This document shows positions 1 to 33,513 of a DNA stretch of 33,513 bases, piece after piece; the stretch's first letter is position 1, and each line of letters begins with the position of its first letter. Source of the DNA: a virus; the IMG/VR virus record IMGVR_UViG_3300009509_000070, positions 1 to 33,513 of that record. One strand, written 5' to 3'. Under the pieces are notes generated by a model. The model had not been told where the DNA came from and searched no databases. It worked only from the letters and a program-made list of their open reading frames with translations. The position numbers and the translations under genes are program-made.

Positions 1-1
1 G

Positions 2-379
2 CTGACCACGACGTTCTCATTCACGCCTGGAAGCGGTACTGACATCGCGGGCGCTTCGGGGATCTTCCAGGCCGGTCCTGGGTCCGGGGCGGCTGTAGGA
101 TCGTCCCTGTCACTCAAGACTCCGACTGCTGGCGCGACCGGAAGTACGCCACAGACGTTGACGACGCGCGTCTACATGGATGCAACGAACATCAACATCG
201 GCAGCGCAGATAATGAGAACGTGAACATCGTCACGTCAGCGACCGGCAAGCTCGGGTTCTACGGGGCGACCGCTGCCGTCAAGCAGACGGTCTCCGGCGC
301 TACCGGGGGCAATGCCGCGCTGGCCAGCCTGCTCACGGCTCTCGCCACGATTGGGCTCATCACAGACAGCACCACGTAA
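2..379 (+). CDS. Virion-associated protein, C-terminal part (cut by window start)
   Basis: The reading frame is open from the first complete codon at position 2, so the gene begins before the window; 125 residues are visible. A TTG at 158 is internal and need not be the start. The visible part is rich in Gly, Ser, Thr and Ala, with beta-prone segments. Its last 40 or so residues (LGFYGATAAVKQTVSG, then GGNAALASLLTALATIG and LITDSTT) resemble a C-terminal motif that recurs on phage structural proteins encoded near tail-fibre or decoration genes. I recall this motif from phage proteins and did not search for it. A role on the virion surface is inferred. The next gene follows after 9 bases with a strong ribosome site between them, so the two are probably cotranscribed. 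Confidence 0.75.
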   Translation: MTTTFSFTPGSGTDIAGASGIFQAGPGSGAAVGSSLSLKTPTAGATGSTPQTLTTRVYMDATNINIGSADNENVNIVTSATGKLGFYGATAAVKQTVSGATGGNAALASLLTALATIGLITDSTT

Positions 380-388
380 GGAGGAACC

Positions 389-631
389 GTGGCGAAAAGG
401 ATTCCGAGTGGAGCCGTTGCTCTCTCACTCGACTTCATCGGCGGCGAGCATAAGCTCGGCATGTTCCACTACGGGACGCCGGACGATGATACCGACCCCA
501 CCATCAGGTACGTGCGGACCGGCAGCCCCCCAGCAGAGCGGGCGCTCACGGTCGACGAGCTTTCGGGCACACTTCAGGCATTCATCGATGCGCGGCTCGC
601 CGAGGCGCAGGCGGCGGAGGGTATCTCATAG
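389..631 (+). CDS. Small hypothetical phage protein, 80 aa
   Basis: GTG start preceded by AAGGAGG at 379-385, a near-perfect ribosome site, which decides the start. The protein is short and acidic. It has a beta-rich N-terminal part (residues 1-45, containing SLDFIGGEHKLGMFHYG) and an Ala/Glu-rich helical C-terminus. No family was recognised. The stop codon TAG shares its last base with the GTG of the next gene, so translation is probably coupled. Position between a virion-associated gene and the head module suggests a structural or accessory late protein, but nothing in the sequence proves that. Confidence 0.7.
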   Translation: MAKRIPSGAVALSLDFIGGEHKLGMFHYGTPDDDTDPTIRYVRTGSPPAERALTVDELSGTLQAFIDARLAEAQAAEGIS

Positions 632-867
632 TGGACGAAGCCAAAAGGAAGACGTTGCTTTCCGTTCTGTCCCCGATCGAGTGGGATCTGCTGCGCGCCT
701 CTTTCAAGGCCGGCGTCGGGCATATCGTCGCGCAGTCGGTGGGGCATAGCGACTACGTCCTGTCCGATGCGGCGAAGGTGCAGGAAGTGCTCAAGAGCCT
801 CTTAGAGCATGACGAGACGCAGAAGGAACTCAAGGCCCAACTCAAGGGAAGGCAGGCGCCGTCCTAG
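631..867 (+). CDS. Small helical hypothetical protein, 78 aa
   Basis: GTG start overlapping the preceding stop by one base (TAGTG). The protein is mostly predicted helix and charged at the C-terminus (EHDETQKELKAQLKGRQ), with no Cys, signal peptide or membrane segment. No family was recognised. It ends 8 bases before the end of a leftward gene, so it closes this small rightward operon. A late structural or accessory role is suggested by neighbourhood only. Confidence 0.65.
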   Translation: MDEAKRKTLLSVLSPIEWDLLRASFKAGVGHIVAQSVGHSDYVLSDAAKVQEVLKSLLEHDETQKELKAQLKGRQAPS

Positions 868-874
868 TAGGTGC

Positions 875-1225
875 TCAACCACGCCCCTGCCCCAGAATGT
901 CACTCAACCAGGGGATCTCGGCCGAGGTGATCCAGGCATGAGCTCGACCGGTGGTCGCGGTCCGCGCGCTCTCGATCCCGCCCGAGTCCATGTAGAGGAC
1001 GAGGATCGCTTCCGGAAAGGTGCGCCTCAGCAACCGACTCAGTAGCTCTTGGCTGATCCCTTCGAGTCGCCCCACCACGATCCCGTCCGGGAACCAGCCG
1101 GCCGAGTTCACCAGGTCGGCCACGCCGATCCAGTCTCTAGCTGTACGTACGTCGTGCCCCAACACCGCGCCCTGCAGCGCGGCCAAGACGTGCGGCCTCT
1201 CGTCTACCAGAAAGGTGCGCCTCAC
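875..1225 (-). CDS. Receiver-like (CheY-fold) small protein, degenerate
   Basis: A 116-residue leftward frame with GTG start; upstream is a G-rich stretch but only a weak ribosome site. The pattern resembles a response-regulator receiver domain: an N-terminal strand ending in acidic residues (FLVDERPHVLAAL), a strand where the phospho-acceptor Asp would sit (PDGIVVGRLEG), a hydrophobic strand followed by small residues (AILVLYMDSGG) and a final GRAHAWI element. The phospho-acceptor position reads Val/Gly-Arg rather than Asp, and there is no output domain, so it would be a pseudo-receiver if the fold is right. It is opposite in direction to all head genes. The assignment is an inference from pattern only; it could be an unrelated alpha/beta protein. 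Confidence 0.5.
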   Translation of the reverse strand: MRRTFLVDERPHVLAALQGAVLGHDVRTARDWIGVADLVNSAGWFPDGIVVGRLEGISQELLSRLLRRTFPEAILVLYMDSGGIESARTATTGRAHAWITSAEIPWLSDILGQGRG

Positions 1226-1316
1226 ACCCCCAGTCTACGCCGTTCGTGCGCCCCCACTCTCTCTTCGGCAAGATGCGCGCCCCTCTCACACCGAATAGTT
1301 CGCTCGAGACGAAAGA

Positions 1317-1344
1317 GCGTTTCCGATCCCGAAAGGGAAAACGC
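1317..1344. other. GAAA-tetraloop hairpin
   Basis: An outer 6-base stem GCGTTT (1317-1322) with AAACGC (1339-1344) encloses an inner stem TCCC (1327-1330) with GGGA (1335-1338), capped by the GNRA tetraloop GAAA (1331-1334), with CCGA (1323-1326) bulged. A competing hairpin CGCTC (1301-1305) with GAGCG (1315-1319) overlaps its left arm. Mutually exclusive stems and a GNRA loop suggest a structured RNA, but no transcript is known. Confidence 0.4.
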
Positions 1345-1433
1345 GCGCCCCTCTCGATCACACTCATTGACGCGAACCCAAAAACGGCGCCCCCTACTAG
1401 AACGAGTACGAGTAGACAGAGAGAGGATGCCCA

Positions 1434-1463
1434 GACTCACGAGGGCAGGACTCACGAGGGGCA
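1434..1463. repeat. 12-base direct repeat in tandem, 15-base period
   Basis: GACTCACGAGGG occurs at 1434-1445 and again at 1449-1460. It lies in the non-coding region before the head module. Two iterated copies are too few to call an origin iteron array. Confidence 0.45.
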
Positions 1464-1693
1464 GTGAGGGGGGCGGGGATCGAGGTCGAGATGGTATCCA
1501 GAGAGTCACCAGGCAACACACATATATACGTCGTGGACATAAGTCCTTTGGGGACAGTAGCAGTCCTATGCAAATCATATAAGACAGGGTGCCGGACCTT
1601 GGTTTCATGGATTCGTAGCACGGTGTAAGTCCGTAGCCAGTAATAGCAGATCTCTACCATCAGAGACCAGCGGTTAACCTCCTCTCGCCGTGT

Positions 1694-1711
1694 TGTTCGA
1701 TCATTCGAACA
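1694..1711. promoter_or_regulatory. Perfect inverted repeat, possible operator
   Basis: TGTTCGA (1694-1700), spacer TCAT, TCGAACA (1705-1711). The arms match perfectly with a 4-base spacer. There is no T-run after it, so a terminator is unlikely. It has the arms of an actinobacterial/Bacillus SOS box in the opposite order, so it is not a LexA site. A dimeric DNA-binding protein site is possible. Confidence 0.35.
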
Positions 1712-2006
1712 GATTTACATACTGGGGTCAAACGAAGGAAAAAGACATAACTACAGCAATGCCAACTAGTTAAGGGTGGTCTGGAGGCAAAACTGGAGAC
1801 CCCGATCATAATCGCTTTCAATAGTGGGTGGTCATCGAGCAATTTAGTGTTTTCCCACAACATCGAATTGCACTGTGAACACTTATCCGATCGTCGTAAA
1901 CTATTCTGGGAAAAGAGCTTGTGCTTGTCGTAGGGGTCTGATATTCGTGGAGTCCTGAGCACAAATCAGTACCAAACGGACGGCGGATGTACGAGGGAGT
2001 GGCCCG

Positions 2007-2456
2007 ATGAGTGAGGTTGAGCTCAAGGTCCCGGCGACTGGCTGGTGCCTCGTCAGCAATCCATGCCCCGAGTGTCTGGTGCTGGTCGAGCGCCTCTCGC
2101 GGGTGTTCACGTACCCCGGCAATCAGGCGGACTGCTACGCCTGTGGGAACCGCCTGACCAACGTACGCACCGAAAAGGTGGCTTCCAACTACGATCGCTA
2201 CTCGGGGTTCGGCGGCTACGGCGACTCGGCGAGCGAGTACCGGATCACCGAGATGGCGTTCCTGCGGTCGCTCTACACCGAGCGCGACATGCAGGACTGG
2301 ATGACGAAGCATGGTCTCGAGGGGTTCGAGACGGTGGGCGCGGCCGGCACCGACTGGACCGTGTTCAGCAAGCAAGACGATCCGGACGCCTGCGTCTTCG
2401 TCCTGCTCGAGCAGGGCGTGATCGGGCGCTGCGTCCTCGATGTGACCCAGGCATAG
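2007..2456 (+). CDS. Zinc-ribbon-like hypothetical protein, 149 aa
   Basis: ATG start with GAGGGAG about 7 bases upstream. Residues 20-46 carry two Cys pairs (CPEC at 20-23 and CYAC at 43-46) spaced like a zinc ribbon. The remainder is mixed alpha/beta, acidic, with aromatic-rich stretches (NYDRYSGFGGYGD) and no membrane segment. No family was recognised. It begins the rightward run into portal and capsid genes and its stop lies 11 bases before the next start, so it is likely part of the head operon. A structural zinc is inferred from the spacing only. Confidence 0.75.
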   Translation: MSEVELKVPATGWCLVSNPCPECLVLVERLSRVFTYPGNQADCYACGNRLTNVRTEKVASNYDRYSGFGGYGDSASEYRITEMAFLRSLYTERDMQDWMTKHGLEGFETVGAAGTDWTVFSKQDDPDACVFVLLEQGVIGRCVLDVTQA

Positions 2457-2467
2457 GGAGGATGAAC

Positions 2468-3043
2468 GTGGCGAAGAGCTTCAAGAAGTACTCGGGTGCG
2501 CCCGGCAAGAAGGGCAAGGTCGAGAAGGCTCGAGAGCCCGTGGGCAGCAAGATCCAGCCCGAGGACTGGAACGGGTCCACAACTGGACAGACAGTCGGCG
2601 GTTACGGGGATGCGGCGGCCGGAACGGGGCAGCGCGGGGTCAACACTGCCCGGTACGGTGCGGGCGAGGGCGCGCGGCAGACCAACGCGGATCCGACCAT
2701 GAGTCCGCCGACCCCCTACCCCGGACAGCCGGGGCGGGCAAAGCCCAATCCCCTGACCCCACCGCGAACCCCGCCCATGACCGGGCCCATGGGGAGCTCG
2801 CGTCCGGCCGAGGGAGTCGGTTCGAGGATGGCGATGCTGGCGCGCGGCGGCGGCAAGGTCCCGGTGAACCCGGCCTCGAGCGGGCCGGCGGCCCTTCCGG
2901 TCCCGACCCCGACCTTCCCCGCGGCGGACAACCCGGGCGGTTCGGCGTTGCCGGGGGCGCGCAGCGGCGGCGGGAAGATGCAGGGCCAGATCCAGGGCTC
3001 GCAGGGCAAGGCCTCGTCCGGGAACACCAAGATCCAGGAGTAG
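2468..3043 (+). CDS. Gly/Pro-rich disordered protein, 191 aa
   Basis: The preferred start is GTG at 2468, seven bases after GGGAGG (2456-2461). The in-frame ATG at 2462 touches the ribosome site and is too close. The N-terminus MAKSFKKYSGAPGKKGKV is basic. The rest is low-complexity Gly, Pro, Ser, Thr, Ala and Asn with repeated Pro-Thr-Pro elements, and is predicted to be disordered. The codon pattern is strongly GC3-biased, as in the neighbours, which supports real coding. No family was recognised. It lies directly before the portal, where phages often carry small head or connector accessory proteins; that role is inference. Confidence 0.7.
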   Translation: MAKSFKKYSGAPGKKGKVEKAREPVGSKIQPEDWNGSTTGQTVGGYGDAAAGTGQRGVNTARYGAGEGARQTNADPTMSPPTPYPGQPGRAKPNPLTPPRTPPMTGPMGSSRPAEGVGSRMAMLARGGGKVPVNPASSGPAALPVPTPTFPAADNPGGSALPGARSGGGKMQGQIQGSQGKASSGNTKIQE

Positions 3044-3047
3044 ATTT

Positions 3048-3067
3048 GCGGGCTGAAGGGGGCCCGC
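3048..3067 (+). terminator. GC-rich hairpin after the Gly/Pro-rich gene
   Basis: GCGGGC (3048-3053) pairs with GCCCGC (3062-3067) around an 8-base loop, 5 bases after the upstream stop codon. It lacks a T-run and is followed by GAAAAG. It may be a weak or U-less terminator, or an RNA processing or stability element between the two parts of the head operon. Confidence 0.4.
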
Positions 3068-3209
3068 GAAAAGAGCTCGCCGCAGCCTGTTGTTTCGTGG
3101 CAATGGGTTGCGGCGAAAAAAGAGGGGGGTCTCAGGGGGGTCCAGCGCACCTTTTTAAGTTTGCGGACTGAACAGGTTTGCGCGTAACCCCCTGGAAATT
3201 CGAGACCCA

Positions 3210-3223
3210 AAGCAACCGGGTGC
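3210..3223 (+). promoter_or_regulatory. Operator-like site A, 14-base motif before portal start
   Basis: AAGCAACCGGGTGC is identical to the motif found inside two promoter spacers at 16138-16151 and, inverted, 30495-30508. Its core GCAACCGGGTGC is a 10-of-12 palindrome. No good -35 or -10 flanks it here (CGAGAC and AGAGTG at the equivalent positions). It lies three bases before the GTG of the portal gene, where bound protein could block transcription or a transcript copy could affect initiation. Confidence 0.55.
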
Positions 3224-3226
3224 AGA

Positions 3227-4933
3227 GTGGATCCGAATCTTCCCTACCGCAGTGACTTGAGCCGCGCCTCGTTGCACGAGGTCGAGGTTCTCGTCAGCCC
3301 GGTGGTGATCAGGCGGGATCTCGAGCACCAAGGGAAGGTCGAGAAGGAACGCGACCCGGGATCCCAGCAGCTTCACGACGACGAGGGGATCGGGACCTTC
3401 TCAGAGATCTCTGACCAGATTATCAACCCGCCGATCAATCTTCGGCTCTGGGCCAGCCAAATGGCTCGGTCTACCAGACTGAACAGAGGGATCCGGGTTG
3501 TCGCACGAAACACGGTCGGTCTCGGATGGGACGTGGTCCCCGAGAAGCCGTTCACGCAGGACACCCCAGCGACCGAGCGGAAGCGGGTCGAGACCGAGAT
3601 CGAGCGGATCCGTACCTTCTTCAAGAGCCTCAACGCCGCGCAGCCGTTCTCGAACCTCATGGAGTGCGTGGTCATCGACGAAGAGGCCACCGGAAACGGC
3701 TACCTCGAGTTCGTGCGCGACAACGCGGGCAACCTTCAGTACGCCTACCACGTGATGTCGACGACGATCAGGCTGCTGAAGAACGATCGGGGCTTCGTTC
3801 AGATCCGCGGCGGGAAGCGAAAGTACTTCAAGAACTTTGGCGACGAGCGAGTCATGGACGCGCGCAACGGCGCGTACGAAGACGAGCCCAGCTTCGCCTC
3901 GGCCGAGCGCAGCGAGGATGTCAACGCCGGTCTTCCCATTGAGAACCGCGCCACCGAGCTCTTGCACTTCAAGCTCTACCACCCCATGTCCGAGTTCTAC
4001 GGCCTGCCGCGGTTCATTCCGGCGGGCGCCGCGATCGCCGGGAACTTCCATGCGGCCAAGCGGAACGTCGTCTTCTTCCAGAATGACGCTGTCCCGCGCA
4101 TGGCGGTCCTCGTCTCGGGCGGCCAACTCGACCAAGGCAGCCTCGATCGGATCACGAAGATGTTCCAGGAAGGGCAGGGGACCGAGCAGGCCCACCGGAT
4201 CCTGGTTCTGCAGGCAGTCAGCGAGGGCGTCGGGGTCGACGACAAGGCCAACACCCGGATCGAGCTCAGGCCGTTCACGGTCAACGTCACCGAGGACGGC
4301 AGCTTCCTGAACTACCGGCGTGTGAACGACGAGGAGATCCGCGAGTCTCTCGGCCTCAGCGAGGTCTACTTCAAGTCCGAGAAGCTCACGAAGGCCTCCG
4401 CAGTCGTCGCCAAGGCCACCACCGACGAGCAAGAGTTCGAGCCGGCGCGTCTGCTCAAGGAACACCTGATCAACCACATGATCGTCCTGGGCGCGCTGAA
4501 CGCCAAGGGCGTCAAGTTCGTGTTCAAGCGCCCCGAAACCACCGACCCGGTCGAGAAGGCAGCGGTTCACAAGTCGTACGCCTCGATCGGTGTGCTCACG
4601 ACCAACGAGATCAGGACCGAACTGAACAAGGATCCGCTGCCGAAGGAGGAGGAGTGGGCCAACATTCCTCTTCCGATCGCAGAGCTCGCGGTCCAAGGCA
4701 TGGTCACAGGCTTCTCGGCCTATGCGCCCGAGCCCGAAGAGGAACCGGAAGAGACCGAAGGACCCGAGGAAGAACCCGAAGAAGAGCCTGAGAGTGAGGA
4801 GTCGGAGGAAGAAGCCGAAGAGAGGTCCATCGACGCCCGGCTTCCCTTCATCGCCGAAGTTGAGGATGTCGCTCGGCGGGTCAGAGGGCTTCCCGCGCTA
4901 CTGGGTAGCCGTGCAATGACGGAGGAAAACTGA
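3227..4933 (+). CDS. Portal protein, 568 aa
   Basis: The portal forms the dodecameric ring at one head vertex through which DNA is packaged. The central region fits the HK97/SPP1-like portal superfamily: an N-terminal segment with LRLWASQMARSTRLNRG, a core with ATELLHFKLYHPMSEFYGLP (residues about 243-262), the helix-rich stem with AKRNVVFFQNDAVPRMAVLV, and a basic Lys/Glu clip-like part. The length is normal for a portal. The last 60 residues include a run of Glu/Pro (about 500-535), then a basic tail. The GTG start has almost no ribosome site and sits next to the repeated operator-like motif; no other start codon exists upstream before an in-frame stop at 3185. The stop overlaps the next start (TGATG). 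A second possible start is GTG at 3302. Confidence 0.88.
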   Translation: MDPNLPYRSDLSRASLHEVEVLVSPVVIRRDLEHQGKVEKERDPGSQQLHDDEGIGTFSEISDQIINPPINLRLWASQMARSTRLNRGIRVVARNTVGLGWDVVPEKPFTQDTPATERKRVETEIERIRTFFKSLNAAQPFSNLMECVVIDEEATGNGYLEFVRDNAGNLQYAYHVMSTTIRLLKNDRGFVQIRGGKRKYFKNFGDERVMDARNGAYEDEPSFASAERSEDVNAGLPIENRATELLHFKLYHPMSEFYGLPRFIPAGAAIAGNFHAAKRNVVFFQNDAVPRMAVLVSGGQLDQGSLDRITKMFQEGQGTEQAHRILVLQAVSEGVGVDDKANTRIELRPFTVNVTEDGSFLNYRRVNDEEIRESLGLSEVYFKSEKLTKASAVVAKATTDEQEFEPARLLKEHLINHMIVLGALNAKGVKFVFKRPETTDPVEKAAVHKSYASIGVLTTNEIRTELNKDPLPKEEEWANIPLPIAELAVQGMVTGFSAYAPEPEEEPEETEGPEEEPEEEPESEESEEEAEERSIDARLPFIAEVEDVARRVRGLPALLGSRAMTEEN

Positions 4934-6957
4934 TGGTCGACTTCGTCACCAAGAAGAACTTCAGCTTCGACGCCACTCTGCGCCAGGCCTACAAGACCCC
5001 AGACGGCAAAAAGCACGTCGTGGCCGTGGCCTCTGACGATCAAGAGGACCGCACCCGAGACCGGATGTCCAAGCGGGCAGTTCGATCCATGGCGGATCAG
5101 GCCGCGAAGAACAAGCTGCCCTTGCTCGACAATCATCGGGCGACGTTCGGATTCGGCGAGACCTTCTCGGCAATGGCCAAGAAGAACGAGAAGGGGCACA
5201 CCGAGTTCCTCGTCGACTTCGAGCTCGACGATCGATTCCCCGAGTCCGATGTGCTCTTCACCGAGGTGGCCCAAGGCAAGTGCAAGAAGCAGGTCTCGAT
5301 CGGTGGCTTCCTCAACCTCGAGAATCCGAACGCCGTTCGCTTCGAGGAGAACGCTCAAGGCAATCTGGTTCGGGTGATCGACGACATCGTCCTCGAGCAC
5401 ATTGCCACTACCCGTCCTGGAATGGCGGCTGTTCCGCGGACGCGGTTCGTCGATGCAGTCGTGAAGGACGTCTTCGGGAACGAATCGGTCGAAGAGACCA
5501 AGGCCTTCGTCCAGAAGGTGCTCGAGGAACTGGCCGAGAACGCGGTTACCGATCCCACGAGCGTGTCGCTGGTCACTGGCGAGGGCAGTGGCGGAGGTGG
5601 GACCTCTTCAAACTGCACGCACCCGATCACGATCAACGTCTCGGGCAACGTGGTGATCGACAAGGAAGGCAATGTTCGCGTGAACCAACCGATCGAGAAG
5701 GCAGCGGTACCCTTCAAGTCGTACCCGCTGATCCGAGGCGGATCGTGGTCGTGGACAACGGCCGAATCCGATCGCTTGTTGGGCGACAACGACTGGGCAC
5801 GGTACAAGGCAGGTCACGCTTGGTTCGACTCGGCTCAAGGCGGGACCCCAGAGATCAAGGGTGCGTACAAGCTTCCCCACCACGTCGTACGTGACGGGGG
5901 TTTGCGGACGCACGAGCGCGGCGTGATCGCGGCCATGGGAGCGTTGCTTGGTGCGCGTGGCGGCACCAACATTCCCGCGGGCGAGAAGCGCGGCGTCTAC
6001 AGTCACCTGTCTCGGCACTACGCCGAGTTCGACAGACAGCCGCCGGAGTACAGGGACTGGACGGCGGACGAGTTCATCAAGTTCCACGCCGACCAGGGCA
6101 TTGAGATCAAGGAGGACTTCGACATGGGAGAGAACAAGAAGCCCGAGGCTCCCCCCGAGCAGAAGACGGACGAGACCAAGGTCGAAACCAAGGTCGAGGC
6201 CAAGACCGAGGCCAAGACCGAGATCAAGACCGAGGCCAAGGCCGAGGACGAGGGCGACAACGAGGAGACCAAGAAGGATGCCGAGAAGGGCCTCAAGGCT
6301 CTCGCTCGGATCGGTCGGATGTTCAACGCTGACGAGGATGAGGAGAAGCCGAAGCTGCCCGCAGAGGTGATCGAGCTCGGCAAGGCCGTGGACGCCGTCC
6401 TCAAGCTCGAGAAGAGCGACTTCATGCTGCCCGAGATCCAGCGGATCGTGTCCGCCCTGGGCAAGCTGCTCGCCACCGAGGCGGTCGAAGAGGAGCAGGA
6501 GGAAGCGAAGGCGGTCGTCGACATCGACGGGATCGTCGAGAAGGTCGCCGGGCGCTTCGCCGAGATCCTCAAGGAGCAGCCGGACATCGTCGGCACCTTC
6601 ACCAAGTCGTTCGAGGGCCTGACGAGCGAGCTCGCCAAGGGCCTCACCGACATGGGCCAGGGCTTCAAGTCGCTGGTCGAGAAGGAAGTCAAGGGAATCG
6701 CTGACCGTCTCGCGGCCACCGAGAAGGCGGCCGACGAGCGGCTCACCAAGCTCGAGAAGGCGGCTGGCGTGCGCCAGAGCACTCCCGGGCAGGACGCAGA
6801 CGTGGCCACGGGTGCGGGGGAGACCTCCGAGCCCAAGCAGCCGATCCAGAAGGAGAAGGAGCAGCCGACCGGCGGTCGGAAGCCCGACACCAAGAACCCG
6901 TTCCGAGGGATGTTCGACGGAGCCAAGGCGCGGTACTTGGCCCAGCAAAGCCGGTAG
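4933..6957 (+). CDS. Prohead protease fused to scaffold-like domain, 674 aa
   Basis: Residues 1-170 fit the HK97-type prohead serine protease fold. Likely catalytic residues are His68 (LLDNHRATFGFG), Ser122 (KKQVSIGGFL) and an acidic partner in LEHIATTRPGM (Glu155). The protease cleaves capsid and scaffold proteins during head maturation. A Gly/Ser linker follows (about 215-230), then a domain with ERGVIAAMGALLGARGG and VYSHLSRHY (about 330-365), seen in phage protease-type proteins. Residues 398-674 are Lys/Glu/Ala-rich and largely helical, with a coiled-coil, like a scaffold. A strong internal ribosome site precedes Met398, so the scaffold may also be made separately. It is translationally coupled to the portal and followed by the capsid gene, the canonical order. 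Confidence 0.82.
   Translation: MVDFVTKKNFSFDATLRQAYKTPDGKKHVVAVASDDQEDRTRDRMSKRAVRSMADQAAKNKLPLLDNHRATFGFGETFSAMAKKNEKGHTEFLVDFELDDRFPESDVLFTEVAQGKCKKQVSIGGFLNLENPNAVRFEENAQGNLVRVIDDIVLEHIATTRPGMAAVPRTRFVDAVVKDVFGNESVEETKAFVQKVLEELAENAVTDPTSVSLVTGEGSGGGGTSSNCTHPITINVSGNVVIDKEGNVRVNQPIEKAAVPFKSYPLIRGGSWSWTTAESDRLLGDNDWARYKAGHAWFDSAQGGTPEIKGAYKLPHHVVRDGGLRTHERGVIAAMGALLGARGGTNIPAGEKRGVYSHLSRHYAEFDRQPPEYRDWTADEFIKFHADQGIEIKEDFDMGENKKPEAPPEQKTDETKVETKVEAKTEAKTEIKTEAKAEDEGDNEETKKDAEKGLKALARIGRMFNADEDEEKPKLPAEVIELGKAVDAVLKLEKSDFMLPEIQRIVSALGKLLATEAVEEEQEEAKAVVDIDGIVEKVAGRFAEILKEQPDIVGTFTKSFEGLTSELAKGLTDMGQGFKSLVEKEVKGIADRLAATEKAADERLTKLEKAAGVRQSTPGQDADVATGAGETSEPKQPIQKEKEQPTGGRKPDTKNPFRGMFDGAKARYLAQQSR
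6124..6957 (+). CDS. Probable nested scaffold protein, internal in-frame start, 277 aa
   Basis: AAGGAGG at 6109-6115 lies 8 bases before an in-frame ATG at 6124, a better ribosome site than that of the full-length gene. The start falls exactly at the junction between the protease part and the Lys/Glu-rich helical tail (MGENKKPEAPPEQ). Lambda C/Nu3 is the known precedent, where the scaffold is made from an internal start in the protease gene. The product would be acidic and helical (for example TDMGQGFKSLVEKEVKG and AATEKAADERLTKLEK) and would line the prohead before being cleaved and expelled. Expression from this start is inferred from the sequence alone. Confidence 0.55.
   Translation: MGENKKPEAPPEQKTDETKVETKVEAKTEAKTEIKTEAKAEDEGDNEETKKDAEKGLKALARIGRMFNADEDEEKPKLPAEVIELGKAVDAVLKLEKSDFMLPEIQRIVSALGKLLATEAVEEEQEEAKAVVDIDGIVEKVAGRFAEILKEQPDIVGTFTKSFEGLTSELAKGLTDMGQGFKSLVEKEVKGIADRLAATEKAADERLTKLEKAAGVRQSTPGQDADVATGAGETSEPKQPIQKEKEQPTGGRKPDTKNPFRGMFDGAKARYLAQQSR
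6199..6246 (+). repeat. Four tandem 12-base units in the scaffold region
   Basis: Units at 6199, 6211, 6223 and 6235 are GCCAAGACCGAG twice, then ATCAAGACCGAG and GCCAAGGCCGAG. They encode AKTE-type tetrapeptides of the disordered scaffold linker. Copy number could vary by slippage. Confidence 0.8.
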
Positions 6958-6990
6958 TCCCGGTTCAACAAGGAAAGCAGAGGAGATACC

Positions 6991-8349
6991 ATGAGCATGG
7001 AAAGCATGGAGCAAATCCTCAAGAGCATCGAGACTGGTGACTTCACCGGGGGTCAGGGACTGCTCACCCGGGAGCAGCAGCGCCAGTTCATCGTCCTGCT
7101 CAAGAGGTACAGCAGCATGTTCGGCGCCGTCCGAACAGTGGTGATGCCACAGGCTGCGATGGACATCAACAAGCTCCACATCGGCGAGCCGATCACGGTC
7201 AGCGTCGCCGAGAACACCAACCCGGCGCAGGACAACAAGGTCTTGACGAACCAGGTCCACCTGGACGCCAAGAAGACCAAGTCGTCCTACGACATCACGA
7301 CCGAGGTGCTCCAGCAGAGCATCGAGGGCGACGAGTTCGAGCTCACCGTCATGCGGGCCATGGCCGCGCGTGCCGCACTCGACCTCGAGTACCTCGCACT
7401 GCTCGGTGACGAGGCGCTCACCCCCGCCTCGAACGACAAGCTGGGCAACCTGCTGGCCGGGAACGACGGGTGGTTCAAGCTCGCGCACGGCGGCCACGTC
7501 CTCGACCTCGGTGGCGCCGAGATCGAGCCGGGCGTCTTCAGCGAGATGATCCGCATGATGCCCCCGCAGTACCGTGGTGACCCTGGTCTGCGGTTCATCT
7601 GCGGCGAGACCTGCGTGATCGACTGGCAGGACACCCTGCAGGGTCGGGCCACGCCTCTCGGCGATGCCGCCCTCGGCGACATGGGTCCGTCCCGCGCGCC
7701 GTACGGCAAGCGGATGCTGGTGGTCCCGATCATCCCCGACGATCAGGCCCTGACCGTCCAGGAGTCGGTGCCGGCGACCATGAAGGGGACGAGCTTCGGC
7801 CCCTGGCAGGTCGTCCCGAACGTCAACGACCAACTGGTGATCTCGGTCAACGGCGGCGCGGCAGTCACGGTCACCTTCACGACCGACACGCCCTCGGGCA
7901 GCACGCTCGAGACGCGAGAGATCGTGCAGCAGATCAACGACGCCTTCGCCGCTGCCAACCAGCAGGCCGTGGCCTTCGATGACGGCTTCGGCCGCGTCGT
8001 GATCCGGACTCTGCAGACTGGGGCCGCCACCTCGCTGGCGCTCACCCTGGGTGCCCGGGACATCAGCGCCACGCTGGGTCTCAGCGACGGCGTGATCCCC
8101 ACGTCCGTCACGGGCGCGGACAACACCGGCGTCGTCTACGAGGGCAGCTTCATCATGCTGACCAACCCCCGCAACTTCCTGTGGGGCATCCTCGACGGCA
8201 CCAGGATGTTCACCGAGTTCAACAAGGACTACGACCGGATCGAGACGGTCATGTTCAACCAGACCGATGCGGCGGTCGAGAACCTGGACGCCCTCGTCCT
8301 GGGGATCAACCTCCGTCGCAAGCGGCACGTTGCGACCTCGATTCCCTAG
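6991..8349 (+). CDS. Major capsid protein with inserted domain, 452 aa
   Basis: Position directly after the protease/scaffold, size, and pattern fit an HK97-fold major capsid protein. Examples are an N-terminal arm (residues 1-40), VLLKRYSSMFGAVRTVVMP, AARAALDLEYLALLGDEAL in the spine-helix region, and the C-terminal strand segment FNKDYDRIETVMFNQTDAAVENLDALV. Residues about 250-375 interrupt this with a Gly/Thr/Val-rich segment (LVISVNGGAAVTVTF, then EIVQQINDAFAAANQQAVAF). It resembles beta-sandwich domains seen in phage surface or tail proteins and would probably project from the capsomer. GAGGAG upstream of ATG 6991 supports the start. A strong hairpin terminator follows the gene. Confidence 0.85.
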   Translation: MSMESMEQILKSIETGDFTGGQGLLTREQQRQFIVLLKRYSSMFGAVRTVVMPQAAMDINKLHIGEPITVSVAENTNPAQDNKVLTNQVHLDAKKTKSSYDITTEVLQQSIEGDEFELTVMRAMAARAALDLEYLALLGDEALTPASNDKLGNLLAGNDGWFKLAHGGHVLDLGGAEIEPGVFSEMIRMMPPQYRGDPGLRFICGETCVIDWQDTLQGRATPLGDAALGDMGPSRAPYGKRMLVVPIIPDDQALTVQESVPATMKGTSFGPWQVVPNVNDQLVISVNGGAAVTVTFTTDTPSGSTLETREIVQQINDAFAAANQQAVAFDDGFGRVVIRTLQTGAATSLALTLGARDISATLGLSDGVIPTSVTGADNTGVVYEGSFIMLTNPRNFLWGILDGTRMFTEFNKDYDRIETVMFNQTDAAVENLDALVLGINLRRKRHVATSIP

Positions 8350-8385
8350 TCGACGATAGGGGATCTAGATCGTAGGATCTGAGAG

Positions 8386-8430
8386 TCGGGGGGCATCGGG
8401 CGTGATCCCGGCGCCCCCCGATTCTGTTTC
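8386..8430 (+). terminator. Rho-independent terminator after the capsid gene
   Basis: A perfect 9-base stem TCGGGGGGC (8386-8394) with GCCCCCCGA (8413-8421), an 18-base loop that can itself fold (CGGG 8397-8400 with CCCG 8407-8410), then TTCTGTTTC. The T-rich tail is imperfect. It probably reduces but may not stop transcription into the next gene. Confidence 0.75.
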
Positions 8431-8441
8431 AAGGAGAAGCC

Positions 8442-8921
8442 ATGGCAATCGTTCAACCGACATTCTTCAAGTTGCGGGACGCGAAAGAGTACCGCTTCTA
8501 CAATCGTCTGGGCCAACGGGCCGTGACCGTTCGGTACGGTCAAGTGATCCCGGTGCTCACCCAGGCGGACATCGACTACTTCCGTTCGCGGCGTGACGTG
8601 ATGGTCGAGTGCGTCGAAGACGGAACAACACTCGAGGACGTCGCGCGCAAGGGGCACCTCGAGCCGGCGAAGGTGAAGAGCTACAAGGTCTACGGTCGGG
8701 CTGCTCAGCCCGTTGTTCCGGCTGTCCCCGTGGGCAAGCCTCCCACCTCACCCAAGAAGGCGCCATCGACGCCAGAGCCTGTGGAGGCTCAGACCTACGC
8801 TCCGAGGAACCCGGCGGAAGTCGTGGAGGTTACGTCGCCTATCCCGTCGGAGCCCGTCACGCCGATCGAGGAAGCCTCGGCGGACGGAACGACGAGAGTG
8901 GTTTCGTCGCCTCGCATCTGA
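8442..8921 (+). CDS. Hypothetical protein after capsid, 159 aa
   Basis: ATG start with AAGGAG 9 bases upstream. Residues 1-75 look folded (FFKLRDAKEYRFYNRLGQRAV, then VIPVLTQADIDYF), and the C-terminal half is Pro/Ser/Thr/Glu-rich and probably disordered (PTSPKKAPSTPEPVEAQ). This position often encodes a head completion, neck or decoration protein, but no family was recognised. Codon use is like that of the capsid gene. It is the last rightward gene before a convergent pair and a hairpin terminator. Confidence 0.75.
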   Translation: MAIVQPTFFKLRDAKEYRFYNRLGQRAVTVRYGQVIPVLTQADIDYFRSRRDVMVECVEDGTTLEDVARKGHLEPAKVKSYKVYGRAAQPVVPAVPVGKPPTSPKKAPSTPEPVEAQTYAPRNPAEVVEVTSPIPSEPVTPIEEASADGTTRVVSSPRI

Positions 8922-8952
8922 CACAGTCAGTTTCGATTCCTTCATCAGAGAC

Positions 8953-8985
8953 CGGGCCTCATGGACTCGTTGTCTGTGGGGCCCG
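8953..8985. terminator. Hairpin between convergent genes, possibly bidirectional
   Basis: Bases 8953-8962 (CGGGCCTCAT) pair with 8976-8985 (GTGGGGCCCG) over 10 positions, two of them G-T wobbles, with a 13-base loop. It sits between the rightward gene ending at 8921 and the leftward gene ending at 8995. There is only a short T-containing tail on the rightward side (AGTCTTGT). Confidence 0.6.
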
Positions 8986-8994
8986 AGTCTTGTA

Positions 8995-9390
8995 CTAGAT
9001 CCTGTCGTTCTTGATCTGTTTGATGAAGGATTCCCACGTCCCGTGCTGGATGCAGAGTGGGTGGGCGTGGAAGCTCGAGCTCGGTGATCCGTTGAAAATG
9101 ATGTGCGCTTCCTTGCCGACGCCTAAGCGTGCTCCAAGCTCGAGGAACGTGTCTTTCGAACCAAAGCCGGGATCGACGATCTGAACGAACAGATCCGCTC
9201 CGACTGCGGCGGCCAAGTGGCGCATCGATAGATCGGCGTGCCCTGGATGGTTGGGAGGGTACTCGGTCGGGGTGTAGTCCGTCCAGGCGTGCCCGGCGAA
9301 CCAGCGGAACCCGAGTCCGCGTAGCTCGACCATGTACCGATTGATGCGCTCTACCTCGGTGCGTTGACCGGACAAGTAGACCGTCCTCAT
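8995..9390 (-). CDS. Nucleoside 2-deoxyribosyltransferase-like protein, 131 aa
   Basis: The sequence fits the small deoxyribosyltransferase-like fold: an N-terminal strand and glycine (MRTVYLSGQRT), a central acidic strand preceded by small residues (AAAVGADLFVQIVD), then a Gly-containing turn and Glu-Leu-Gly helix (KDTFLELGARLGVGK) ending in a strand (AHIIFNG). In that family the Glu of the last motif is the nucleophile; the likely equivalent here is in FLELG. Known members transfer deoxyribose between bases or hydrolyse nucleotides, so a nucleotide-pool role is possible. The ATGA start overlaps the stop of the upstream winged-helix gene, so they form a two-gene leftward operon. Enzyme activity and substrate are inference. 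Confidence 0.7.
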   Translation of the reverse strand: MRTVYLSGQRTEVERINRYMVELRGLGFRWFAGHAWTDYTPTEYPPNHPGHADLSMRHLAAAVGADLFVQIVDPGFGSKDTFLELGARLGVGKEAHIIFNGSPSSSFHAHPLCIQHGTWESFIKQIKNDRI

Positions 9391-9791
9391 TCGGAGTCCT
9401 CATCATCGATGTCGGAGTCAGACGGCGGCTCGGGGACCGGTTTCCCCTCCGCGATCAGCCGTTCGCGGATTGCTTCGAGCTCTTTCTGGAATGCCTCGGC
9501 TACAAGCAACCCCTTGTCTGTGAGAATGAGCTTCGTCCCCGTCGAGTACTCGACTCGGAGGAGCCAGTCCTTCTGAACCATGACATTCAGGACGAGGTTC
9601 ATCCCCTTCGGCGGTAGCTTGGTAGCCACACACATCGCTGTCCGGATCTCTTGGCAGTCGGTGACTTCGCCGCCCATATCTCGGATGGCCAGAAGGACTG
9701 ACTTTCCTCCATCGCTGAGACGCTTGCCCGCGTCTCGTTCACCGAACTTCCCTGTGTACTCAAACCGGGTCTTCGGTCCCAGTTTCTTCAT
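9387..9791 (-). CDS. Winged-helix DNA-binding protein, 134 aa
   Basis: Preferred start is ATG 9791, with GAGG 5-6 bases upstream. An upstream in-frame GTG at 9818 would start within about 6 bases of the predicted transcription start and lose its ribosome site. Residues 30-100 look like a winged helix: DGGKSVLLAIRDMGGEVTD, a recognition-helix region LPPKGMNLVLNVMVQKDWL, a wing RVEYSTGTKLILTDKG and a closing helix GLLVAEAFQKEL. The tail is acidic (SDSDIDDEDSE). It is transcribed from the divergent promoter region beside the early genes, a usual place for a phage regulator. It is a good candidate for the protein that binds the operator motifs in this window, but that link is not shown. Confidence 0.7.
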   Translation of the reverse strand: MKKLGPKTRFEYTGKFGERDAGKRLSDGGKSVLLAIRDMGGEVTDCQEIRTAMCVATKLPPKGMNLVLNVMVQKDWLLRVEYSTGTKLILTDKGLLVAEAFQKELEAIRERLIAEGKPVPEPPSDSDIDDEDSE

Positions 9792-9830
9792 GTGTTTCCT
9801 CGGGTTATGTCTATTCACTTCGCTCCTAGT

Positions 9831-9859
9831 AGTTTACCATGGATGTTGTCAGTAAGCAA
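9831..9859 (-). promoter_or_regulatory. Leftward promoter for the winged-helix operon
   Basis: On the minus strand TTGCTT (9859-9854), a 17-base spacer, and TAAACT (9836-9831). It is followed by a leader of about 33 bases to ATG 9791. The TAAACT -10 and spacing match the other promoters in this window. It is divergent from the rightward promoter at 9872-9900. Confidence 0.6.
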
Positions 9860-9871
9860 CTTATGATTTGC

Positions 9872-9900
9872 TTGACGACTTCCTTTCCACATGGTAAATT
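9872..9900 (+). promoter_or_regulatory. Rightward promoter for the early region
   Basis: TTGACG (9872-9877), 17-base spacer, TAAATT (9895-9900). It precedes the gene at 9952 by about 45 bases. The -10 areas of this and the divergent promoter form an inverted repeat: AGTTTACCATG at 9831-9841 and CATGGTAAATT at 9890-9900, 10 of 11 bases matching. Confidence 0.65.
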
Positions 9901-9951
9901 AGGCACACACCACTAGTCCGGACGAACACGGCCACTCTACAGGAGAGCCTG

Positions 9952-10431
9952 ATGAAACGCCACGAGATGGTCGAGGACATGCTCAAGTGGGGCTGGCCGA
10001 TCGAACGTCTCAGCGAGATCGAGTACCCGCCCGAGCACGGCGGGATTGGCTACATCGAGCTCAAGAAACTCTGGCTCGAGTGGAAGAGAGGCGAACGACG
10101 ACTCGAGCTTGCCCAGGCGCTTGGGGCAGAGGACAAGGAGCAAGCCAAAGAGGTGGTTCGTTGGGCAGGGACTGCCATGGACACGGTCCGGAAGGCCGCC
10201 CTACGGGCAGGGGTCACGATCGGTGCCAAGTCCGAGTTGCTGCGGACCTCGGCCACGATCATGGCAGGAATCTTGTCCTGCCCGGGGGAGGACAAGGACC
10301 ACCCCACCGAGATCGCAAAGCGAGCAGTTTCATACGCTTTGGCGCTTTTGGTCGAGGTGGACGAAGAGGTCGAGAGGCAAAAAACTGTCGACAAGGGTAG
10401 CGATGAGGGGGGTCAAAGTGGTACAGACTGA
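9952..10431 (+). CDS. Hypothetical early protein, 159 aa
   Basis: ATG start with AGGAGAG about 6 bases upstream and a clear promoter at 9872-9900. It is first in the early rightward series. The protein is largely helical and charged (LKKLWLEWKRGERRLELAQALG, AEDKEQAKEVVRWAG), with no Cys pairs, signal or membrane segment. The tail from about residue 135 is polar and probably disordered. First genes after a strong early promoter often encode host-takeover or regulatory factors, but nothing in this sequence identifies the function. Confidence 0.75.
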   Translation: MKRHEMVEDMLKWGWPIERLSEIEYPPEHGGIGYIELKKLWLEWKRGERRLELAQALGAEDKEQAKEVVRWAGTAMDTVRKAALRAGVTIGAKSELLRTSATIMAGILSCPGEDKDHPTEIAKRAVSYALALLVEVDEEVERQKTVDKGSDEGGQSGTD

Positions 10432-10454
10432 CGTAGGAGAAGGAGTTGCGTCAG

Positions 10455-10607
10455 ATGGCCCCCACAGCGGGCGAGGTACTGGAAGCTGCCAGGGAGAAGC
10501 TGAGGGAACTCGAGCGGCAGATCGAGACCCTTCTGCGGACGGAGTCCTTGACCCCGTCGGAGATCCTGGAGCTCGAGAGGGAACTGGTTCGTATCCGAGC
10601 GGCGTAA
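10455..10607 (+). CDS. Small coiled-coil-like protein, 50 aa
   Basis: ATG 10455 with AGAAGGAG upstream ending about 9 bases before; a TTG at 10446 in the same frame touches the ribosome site and is less likely. The product is a highly helical, Leu/Glu/Arg-rich peptide (EVLEAAREKLRELERQIETL, then SEILELERELVRIRAA) with heptad spacing of Leu, suggesting two helices that pair as a coiled coil. Strong GC3 bias supports coding. No family was recognised. It may oligomerise or bind a partner. Confidence 0.7.
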   Translation: MAPTAGEVLEAAREKLRELERQIETLLRTESLTPSEILELERELVRIRAA

Positions 10608-10621
10608 GGTTTTCCCTTCGC

Positions 10622-10792
10622 GTGGATAGCCGAACCGGCCCTCATGTGTGGTTCGCGCTTTTTGCGAACGGCGCGAACGCGGGCCGCCTTTGTCTTAGAG
10701 AGTACGAGTTCGATACCTTCGTGACGCATCTAGGTCTTGAGCGGCACATGTCGGGTGTCATCGAGTACTACAAATGGCCGACGATCGTCTAA
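10622..10792 (+). CDS. Small hypothetical protein, 56 aa
   Basis: The frame reads convincingly (PHVWFALFANGANAGRLCLR, then YEFDTFVTHLGLERHMSG) and ends at TAA 10790-10792. GTG 10622 is the only usual start in the folded part; its ribosome site is weak (AAGG about 12 bases upstream), so an unusual start cannot be excluded. The next gene begins inside its last 19 bases in another frame, a compact arrangement typical of phages. No family was recognised. Confidence 0.6.
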   Translation: MDSRTGPHVWFALFANGANAGRLCLREYEFDTFVTHLGLERHMSGVIEYYKWPTIV

Positions 10793-11265
10793 GGCGCCTC
10801 GAGAGGCAGGCTGCGCTCGGTGACGAAGACGCAATCGTTCGTCTTGCCACCGAGCTTGTGCGTACTCGGAACGAGGAAGATCTTCTTCCCATTCTGAACA
10901 TGCTGCAGGGTCTCGTTCGACGGAATCCGACGGCGCGCGAGGTCTTTGTGGCCGTCCTTCCTCCCAATGCGCATGCTTTCTGCGTTCACTGCGGCAAACC
11001 AATTGTGCTCTTCACTGACGGGTTTCCCGTCGACCAAACCGGAAAGGATTCGGCAAAAGGCAAGGTCTTTTGCAATGAATGCAACGCGCACCCTTACCGT
11101 CGTCGGCGCGCTCTCAAACACAGATACTGCGGTCGGTGCGGCGTGGTAAAACGCACGTCGGGCCATCGATGCACGACGACGTTGCCTGACTGGATTGTGG
11201 GAGACGACACGGGAAGCACGAAACGGCCCCGCAAGCACTGGACAAACTGGCGGGAAGTCACGTGA
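10774..11265 (+). CDS. Multi-CxxC zinc-binding protein, 163 aa
   Basis: ATG start overlapping the previous gene by 19 bases. The N-terminus MADDRLRRLERQAALGDEDA resembles a short helical leader shared by many phage and bacterial hypothetical proteins. Three Cys pairs follow: 70/73 (CVHC), 100/103 (CNEC) and 119/122 (CGRC), plus His131 and Cys133. These could form one zinc ribbon plus one further site. The C-terminus is basic. DNA or RNA binding is plausible but not shown. Its stop overlaps the thymidine kinase start (GTGA), so the two are translationally coupled. Confidence 0.75.
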   Translation: MADDRLRRLERQAALGDEDAIVRLATELVRTRNEEDLLPILNMLQGLVRRNPTAREVFVAVLPPNAHAFCVHCGKPIVLFTDGFPVDQTGKDSAKGKVFCNECNAHPYRRRRALKHRYCGRCGVVKRTSGHRCTTTLPDWIVGDDTGSTKRPRKHWTNWREVT

Positions 11266-11879
11266 AGAAGCTGACGGTTTGGGTCGGGCCAACCGGCTCC
11301 GAAAAAACGACCAAAGCAATGCTCCTCGTTCACCGGTATCACAAGAGGAAGCTCGACATCGTCGCTGCTCGTCCGGCGAAAGCTCGTCGCAAGCACGAAC
11401 CAGAAGGCTGGATTGTCTCGAAGGGCAAGTACGACCTGCGTTGGCCTTGCTTCGAGATCAACCATCCCTTCGAGATCATCGAAGCGGCCCGCGGAGCCCA
11501 AGTTTTCTGGCTCGATGAGCCGGTTCACCTGGAGAGCAAAGAGAAGGACATCACTGGAGACGACGTTTTCAACGCGATCATGGAAGTGCGCAAGCACGCG
11601 TTGATTCTGATCTCTGGTTGCGCGGCGACGTCCGAGCTCGAAGTGTTTGGGGACTGCACGTCGAAGCTGATCTCGGTTGCTGACATGGTCCATTGGTGCT
11701 TCGCCGACTGCGAAGGCTGTGGGCGCATGAATGCAGGAAGTCGTTCTTGGTACAAGCTCGGCCCGAAGACTGAGCAAGTAGCCATCGGCGGCGAAGAGGC
11801 CTACGAACCGCTCTGTTGGAGATGCTGGAACAGGCGAATGGAGGAGAGGGTCCTTGAGCAGGCGACGACGAGCGCGTAA
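11262..11879 (+). CDS. tdk: Thymidine kinase, type II, with altered P-loop
   Basis: Thymidine kinase phosphorylates thymidine to dTMP with ATP in the salvage pathway. Matches to the type II family are a P-loop at residues 9-17 (GPTGSEKTT), the DE pair at 85-86 (VFWLDEPVHL), the GLDATF-type loop seen here as SGCAATSELEVFG (118-130), a zinc site of Cys150, Cys153, Cys185 and Cys188 (CEGCGR and CWRCW), and the IGGEEAYEPLC motif at 176-185. Length (205) is normal. The P-loop has Glu14 where the family has the Gly before the catalytic Lys15, which is odd and could weaken ATP binding. GTG start by GTGA overlap. It belongs with the deoxynucleoside kinase and dNMP kinase at 17565-18868. Confidence 0.85.
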   Translation: MKKLTVWVGPTGSEKTTKAMLLVHRYHKRKLDIVAARPAKARRKHEPEGWIVSKGKYDLRWPCFEINHPFEIIEAARGAQVFWLDEPVHLESKEKDITGDDVFNAIMEVRKHALILISGCAATSELEVFGDCTSKLISVADMVHWCFADCEGCGRMNAGSRSWYKLGPKTEQVAIGGEEAYEPLCWRCWNRRMEERVLEQATTSA

Positions 11880-12195
11880 TCGCATGGAGTATGCGGGAGA
11901 TGGAGAGCCGCCGCCCGGGCACTGGGCTGCATCGACTTTTCAGAAGAAGTTTCCCGAACGCAAAGCTCACGAACCCTATGTCGTGGTGATCCACAAGAAG
12001 ACCGGGAACAACTTCGTACTCGATGGCGTCTACAATCTGCTCCCTGATTCGCTCACAGAGAAGGACATCGAGTACATACGCTCTTACCACGTCGAGTACT
12101 GGGACGAGTGGGTTCCTACCCAGGACGAGCAACGCCCATGGTGGGCGAAGAACAAGCCAGCAGAAGAGTTCGAAGCCTTCTGGATTGCGCAGTAG
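11854..12195 (+). CDS. Hypothetical protein, 113 aa
   Basis: TTG start at 11854 is chosen because GGAGGAGAGGG lies just upstream; the in-frame ATG at 11884 has no ribosome site. The N-terminus is strongly basic (SRRRRARNRM), followed by a compact domain with KAHEPYVVVIHKKTGN, then DIEYIRSYHVEYWDEW and an acidic/aromatic end (EEFEAFWIAQ). It overlaps the thymidine kinase by 26 bases. No family was recognised. A small nucleic-acid-associated role is possible from the basic end only. Confidence 0.7.
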   Translation: MSRRRRARNRMEYAGDGEPPPGHWAASTFQKKFPERKAHEPYVVVIHKKTGNNFVLDGVYNLLPDSLTEKDIEYIRSYHVEYWDEWVPTQDEQRPWWAKNKPAEEFEAFWIAQ

Positions 12196-12284
12196 CCGTA
12201 GTCAGAGGGGCGTGTTAGGGTAACGAAGTCCAATTCAACTCGAATGCGCCGGGGAATCCGTTCCGGCCCGGCTGGGAGTTCCGA

Positions 12285-14345
12285 ATGGTCTTCATCCCTT
12301 CCATCCTTTCCAAGTATCCCGAAATCGAAGAAGCCTTCGAGGCGTGTCGCGCAGCTTCGCTGTACGCCTTCGATGCCGAGACCTCATCGTTCAATCCATT
12401 CACCGGGAAGATCATCGGCTTCTCGGTAGCAGTGGACACGATTCAGATCCCTTGCAACTGCTTTCACAATTGCTGTCCGCCAGAAACACTGTTCCCGAAA
12501 GCGTGGTACTTTCAGTTCGTCCCGTCGTTGAATACGCACCTGTCTCACGACGAAGCGTTCGCGCGAAATCCAAGAACCTGCGTGCCCTTCTTGCCCACCA
12601 TGAAGCTCTTCGGCGAGGTCTGGGCAGATCGGGATAAGGAGTGCGTGTACCACAACGGGAAGTTCGACATCAAGTTTCAGCGTCGGGCTGGCTTCGAGGT
12701 CGATAACAGGATCATTGATACCGCCGTCGCATCGTGGCTTCTCGACGAAGAGCGCGGAACACACAAGTTGAAGAACTTGGTGAAGATGCTCTTGGGCCAC
12801 GACATGGCCACGTTTGAAGAAATGGGATCGCTTTTCGGTCCGCCGATCGAAGTCTACGGTGCCGACGATGCCTGTCAGACCCTCCGACTTTGGCGGTATT
12901 TCGAGCCATCGATCAGGAGTGAGAGGCTGGAGAAGGTCTTCAAGGAGTTGGAGTGCGAGATCGTTGGTGTTCTCGCCGATATGGAGCTTCGCGGAACACG
13001 GATTGACATCAAGTTGCTCGAGGAACTGCGGGGGAAGATCGCCGACGAGGCAGATCAAGTCGAGCAAGAATGCTACGCCCTCGCTGGGCAGCGCTTCGGG
13101 ATCACCGCTCCTCAACAGGTCGGGACGCTACTCTTCGACGTGCTGCAGTGGCCCAAGCGGGGGCAGATTCCCCGCACGAAGGACAAGCTCGGGTGGCGGA
13201 CGAACAAGGAAATCCTCGCCCGGTATGAGGACAAGCCGCTGGCGAAGGGAATCCTGAGACACCGTGAGCTCCTGAAGTTCGAGTCCACCTACATCGATCC
13301 CTTGATTCGGGCCGCACAGAAACTTGATGGCCGTGTGCGGTCGCGCTTCAACCAGATCCCGGACCCCCGGGGAGGCGGAGGAACTGTTTCGGGGCGGTTG
13401 TCATCGAACGCAGATGAAGATCTGGGAGGATGCAACTTCCAAAACATCCCCTCGAGATCCAAGACGGGCAAGCAGATTCGCTTTGCGTTCATTCCGGCGC
13501 CCGAGTTCGTGTACGTCGTTTACGACTACAGTCAGATCGAGCTCCGATTCATGGCGCACTACAGTCAAGACCGAACGCTGCTTGCGGCGTACAGGAACTG
13601 GGAGTGCGCGGAGTGCGGCGAGAGGGGCGGCACGAAGATCGGTCTCCGAGAGTGTCCGAACTGTCATGCGCCCGAGGGCCACCGTACGCGCGAGAAGAAG
13701 TGCAAGACCTGTCAGGACTACGACGGGCCGGAAGATCGATTGATCCACGGCTTCTGCCTGGGGCTGGACATTCACCAGATCACGGCAGATGCATGCGGAG
13801 TCGAGCGCTACCTCGGTAAGATCGTGAACTTCGCTCTCTTGTATGGACTTGGTGCCGAGGGACTGTCTCGCAAGCTGAACTGCAGCGTGGGGCAAGCGCG
13901 CAAGATTCGGGATGCCTACTTCCGCAAGTACTCAGGAATCCAACGGCACAACGGGTGGGTCCAGACGCACATCATGCGGACTGGCGAGATGCCCACGATC
14001 CTCAAGCGGAAGCGGCGGTTCCCGCATATCAAAGGCAAGCGGCTCGAACTCTGGGACCGCGAGTGGAGGCAGGGAGCGAACAACATCATTCAAGGGTCCG
14101 CCGCGGATCTCATGAAAGTCGCTATGCGGAATGTTCATCGACGGTTGCGACATGAAAATCTGCATCTCGATACCGGGCTCGTTCTGCAGGTTCATGACGA
14201 GATGACGGTCGAGACTCCTCAACATCGCGGGGACTACATCTCGACGCTCGTTCGTGATGAAATGGAGAATGCATTCAGGATCAGTGTCCCGATCATTGCC
14301 GAGGGCGGGGTGTCCTCGAAGAGTTGGGGCGACGCCAAGCAGTAG
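12285..14345 (+). CDS. Family A DNA polymerase with 3'-5' exonuclease and Cys-rich insertion
   Basis: This is the phage replicative polymerase. An N-terminal DnaQ-like exonuclease shows Exo I (DAE, Asp30/Glu32), Exo II (YHNGKFDIKF) and Exo III (YGADD). No 5' nuclease domain is present. Polymerase motif A is DYSQIELR starting at Asp414; motif B is Arg508-x3-Lys512-x3-Phe516-x3-Tyr520-Gly; motif C is VHDE with Asp638. Phe516 matches the Phe762 position of E. coli Pol I. Between LLAAY and DIHQITAD, where E. coli Pol I has only a short link, about 55 residues are inserted with three CxxC pairs (441/444, 457/460, 473/476). GGGAG upstream supports the start. It follows the salvage gene cluster and precedes the helicase. 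Confidence 0.95.
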   Translation: MVFIPSILSKYPEIEEAFEACRAASLYAFDAETSSFNPFTGKIIGFSVAVDTIQIPCNCFHNCCPPETLFPKAWYFQFVPSLNTHLSHDEAFARNPRTCVPFLPTMKLFGEVWADRDKECVYHNGKFDIKFQRRAGFEVDNRIIDTAVASWLLDEERGTHKLKNLVKMLLGHDMATFEEMGSLFGPPIEVYGADDACQTLRLWRYFEPSIRSERLEKVFKELECEIVGVLADMELRGTRIDIKLLEELRGKIADEADQVEQECYALAGQRFGITAPQQVGTLLFDVLQWPKRGQIPRTKDKLGWRTNKEILARYEDKPLAKGILRHRELLKFESTYIDPLIRAAQKLDGRVRSRFNQIPDPRGGGGTVSGRLSSNADEDLGGCNFQNIPSRSKTGKQIRFAFIPAPEFVYVVYDYSQIELRFMAHYSQDRTLLAAYRNWECAECGERGGTKIGLRECPNCHAPEGHRTREKKCKTCQDYDGPEDRLIHGFCLGLDIHQITADACGVERYLGKIVNFALLYGLGAEGLSRKLNCSVGQARKIRDAYFRKYSGIQRHNGWVQTHIMRTGEMPTILKRKRRFPHIKGKRLELWDREWRQGANNIIQGSAADLMKVAMRNVHRRLRHENLHLDTGLVLQVHDEMTVETPQHRGDYISTLVRDEMENAFRISVPIIAEGGVSSKSWGDAKQ

Positions 14346-14355
14346 GAGTAGAAGC

Positions 14356-14697
14356 ATGGGATTCCACGACACGGCCAAGGCGGTTGCCAGCAAGGCGAAG
14401 CAACCGCTCGGTGAGTGCAAGAAGCAGATGAAGCGGAAGGCGGCCGAGATCCAAGCAGCCGTCAAGAGGGGGCAGAACGAGGTCGATGCAGCCTGCGCGA
14501 TCTGCTTCGGCATTGCGAAGAAGGCTGCGCCGCCCCCTCCACCCCCACCCAAGAAGAAGTCCAGCGAAGCAAAGCCCTCCAAGATCACGGAGAAGTCGGC
14601 CATCGATGAGGAGGCCCGGGGAGTGCCGAGGGGAGGGGTCGGAGAGAGGCCGGAGAAGGCGGAGACGAAGGCGGAGAAAGCCAAGGAAGGCGATTGA
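14356..14697 (+). CDS. Basic/acidic low-complexity protein, 113 aa
   Basis: ATG 14356 with GGAG about 7 bases upstream, 10 bases after the polymerase stop. Residues 1-55 are Lys/Ala-rich and probably helical, with Cys20, Cys47 and Cys50 (CAICFG). A seven-proline run follows at about 59-65, then a Lys/Glu/Ser-rich tail. No family was recognised. The charged tail resembles DNA- or protein-binding linkers. The stop codon overlaps the -35 of the helicase promoter. Confidence 0.65.
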   Translation: MGFHDTAKAVASKAKQPLGECKKQMKRKAAEIQAAVKRGQNEVDAACAICFGIAKKAAPPPPPPPKKKSSEAKPSKITEKSAIDEEARGVPRGGVGERPEKAETKAEKAKEGD

Positions 14698-14722
14698 CGC
14701 CTAGCGCGTCCTGGGGTAAACT
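14694..14722 (+). promoter_or_regulatory. Promoter of the helicase gene
   Basis: TTGACG (14694-14699), 17-base spacer, TAAACT (14717-14722). The -35 overlaps the stop codon of the upstream gene. The expected transcription start near 14729 leaves only about 13 bases to the GTG at 14742, a very short leader without an obvious ribosome site. Confidence 0.65.
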
Positions 14723-14741
14723 GTATCAGGACGTAAGATAA

Positions 14742-16109
14742 GTGAATAGGATCGTACTCGATTCGATGGTGCGCATTCCGCTCGAGATGTTCACGGAGGA
14801 ACGCCTCCGTCGGATCGAGCGATCCTTGACACTGCGGACCCCCGACACCGGCAACTTCGGTTTCGAGGGCGTTCGTACCATGGAGTGCTTCGAGAGGACG
14901 AATGGAGTGCTGGCGGTTCCCCGGAATTGGGGCCCGGCCAGGGAGCTCTTGTCGCTCAATGGTTTCGATGACCAACGGGCTCAGGGCTCGATCATCGGTC
15001 TCAGGTTCGGGGCACACTTCCGTCCAGGACAGAAGGAGTTCTGCGAGAAGCTCGTTCACGCGATCAGGCAAGACGGGCTGGGAGGAATCGGGCACGCAGC
15101 TTGCGGATTCGGTAAGACCGTTTGCGCGACAGCGATCATCTCAATGCTCGATGTCACAACGATCGTGATCGTCCACAAGGAGTTCCTCATGAACCAGTGG
15201 GCGAAAGAGATCAGGACGTTCCTTGGCGTAGAGCCCGGGTTTGTTCAGGGCGATCGGTGCGAATTCGAGGGCCAGAAGATCGTGATCGCCATGGTGCAGT
15301 CTCTGGCGCAGCGAGAGTACGCACCCGAGTTCTACCGGCACTTTGGGTTGGTGATCACCGATGAGGCACACCGGGTAGCTGCTCCGACGTGGTCGCTCGC
15401 CAACTGCAGGTTCCCTTCGAAGTGGCGGCTCGGACTCACAGCGACGCCTCGGCGCGGCGACAAGATGGAGGAGGTGTTCTTTTGGAACATCGGGGACATC
15501 CTCGTTCGAGGTTTGGGGGACTTCCTCGATTGCTCTGTTGTCCGCGTCATTTGGTGCCCAGCGATCAATCCCAAGTCCTACGTGTTCCGGGGCCAGCCCA
15601 ATCTGGGCAAGCTGATCACGCTGATTGCGAACGAAGGCTCGCGGACAGCCATGCTCTGTCGCATGATCGCCAAGGCGACACGGGCGGGGCGCAAGTCGCT
15701 CGTTCTGTCAGATCGTGTGGCCCACTGCGAGGACATGAAAGAGCGACTCGAGCTCATGTTCGAGAACGAGGACTACACCGTAGGGATCTATGGCGCGGGA
15801 GGGACAAAGAAGGCGAAGCACCAGCGAGATGCAACCGAGAAATGCAACGTCATCATCGCCACGTGGCCGATGGCTAAGGAGGGACTCGACATCGAAGAAC
15901 TCGACACCCTCTTTATGGCTACGCCCAAGGCGGACGTCGAGCAGGCCGCGGGGCGTATTCGTAGGCTCTGTGATACCAAGAAGAACCCCATGATCGTCGA
16001 CATCGTCGATGACATTCCGTTCCTCGCCCCAATCAATGCGAAGCGTGATCGGTTCTATCGACGAGTGGAGCGCGCGAAGAACGCGTGGCCGATCCAAGTC
16101 GTTCGGTAG
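14742..16109 (+). CDS. DEAH-box superfamily II helicase (UvsW/XPB-like), 455 aa
   Basis: Helicase motifs in order: Q-like region RPGQKEFCEKLV, motif I AACGFGKT with Lys125, motif II DEAH (Asp207), motif III region LTATP with RRGD after it, and motif VI QAAGRIRRL. The layout and length match UvsW/XPB-type helicases of phages, which reverse stalled forks, unwind recombination intermediates and process R-loops at origins. The first 85 residues before the helicase core form an N-terminal domain of the kind seen in that group. GTG 14742 is taken as start because of the short promoter leader; ATG 14766 is an alternative, also without a ribosome site. Likely works with the RecA-like, RuvC-like and nuclease genes downstream. 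Confidence 0.88.
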   Translation: MNRIVLDSMVRIPLEMFTEERLRRIERSLTLRTPDTGNFGFEGVRTMECFERTNGVLAVPRNWGPARELLSLNGFDDQRAQGSIIGLRFGAHFRPGQKEFCEKLVHAIRQDGLGGIGHAACGFGKTVCATAIISMLDVTTIVIVHKEFLMNQWAKEIRTFLGVEPGFVQGDRCEFEGQKIVIAMVQSLAQREYAPEFYRHFGLVITDEAHRVAAPTWSLANCRFPSKWRLGLTATPRRGDKMEEVFFWNIGDILVRGLGDFLDCSVVRVIWCPAINPKSYVFRGQPNLGKLITLIANEGSRTAMLCRMIAKATRAGRKSLVLSDRVAHCEDMKERLELMFENEDYTVGIYGAGGTKKAKHQRDATEKCNVIIATWPMAKEGLDIEELDTLFMATPKADVEQAAGRIRRLCDTKKNPMIVDIVDDIPFLAPINAKRDRFYRRVERAKNAWPIQVVR

Positions 16110-16128
16110 CAGTATCTTATTTTACCTC

Positions 16129-16157
16129 TTGATTCCTAAGCAACCGGGTGCTACTCT
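16129..16157 (+). promoter_or_regulatory. Promoter of DUF932 gene with operator-like spacer (site B)
   Basis: TTGATT (16129-16134), 17-base spacer, TACTCT (16152-16157). TAAGCAACCGGGTGCTAC at 16137-16154 fills most of the spacer and the first half of the -10. It is identical over 18 bases to a leftward promoter at 30489-30517. The leader contains CAGGAATCAGGAAGGAAAG, like the leaders of other promoters here. Confidence 0.7.
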
Positions 16158-16209
16158 GTATCCAGAACCAAACAGAACCCAGGAATCAGGAAGGAAAGAG
16201 AGACTGACT

Positions 16210-17271
16210 GTGACCATGATCGAACTGCCCGCTGCCCAGGCAACCTGGTCCGAGCTTCGGGACCACCTCGTCGATGACGATCCGAAGCGTAAGGACTACA
16301 CCATGACGGTGGGGGACCTGACGGTCCGTCCACTGGACACCCATGCCCGCGTCAACATCCAAGGCTCGCTCGTCGGGCGTTTCGTCGAGGGGGACCCCCT
16401 CGTCGGCCTCGACCTGACGCCCCGAGCCTACGGGCAGTACTTGCAGAAGCTGGGGATCCCCTACGGCTTTGCCACCACGTTCAGCGGTGACCTGCAGGGG
16501 CGGATGATCGCCGAGCGGCTGCCGGATCTCGACCCGACGTCGGACATCTTCCTGCGGACCCGTCCCGAGGGTGTCCGGGCGATCCTGTCCGGTCGCTACG
16601 GGAACATGCGGGATCTCGAGGTGGCGAACGTGCTCAACGACCTGCACGGAGACCTGTCCGGGTATCGGGTCCTGCGCGGCAAGACGCTGGATCACGTCTT
16701 CGCGGTCACCTTGATCGGCGAGACCCCCGTCCACAGCAACGGGGACAGCTACTTCCCGATCATCCAGATCCGGAACAGCGAGGTCGGCGCGTCCGCCTTC
16801 GTGATCGTGGATGGGATCTGCAAGGGCGCCTGCAGCAACGGGATGCTCTTCGGCTTCCGGGAGGACAGCCGGACCCGCATGCGCCACCTGGGCAGCACCA
16901 TGCACACCAGGGTCGTCGAGGCCATGAACAAGGCACTCAAGGCCCCGGCTCGGTGGTCCGAGCAGGTCGCCCCGGCCATCGAGCGGGCGCAGTCGGTCGA
17001 GATCAACACGGCCGACGAGAAGCAGGTCGAGAAGCTGGTTCGCAACCTGCGGAACCACGGGCTCACCAAGAAGTTCGCCAACGAGGTCGTCGAGACGGCC
17101 AAGAGCATGCCGGTCGACATCTACGGCGAGGAGTTCGCCCACGGGGACGTGATCACGCAGTGGTCCGTGATCAACGCGATGACCCATCTCGTCCAGAGCG
17201 ACGAGTGGGATGAGGTGGACCGGAACGACGTGGAAGAGCTTGCCGGCAGGCTGCTTCTGCGGGCCGCCTAG
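16210..17271 (+). CDS. DUF932-family protein, 353 aa
   Basis: Fits the DUF932 family, known from phages and plasmids and of unsettled function. The family features seen are the central strand region PIIQIRNSEVGASAFVIVDGI, the Cys-rich CKGACSNGMLFGF, and YGQYLQKLGIPYG upstream (about residues 76-88). Length is normal. GTG 16210 lies about 11 bases after AGGAAAG and is preferred; ATG 16216 is the alternative. It has its own promoter carrying the operator-like motif, so it is probably controlled separately from its neighbours. A perfect 12-base hairpin follows, so it is likely monocistronic. Codon use is even more GC3-biased than in neighbours, suggesting high expression. Confidence 0.85.
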   Translation: MTMIELPAAQATWSELRDHLVDDDPKRKDYTMTVGDLTVRPLDTHARVNIQGSLVGRFVEGDPLVGLDLTPRAYGQYLQKLGIPYGFATTFSGDLQGRMIAERLPDLDPTSDIFLRTRPEGVRAILSGRYGNMRDLEVANVLNDLHGDLSGYRVLRGKTLDHVFAVTLIGETPVHSNGDSYFPIIQIRNSEVGASAFVIVDGICKGACSNGMLFGFREDSRTRMRHLGSTMHTRVVEAMNKALKAPARWSEQVAPAIERAQSVEINTADEKQVEKLVRNLRNHGLTKKFANEVVETAKSMPVDIYGEEFAHGDVITQWSVINAMTHLVQSDEWDEVDRNDVEELAGRLLLRAA

Positions 17272-17291
17272 AAAGCGGTTTCGCCAGTCGG

Positions 17292-17318
17292 GGGGTCCGG
17301 GTAGGATACCCGGACCCC
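17292..17318 (+). terminator. Perfect 12-base-pair hairpin after DUF932 gene
   Basis: GGGGTCCGGGTA (17292-17303) pairs perfectly with TACCCGGACCCC (17307-17318) around a GGA loop, 20 bases after the stop codon. No T-run follows (TCAGAACTAG). U-less hairpins like this can act as terminators in some high-GC bacteria, or as mRNA stabilisers. Confidence 0.7.
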
Positions 17319-17341
17319 TCAGAACTAGTCAGAGATCTTCC

Positions 17342-17599
17342 GTGTCAAAACGCAAGCGAAAGAAGCAGCCCCCCAAAGGTCTCGCTCGTCCAATCATGAT
17401 TCGCCGTCGGAGTCCGCAGGAGGAAAAGGAGGACGAAATCGCTCCTGAGCGAGCTCGGTTGCTCGAGGAAATCGGACAAGCGAAGAAAGAAAAAGCGAGG
17501 CAGAGACAAGAGAGGCGCGCTCAACGGAAGGCATCTCTGGCGTTGAAGCAAAGGCAAGGCAGCAATGTCGGAAATGACGCAGAAGGTGCTGGAAGTTGA
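17342..17599 (+). CDS. Small highly charged protein, 85 aa
   Basis: GTG 17342 begins a Lys/Arg/Glu-rich frame (SKRKRKKQPPKGLARP, then RARLLEEIGQAKKEKARQRQ). It is probably one long helix after a basic tail. The upstream ribosome site is weak (AGAG 8 bases before). It overlaps the deoxynucleoside kinase by 35 bases in another frame. No family was recognised; low complexity lowers confidence. Confidence 0.55.
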   Translation: MSKRKRKKQPPKGLARPIMIRRRSPQEEKEDEIAPERARLLEEIGQAKKEKARQRQERRAQRKASLALKQRQGSNVGNDAEGAGS

Positions 17600-18302
17600 C
17601 ATCGGCGAGGTGCTTCAAGCTCTGCCCCATCTTCGGGACGCTCGAGGCGCATTCATCGGCGTAGAGGCGAACATCGGGGCCGGGAAGACCGAGCTCGCCA
17701 ACATGCTGACTCGAATTCGGCAGGCCCACAACGGCCCAACCATGACGCTCTTCGAGCCGATCATGGGGAGGTTCGAGGAGCTTCTCGGGCTCTACTACGA
17801 AGATCCGAAGCGGTGGGGTTTCACCTTCCAGATGCACGCTCTGCAGGCGCGCTATCGGCAGCATACGCTGGCCGCAGAGCTCACTGCCAACGGACTTCAC
17901 GTCGTGCAGGACCGCACGATCTACGCCGATGGATGCTTCGGCATGACCGTCCGTGAAGACGGGAACATGACGGAGGCGGAGTGGGGGATCTACGCCGACA
18001 CGTTCGGTGCTATGAAGCGGAATCTCCGCTACCCCGACATCATCGTCTACCTCGTCACGGACCCGAAGGTCTGCCACGAACGGATGGTCCGGCGGGCCCG
18101 GAAGGAAGAGAAGGCGGTCCCCCTCGAGTACCTCGAGCGGATCCACACCAAGCACGAGATGCTCGCCGAGGCCATGTGCCGCTACACGCGGGTCCTGCGT
18201 GTCCACTGGAATGAGTTCGGGGACGTCGAGCAGTTGAACAAGCAGATCAACGAGGTGCTCGAGGAAGAGCGCCCCTTCATGCGTAACTGGAACTCGCTCT
18301 AG
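17565..18302 (+). CDS. Deoxynucleoside kinase (dCK/dGK-like), 245 aa
   Basis: Phosphorylates deoxynucleosides to their monophosphates using a nucleoside triphosphate. Family marks are a P-loop at residues 33-42 (VEANIGAGKT, Lys41), the FEP motif with Glu64, the DRT version of the DRS motif (116-118, substrate base), and an Arg-rich lid (ERMVRRARKEEKAVPLEYL, 172-190). Length is normal. GGCAAGG upstream supports ATG 17565. It is three bases from the dNMP kinase, so the two steps of nucleotide salvage are made together, alongside thymidine kinase upstream. The exact base preference cannot be read. Confidence 0.9.
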   Translation: MSEMTQKVLEVDIGEVLQALPHLRDARGAFIGVEANIGAGKTELANMLTRIRQAHNGPTMTLFEPIMGRFEELLGLYYEDPKRWGFTFQMHALQARYRQHTLAAELTANGLHVVQDRTIYADGCFGMTVREDGNMTEAEWGIYADTFGAMKRNLRYPDIIVYLVTDPKVCHERMVRRARKEEKAVPLEYLERIHTKHEMLAEAMCRYTRVLRVHWNEFGDVEQLNKQINEVLEEERPFMRNWNSL

Positions 18303-18304
18303 CC

Positions 18305-18868
18305 ATGAAGACCGTCTTCCTGATCTGTGGGCAGCTTCAGAGCGGGAAAGACACCTTCGGCCAACTTCTCGCCAAGGCCGGGGGCGGAATCACCATCGCA
18401 ATCGCGGATCCAATCAAGGAAGTCGCCATTTCGATGCTGGGCATGCCGTCCGCTGTGGCGTACGGTGGGGAGAAGGAGCGCCGGTCGTGGACGCGCTACG
18501 GAAAGGACGCCCGCGAGTGGCTGCAGTGGATCGGGACTGAGCTCGGTCGGGCACAGATCGCTCAGGAAGTCTGGCTCGATCGGCTCGTGGAACGGATCGA
18601 ACCTCGATGCATGAAGGCTTTCGTGGTTACTGACGCACGACTCGGTTTCGAGCTCGAGAAGATCGGACCCAAACTGGGGGAGCGTTACCGGACGGTGAAG
18701 ATTCGTATTCGCCGGCCGGGGGCCGAGAACAAACTGGAGCATCAGACGGAATCCGAGCAGCAGGAAATCCCTGATTCCGTGTTCGACGAAGTGGTTGTGA
18801 ACAAGGGGACTCTGCAAGATCTTGAACAACAGGCACTTGATATCGCCAAGAAATACCTTGCATCCTGA
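18305..18868 (+). CDS. Deoxynucleoside monophosphate kinase-like protein, 187 aa
   Basis: Fits phage dNMP kinases (T4 gp1-like): P-loop at residues 9-17 (GQLQSGKDT, Lys15), the helical REWLQWIGTELGR motif at about 77-89, the strand-loop FVVTDARLGFELEKI (about 106-120), and a late HQTESEQQ element. It converts dNMPs to dNDPs. It starts 2 bases after the deoxynucleoside kinase stop. Its 3' end holds the -35 of the promoter for the next gene, so transcription may also restart here. Substrate specificity is not visible. Confidence 0.85.
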   Translation: MKTVFLICGQLQSGKDTFGQLLAKAGGGITIAIADPIKEVAISMLGMPSAVAYGGEKERRSWTRYGKDAREWLQWIGTELGRAQIAQEVWLDRLVERIEPRCMKAFVVTDARLGFELEKIGPKLGERYRTVKIRIRRPGAENKLEHQTESEQQEIPDSVFDEVVVNKGTLQDLEQQALDIAKKYLAS

Positions 18869-18886
18869 TTGTTCATCAGGTAAACT
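18858..18886 (+). promoter_or_regulatory. Promoter of RecA-like gene with inverted repeat in spacer
   Basis: TTGCAT (18858-18863), 17-base spacer, TAAACT (18881-18886). The whole spacer is an inverted repeat: CCTGAT (18864-18869), TGTTC, ATCAGG (18875-18880). It looks like an operator set between the two promoter hexamers. The expected start near 18893 leaves about 10 bases to the ATG. Confidence 0.65.
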
Positions 18887-18902
18887 ACTCATGAGGTAAA
18901 AC

Positions 18903-20180
18903 ATGGGCCTGCGGGAGATCCTGGAGGAAGTCGAGAGTACGTACGGCGTGGGTGTTGTCGCCCAGGCGTCGCGCGGACGCTCGTTCAAACATCAACGCTT
19001 TCCGACCATGGTGTTCGCATTCGATGCGGCGATCGGAGGAGGCCCGGTCTTCGGGAAGTTCCACTTGATCACGGGGCCCCCTGGCGCAGGAAAGTCGACG
19101 ATCACCCAGAAGGCGATGGCCGGGATCCAGTTGTACTGTCGGTACTGCCGCAGTCTCTTCCGGATCGACGAGCACGGCGTAACTACCTGTGCTTGCCCGA
19201 CTCGCTGTGCTGACTGCGAAACCGATTTCGAGGAGGTGCCCTACGATGGGCCCGAGCCCTCGGAAGATGACATGTTCAACTGGCGGGCGATCTGGGATCA
19301 CTGGACCTGTGCTTGCCTCGAGAACCCGGCTGGAACGAAGGCGAAGAAGGATCGGGTCCCGAAAGTCACCAAGCGGTTCTCGCCCATGCGGTCGGCTTGG
19401 TTCGATTCGGAAGCCGACTATGATGCCAACTGGGCAGCCAACCTCGGGGTGGACAACGACCTGGTCTACGTATTCGTTCCTGAGTACGCCGAGCAGGGAA
19501 TCGACATCTCGGACAAGCTGCTGCGGTCGGGGGAGATCGATTTCCTCGGCGTAGATTCGGTCGCAGACTTGACCCCCATGAAGGAGATCGAGTCGTCTAC
19601 CGAAGAGTGGCAGATGGGTCTGCAGGCGCGACTCGTCAACAAGGCCTTCCGAAAGTGGGGATCCGCTCTCAACGCATGCGGCGCCAATTCGGTCTCGCGT
19701 CCTACCGTGTTCATCATCAATCAAGAACGCGAGGACATGGAAGGGCACAAGGTCAACCCTGGGGGATGGGCGCAGCAGTTCAAGGCGCAGATCAAGGTGC
19801 GGATCTCGGAGCCCAAGTACAAGTTCAAGGAGCACGGAGCCGGGGACAACAAGGTCCAAGAGCTTCAGTACGCCGATGTCAGTGGCTTCACGTACAAGAA
19901 CAAGACGTACCCGCCCAAGAAGAGGATGTCGTACAGGCTCTACCTCGCCGATCATCCCGACCATCCGGCCGGAAGTACGAATGAATTCGGTTCCGTGGTG
20001 GACAACGCCCTGATCTATGGCGTGGTCGAACGTCCTGATCCGAAGAAGTCGACCTACATCTTCGGAGACAGTACGTGGAACAGCCAGAAAGCGATCATGG
20101 ATGCGTTGAGGGAAAGCCATGGATTGTTCTGGCAGATCCGTGACGAGACCATGCAGCGGGCTGTTCTGGCTATGGCATGA
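18903..20180 (+). CDS. RecA-like recombinase with large Cys-rich insertion, 425 aa
   Basis: Core RecA motifs: Walker A GPPGAGKST at 58-66 with Lys64, the FDSEADYDANWAANLGVD segment equivalent to the RecA strand carrying the catalytic Glu, Walker B in DFLGVDSVADLTPMKEIES, and the late FIINQEREDMEGHKVNPGGW region equivalent to RecA loop 2. It should coat single-stranded DNA and drive strand exchange or recombination-dependent replication. About 85 residues are inserted after the Walker A helix (about 78-165), with eight Cys (79, 82, 96, 98, 102, 105, 136, 138). RecA lacks this, so it is probably metal-binding. The C-terminus is longer than that of UvsX-type proteins. Short leader with GAGG as ribosome site. 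Confidence 0.85.
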   Translation: MGLREILEEVESTYGVGVVAQASRGRSFKHQRFPTMVFAFDAAIGGGPVFGKFHLITGPPGAGKSTITQKAMAGIQLYCRYCRSLFRIDEHGVTTCACPTRCADCETDFEEVPYDGPEPSEDDMFNWRAIWDHWTCACLENPAGTKAKKDRVPKVTKRFSPMRSAWFDSEADYDANWAANLGVDNDLVYVFVPEYAEQGIDISDKLLRSGEIDFLGVDSVADLTPMKEIESSTEEWQMGLQARLVNKAFRKWGSALNACGANSVSRPTVFIINQEREDMEGHKVNPGGWAQQFKAQIKVRISEPKYKFKEHGAGDNKVQELQYADVSGFTYKNKTYPPKKRMSYRLYLADHPDHPAGSTNEFGSVVDNALIYGVVERPDPKKSTYIFGDSTWNSQKAIMDALRESHGLFWQIRDETMQRAVLAMA

Positions 20181-20599
20181 GACGAACACAAGCAGGAAAA
20201 CTCGGCACAGGACGCAAGCCCCAAGGCGGGAAGCTGGGAAAGAAGAGGCTTCCCCCGGGGCGAGATTTGGAACAGAGTGTCTATGCCAGACTTTCGCACT
20301 TGGGGGCCAAGCTGCAGCCAGGAAGCGGAAACCTTGTTGGCCGTCCTGGTGACGTGATCATCGCCGATGCCGAGAGTTTCCTGATCGAGGCCAAGGATTT
20401 CCCCACGCGTGAGATCCAGATCAAGACGGCCTGGTTGGCAAAGATCGCTCGTGAAGCACGCGACCTGAGACGCAGACCTGCACTTGTGGTCCGTACTCGA
20501 ATGGCCCCGCCCACGCCAGACAAGTGGGCAGTCGTTCCGCTTTCGGTTCTGGTCCATTTGATTGAGAAGGCGGGATGGGAGTGGGAGGGGGAGCAATGA
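20177..20599 (+). CDS. PD-(D/E)XK nuclease, Holliday-junction-resolvase/VRR-like, 140 aa
   Basis: The catalytic pattern is clear: Glu32, then Asp59 in RPGDVI, then Glu71-x-Lys73 in FLIEAKDF. This resembles Hjc-type resolvases and VRR-like nucleases. The first 27 residues are a basic tail (QAGKLGTGRKPQGGKLGKK) likely to bind DNA. It overlaps the RecA-like gene (ATGA) and the next nuclease gene (ATGA), so the three are translationally coupled. With the RuvC-like gene downstream there would be two junction-type nucleases, so this one may process another structure. Confidence 0.8.
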   Translation: MRRTQAGKLGTGRKPQGGKLGKKRLPPGRDLEQSVYARLSHLGAKLQPGSGNLVGRPGDVIIADAESFLIEAKDFPTREIQIKTAWLAKIAREARDLRRRPALVVRTRMAPPTPDKWAVVPLSVLVHLIEKAGWEWEGEQ

Positions 20600-21672
20600 G
20601 CGAAGACAACTGGTGGGACCAGTCAGGATCCCCTGCTTTCTACAGCGCCGTCGGCGAGACCGGGAATCTCTTCGCCGGCCGGATTCCAGACGAGGAAAGC
20701 CTTACACAGATGATCATGAAGCATCTCGAAGAGGTGGACCTCAAGATCCCCAGGCGGGTCAAACGAAAGGACGGTTTCCATCCCAGCGCCCTCGGCGACA
20801 TGTGCCTTCGAGAAGCAGTCTTTCAGCGAGTACTACCGAAGGCTCAGGATGCCCGGCGATTCCCCGGAACGGTCAAACTGCGGTTCGCTATCGGAACTGC
20901 GGTGCATGACCATTGGCAGACTCAGATTATGGGGAAGATGCGTGTTCTGCGAGGAACGTGGCAGTGTTCTCGCTGTACCCACAAGGTGAAGAACACGTTC
21001 ATGCCCCATGAGCCCTGCACGCACTGCCAGTGGCAGGTCAAGCCCAATCCCAAGGATCTCTCACAACGGATCAAGGCTGAGCGGTCTCGCTACTCGGAAG
21101 GCTGTGCGGCGAATTGCGCCTGGCCTTCGGGGGACAGGAAACCGTTTTTCTCTGTGGGTCGTGACTGCGCTTTCTGCGAGCGCGGTGGAAAGTGGTTGTT
21201 CAGAGAGAGCTCGATCTACCTCAAGGAATTCGACATCGTCGGGTTCTATGATGGAATCGTTCTCTACAACGGGGAAGAACGGGTCATCGACCTCAAGACG
21301 AAAGACGTTTACGCTTGGGAGAACCTGTCTGAGCCAGACGCCAAGGCGATCATGCAGATCAGGATCTACATGTGGGCGCTCAATGTCCCACGTGGTGTGA
21401 TCGCCTACATCAACAAGAACTCTGGGCTCATGAAGGAGTTCCTTGTCGAGCAGGATCCCGAGATGATCGAACAAGTCAAGCGTAACATCGAATTCGTCCA
21501 CAGGGCGATCGAAGAGAACGAGCTCCCCAATGGCGTGTGCGGTAGCAAGCGTGATTCCCGTGCGAAGCAGTGCGCCTATGCGGACGAGTGCTTCATGGGA
21601 TGCGACAACATCACAGCGTTGAAGGAACTGCTGACTGCGAGAGCGAGGGACGAGCATGAGCAAACCGGATGA
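20596..21672 (+). CDS. Cas4/RecB-family PD-(D/E)XK nuclease with Fe-S and extra Cys sites, 358 aa
   Basis: ATG 20596 with GGAGGGGGAG just upstream; GTG 20575 in the same frame is less likely. Nuclease marks are His104 (AVHDHW), Asp219 (GFYDG), Asp232 and Lys234 (VIDLKTK), as in the RecB/Cas4 family. One Cys lies before the core (Cys70, DMCLREAVF) and four at the end (315, 326, 332, 336), the arrangement of a Cas4/AddB 4Fe-4S cluster. Between the His and Asp motifs, about residues 120-200 carry eight more Cys (124, 127, 141, 144, 170, 174, 191, 194). The likely role is end processing for recombination and replication. No Cas1 or Cas2 is nearby, so this is not a CRISPR gene. Confidence 0.82.
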   Translation: MSEDNWWDQSGSPAFYSAVGETGNLFAGRIPDEESLTQMIMKHLEEVDLKIPRRVKRKDGFHPSALGDMCLREAVFQRVLPKAQDARRFPGTVKLRFAIGTAVHDHWQTQIMGKMRVLRGTWQCSRCTHKVKNTFMPHEPCTHCQWQVKPNPKDLSQRIKAERSRYSEGCAANCAWPSGDRKPFFSVGRDCAFCERGGKWLFRESSIYLKEFDIVGFYDGIVLYNGEERVIDLKTKDVYAWENLSEPDAKAIMQIRIYMWALNVPRGVIAYINKNSGLMKEFLVEQDPEMIEQVKRNIEFVHRAIEENELPNGVCGSKRDSRAKQCAYADECFMGCDNITALKELLTARARDEHEQTG

Positions 21673-21925
21673 GGATCGTGATCTGGATGAGGCTCTGCAG
21701 CGGATCGCAGATGAAGGTCTCGAGAAGGTGCTGCCCACGCGGCGGAAAGGAGAGCGCAGGGCGAAGTTCGTGCAGCGGTGCATGGCGAACCCAACCATGA
21801 ACGAGGAATTCCCTAGTGCGGGCCAGCGCTTCGCTGTGTGTCGGCGGCAAGCGGACAAGGTTCGAGACTCGGACGAGGACGGCGACAAGCCCCCCAAGAG
21901 GGCGAAGAAAAAGAAGAAGTGCTGA
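21656..21925 (+). CDS. Small hypothetical phage protein, 89 aa
   Basis: ATG with GAGGGACGAG just upstream; overlaps the nuclease stop by 17 bases. The sequence has ERRAKFVQRCMANPTMNEEF followed by PSAGQRFAVCRRQ. This resembles a short motif seen at the end of other phage proteins, where it is also followed by a basic tail; the function there is unknown. The last 20 residues are Lys-rich. Not assigned. Confidence 0.72.
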   Translation: MSKPDEDRDLDEALQRIADEGLEKVLPTRRKGERRAKFVQRCMANPTMNEEFPSAGQRFAVCRRQADKVRDSDEDGDKPPKRAKKKKKC

Positions 21926-21928
21926 TCT

Positions 21929-22501
21929 GTGACTGTGGGTCTCAAAGTAATCGGCGTTGATCCCGGCTTCACTTATCTTGGGGTATGCTGTGCCACATTC
22001 TGGCTAGGGAAGCCCCGTCCCGACATTGAAGAACTTACGTTGATCGAGACCCATAAGTCCAACAAGAAAAAGGGGGTAAGGGCAAAAACTGACGATCTGC
22101 GCAGGTTGGGCGAGATCGTCGAGAAGTTCGACGAGATTGTTCGACATTGGCCTGCTGACGTGTTTTCATTTGAAGAGATTCCGTCCATCAGGCAAAATGC
22201 TACTACGACCAGGAAGATCGGAATGGCATGGGGTGCTTGCTATGCGGTTGCAAGACGTCGGTCCGGTGTCTTGGTCTTCGAGTACGGGCCGAAAGAGCTC
22301 AAGCTGGAAGTGACAGGCTCGGCCATGGCCTCGAAGGAGCAGATGATCACTGTTCTGGAATCTCGGTACCCGGCTCTCGTGGAAAGCGAAGTGCCGGACA
22401 GCAAAAAGGAGCACGTCGCAGACGCCATAGCTGCTGTCGAGATCGCCGTAAGGGATCAGGCAGTACTGGCGCTTGCGAACGCGTTCCAGAAGGTGGAATG
22501 A
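21929..22501 (+). CDS. RuvC-like Holliday junction resolvase, 190 aa
   Basis: RuvC-type resolvases cut four-way junctions made during recombination. The RNase H-like marks are Asp11 (GVDPGF), Glu82/Glu83 (SFEEIPS), a basic segment KLEVTGSAMASKEQM (125-139) and His162/Asp165 (KKEHVADAIAAVE). Length is close to bacterial RuvC. No RuvA or RuvB is present, as in phages with solo resolvases. GTG 21929 is used; GTG 21935 is an alternative start. It follows the nuclease pair, so it belongs to the recombination module. Confidence 0.85.
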   Translation: MTVGLKVIGVDPGFTYLGVCCATFWLGKPRPDIEELTLIETHKSNKKKGVRAKTDDLRRLGEIVEKFDEIVRHWPADVFSFEEIPSIRQNATTTRKIGMAWGACYAVARRRSGVLVFEYGPKELKLEVTGSAMASKEQMITVLESRYPALVESEVPDSKKEHVADAIAAVEIAVRDQAVLALANAFQKVE

Positions 22502-22502
22502 C

Positions 22503-22937
22503 ATGTCGTTGACCATGAAGAAGACGCGTCGGTACAAGAAGCCCAAGGGACCTACCCGCATTGGGCGTGTCGAGAAGGCCTTCCGGCTGATGGCTGCTGG
22601 CATGGACCTGGAGCCTCAGGGCTTGTTGGCGAAGCTGATCGAGGAAGGCGTCACCCAGTCTGAGATCGCCGAGCAGTTGAACTGCACCCGTCAGGCCGTC
22701 GGAATCTTGGCGGACAGATACAACTGCGAGTTCCCGGGCGCGCGGATCGACGAGAACGACGTCTCCAAGTCCGCGGCCGGGATGTCCTTCCAGCGGTACA
22801 TCCGGATCTACGGAAAGACGAAGTCGCAGGCAGAGATGGCGAGGGAACTGAACATTTCCCTCTCTACGCTCAGGCGGCGCCTGCACAAGAGGGGTATCGA
22901 GAAGCCCCGAAAGAGAAAGGGCAGCAACAATCAGTGA
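22503..22937 (+). CDS. Protein with two helix-turn-helix motifs, 144 aa
   Basis: ATG 22503 with AAGGTGG about 8 bases upstream. Two HTH units are visible: residues about 51-70 (TQSEIAEQLNCTRQAVGILA) and about 107-130 (KSQAEMARELNISLSTLRRR). They are joined by a polar linker, and the N- and C-terminal ends are strongly basic. This is the pattern of a small DNA-binding regulator, or of a protein that binds repeated or origin DNA. It is not a known named family to me. Its stop overlaps the next GTG start. Confidence 0.78.
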   Translation: MSLTMKKTRRYKKPKGPTRIGRVEKAFRLMAAGMDLEPQGLLAKLIEEGVTQSEIAEQLNCTRQAVGILADRYNCEFPGARIDENDVSKSAAGMSFQRYIRIYGKTKSQAEMARELNISLSTLRRRLHKRGIEKPRKRKGSNNQ

Positions 22938-23998
22938 GCACAACCGAGCTCGTTCCGATGCAAAGCGCCGAGATTCGGCAGCGTGTCAAAGACCTCATGA
23001 AGACACTGACCTCGAGCTTCTTCGAGCTCGGGCAGTTGCTCTACGAGATCCGTTTCGCCAACATGTTCCTGGACTGGGGGTACTCTTCATTCGAGGAGTA
23101 CACCGAGATGGAGATCGGCTACAAGAGGCGTGCGGCCGAACACCACATCGAGATCTGGGAAGAGCTTCACCAGAAGCGTGGGATTCCGGAAGAGCGCATC
23201 GCCCATATCGGGTGGTCCAAGGTGCGCACGATCATGCCTGTCGTGAAGGAGAGCAACAACAAGCGGACACTCGAGAAGTGGCTCAAGAGGGCCGAGACAC
23301 ACTCGCGGCGCGAGCTCGCCACGCTGATCAAGCGCGAGCGTGATGGGGAAGAAGACCAGGAAGAGCCGCCGAAGCGGAAGTTCGAGCGCAAGCACCACGA
23401 TACCGAGGAAGAGCTCGAGGGGGTTCACGAGCGTACCGATTCGCCCTTCGTCGATCCGGCCGTGATTCAGCACCGCGAATTCGTCGAGGAAGACGAAGAG
23501 ACCGGCGACAAGATCCCGCTGCACGAGTTCAAGGTCTACTGCTACAAGGAACAGTGGGCCAACATCATGGCTGCCATGGAACGCGCGGGGCAGTTGACCA
23601 ACAGCGACAAGGCCAACTACTTGCTTGACATGATCTGCCTCGAGTTCAACGAGACCTACGCCGAGACCGAGGATGGCGGCGTCGTGCAGACGCTCGACAG
23701 GCACGTGAAGAACCTCGAGCGGATCTTCGACGTCAAGATCGAAGTCGAAATCCCGGCGTCTTCGAAGTTGCGCAAGATGGCTCGGCTCGACGACGAGTCG
23801 AAGTCGAAGGCATCGAAGAAGCGGAAGAAGGCTGCCGAGGAAGGCGAGGAAGAGGAAAAGCCCAAGAAGAAAGCCAAGGCGAAGAAGAAGAAAGTCGCCA
23901 AGAAGACCAAGAAGAAGTCCACCAAGGCGAAGAAGGACGTCGAGGAAACGGACACCGAGGAAAGCACGGAGAGCAAGAAGCCAGAGTACCGTTGGTGA
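22934..23998 (+). CDS. Protein with Lys-rich histone-like tail, 354 aa
   Basis: GTG start overlapping the previous stop by 4 bases. Residues 1-120 are helical and well folded (SFFELGQLLYEIRF, SFEEYTEMEIGYKRRAAEHHI). A variable acidic linker is followed by a second folded block (about 185-275) with EQWANIMAAMERAGQL. Residues 275-354 are extremely Lys/Glu/Ala-rich (for example KKKAKAKKKKVAKKTKKK), like a histone H1 tail. The first block recalls small phage HTH-type DNA-binding modules but is not clear. DNA binding or compaction is inferred. A similar tail occurs on the HTH protein at 27231. Confidence 0.78.
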   Translation: MSTTELVPMQSAEIRQRVKDLMKTLTSSFFELGQLLYEIRFANMFLDWGYSSFEEYTEMEIGYKRRAAEHHIEIWEELHQKRGIPEERIAHIGWSKVRTIMPVVKESNNKRTLEKWLKRAETHSRRELATLIKRERDGEEDQEEPPKRKFERKHHDTEEELEGVHERTDSPFVDPAVIQHREFVEEDEETGDKIPLHEFKVYCYKEQWANIMAAMERAGQLTNSDKANYLLDMICLEFNETYAETEDGGVVQTLDRHVKNLERIFDVKIEVEIPASSKLRKMARLDDESKSKASKKRKKAAEEGEEEEKPKKKAKAKKKKVAKKTKKKSTKAKKDVEETDTEESTESKKPEYRW

Positions 23999-24189
23999 TC
24001 CTCAACGGGCGTCGAGTTTGTGATCTGTGCCAAGAGCGGAAATGTAGCCGCTTTCACAAGGTCCCGCTCGGCAACCCGGTAAAGAAGACGGTGTACATCT
24101 GCGGAAAGTGCATTGTGCGGCGGGGACAGCAAGTACGTATTTGGCTAGACGCCCAAGAGAAGAAACTCAATGAAGGCAAGCACGATTAG
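23995..24189 (+). CDS. Small zinc-ribbon protein, 64 aa
   Basis: GTG 23995 overlaps the previous stop as GTGA; TTG 23992 in the same frame is the alternative. Cys9/Cys12 (CDLC) and Cys36/Cys39 (CGKC) form a zinc ribbon of 24 intervening residues; Cys17 is extra. Such a fold usually binds nucleic acid or protein. The C-terminus is polar. No family was recognised. Confidence 0.75.
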   Translation: MILNGRRVCDLCQERKCSRFHKVPLGNPVKKTVYICGKCIVRRGQQVRIWLDAQEKKLNEGKHD

Positions 24190-24466
24190 GTACGCTGTCG
24201 CCACATTCGAACGGCTCAGGGATGAGCTCGAGCCCGTAATCGAGGCCCTCGGATTCACGGCTCTTCAAGCCATGGTCAGACAACGGTATCACGACACCGA
24301 TCGTGGCTGGTTCTTCACGAACATTGGGTTCGAGGAAGAAGTCGGCGCGTTCTGGGGAGTTTTCCACGAAGAGCGAAACGGGAAGGAGAAAGAGTTCCTG
24401 ATCGTCATGGATGGGGAATCGATCGATTCGATCGAGTTCGAGAGCTTCACGAAAACCGAGTCCTAG
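24170..24466 (+). CDS. Hypothetical protein, 98 aa
   Basis: ATG inside the last 20 bases of the previous gene. N-terminal helix (ATFERLRDELEPVIEALG), a central aromatic segment (DRGWFFTNIGFEEEVGAFWG), then strands ending in EFLIVMDGE. No Cys, no membrane segment. Not assigned. The gene ends just before a promoter that restarts transcription for the SWIM protein. Confidence 0.68.
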   Translation: MKASTIRYAVATFERLRDELEPVIEALGFTALQAMVRQRYHDTDRGWFFTNIGFEEEVGAFWGVFHEERNGKEKEFLIVMDGESIDSIEFESFTKTES

Positions 24467-24468
24467 TC

Positions 24469-24497
24469 TTGCGTTCTGAGCCCCAATAAGGTAGTAT
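24469..24497 (+). promoter_or_regulatory. Promoter of the SWIM gene, apparently leaderless
   Basis: TTGCGT (24469-24474), 17-base spacer, TAGTAT (24492-24497). The ATG of the next gene begins at 24505, eight bases after the -10, exactly where transcription should start. The mRNA would therefore have no leader and no ribosome site. Confidence 0.6.
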
Positions 24498-24504
24498 ACC
24501 GAGT

Positions 24505-25107
24505 ATGGCCAAGTCCAGTGGATCTCAGCGAATCGTCAGAGATTGCCTCTACATCGTAGAGGAATGCGAAGACGATTCGTTCCGGGTCCACAAGGTGTTC
24601 CAGGATGGATCCAAGGGCGAGGTCTACACGGTGGACAAGGATCGCGTCTGCCAGTGCCGGGCAGGGGAATTCGGTAGGGACTGCAAGCACATTGAAATGG
24701 TCGAAGGCACTTTCCAAGGAGACGACTTTCCACGTCGTCGGGCGGACGACCTTCTTGACGAGTATCTCGACAAAGTCAGGGAAGAATTCCCTGACGCACG
24801 AGTGGTATCCCTCGCGCAGTATCGGCGAGATCCCAAGGTGACTTCGGCGACGGCTATCGCTTACGGGGTCCTTGGCGACTTTACCGAAAGTCCCAAGCTC
24901 GTGTTGTGGACGCGCTATAAGCAGTTGACCATTCGGCTCTACTGCTTTAGAGATCTGGCCCGCTTTCGGCGCGTGTTGCGGGCAGTGCGTCGAAAGGGCA
25001 GCCCTTCGTACGAGAAGCCGGACAACGAAGTCGGCGCAGTTGGGAAAACCTACGGGACCGATGGGGATGACATCGGCGGAAAGAAGGATGAGGATGTCAC
25101 TCGCTGA
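24505..25107 (+). CDS. SWIM zinc-finger protein, 200 aa
   Basis: The SWIM motif is clear: Cys49-x-Cys51, eight residues, Cys60-x-His62 (CQCRAGEFGRDCKH). Its N-terminal partner is a small beta-rich domain (VYTVDKDRV before it). SWIM domains bind zinc and often occur in DNA-binding or recombination-linked proteins. The C-terminal half is helical and basic (YCFRDLARFRRVLRAVRRKG). The mRNA seems leaderless from a close promoter. No full-length family was recognised. It overlaps the next gene by 14 bases. Confidence 0.8.
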   Translation: MAKSSGSQRIVRDCLYIVEECEDDSFRVHKVFQDGSKGEVYTVDKDRVCQCRAGEFGRDCKHIEMVEGTFQGDDFPRRRADDLLDEYLDKVREEFPDARVVSLAQYRRDPKVTSATAIAYGVLGDFTESPKLVLWTRYKQLTIRLYCFRDLARFRRVLRAVRRKGSPSYEKPDNEVGAVGKTYGTDGDDIGGKKDEDVTR

Positions 25108-25486
25108 TTTGGTGAACGAGGCCCGCGGCGGGCAGCAGGAAGTCGACGAGAAGCTGCAGAAGAAGACGGCTCGGATCAAGGAAGTTCGAACCAAGTTGTC
25201 CGCGCTGAAGAAGGAAGAGGAGAAGCTCAGAAAGGAGATCCTGGCGCACCCGCTTTGCAAGGAGGGATACAACGACGAGAGTGTGGTGATCGGGGGTTTC
25301 GAGCAACTCGATCTCGAGAACCAAAAGCTCGTCGCCGCTCTGCACAGCGAGGGCGTCTTCGAACAGGCGGTCAACATCAGTCTGAGCTCGCCGAAGATCA
25401 AGGCGATCGGCGAGAAGAACGAGGTGATCGCGCGTGCGATCGAGGTCGCTACGAGCCGGGGCCGAAAGGTCAACGTGACGAAGTGA
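25094..25486 (+). CDS. Coiled-coil protein, 130 aa
   Basis: ATG 25094 fits AAGGATGAGG best; ATG 25088 in the same frame is too close to the ribosome site. Residues 17-55 form a heptad-rich coiled coil (DEKLQKKTARIKEVRTKLSA, then KKEEEKLRKEIL). The second half is alpha/beta without Cys pairs. It overlaps the previous gene by 14 bases and the following gene by 4 (GTGA). Not assigned; an oligomeric scaffold or adaptor role is possible. Confidence 0.72.
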   Translation: MSLADLVNEARGGQQEVDEKLQKKTARIKEVRTKLSALKKEEEKLRKEILAHPLCKEGYNDESVVIGGFEQLDLENQKLVAALHSEGVFEQAVNISLSSPKIKAIGEKNEVIARAIEVATSRGRKVNVTK

Positions 25487-25728
25487 TCAAGAGGGACTCG
25501 GTCGTCTGCCACAAGTGCGGAACCAGTCTGGGGTCGTTCGACACGGGAACTGGAGACATTCACCTCGACTTTCAAGTCCCTACGGTCCCCAATAGCGTGG
25601 CCCGCGTAACCGGAATGTTGTGCCCCGAACGTGACGGCATGATTCTGGTCTGCCCGAATTGCCACATTCCGGTCTCGATCAAGGCCGGACGACGGGGCGG
25701 AGGGGAAGTGATCGAGAAGAGTGAGTAG
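25483..25728 (+). CDS. Small zinc-ribbon protein, 81 aa
   Basis: GTG start as GTGA overlap with the previous stop. Cys9/Cys12 (CHKC) and Cys57/Cys60 (CPNC) are the pairs, with an extra Cys47. A basic, Gly-rich tail follows (KAGRRGGGEV). Typical of small phage zinc-ribbon proteins; the target is unknown. It overlaps the next gene by 8 bases. Confidence 0.75.
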   Translation: MIKRDSVVCHKCGTSLGSFDTGTGDIHLDFQVPTVPNSVARVTGMLCPERDGMILVCPNCHIPVSIKAGRRGGGEVIEKSE

Positions 25729-26254
25729 TCCCGAGGACAAGATCGACTTCGAATCCGGGCCTGCGCGACATGCGCATCGGGTAGCTGCTTGTTCCGGGCA
25801 GCAACGCTCGGACGAAGTCTTGTTCTTGGATTACGCGCGAGACTCTCAGGCTGGGCCAATCACAGGCCTTTGTCCTGCTTGTCGGGGAATTCAGTACTGG
25901 GCGTATGGGAGACGGGTCACAACACACCCTGACGATACCTGTACGTGCATCTCGTCGTTGAAGACTCAGTCCGACCTGAAGCGTCTTCCGACAATGGACC
26001 ACAAGCTCGAGATGTTGACGAGCAAAGTCGACAAGCTGGAAGCCGAATCCAAGCGGATGGCGCAGCAACTCACACACATGAAGAGCGCGGCTACGGCCAC
26101 ATTCGAAGAGCTCTACAAGACCCAGCAGACGCTCTCGAAGCGGGATACCAGCCGGGGGCTGAATCGTTGGGGTTGGGCATTCGTAGGACTGGGGATCTTG
26201 TTCTTGGTCCTGCAGGGGGTGATCGTTCTGTGGAACCTGAAGTCCCTCCTCTAG
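25721..26254 (+). CDS. Zinc-site, coiled-coil protein with C-terminal membrane anchor, 177 aa
   Basis: GTG start within the previous gene's end. Residues 51-76 hold CPAC and CTC (Cys51/54/74/76), a likely metal site. Residues 92-140 form a coiled coil (LEMLTSKVDKLEAESKRM, then TFEELYKTQQTL). Residues about 150-172 are a membrane helix (WGWAFVGLGILFLVLQGVIV), followed by a short basic end. This is a tail-anchored topology with the bulk in the cytoplasm. It could be a lysis-related or membrane-signalling protein, but the zinc site is not typical of holins. Not assigned. Confidence 0.7.
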   Translation: MSSPEDKIDFESGPARHAHRVAACSGQQRSDEVLFLDYARDSQAGPITGLCPACRGIQYWAYGRRVTTHPDDTCTCISSLKTQSDLKRLPTMDHKLEMLTSKVDKLEAESKRMAQQLTHMKSAATATFEELYKTQQTLSKRDTSRGLNRWGWAFVGLGILFLVLQGVIVLWNLKSLL

Positions 26255-26574
26255 AAGAACCGCTCGATCCTTGGGCACAGCCACCGGATAGCCGCCTCGA
26301 TTTTCGGCTGATCTCGGCGCTTGTGGCAGTCGTTGACGCGGGATCTCGACTTCTTCAGGTGACCAAGAAGCATTCGACCGGCAGGGTCGAGAAGCTCTGG
26401 AAGGTACAGAACAAGGCTGCCGACATGGTTCTGGCCGAGATCGAGCGCCGCAGAGAGCGCCGGGAAAAGCTCGAGAAGCAGCATGCCCAGATGCGAGAGC
26501 TCGGACAGCTTCCGATCCCGGACGAGGATGAGGACGACGATCTCGACATGGAAGAGGACGGATACCCCTACTGA
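26230..26574 (+). CDS. Helical charged protein, 114 aa
   Basis: GTG 26230 is preceded by AGGGGGTGAT, nearly the full anti-Shine-Dalgarno complement, which decides the start. The protein has an acidic Pro-rich N-terminus (EPEVPPLEEPLDPWAQPP), a helical core with an Arg/Glu coiled coil (AEIERRRERREKLEKQHAQM) and a Glu/Asp tail. It overlaps the preceding membrane-anchored gene by 25 bases, so the two are coupled. No family was recognised. Confidence 0.72.
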   Translation: MEPEVPPLEEPLDPWAQPPDSRLDFRLISALVAVVDAGSRLLQVTKKHSTGRVEKLWKVQNKAADMVLAEIERRRERREKLEKQHAQMRELGQLPIPDEDEDDDLDMEEDGYPY

Positions 26575-26597
26575 CCACCTATCGACCGATTTGCGAC

Positions 26598-27164
26598 ATG
26601 TGGATTCTGGCTCGCCCCAAGGTGCCCTACTACGGGGCGTACCCGAACGGCTTTCTTCACCGAGCCCGAGAGCTTCTCGGGGTCTCGATCTACACGCCGG
26701 TGCTGCACGTTTGTTCGGGGATGGTGAAGGACTATCCACTACGGGGATTCGGTCCGTTCGACAAGACAGTGGATCTGGATCCTGCCCTCGGACCCGACTT
26801 CGTCATGGACGTTCGGGAAGGTCTTCCTGTCTGTCCAGAGGAGTTGGGAGGACCCCTCTGGCCTGCGATCTTGGCTGACCCGCCCTACACCGAGCCGGAC
26901 GCCGATCACTATGTCCCGGGCAGCGAGGCTTTCCCACAGCCTACGCCACTGCTTCGGCTCATGTTGAATTCGGTCCAGTCTGGTGGACGTTGTGGGATGC
27001 TGCACTACAAAGTGCCCAGACCACAAAAAGAACTGGAAGTGGTCAACCCGCAAGGTAAGCTGGTGAGGACCAAAGTACGGTTCGTGGCTTGTGTTGGTGT
27101 TTTCTGCGGATTCGACAATTCCTTGCGGGCCTACTCGGTATTCGAGAAAGAGGCCGCGATTTAG
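26598..27164 (+). CDS. DPPY-motif DNA adenine methyltransferase-like protein, 188 aa
   Basis: The catalytic motif Asp94-Pro-Pro-Tyr97 (ILADPPYTEP) is that of N6-adenine or N4-cytosine methyltransferases. A SAM-binding-like element HVCSGMVKDY (37-46) lies before it, with VDLDPALGPDFVMDVRE as the next acidic strand. This order (motif I, then DPPY) fits a compact class I methyltransferase, shorter than most. Two conserved Cys and Trp positions are unusual. No clear ribosome site precedes the ATG. It may protect phage DNA from host restriction, or modify another target. Confidence 0.75.
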   Translation: MWILARPKVPYYGAYPNGFLHRARELLGVSIYTPVLHVCSGMVKDYPLRGFGPFDKTVDLDPALGPDFVMDVREGLPVCPEELGGPLWPAILADPPYTEPDADHYVPGSEAFPQPTPLLRLMLNSVQSGGRCGMLHYKVPRPQKELEVVNPQGKLVRTKVRFVACVGVFCGFDNSLRAYSVFEKEAAI

Positions 27165-27175
27165 AGACGCATTGC

Positions 27176-27205
27176 TTGACATAACTCTACGTTTTGCGTT
27201 ATTCT
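27176..27205 (+). promoter_or_regulatory. Promoter of HTH/Lys-rich gene
   Basis: TTGACA (27176-27181), an exact consensus -35, then TTATTC at 17 bases (27199-27204) or TATTCT at 18 (27200-27205). It lies just upstream of the gene at 27231 and is the strongest -35 in the window. The area also holds ATAAC and GTTAT arms (an imperfect inverted repeat across the spacer). Confidence 0.65.
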
Positions 27206-27230
27206 CTATCAACGCTGGAGGAAGTCAGGA

Positions 27231-27908
27231 ATGCCTCGGAAGAAGAAAGTGAAGACGGCTGTGCGGGCGAGGGCCCAAAAGGTCGCTCAGCGCGCAACTC
27301 GTGGGGCCGGCAAGAAGCCCAACAAGTGGGACAAGGTCAAGTTCAAGGAGCTCGAGAGCTTTCGATTGGCGCATGGGCTGAGTCAAGTCGAAATGGCTGA
27401 GCGCTTGCAAGTCACCGGTTCCACCTACTTCAACTGGAAAGCGAAGAAGTGCGCACCGAATGCCGGTATGCAAGATCGGTTGCGCGACTTCCTGGATCAG
27501 AACGATCCTGAGGGGAAGATCGCTGCTCAGGCACCGCGTGTGGTCGAACGTACACGCGCGCCGCGAGGGGCCGGAAGCCAAACCCTCTCGAAGCTCAAGG
27601 AAGACTCTCAGCGCCTGACCGTTCCCGTGATGAAGGAAGAGAGCCCGAAGGGCAAGAAGACCAAGAAGAAGAAGAAGGCCGAGAAGAAGCCCGGCAAGAC
27701 GAAGAAGAGCACGAAGGCCAAGGCCCAACCGAAGAACGGCGCTCGGAAGCCGGCCAGGGCCAAGAAGAAGCCGGAAGAGCCAGTGGACGGGAACGGGCAC
27801 CCGAAGTGGGCTCATGGGGTGGTCGAGAGCTACCTCGAGAACAATCCGGTGCGCACTCTCGACGATCTGGAGCGTACGCTGTCCACCGTCAAGAAGGTGC
27901 TCGACTAG
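27231..27908 (+). CDS. HTH regulator with Lys-rich tail, 225 aa
   Basis: ATG with GGAGGAAGTCAGGA upstream and its own consensus promoter. Residues about 40-72 are an XRE-type helix-turn-helix (LESFRLAHGLSQVEMAERLQ, then VTGSTYFNWKAKK). A long Lys-rich low-complexity segment follows (about 148-190, for example KKKKKAEKKPGKTKKSTKAK), and a short folded C-terminal block (HPKWAHGVVESYL). The tail resembles that of the protein at 22934. A repressor or nucleoid-type function is likely. A strong terminator follows, so this is a single-gene unit. Confidence 0.78.
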   Translation: MPRKKKVKTAVRARAQKVAQRATRGAGKKPNKWDKVKFKELESFRLAHGLSQVEMAERLQVTGSTYFNWKAKKCAPNAGMQDRLRDFLDQNDPEGKIAAQAPRVVERTRAPRGAGSQTLSKLKEDSQRLTVPVMKEESPKGKKTKKKKKAEKKPGKTKKSTKAKAQPKNGARKPARAKKKPEEPVDGNGHPKWAHGVVESYLENNPVRTLDDLERTLSTVKKVLD

Positions 27909-27930
27909 CTGAGGGGCTCGAAGGGAAATG

Positions 27931-27957
27931 GCCCCCTGCTCGGGGGCTGTTTCTCTG
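27931..27957 (+). terminator. Rho-independent terminator after HTH gene
   Basis: GCCCCC (27931-27936), loop TGCTC, GGGGGC (27942-27947), then a T-rich TGTTTCTCTGT tail. It sits 22 bases after the stop of the HTH gene. An ATG at 27928 is inside the terminator and cannot be the start of the next gene. Confidence 0.75.
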
Positions 27958-27969
27958 TACGAGGAGCAC

Positions 27970-28611
27970 ATGACCGATCAACCCGCCGAAGAGAATCCGC
28001 CCTCCAAAACGCCACTCGAGATCCTCATCGAGAAGGGGATCAACGTCCATCTACACCAAGCCAAGAAGAAGGAGGGGGACGAGGACGCTTACTCGAGGTG
28101 GAAGCTCGCCAAGCTGGTCATAGAACGGGTCAGCACGATCCTGGTGGCCGTCATCGGCGCCTGGGCAGGGGCATACTTCGTTGCGGATCAGAAGGCTTCC
28201 GAAGCAACGAGGCCGCTTCGAGAGCAGGTCACCGACCAGGCGGCTGAGCTCTTGATCTTGACGAAGGCCGAAGAGCTCTACAAGAGGAGGTTCGAGGAAG
28301 AGATCGCTCGGAAGAAGGCGCAGTTGGGTCTCACTCCTGAAGAGGCTCGCGGGGCGCCCATCGATCTCGATTCCCACGAGGTCTCCCAAGTTCGGGAGCA
28401 GGTTCAGGAGGATCTGACCAGGGAATTGGAGGATACGCTGGCCCCGCTCGAGGAGCAGCGTACGTTCGGTGCTGGAGGGGGAAGAGCCGAAGCGACCAGA
28501 AAGGTCACTGCGAAGCTGGACAAATGGATCGAGGAAGGGCGAGGCCGACAAGCCCGCGAGGACGTGCTCCAAGAACAGTTGCAGGAGCAGCGCGAGCTCA
28601 GCCCTCGCTGA
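27970..28611 (+). CDS. Membrane-anchored coiled-coil protein, 213 aa
   Basis: ATG 27970 with GAGGAG upstream is preferred to ATG 27928, which lies in a terminator. The first 50 residues are cytoplasmic and charged, followed by one membrane helix at about 54-73 (VSTILVAVIGAWAGAYFVAD). A long Glu/Lys/Arg-rich coiled coil fills the rest (EELYKRRFEEEIARKK, EVSQVREQVQEDL). It might be a lysis, exclusion or structural anchor protein; no family was recognised. The end overlaps the leftward gene at 28598 by 14 bases. Confidence 0.72.
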   Translation: MTDQPAEENPPSKTPLEILIEKGINVHLHQAKKKEGDEDAYSRWKLAKLVIERVSTILVAVIGAWAGAYFVADQKASEATRPLREQVTDQAAELLILTKAEELYKRRFEEEIARKKAQLGLTPEEARGAPIDLDSHEVSQVREQVQEDLTRELEDTLAPLEEQRTFGAGGGRAEATRKVTAKLDKWIEEGRGRQAREDVLQEQLQEQRELSPR

Positions 28612-28834
28612 GGGCATCGAGCGCGTTGCTGAACTCGGCGCTCCAGCTTTGCCAGGTGAAGTGCTTGCACTTGCACCCTTTGACGCGACAGGGGCCGTGT
28701 CCGTCCATGCTTCCGGGGAAATGCGGGGCATGATCCGAATCCCGGCCGTCGCCGAGATGCCCGCACGTGCAGATGCTGCGGGGTCCTGCCCACGTAGAAG
28801 TCAACCGCAGAGCGGCTTTGCTTGGCATGGTCAA
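28598..28834 (-). CDS. Cys/His-rich small protein, 78 aa
   Basis: ATGA overlap with the upstream leftward gene decides the start. Residues 22-56 carry CTCGH (22-26), His35, GHGPC (45-49) and GCKCK (53-57). This fits small phage and actinobacterial-type zinc-binding proteins with alternating Cys/His. The end is WSAEFSNALDALSEG. It likely binds metal; function unknown. Confidence 0.75.
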   Translation of the reverse strand: MTMPSKAALRLTSTWAGPRSICTCGHLGDGRDSDHAPHFPGSMDGHGPCRVKGCKCKHFTWQSWSAEFSNALDALSEG

Positions 28835-29280
28835 TGTCCTTCCGAGATCACGACACCCTCAGGATAGAGGGTGATGAACTTGTCGAGCATGGCGGCGGCG
28901 AGGGCGAACAAGCGGGATTCCCAGCCGTCTTCAAGAAGCAGGCGAGCCTGGTCGCGCTTCAGCGCTGCGAGCACGTCGGCAGGGGAATGGACGGGCAGAG
29001 GATCACCGTACCCATCGCGGATTCTGGGATTCCCCTCGCAGACGATCCTGTCCTGTTTGTCGTACTCGTACTCCCAGTCGACGTAAGCCCACTCGCCCTT
29101 CGCCTTGGCTCGTTTGCGGCCTTTCTCGAAGAGCGTGCCCAGATCGTTCAGGCCGACCTTGCACAGGTCGAGCATGGCGACTACCCGGAACCACTTGGCC
29201 TTCTTGTGCCCGCAGCTTGGGTCTGCCACGAAAGCGTCGGTACTTCCGGTACAGAAGTACAACTTGGTCTCGTATCCCAT
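28831..29280 (-). CDS. Hypothetical protein, 149 aa
   Basis: Start at 29280 is preceded by a promoter and an AGGAAAGAG ribosome site. The protein has an N-terminal strand (GYETKLYFCTGSTDAFV), a Lys/Arg-rich helix (FEKGRKRAKAKGEWAYVDWEYEYD) and a final helix/strand (FALAAAMLDKFITLYPEG). Not assigned. It ends with a 4-base overlap with the small zinc-type gene, so the two are coupled. Confidence 0.72.
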   Translation of the reverse strand: MGYETKLYFCTGSTDAFVADPSCGHKKAKWFRVVAMLDLCKVGLNDLGTLFEKGRKRAKAKGEWAYVDWEYEYDKQDRIVCEGNPRIRDGYGDPLPVHSPADVLAALKRDQARLLLEDGWESRLFALAAAMLDKFITLYPEGVVISEGH

Positions 29281-29304
29281 GGCGGTTCTCTTTCCTGTGT
29301 TCCT

Positions 29305-29333
29305 GTTTTACCAGATGGCGGGCTAGACGTCAA
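29305..29333 (-). promoter_or_regulatory. Leftward promoter for the 29280-28598 pair
   Basis: On the minus strand TTGACG (29333-29328), 17-base spacer, TAAAAC (29310-29305). The -35 overlaps the stop of the upstream leftward gene, so transcription is restarted here. The leader holds CACAGGAAAGAG, like other leaders in the window. Confidence 0.6.
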
Positions 29334-29907
29334 CCTTATCCACGCTGACCGGCATGATGACCCCGCAGATTCGCACAAAGGCCAAGGTCTTCGCGGTGAA
29401 ACGGAACCCATCCGTGCTATCGCCGCTCCAATCGAAGATCACGTGTTCGCACCCGAGCTTCTTGAGCCCGATCATGAGCTTGCCCATGAGCTCGGTGCTG
29501 AAACCAGTCCTCAACGCTTTTTGCTCGGCATACGCCTTGACGATGTCGTCGGTGGGAGGGAATCTGGCGTCGTCTTCGGGTACGATGGCGTTAATGAGCG
29601 TGATGCGATTTCCTTCCCGGTCGTTGTAGCTGATCGTCAGCTTGTCGAGATCGACATCGGCATTGGTGTTTGCTTTCGCATCTTGCGCGATCTTGCGGGC
29701 GACTCGTCCACGGACCAAGAACGATCGAGGAGGCTTCCAAGGGCCGAACACGGTTGCCGCTTCCCCTTGGACGCGAATCAGCAGCTTTCCGTCCGTAAAC
29801 TCGAAGTTGCCGTCCTCACGAACGTGAAGAACGTCCATGGTGAATCGGGCATCGGTCGATCGGTAGAGCACGGTCTTGAAGCGGCTGACCGGGATTGCGC
29901 ATTCCAT
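29323..29907 (-). CDS. Protein with sliding-clamp-like C-terminal pattern, 194 aa
   Basis: The start TAATG overlaps the previous gene by one base. Residues 85-194 resemble part of a DNA clamp: a strand-rich stretch DLDKLTISYND, an acidic Phe-Pro loop EDDARFPPTDDIV (about 111-123), a Phe-Ser-x-x-Leu helix (GFSTELMGKLMIGLKK), strands VIFDWSGDSTDGFRF, and an end (RICGVIMPVSV) like the MPMRL terminus of bacterial clamps. The length is about half of a bacterial beta clamp. If true it would serve the family A polymerase. The similarity is by eye and weak; it could be an unrelated beta-rich protein. Confidence 0.45.
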   Translation of the reverse strand: MECAIPVSRFKTVLYRSTDARFTMDVLHVREDGNFEFTDGKLLIRVQGEAATVFGPWKPPRSFLVRGRVARKIAQDAKANTNADVDLDKLTISYNDREGNRITLINAIVPEDDARFPPTDDIVKAYAEQKALRTGFSTELMGKLMIGLKKLGCEHVIFDWSGDSTDGFRFTAKTLAFVRICGVIMPVSVDKVDV

Positions 29908-30467
29908 TACCAGTCCTCGATGTTGGCGTCGTCCTCGATGAGATCCATGAGGTGCTTGACCCGGCTCCGAGTCTTCTTGGGTGCCGGGGGTTCGACGACA
30001 CTAGCAGCCGGGACTGACACGGGTTCACGGATTTTCTGGAGAATCGCCCCTGTGGGCTTGTCCTCAAGAGGGAATCCGACGTAGCGAGCGTAGTTGTACC
30101 CTTGCGGGTCGATGTAGAGGAAGCGTCCGTCTTCGGCAATCACCTCAACGACCTTGCGATAAGCCCCCTGCCGGAAAGTCAACATTTCCTCGCGCGTCCA
30201 CTTGTGCATGGGGACGCCCGAGCGCCACGGACCTTCGGTGGCAGTGGTATCGGTTCCGCCCTTTCCAGTGAGCCAGTCTCGATCCTGGAGAAGGTTTTGG
30301 ATGAAGTCCGCGAACTCGTCGTTCGTCAGGTGAACCGAGTCCGTCACCAAGGCTTTCTCGACACCATAATCCCACGGGTTGTTTAGTCCGCGCTGGTATT
30401 CGGTGATCGTGTTGAGCTTGTTGCGGTGCGGCCAGCGGGCCGCTACCAAATCAGCTTCGGTGATCAT
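29907..30467 (-). CDS. Hypothetical protein, 186 aa
   Basis: Start with AGGAAGGAA upstream; first gene of the leftward operon and carries the operator-like promoter. The N-terminal part is polar and aromatic (NKLNTITEYQRGLNNPWDYG); a central block has HKWTREEMLTFRQGAYRKVV, then strands FLYIDPQGYNYARYVG. The last 50 residues are Pro/Val-rich and acidic. No family was recognised. Confidence 0.75.
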   Translation of the reverse strand: MITEADLVAARWPHRNKLNTITEYQRGLNNPWDYGVEKALVTDSVHLTNDEFADFIQNLLQDRDWLTGKGGTDTTATEGPWRSGVPMHKWTREEMLTFRQGAYRKVVEVIAEDGRFLYIDPQGYNYARYVGFPLEDKPTGAILQKIREPVSVPAASVVEPPAPKKTRSRVKHLMDLIEDDANIEDW

Positions 30468-30488
30468 GGATTCCTTCCTGTGTGTCCC

Positions 30489-30517
30489 AATGTAGCACCC
30501 GGTTGCTTAATGGTCAA
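30489..30517 (-). promoter_or_regulatory. Leftward promoter with operator-like spacer (site C)
   Basis: On the minus strand TTGACC (30517-30512), 17-base spacer, TACATT (30494-30489). The 18-base TAAGCAACCGGGTGCTAC (30509-30492) fills most of the spacer and the -10 start, identical to site B at 16137-16154. It is divergent from the rightward promoter at 30532-30560. Confidence 0.7.
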
Positions 30518-30531
30518 TAGGGAAAATGGGC

Positions 30532-30560
30532 TTGACCACTAATACGCCGAGAGGTAAACT
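30532..30560 (+). promoter_or_regulatory. Rightward promoter of the 30582 operon
   Basis: TTGACC (30532-30537), 17-base spacer, TAAACT (30555-30560). The leader carries CACAGGAAGGAC before the ATG. The -35 lies only 15 bases from the divergent -35, so regulator binding at site C could affect both promoters. Confidence 0.68.
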
Positions 30561-30581
30561 TGGGGCACAGGAAGGACGAAC

Positions 30582-30902
30582 ATGCAGACGCGAATCACCA
30601 GGGAGCAGGTCGAAGAGGCTTTCAAGCGGGACAACCTGCAGATCGACGAACGGTTCTCGGAGTGCGGATTCCTCTACTTCAAAGGAGGGCGCATCTTCTG
30701 GTCGGTCGACAAGCACAAGTACGACGACCCCGAGGATGAGACGATCGACAGGGCGTGCGGAGTGTGCCGGGACGCGATCTCGATCAGCCCGTCTTGGGGC
30801 TTCCCTCAGGACGCGCTGCTCAAGCGGATCATGGGGGCGCTCAAGCTCTACGTTCTCTACGCTCGTCAGCAACGACAGGAAGCCAGTGCCCCGGAAACCT
30901 AA
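30582..30902 (+). CDS. Hypothetical protein, 106 aa
   Basis: ATG with AGGAAGGAC upstream. The protein has an N-terminal helix (EQVEEAFKRDNLQIDERF), aromatic strands (FLYFKGGRIFWSVD) and a C-terminal helix (ALLKRIMGALKLYVLYARQQ). CGVC at about residues 59-62 is present but isolated. First gene of the last rightward operon. Not assigned. Confidence 0.72.
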   Translation: MQTRITREQVEEAFKRDNLQIDERFSECGFLYFKGGRIFWSVDKHKYDDPEDETIDRACGVCRDAISISPSWGFPQDALLKRIMGALKLYVLYARQQRQEASAPET

Positions 30903-31128
30903 CCTACTGCTCGGCGAACTGATCCAGTGGCATCTTCCACACTGTCGGTATGACCAGTGTCCGAAGTGCTTCGGACGGAACATGAAGTTCCTGGCCAAAC
31001 GAGACCGTGTTTGCGAGGATTGCGGGCAACGTCTCGTCTTGCCAGTGACCACGACGAAGTGGTTTCAGATCAAGACGGCTGCCAGCAGGATGAAGCCGAA
31101 AGTCAGTGGGACGCCAACGAAAACCTGA
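30886..31128 (+). CDS. Small zinc-ribbon protein, 80 aa
   Basis: GTG inside the last 17 bases of the previous gene with AGGAAG just upstream. Cys25/Cys28 (CPKC) and Cys43/Cys46 (CEDC) form a ribbon; Cys20 is extra. The C-terminus is Lys/Thr-rich. The gene overlaps the next one by 23 bases. Small nucleic-acid-type zinc protein of unknown role. Confidence 0.75.
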   Translation: MPRKPNLLLGELIQWHLPHCRYDQCPKCFGRNMKFLAKRDRVCEDCGQRLVLPVTTTKWFQIKTAASRMKPKVSGTPTKT

Positions 31129-31429
31129 AGCTGACTACGCTCCGATCTACTGCCCGGGATGCGGGAAGGAGATCTACCAGCTAGTCAGCTTGCAGATCAA
31201 ATGCCCGGTCGGATGGCGGAACCTGAGCAAGGCCGGAATCCGGTCCCCCAAAGTCCAAGTCCAAGCTGCATTCTGGGATGAGGCCACGTGGTTCTGTGAT
31301 TGCGGACTCGTGCTCGAGTTTGCAGAGAGCAGACGAAAAGCCCAGTTGAAGGGAGCGATTCGTCGGCGCCCCTCGGTAAAATGGGGTCCGCGAATTCGAC
31401 ACACGAAATTCGCGTCCGAGGAGAAGTGA
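31106..31429 (+). CDS. Cys-rich protein, 107 aa
   Basis: GTG start in overlap with the previous gene; ribosome site is weak. Cys16/Cys19 (CPGC), Cys33 and Cys64/Cys66 (CDCG) suggest a metal site. The C-terminal half is basic (AESRRKAQLKGAIRRRPS). It ends with GTGA, coupling to the Dam gene. Function not known. Confidence 0.72.
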   Translation: MGRQRKPEADYAPIYCPGCGKEIYQLVSLQIKCPVGWRNLSKAGIRSPKVQVQAAFWDEATWFCDCGLVLEFAESRRKAQLKGAIRRRPSVKWGPRIRHTKFASEEK

Positions 31430-32025
31430 CTTTCCAAGACGAAAAGACCGCCAAGGCAGATACCAATTGGTCCGATAAGACCTGCGAGAGCACTCAGTGG
31501 TATACGCCGGAAGAGATTCTGGCCCCTACTCGGGCACTGTTCGGGGGCAGAATTCCGCTTGACCCTGCAACACGCGCCGACAATCCCATAGGGGCATTGC
31601 GCTTCTTCACCCCAATCCAGGACGGGCTTCGACAAAGCTGGGAAGGGGATGGCTTCTTTATCAATCCGCCCTACGGGAAGAACTTCAAGGTATGGACCAA
31701 GAAGATCCGGGTGGAGGTGGAGAAGGGAACAAAGGGGATTGGACTTCTTCCGTGTGGTGCGCGCTTCAGTACTCGGTACTGGCAGCGGGACATTCTGAAC
31801 GACCAACTCACGGCGATCTGCTTTGTGAAAGGGCGAGTCCCCTTCTTGCGTCCAGACGGAACGAAAGCCACACAGAACAACTACGACTCGGCGATCTACG
31901 GGTGGAACATCGATCCTGACTGGTTCGGCGCGGTTTACGGAATCGTTGGCTCGTGCTTCGCCATGCGGAAGGTGAGTTGTGTCGAAGACCAAGTTGAAGA
32001 CCGAGAAGCCTCGCTGGAAGCATGA
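31426..32025 (+). CDS. DNA N6-adenine methyltransferase (Dam family), 199 aa
   Basis: Matches phage Dam-type methyltransferases: WYTPEEI (25-31), LFGGRIPLDPATRADNP (38-54), and the catalytic NPPY (80-83) in FFINPPYGK, with GIGLLPCGARFS as a following strand. GTG 31426 is used because of the GTGA overlap; ATG 31381 in the same frame is possible. Methylates adenine in the phage's own DNA, probably as protection against host restriction. It is the second candidate DNA methyltransferase in the window. It overlaps the next gene by 47 bases. Confidence 0.85.
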   Translation: MTFQDEKTAKADTNWSDKTCESTQWYTPEEILAPTRALFGGRIPLDPATRADNPIGALRFFTPIQDGLRQSWEGDGFFINPPYGKNFKVWTKKIRVEVEKGTKGIGLLPCGARFSTRYWQRDILNDQLTAICFVKGRVPFLRPDGTKATQNNYDSAIYGWNIDPDWFGAVYGIVGSCFAMRKVSCVEDQVEDREASLEA

Positions 32026-32290
32026 CTGCGAGGACTGCTTCTTCTTGGGGCGTCTCGAACATTCGTGCGGTACCACTGGTCCGTGCGATCTCTACGTCTG
32101 CACGAAGGCACTTCCCTGGCCCACGGTGATCGCTCGGTACAGCAGCGACGGGCCCGATTACGCATCTGGCATGCTCTTCGCCAAGAGTGGCGAAATTCCC
32201 GAACTCACTGAGGCTCTCAAGCGGGCAGTCGAAATGGGTATCCTTACCTCGGAAGGAAGGGTGCCCAATGATCTTGGTGCTGTCGATTGA
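31979..32290 (+). CDS. Small Cys-rich protein, 103 aa
   Basis: GTG with GGAAGGTGAG upstream. Five Cys in the first 41 residues (17, 20, 30, 36, 41; HDCEDCFF, SCGTTGPCDLYVC) suggest a metal site. The rest is helical (ELTEALKRAVEMGIL). It overlaps Dam by 47 bases and the patatin gene by 23. Not assigned. Confidence 0.7.
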   Translation: MSKTKLKTEKPRWKHDCEDCFFLGRLEHSCGTTGPCDLYVCTKALPWPTVIARYSSDGPDYASGMLFAKSGEIPELTEALKRAVEMGILTSEGRVPNDLGAVD

Positions 32291-33173
32291 TGGCGGTGGT
32301 GTTCGGGGGGTTCTGACTGCGAAGCTGCTCGAGCGTATCGAAGCCGAGCGCCCCTTCTTGCGCCAAGTGGACGTATTCGCTGGGACTTCCGTGGGTGGGG
32401 TGCTGGCGCTCGCGCTAGCATGTGGCGAAAAACCAGACCGAATCATTCGGCTCTTCCAAGAGAAGGCGACGAAGATTTTCGGTAAGCGCGACTGGCTCGA
32501 TTCGGTATCGAAGCTGGATGAGCTCGTGCGCGCGGACTTCGACAATGTGGAGCTCAAGGCTGCTCTTCAAGAGATCTTCGGTGAGCGTTCGTTGAAGAGC
32601 GTTCCCAAGAACGTGCTGATCCCGACTTTCGATCTCGACAATGAGGGCGAGGGCGGGCTTCGGTTCTGGAAGCCGAAGTTCTTGCACAACTTCATGACCC
32701 CCGGAAACGACGGCGCGGTCAAGATCGTGGATGCATGCCTGCGCACCGGCGCAGCGCCTACGTACTTCCCGACCTACCAGGGCTACGTGGATGGCGGCGT
32801 CGTCTGCAACACGCCCTCGATGGCAGCTATCGCCAAGGTCTGCAAGGCGGGTTTCCGACTCGAGGATATCTACCTGTTCAGCATTGGGACGGGCTTCAAT
32901 CCCCAGTACATCGAGGGGGATCGTCTTGATTGGGGCTTCAAGCAGTGGCTCGACTACCTGCTTGCAATGCTCTTCGAGGGAATGGCCGGTGTCCCTGATT
33001 ACCAAGCCACACAACTCCTCGGTTCGCGGTACCACCGCATCGATGTCCCTCTCAACGAGGTGATCGCTCTGGATGCCGCGGATCGGATCGACGACCTCCT
33101 GCAGATCGGCGAGCTCGCGTCCATCGATGCCACGGTCACGTGGCTGCAGAAGGAGGTGCCGGTACTATCCTGA
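32268..33173 (+). CDS. Patatin-like phospholipase, 301 aa
   Basis: ATG with GGAAGGAAGGG upstream. The oxyanion hole DGGGVRG (8-14), the nucleophile Ser41 in GTSVG (39-43), and the Asp175-Gly-Gly of the dyad (GYVDGGVV) are all present, so the enzyme should be active as a lipid acyl hydrolase. There is no signal peptide or membrane helix, so it acts in the cytoplasm. Size and layout fit single-domain patatin proteins. It is the last gene of the operon with Dam. The lipid target and the benefit to the phage are unknown; see findings. Confidence 0.9.
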   Translation: MILVLSIDGGGVRGVLTAKLLERIEAERPFLRQVDVFAGTSVGGVLALALACGEKPDRIIRLFQEKATKIFGKRDWLDSVSKLDELVRADFDNVELKAALQEIFGERSLKSVPKNVLIPTFDLDNEGEGGLRFWKPKFLHNFMTPGNDGAVKIVDACLRTGAAPTYFPTYQGYVDGGVVCNTPSMAAIAKVCKAGFRLEDIYLFSIGTGFNPQYIEGDRLDWGFKQWLDYLLAMLFEGMAGVPDYQATQLLGSRYHRIDVPLNEVIALDAADRIDDLLQIGELASIDATVTWLQKEVPVLS

Positions 33174-33513
33174 TGTCGACCGCGTCCCCCTTGGAGTCCA
33201 GGAACCGGCGGTAGGTAATCAGGAGAGAGTTCCGGTAGATGCGCTGGAGCTTCTCGGTTTCGAAGGAAGGAGTAGTCTCGAGCACGGCACCAACCAGGAG
33301 CGTGAGCCGATCGTCCTCAATCATTTGGTGGCAGGAGGCGCAGACCGGCCACCACTGCTCGCGGAATACCTTGAGGAGCTTGACCCCCGTCTTGCGGGGT
33401 TTGCCGACTTTGCGCGGCATGTCGACGAAAGCTTCGAACTCCTCGATCCAGTAGGCTTTCACTATCGAATCAGAGAGACAGAAGCGACAGTAGGCGTCGT
33501 CCTGTTCGATCTC
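33136..33513 (-). CDS. CxxC/CxxCH protein, cut by window end
   Basis: The leftward frame is open to the window end; 125 residues are visible and the true start lies outside, so GTG 33462 is not reliable as a start. Cys9/Cys12 (AYCRFC in visible numbering) and Cys58/Cys61-His62 (WWPVCASCHQMI) resemble the zinc-holding ends of HNH-type proteins, but the central HNH residues are not clear. It overlaps the patatin gene end by 38 bases. Possible HNH-like nuclease or zinc protein. Confidence 0.6.
   Translation of the reverse strand, partial: EIEQDDAYCRFCLSDSIVKAYWIEEFEAFVDMPRKVGKPRKTGVKLLKVFREQWWPVCASCHQMIEDDRLTLLVGAVLETTPSFETEKLQRIYRNSLLITYRRFLDSKGDAVDIRIVPAPPSAAT

Follow-up and report, generated by a model that had tools for sequence, protein, structure and literature searches.

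The polymerase encoded in the window (the whole stretch of viral DNA analysed, 33,513 nucleotides, IMG/VR record IMGVR_UViG_3300009509_000070) is best explained as a replicative phage Pol I-type enzyme with a grafted zinc ribbon that would act as a docking surface, a reading with a probability of about 0.5. This zinc-ribbon form of family A phage polymerase is real and conserved, and apparently undescribed. The ribbon marks an undescribed polymerase lineage of uncultured phages rather than a one-off oddity, because such phages supply at least 24 further distinct polymerases that have it. The polymerase gene and its main elements are as follows.

12285–14345, plus strand: family A DNA polymerase with a 3'-5' exonuclease domain, 686 amino acids, assigned from Pfam, PHROG, and solved relatives
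13524–13547, plus strand: motif A DYSQIELR, residues 414–421, with D414 in 25/25 and E419 in 24/25 zinc-ribbon polymerases
13596–13766, plus strand: putative zinc-ribbon insertion, residues 438–494, between helix 430–437 and the DIH helix 496–504, placed by spacing, model, and conservation
13767–13775, plus strand: D495-I-H497, first residues of the helix after the insertion, with D and H in 25/25
13806–13847, plus strand: O-helix RYLGKIVNFALLYG, with R508, K512, F516, and Y520 (Klenow R754, K758, F762, and Y766), modelled as helix 508–519
14187–14201, plus strand: motif C QVHDE, residues 635–639, with H, D, and E in 25/25

By domain score, motifs A, B, and C, and fold, the window polymerase is a Pol I-type family A enzyme. 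It matches Pfam DNA_pol_A with E=1.6e-89 (301 bits against a cut-off of 34.3 bits), DNA_pol_A_exo1 with 4.5e-12, and PHROG 17, DNA polymerase, with 3.5e-100. The closest solved structures are Bst Pol I and the Klenow fragment. In a Foldseek search of the whole enzyme, Bst Pol I is the best PDB match (E=1.1e-39), and the TM scores by query length are 0.74–0.78 for Bst and Klenow. The catalytic residues D414, E419, R508, K512, F516, H637, D638, and E639 are all present, as the original prediction had held, and the Exo I, II, and III residues D30, E32, D128, Y191, and D195 are present and conserved. Since both sets are kept, the polymerase would be expected to work as an active proofreading enzyme. 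One carrier of the insertion (L373:2792–4747, plus strand) has the motif A DVSQFQLR, in which the glutamate corresponding to Klenow E710 is replaced by glutamine. The exonuclease domain of the window enzyme (IPCNCFHNCCPP) comprises a second cysteine-rich loop, CNCFHNCC (residues 57–64, positions 12453–12476), which has a pLDDT below 50 and is absent from the relatives inspected. It is possibly another metal-binding loop private to the window phage.

The insertion is located by spacing. In the translation, LLAAY starts at residue 432 and DIHQITAD at residue 495, and 81 residues separate D414 from D495. The corresponding distance from motif A to DIH is 27–28 residues in 79 of the 80 bacterial PolA loci among the matches listed and in 64 of 80 viral PolA loci; the remaining bacterial locus of those listed, L329 (DFH), reads as uninserted. 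A spacing of 81 against 27–28 therefore indicates an insertion of about 54 residues. A phmmer alignment with Bst Pol I stops at residue 438 and restarts at 493, which confirms the insertion of about 55 residues originally placed between LLAAY and DIHQITAD. Its expected position near the fingers is borne out by the AlphaFold model, where it is placed at the base of the fingers. Across carriers, the insert is about 40 to 75 residues long. Three CxxC pairs within 45 residues occur in 23 of 20,000 shuffles of the window protein, and the invariance of four of the six cysteines in 25/25 polymerases is stronger evidence than this shuffle test.

These 25 distinct sequences comprise the window protein and 24 IMG/VR relatives after the removal of near-copies (95% over the catalytic region). 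Carriers aligned over their full length have 27–36% identity to the window protein, and a close-relative search using the window protein alone gave no confirmed match. In IMG/VR, a pattern search for two CxxC pairs downstream of motif A yields the polymerase relatives L008, L011, L016, L039, L045, L054, and L061, to which L083 and L095 were added after the first scan. Profile and pattern searches contribute L197–L199, where the first pair is C-x-C. A query with the insertion alone returns 28 loci, and all 28 are ribbon-bearing polymerases. Two versions of a C-x-C pattern were unproductive: the CAG version gave six matches (two carriers already known and four by chance), and the 12 from the CAA version comprise L396, which is the record of L198, and others that failed the ribbon script. 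The cysteine positions in the window protein are the following.

13605–13616, plus strand: first putative ligand pair C441-A-E-C444, both cysteines in 25/25, mostly as CxxC and as CxC in four
13653–13664, plus strand: second putative ligand pair C457-P-N-C460, CPxC in 25/25
13701–13712, plus strand: third CxxC, C473-K-T-C476, private to the window protein, in a low-confidence loop
13746–13757, plus strand: H488-G-F-C491, with position 491 occupied by C in 8/25 and by W in 15/25

The residues invariant in all 25 polymerases are C441, C444, G448, C457, P458, C460, F490, G493, D495, and H497, while position 439 is W in 22/25 and Y in 3/25. The ligand spacing varies between CxxC and CxC across carriers without the loss of any cysteine. 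The third pair, C473/C476, is absent from all 24 distinct relatives. The polymerase L368:2816–4810 (plus strand) has a full extra four-cysteine motif (TCPNPKC...KTCGVC) in the same loop, and extra knuckles therefore come and go there. A second metal site of the C2HC type, formed by C473, C476, H488, and C491, is possible on paper; H488 and the third pair are unconserved, however, and the loop is poorly modelled. Metal binding had been proposed for all three CxxC pairs. It is supported for C441/C444 and C457/C460, which are invariant and modelled with a pLDDT of 96, whereas C473/C476 is private, lies in a loop with a pLDDT of about 50, and takes no part in the conserved site.

The AlphaFold model of the polymerase, built on an 83-sequence alignment, has a pTM of 0.91. 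The pLDDT by tens of residues is 96 at 431–440 and then 96, 96, 83, 49, 75, and 95 across 441–500. The loop of the third pair falls below 50 at 477–480 and has a mean of 49 over 471–480. The insertion is modelled as strands 438–441, 447–449, 466–468, 485–488, and 490–492, which together make a small beta ribbon. When the insertion fragment is folded by itself, these strands reappear, with a pLDDT of 83–89 over its first 30 residues. Structure prediction had been suggested as a check, and the metal-free model has the ribbon at high confidence at the first two pairs. The combination of cysteines in 25/25 and strands modelled at a pLDDT of 96 corresponds to two paired-cysteine knuckles on a beta ribbon. 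C441/C444 and C457/C460 are thus very probably the ligands of a rubredoxin-like, metal-binding ribbon, which would be grafted into the loop that joins the DIH helix to the helix following motif A. The four cysteines would hold one metal ion.

That metal is most likely zinc. The closest family resemblance of the insertion is to rubredoxin-like domains: of 12 insertions, 8 have a RUBY_RBDX match, at best with E=1.6e-5, and the top Foldseek matches of the insertion are rubrerythrin rubredoxin domains and LapB, which are non-significant (best E 0.71). In the window protein, DUF7130 matches below the cut-off, and no Pfam ribbon family is found at the cut-off. Given the resemblance to rubredoxin, iron could take the place of structural zinc, or the cysteines could serve as a switch that responds to redox state or metal. 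This is improbable, since domains of the rubredoxin type usually carry zinc when they lie within nucleic-acid enzymes, and the genes scanned include none recognisable as coding for an electron-transfer partner.

Purifying selection acts on the insertion. In close pairs of carriers, the dN/dS values of the insertion against the rest of the gene are 0.10 and 0.06 for L045/L061, 0.04 and 0.04 for L377/L382, and 0.11 and 0.19 for L365/L367, and are rough because the insertion provides only 35–45 codons. This selection, the conservation of the ligands in 25/25, and the in-frame state of the insert in every carrier make it extremely improbable that this is selfish or random DNA in decay and without function, for instance what is left of an intein or HNH element, even though intein-like inserts are known in phage polA (MT121960). 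The 54-residue insert has no splicing or endonuclease domain, and its family matches are only to zinc-ribbon-type families, all of them weak. The MT121960 gene (L195:3685–7950), a human-gut phage polymerase gene, has two apparent intein-like inserts.

A tree of 79 polymerases, calculated with the insertion columns removed, divides the carriers into two blocks: 15 with FWHG.D, and 10, including the window, mostly with FCLG.D. The 25-member tree implies two changes, whereas an earlier quick tree without the later members had scattered carriers and four changes. When all 25 are constrained together, the tree lies 13 log-likelihood units above the free search (AU p = 0.765). A single origin of the insertion is compatible with these data and is not rejected by AU tests on either the earlier or the 25-member set.

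In about 50,700 phage records, covered by protein searches with several carriers (two with the insertion alone) and by spot checks, the ribbon was seen in no named phage. It was also not seen in solved polymerases, nor, as a sample result, in the bacterial PolA genes among the matches listed. DP SC_2_H4 (MT121960) seemed to span the insertion; it has none, and its intein-like inserts are elsewhere. The phage-collection matches from Gordonia Lauer, Vibrio Ares1, Mycobacterium JacoRen57, and Thermus 15-6 were inspected and are without the insertion. A match to the insertion by itself, Bacillus phage G gp292, carries the annotation formamidopyrimidine DNA glycosylase. The original statement that no described family A polymerase has this insertion stands for named phages, solved structures, and the papers searched, but the insertion is not confined to the window, as it recurs in uncultured phages. 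The signature CPxC followed by GF..G.D(I/L)H is a usable marker of the lineage in viromes, and the zinc-ribbon polymerases are a new enzyme group for biochemistry.

The attachment of the ribbon bears on what it does. W439, F490, and the strand that returns (485–492) are the probable contacts by which the ribbon sits on the fingers, and the loop between the ribbon and this strand would tolerate changes in length and extra cysteines. The histidine of DIH touches the dNTP phosphates in the Klenow, Taq, and T7 polymerases, and H497 is presumably the equivalent of the phosphate-contacting Klenow H734. The ribbon is therefore anchored beside the nucleotide-binding helix. With a ribbon at this helix across a phage lineage, the conversion of a minimal Pol I-type enzyme into a replisome component can be put to the test. 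In the proposed mechanism, the ribbon would provide a rigid docking surface, on the side facing the fork, for a phage replication protein such as a helicase, primase, SSB, or recombinase. This protein-docking function is the likeliest of those considered and is put forward tentatively.

The same location on the fingers, adjoining the DIH histidine, is consistent with a DNA-contacting ribbon. Touching either the unwound template or, at the fork, the strand that is displaced, it would make the enzyme more processive or better at strand displacement. Nucleic acid is a frequent binding partner of zinc ribbons. Two insertions of the phiVC8 DpoZ polymerase are modelled touching the template DNA (PMC8599892). 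The net charge of the insertion ranges from +3 to -7, is zero or negative in 9 of 12, and reaches -7 in L054, and a conserved basic or aromatic patch is lacking besides W439 and F490, so that DNA contact appears rather unlikely. The mostly neutral-to-acidic insertions mildly favour protein contact over non-specific DNA binding.

Alternatively, the ribbon could be purely structural and have no outside partner, as a metal staple that would make the base of the fingers more rigid, or would tune fingers closing or dNTP binding through the DIH histidine. The invariant residues are all of the scaffold type (Cys, Gly, Pro, and Phe), and the insertion immediately precedes the invariant DIH motif. A staple of this kind is unlikely, given that bacterial PolA and most viral PolA enzymes function without the insertion, that the ribbon is bigger than a staple needs, and that its outer loop varies freely. 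For the docking surface, an invariant patch would be expected if one partner were shared, and none is present on the ribbon beyond the scaffold residues in the 25 sequences. This favours lineage-specific partners.

A candidate partner is encoded directly after the polymerase.

14742–16109, plus strand: SF2 (ResIII/DEAD-type) helicase, directly downstream of polA (ResIII 1.1e-27; PHROG 16, DNA helicase, 3e-44)

An SF2 (ResIII) helicase lies 0.3–1.4 kb downstream of polA on the same strand, measured domain to domain, in 13 of the 13 first-found records. With contigs that are often fragments, the SF2 helicase family is over the cut-off in 27/28 carrier records against 9/28 uninserted viral records. 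The uninserted relatives L205, L213, L233, L252, and L275 also have an SF2 helicase, and the association is therefore due at least in part to shared ancestry and singles out no partner. DnaB-type helicase matches occur in 25/28 carriers against 15/28 controls, and the window has no DnaB match. RecA-like matches are present in 10 of the 13 first-found carrier records, and the window encodes a RecA-like protein at 18903–20180. It is doubtful that the fingers ribbon specifically couples the PolA lineage to its own fork machinery, for example to the adjacent SF2 helicase. If it did, the coupling ribbon would constitute a kind of PolA holoenzyme undescribed so far.

Other genes of the window include a deoxynucleoside kinase (17565–18302) and an adjoining deoxynucleotide monophosphate kinase (18305–18868), which together with a thymidine kinase (11262–11879) make up an extensive nucleotide-salvage set. 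The thymidine kinase gene has CxxC pairs of its own and an unusual P-loop, GPTGSEKTT, and just upstream of it a small protein (10774–11265) contains CVHC, CNEC, and CGRC pairs. A patatin-like phospholipase gene (32187–33173; Pfam 5.3e-22) lies near the contig end.

Modules that bind metal are well known from family B and D polymerases and from primases. In the open-access literature, where a description published in a subscription journal could be missed, no family A polymerase with such a module was found. By term search, a zinc insertion in PolA is absent from two virioplankton PolA papers (PMC6302109 and PMC9069017), a phage polymerase review (PMC8775771), a study of polymerase swapping (PMC11348598), and a report on the Tt72 polymerase (PMC9324360). 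The first of these surveys mentions neither zinc nor insertions, and describes polA next to an SF2-type, SNF2-like helicase as a known arrangement (PMC6302109). Another point of likeness to the virioplankton PolA enzymes is that the window enzyme has Phe at the 762 position.

The Bst large fragment and the Klenow fragment have the same fold, the same motifs A, B, and C, and the same exonuclease motifs as the window enzyme, but are without the insertion (spacing 27 against 81). The PolA of the SPbeta-like Bacillus phage Goe12 (QMV49053) carries, at the site used in the window enzyme, an insertion of about 48 residues, with a motif A-to-DVH spacing of 75. In contrast to that of the window, it is Cys-poor, has no CxxC pair, and shows no sign of a metal site. 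Inserts have therefore entered this site at least twice, or else one of them no longer has its metal. The Goe12 gene (L362:1139–3430) is annotated as a hypothetical protein and reads as a family A polymerase. RUBY_RBDX and Zn_ribbon_LapB share with the insertion CxxC...CPxC and two short cysteine loops on a small beta ribbon, although the matches are weak and the insertion is embedded in a polymerase. A 2-aminoadenine link of the zinc-ribbon polymerases was rejected: a relative of PurZ/adenylosuccinate synthetase (PF00709) is found in none of the 11 window and carrier records, which may be fragments. The insertions of phiVC8 DpoZ, a PolA that prefers 2-aminoadenine, are between strands 7 and 8, in helix O, and between O1 and P, whereas that of the window is between helices 430–437 and 496–504 (PMC8599892).

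The thioredoxin-binding processivity insertion of the T7 polymerase is in the thumb, whereas the window insertion is in the fingers. The proposed docking ribbon would be comparable to the appendages of other polymerases in role, and not by homology.
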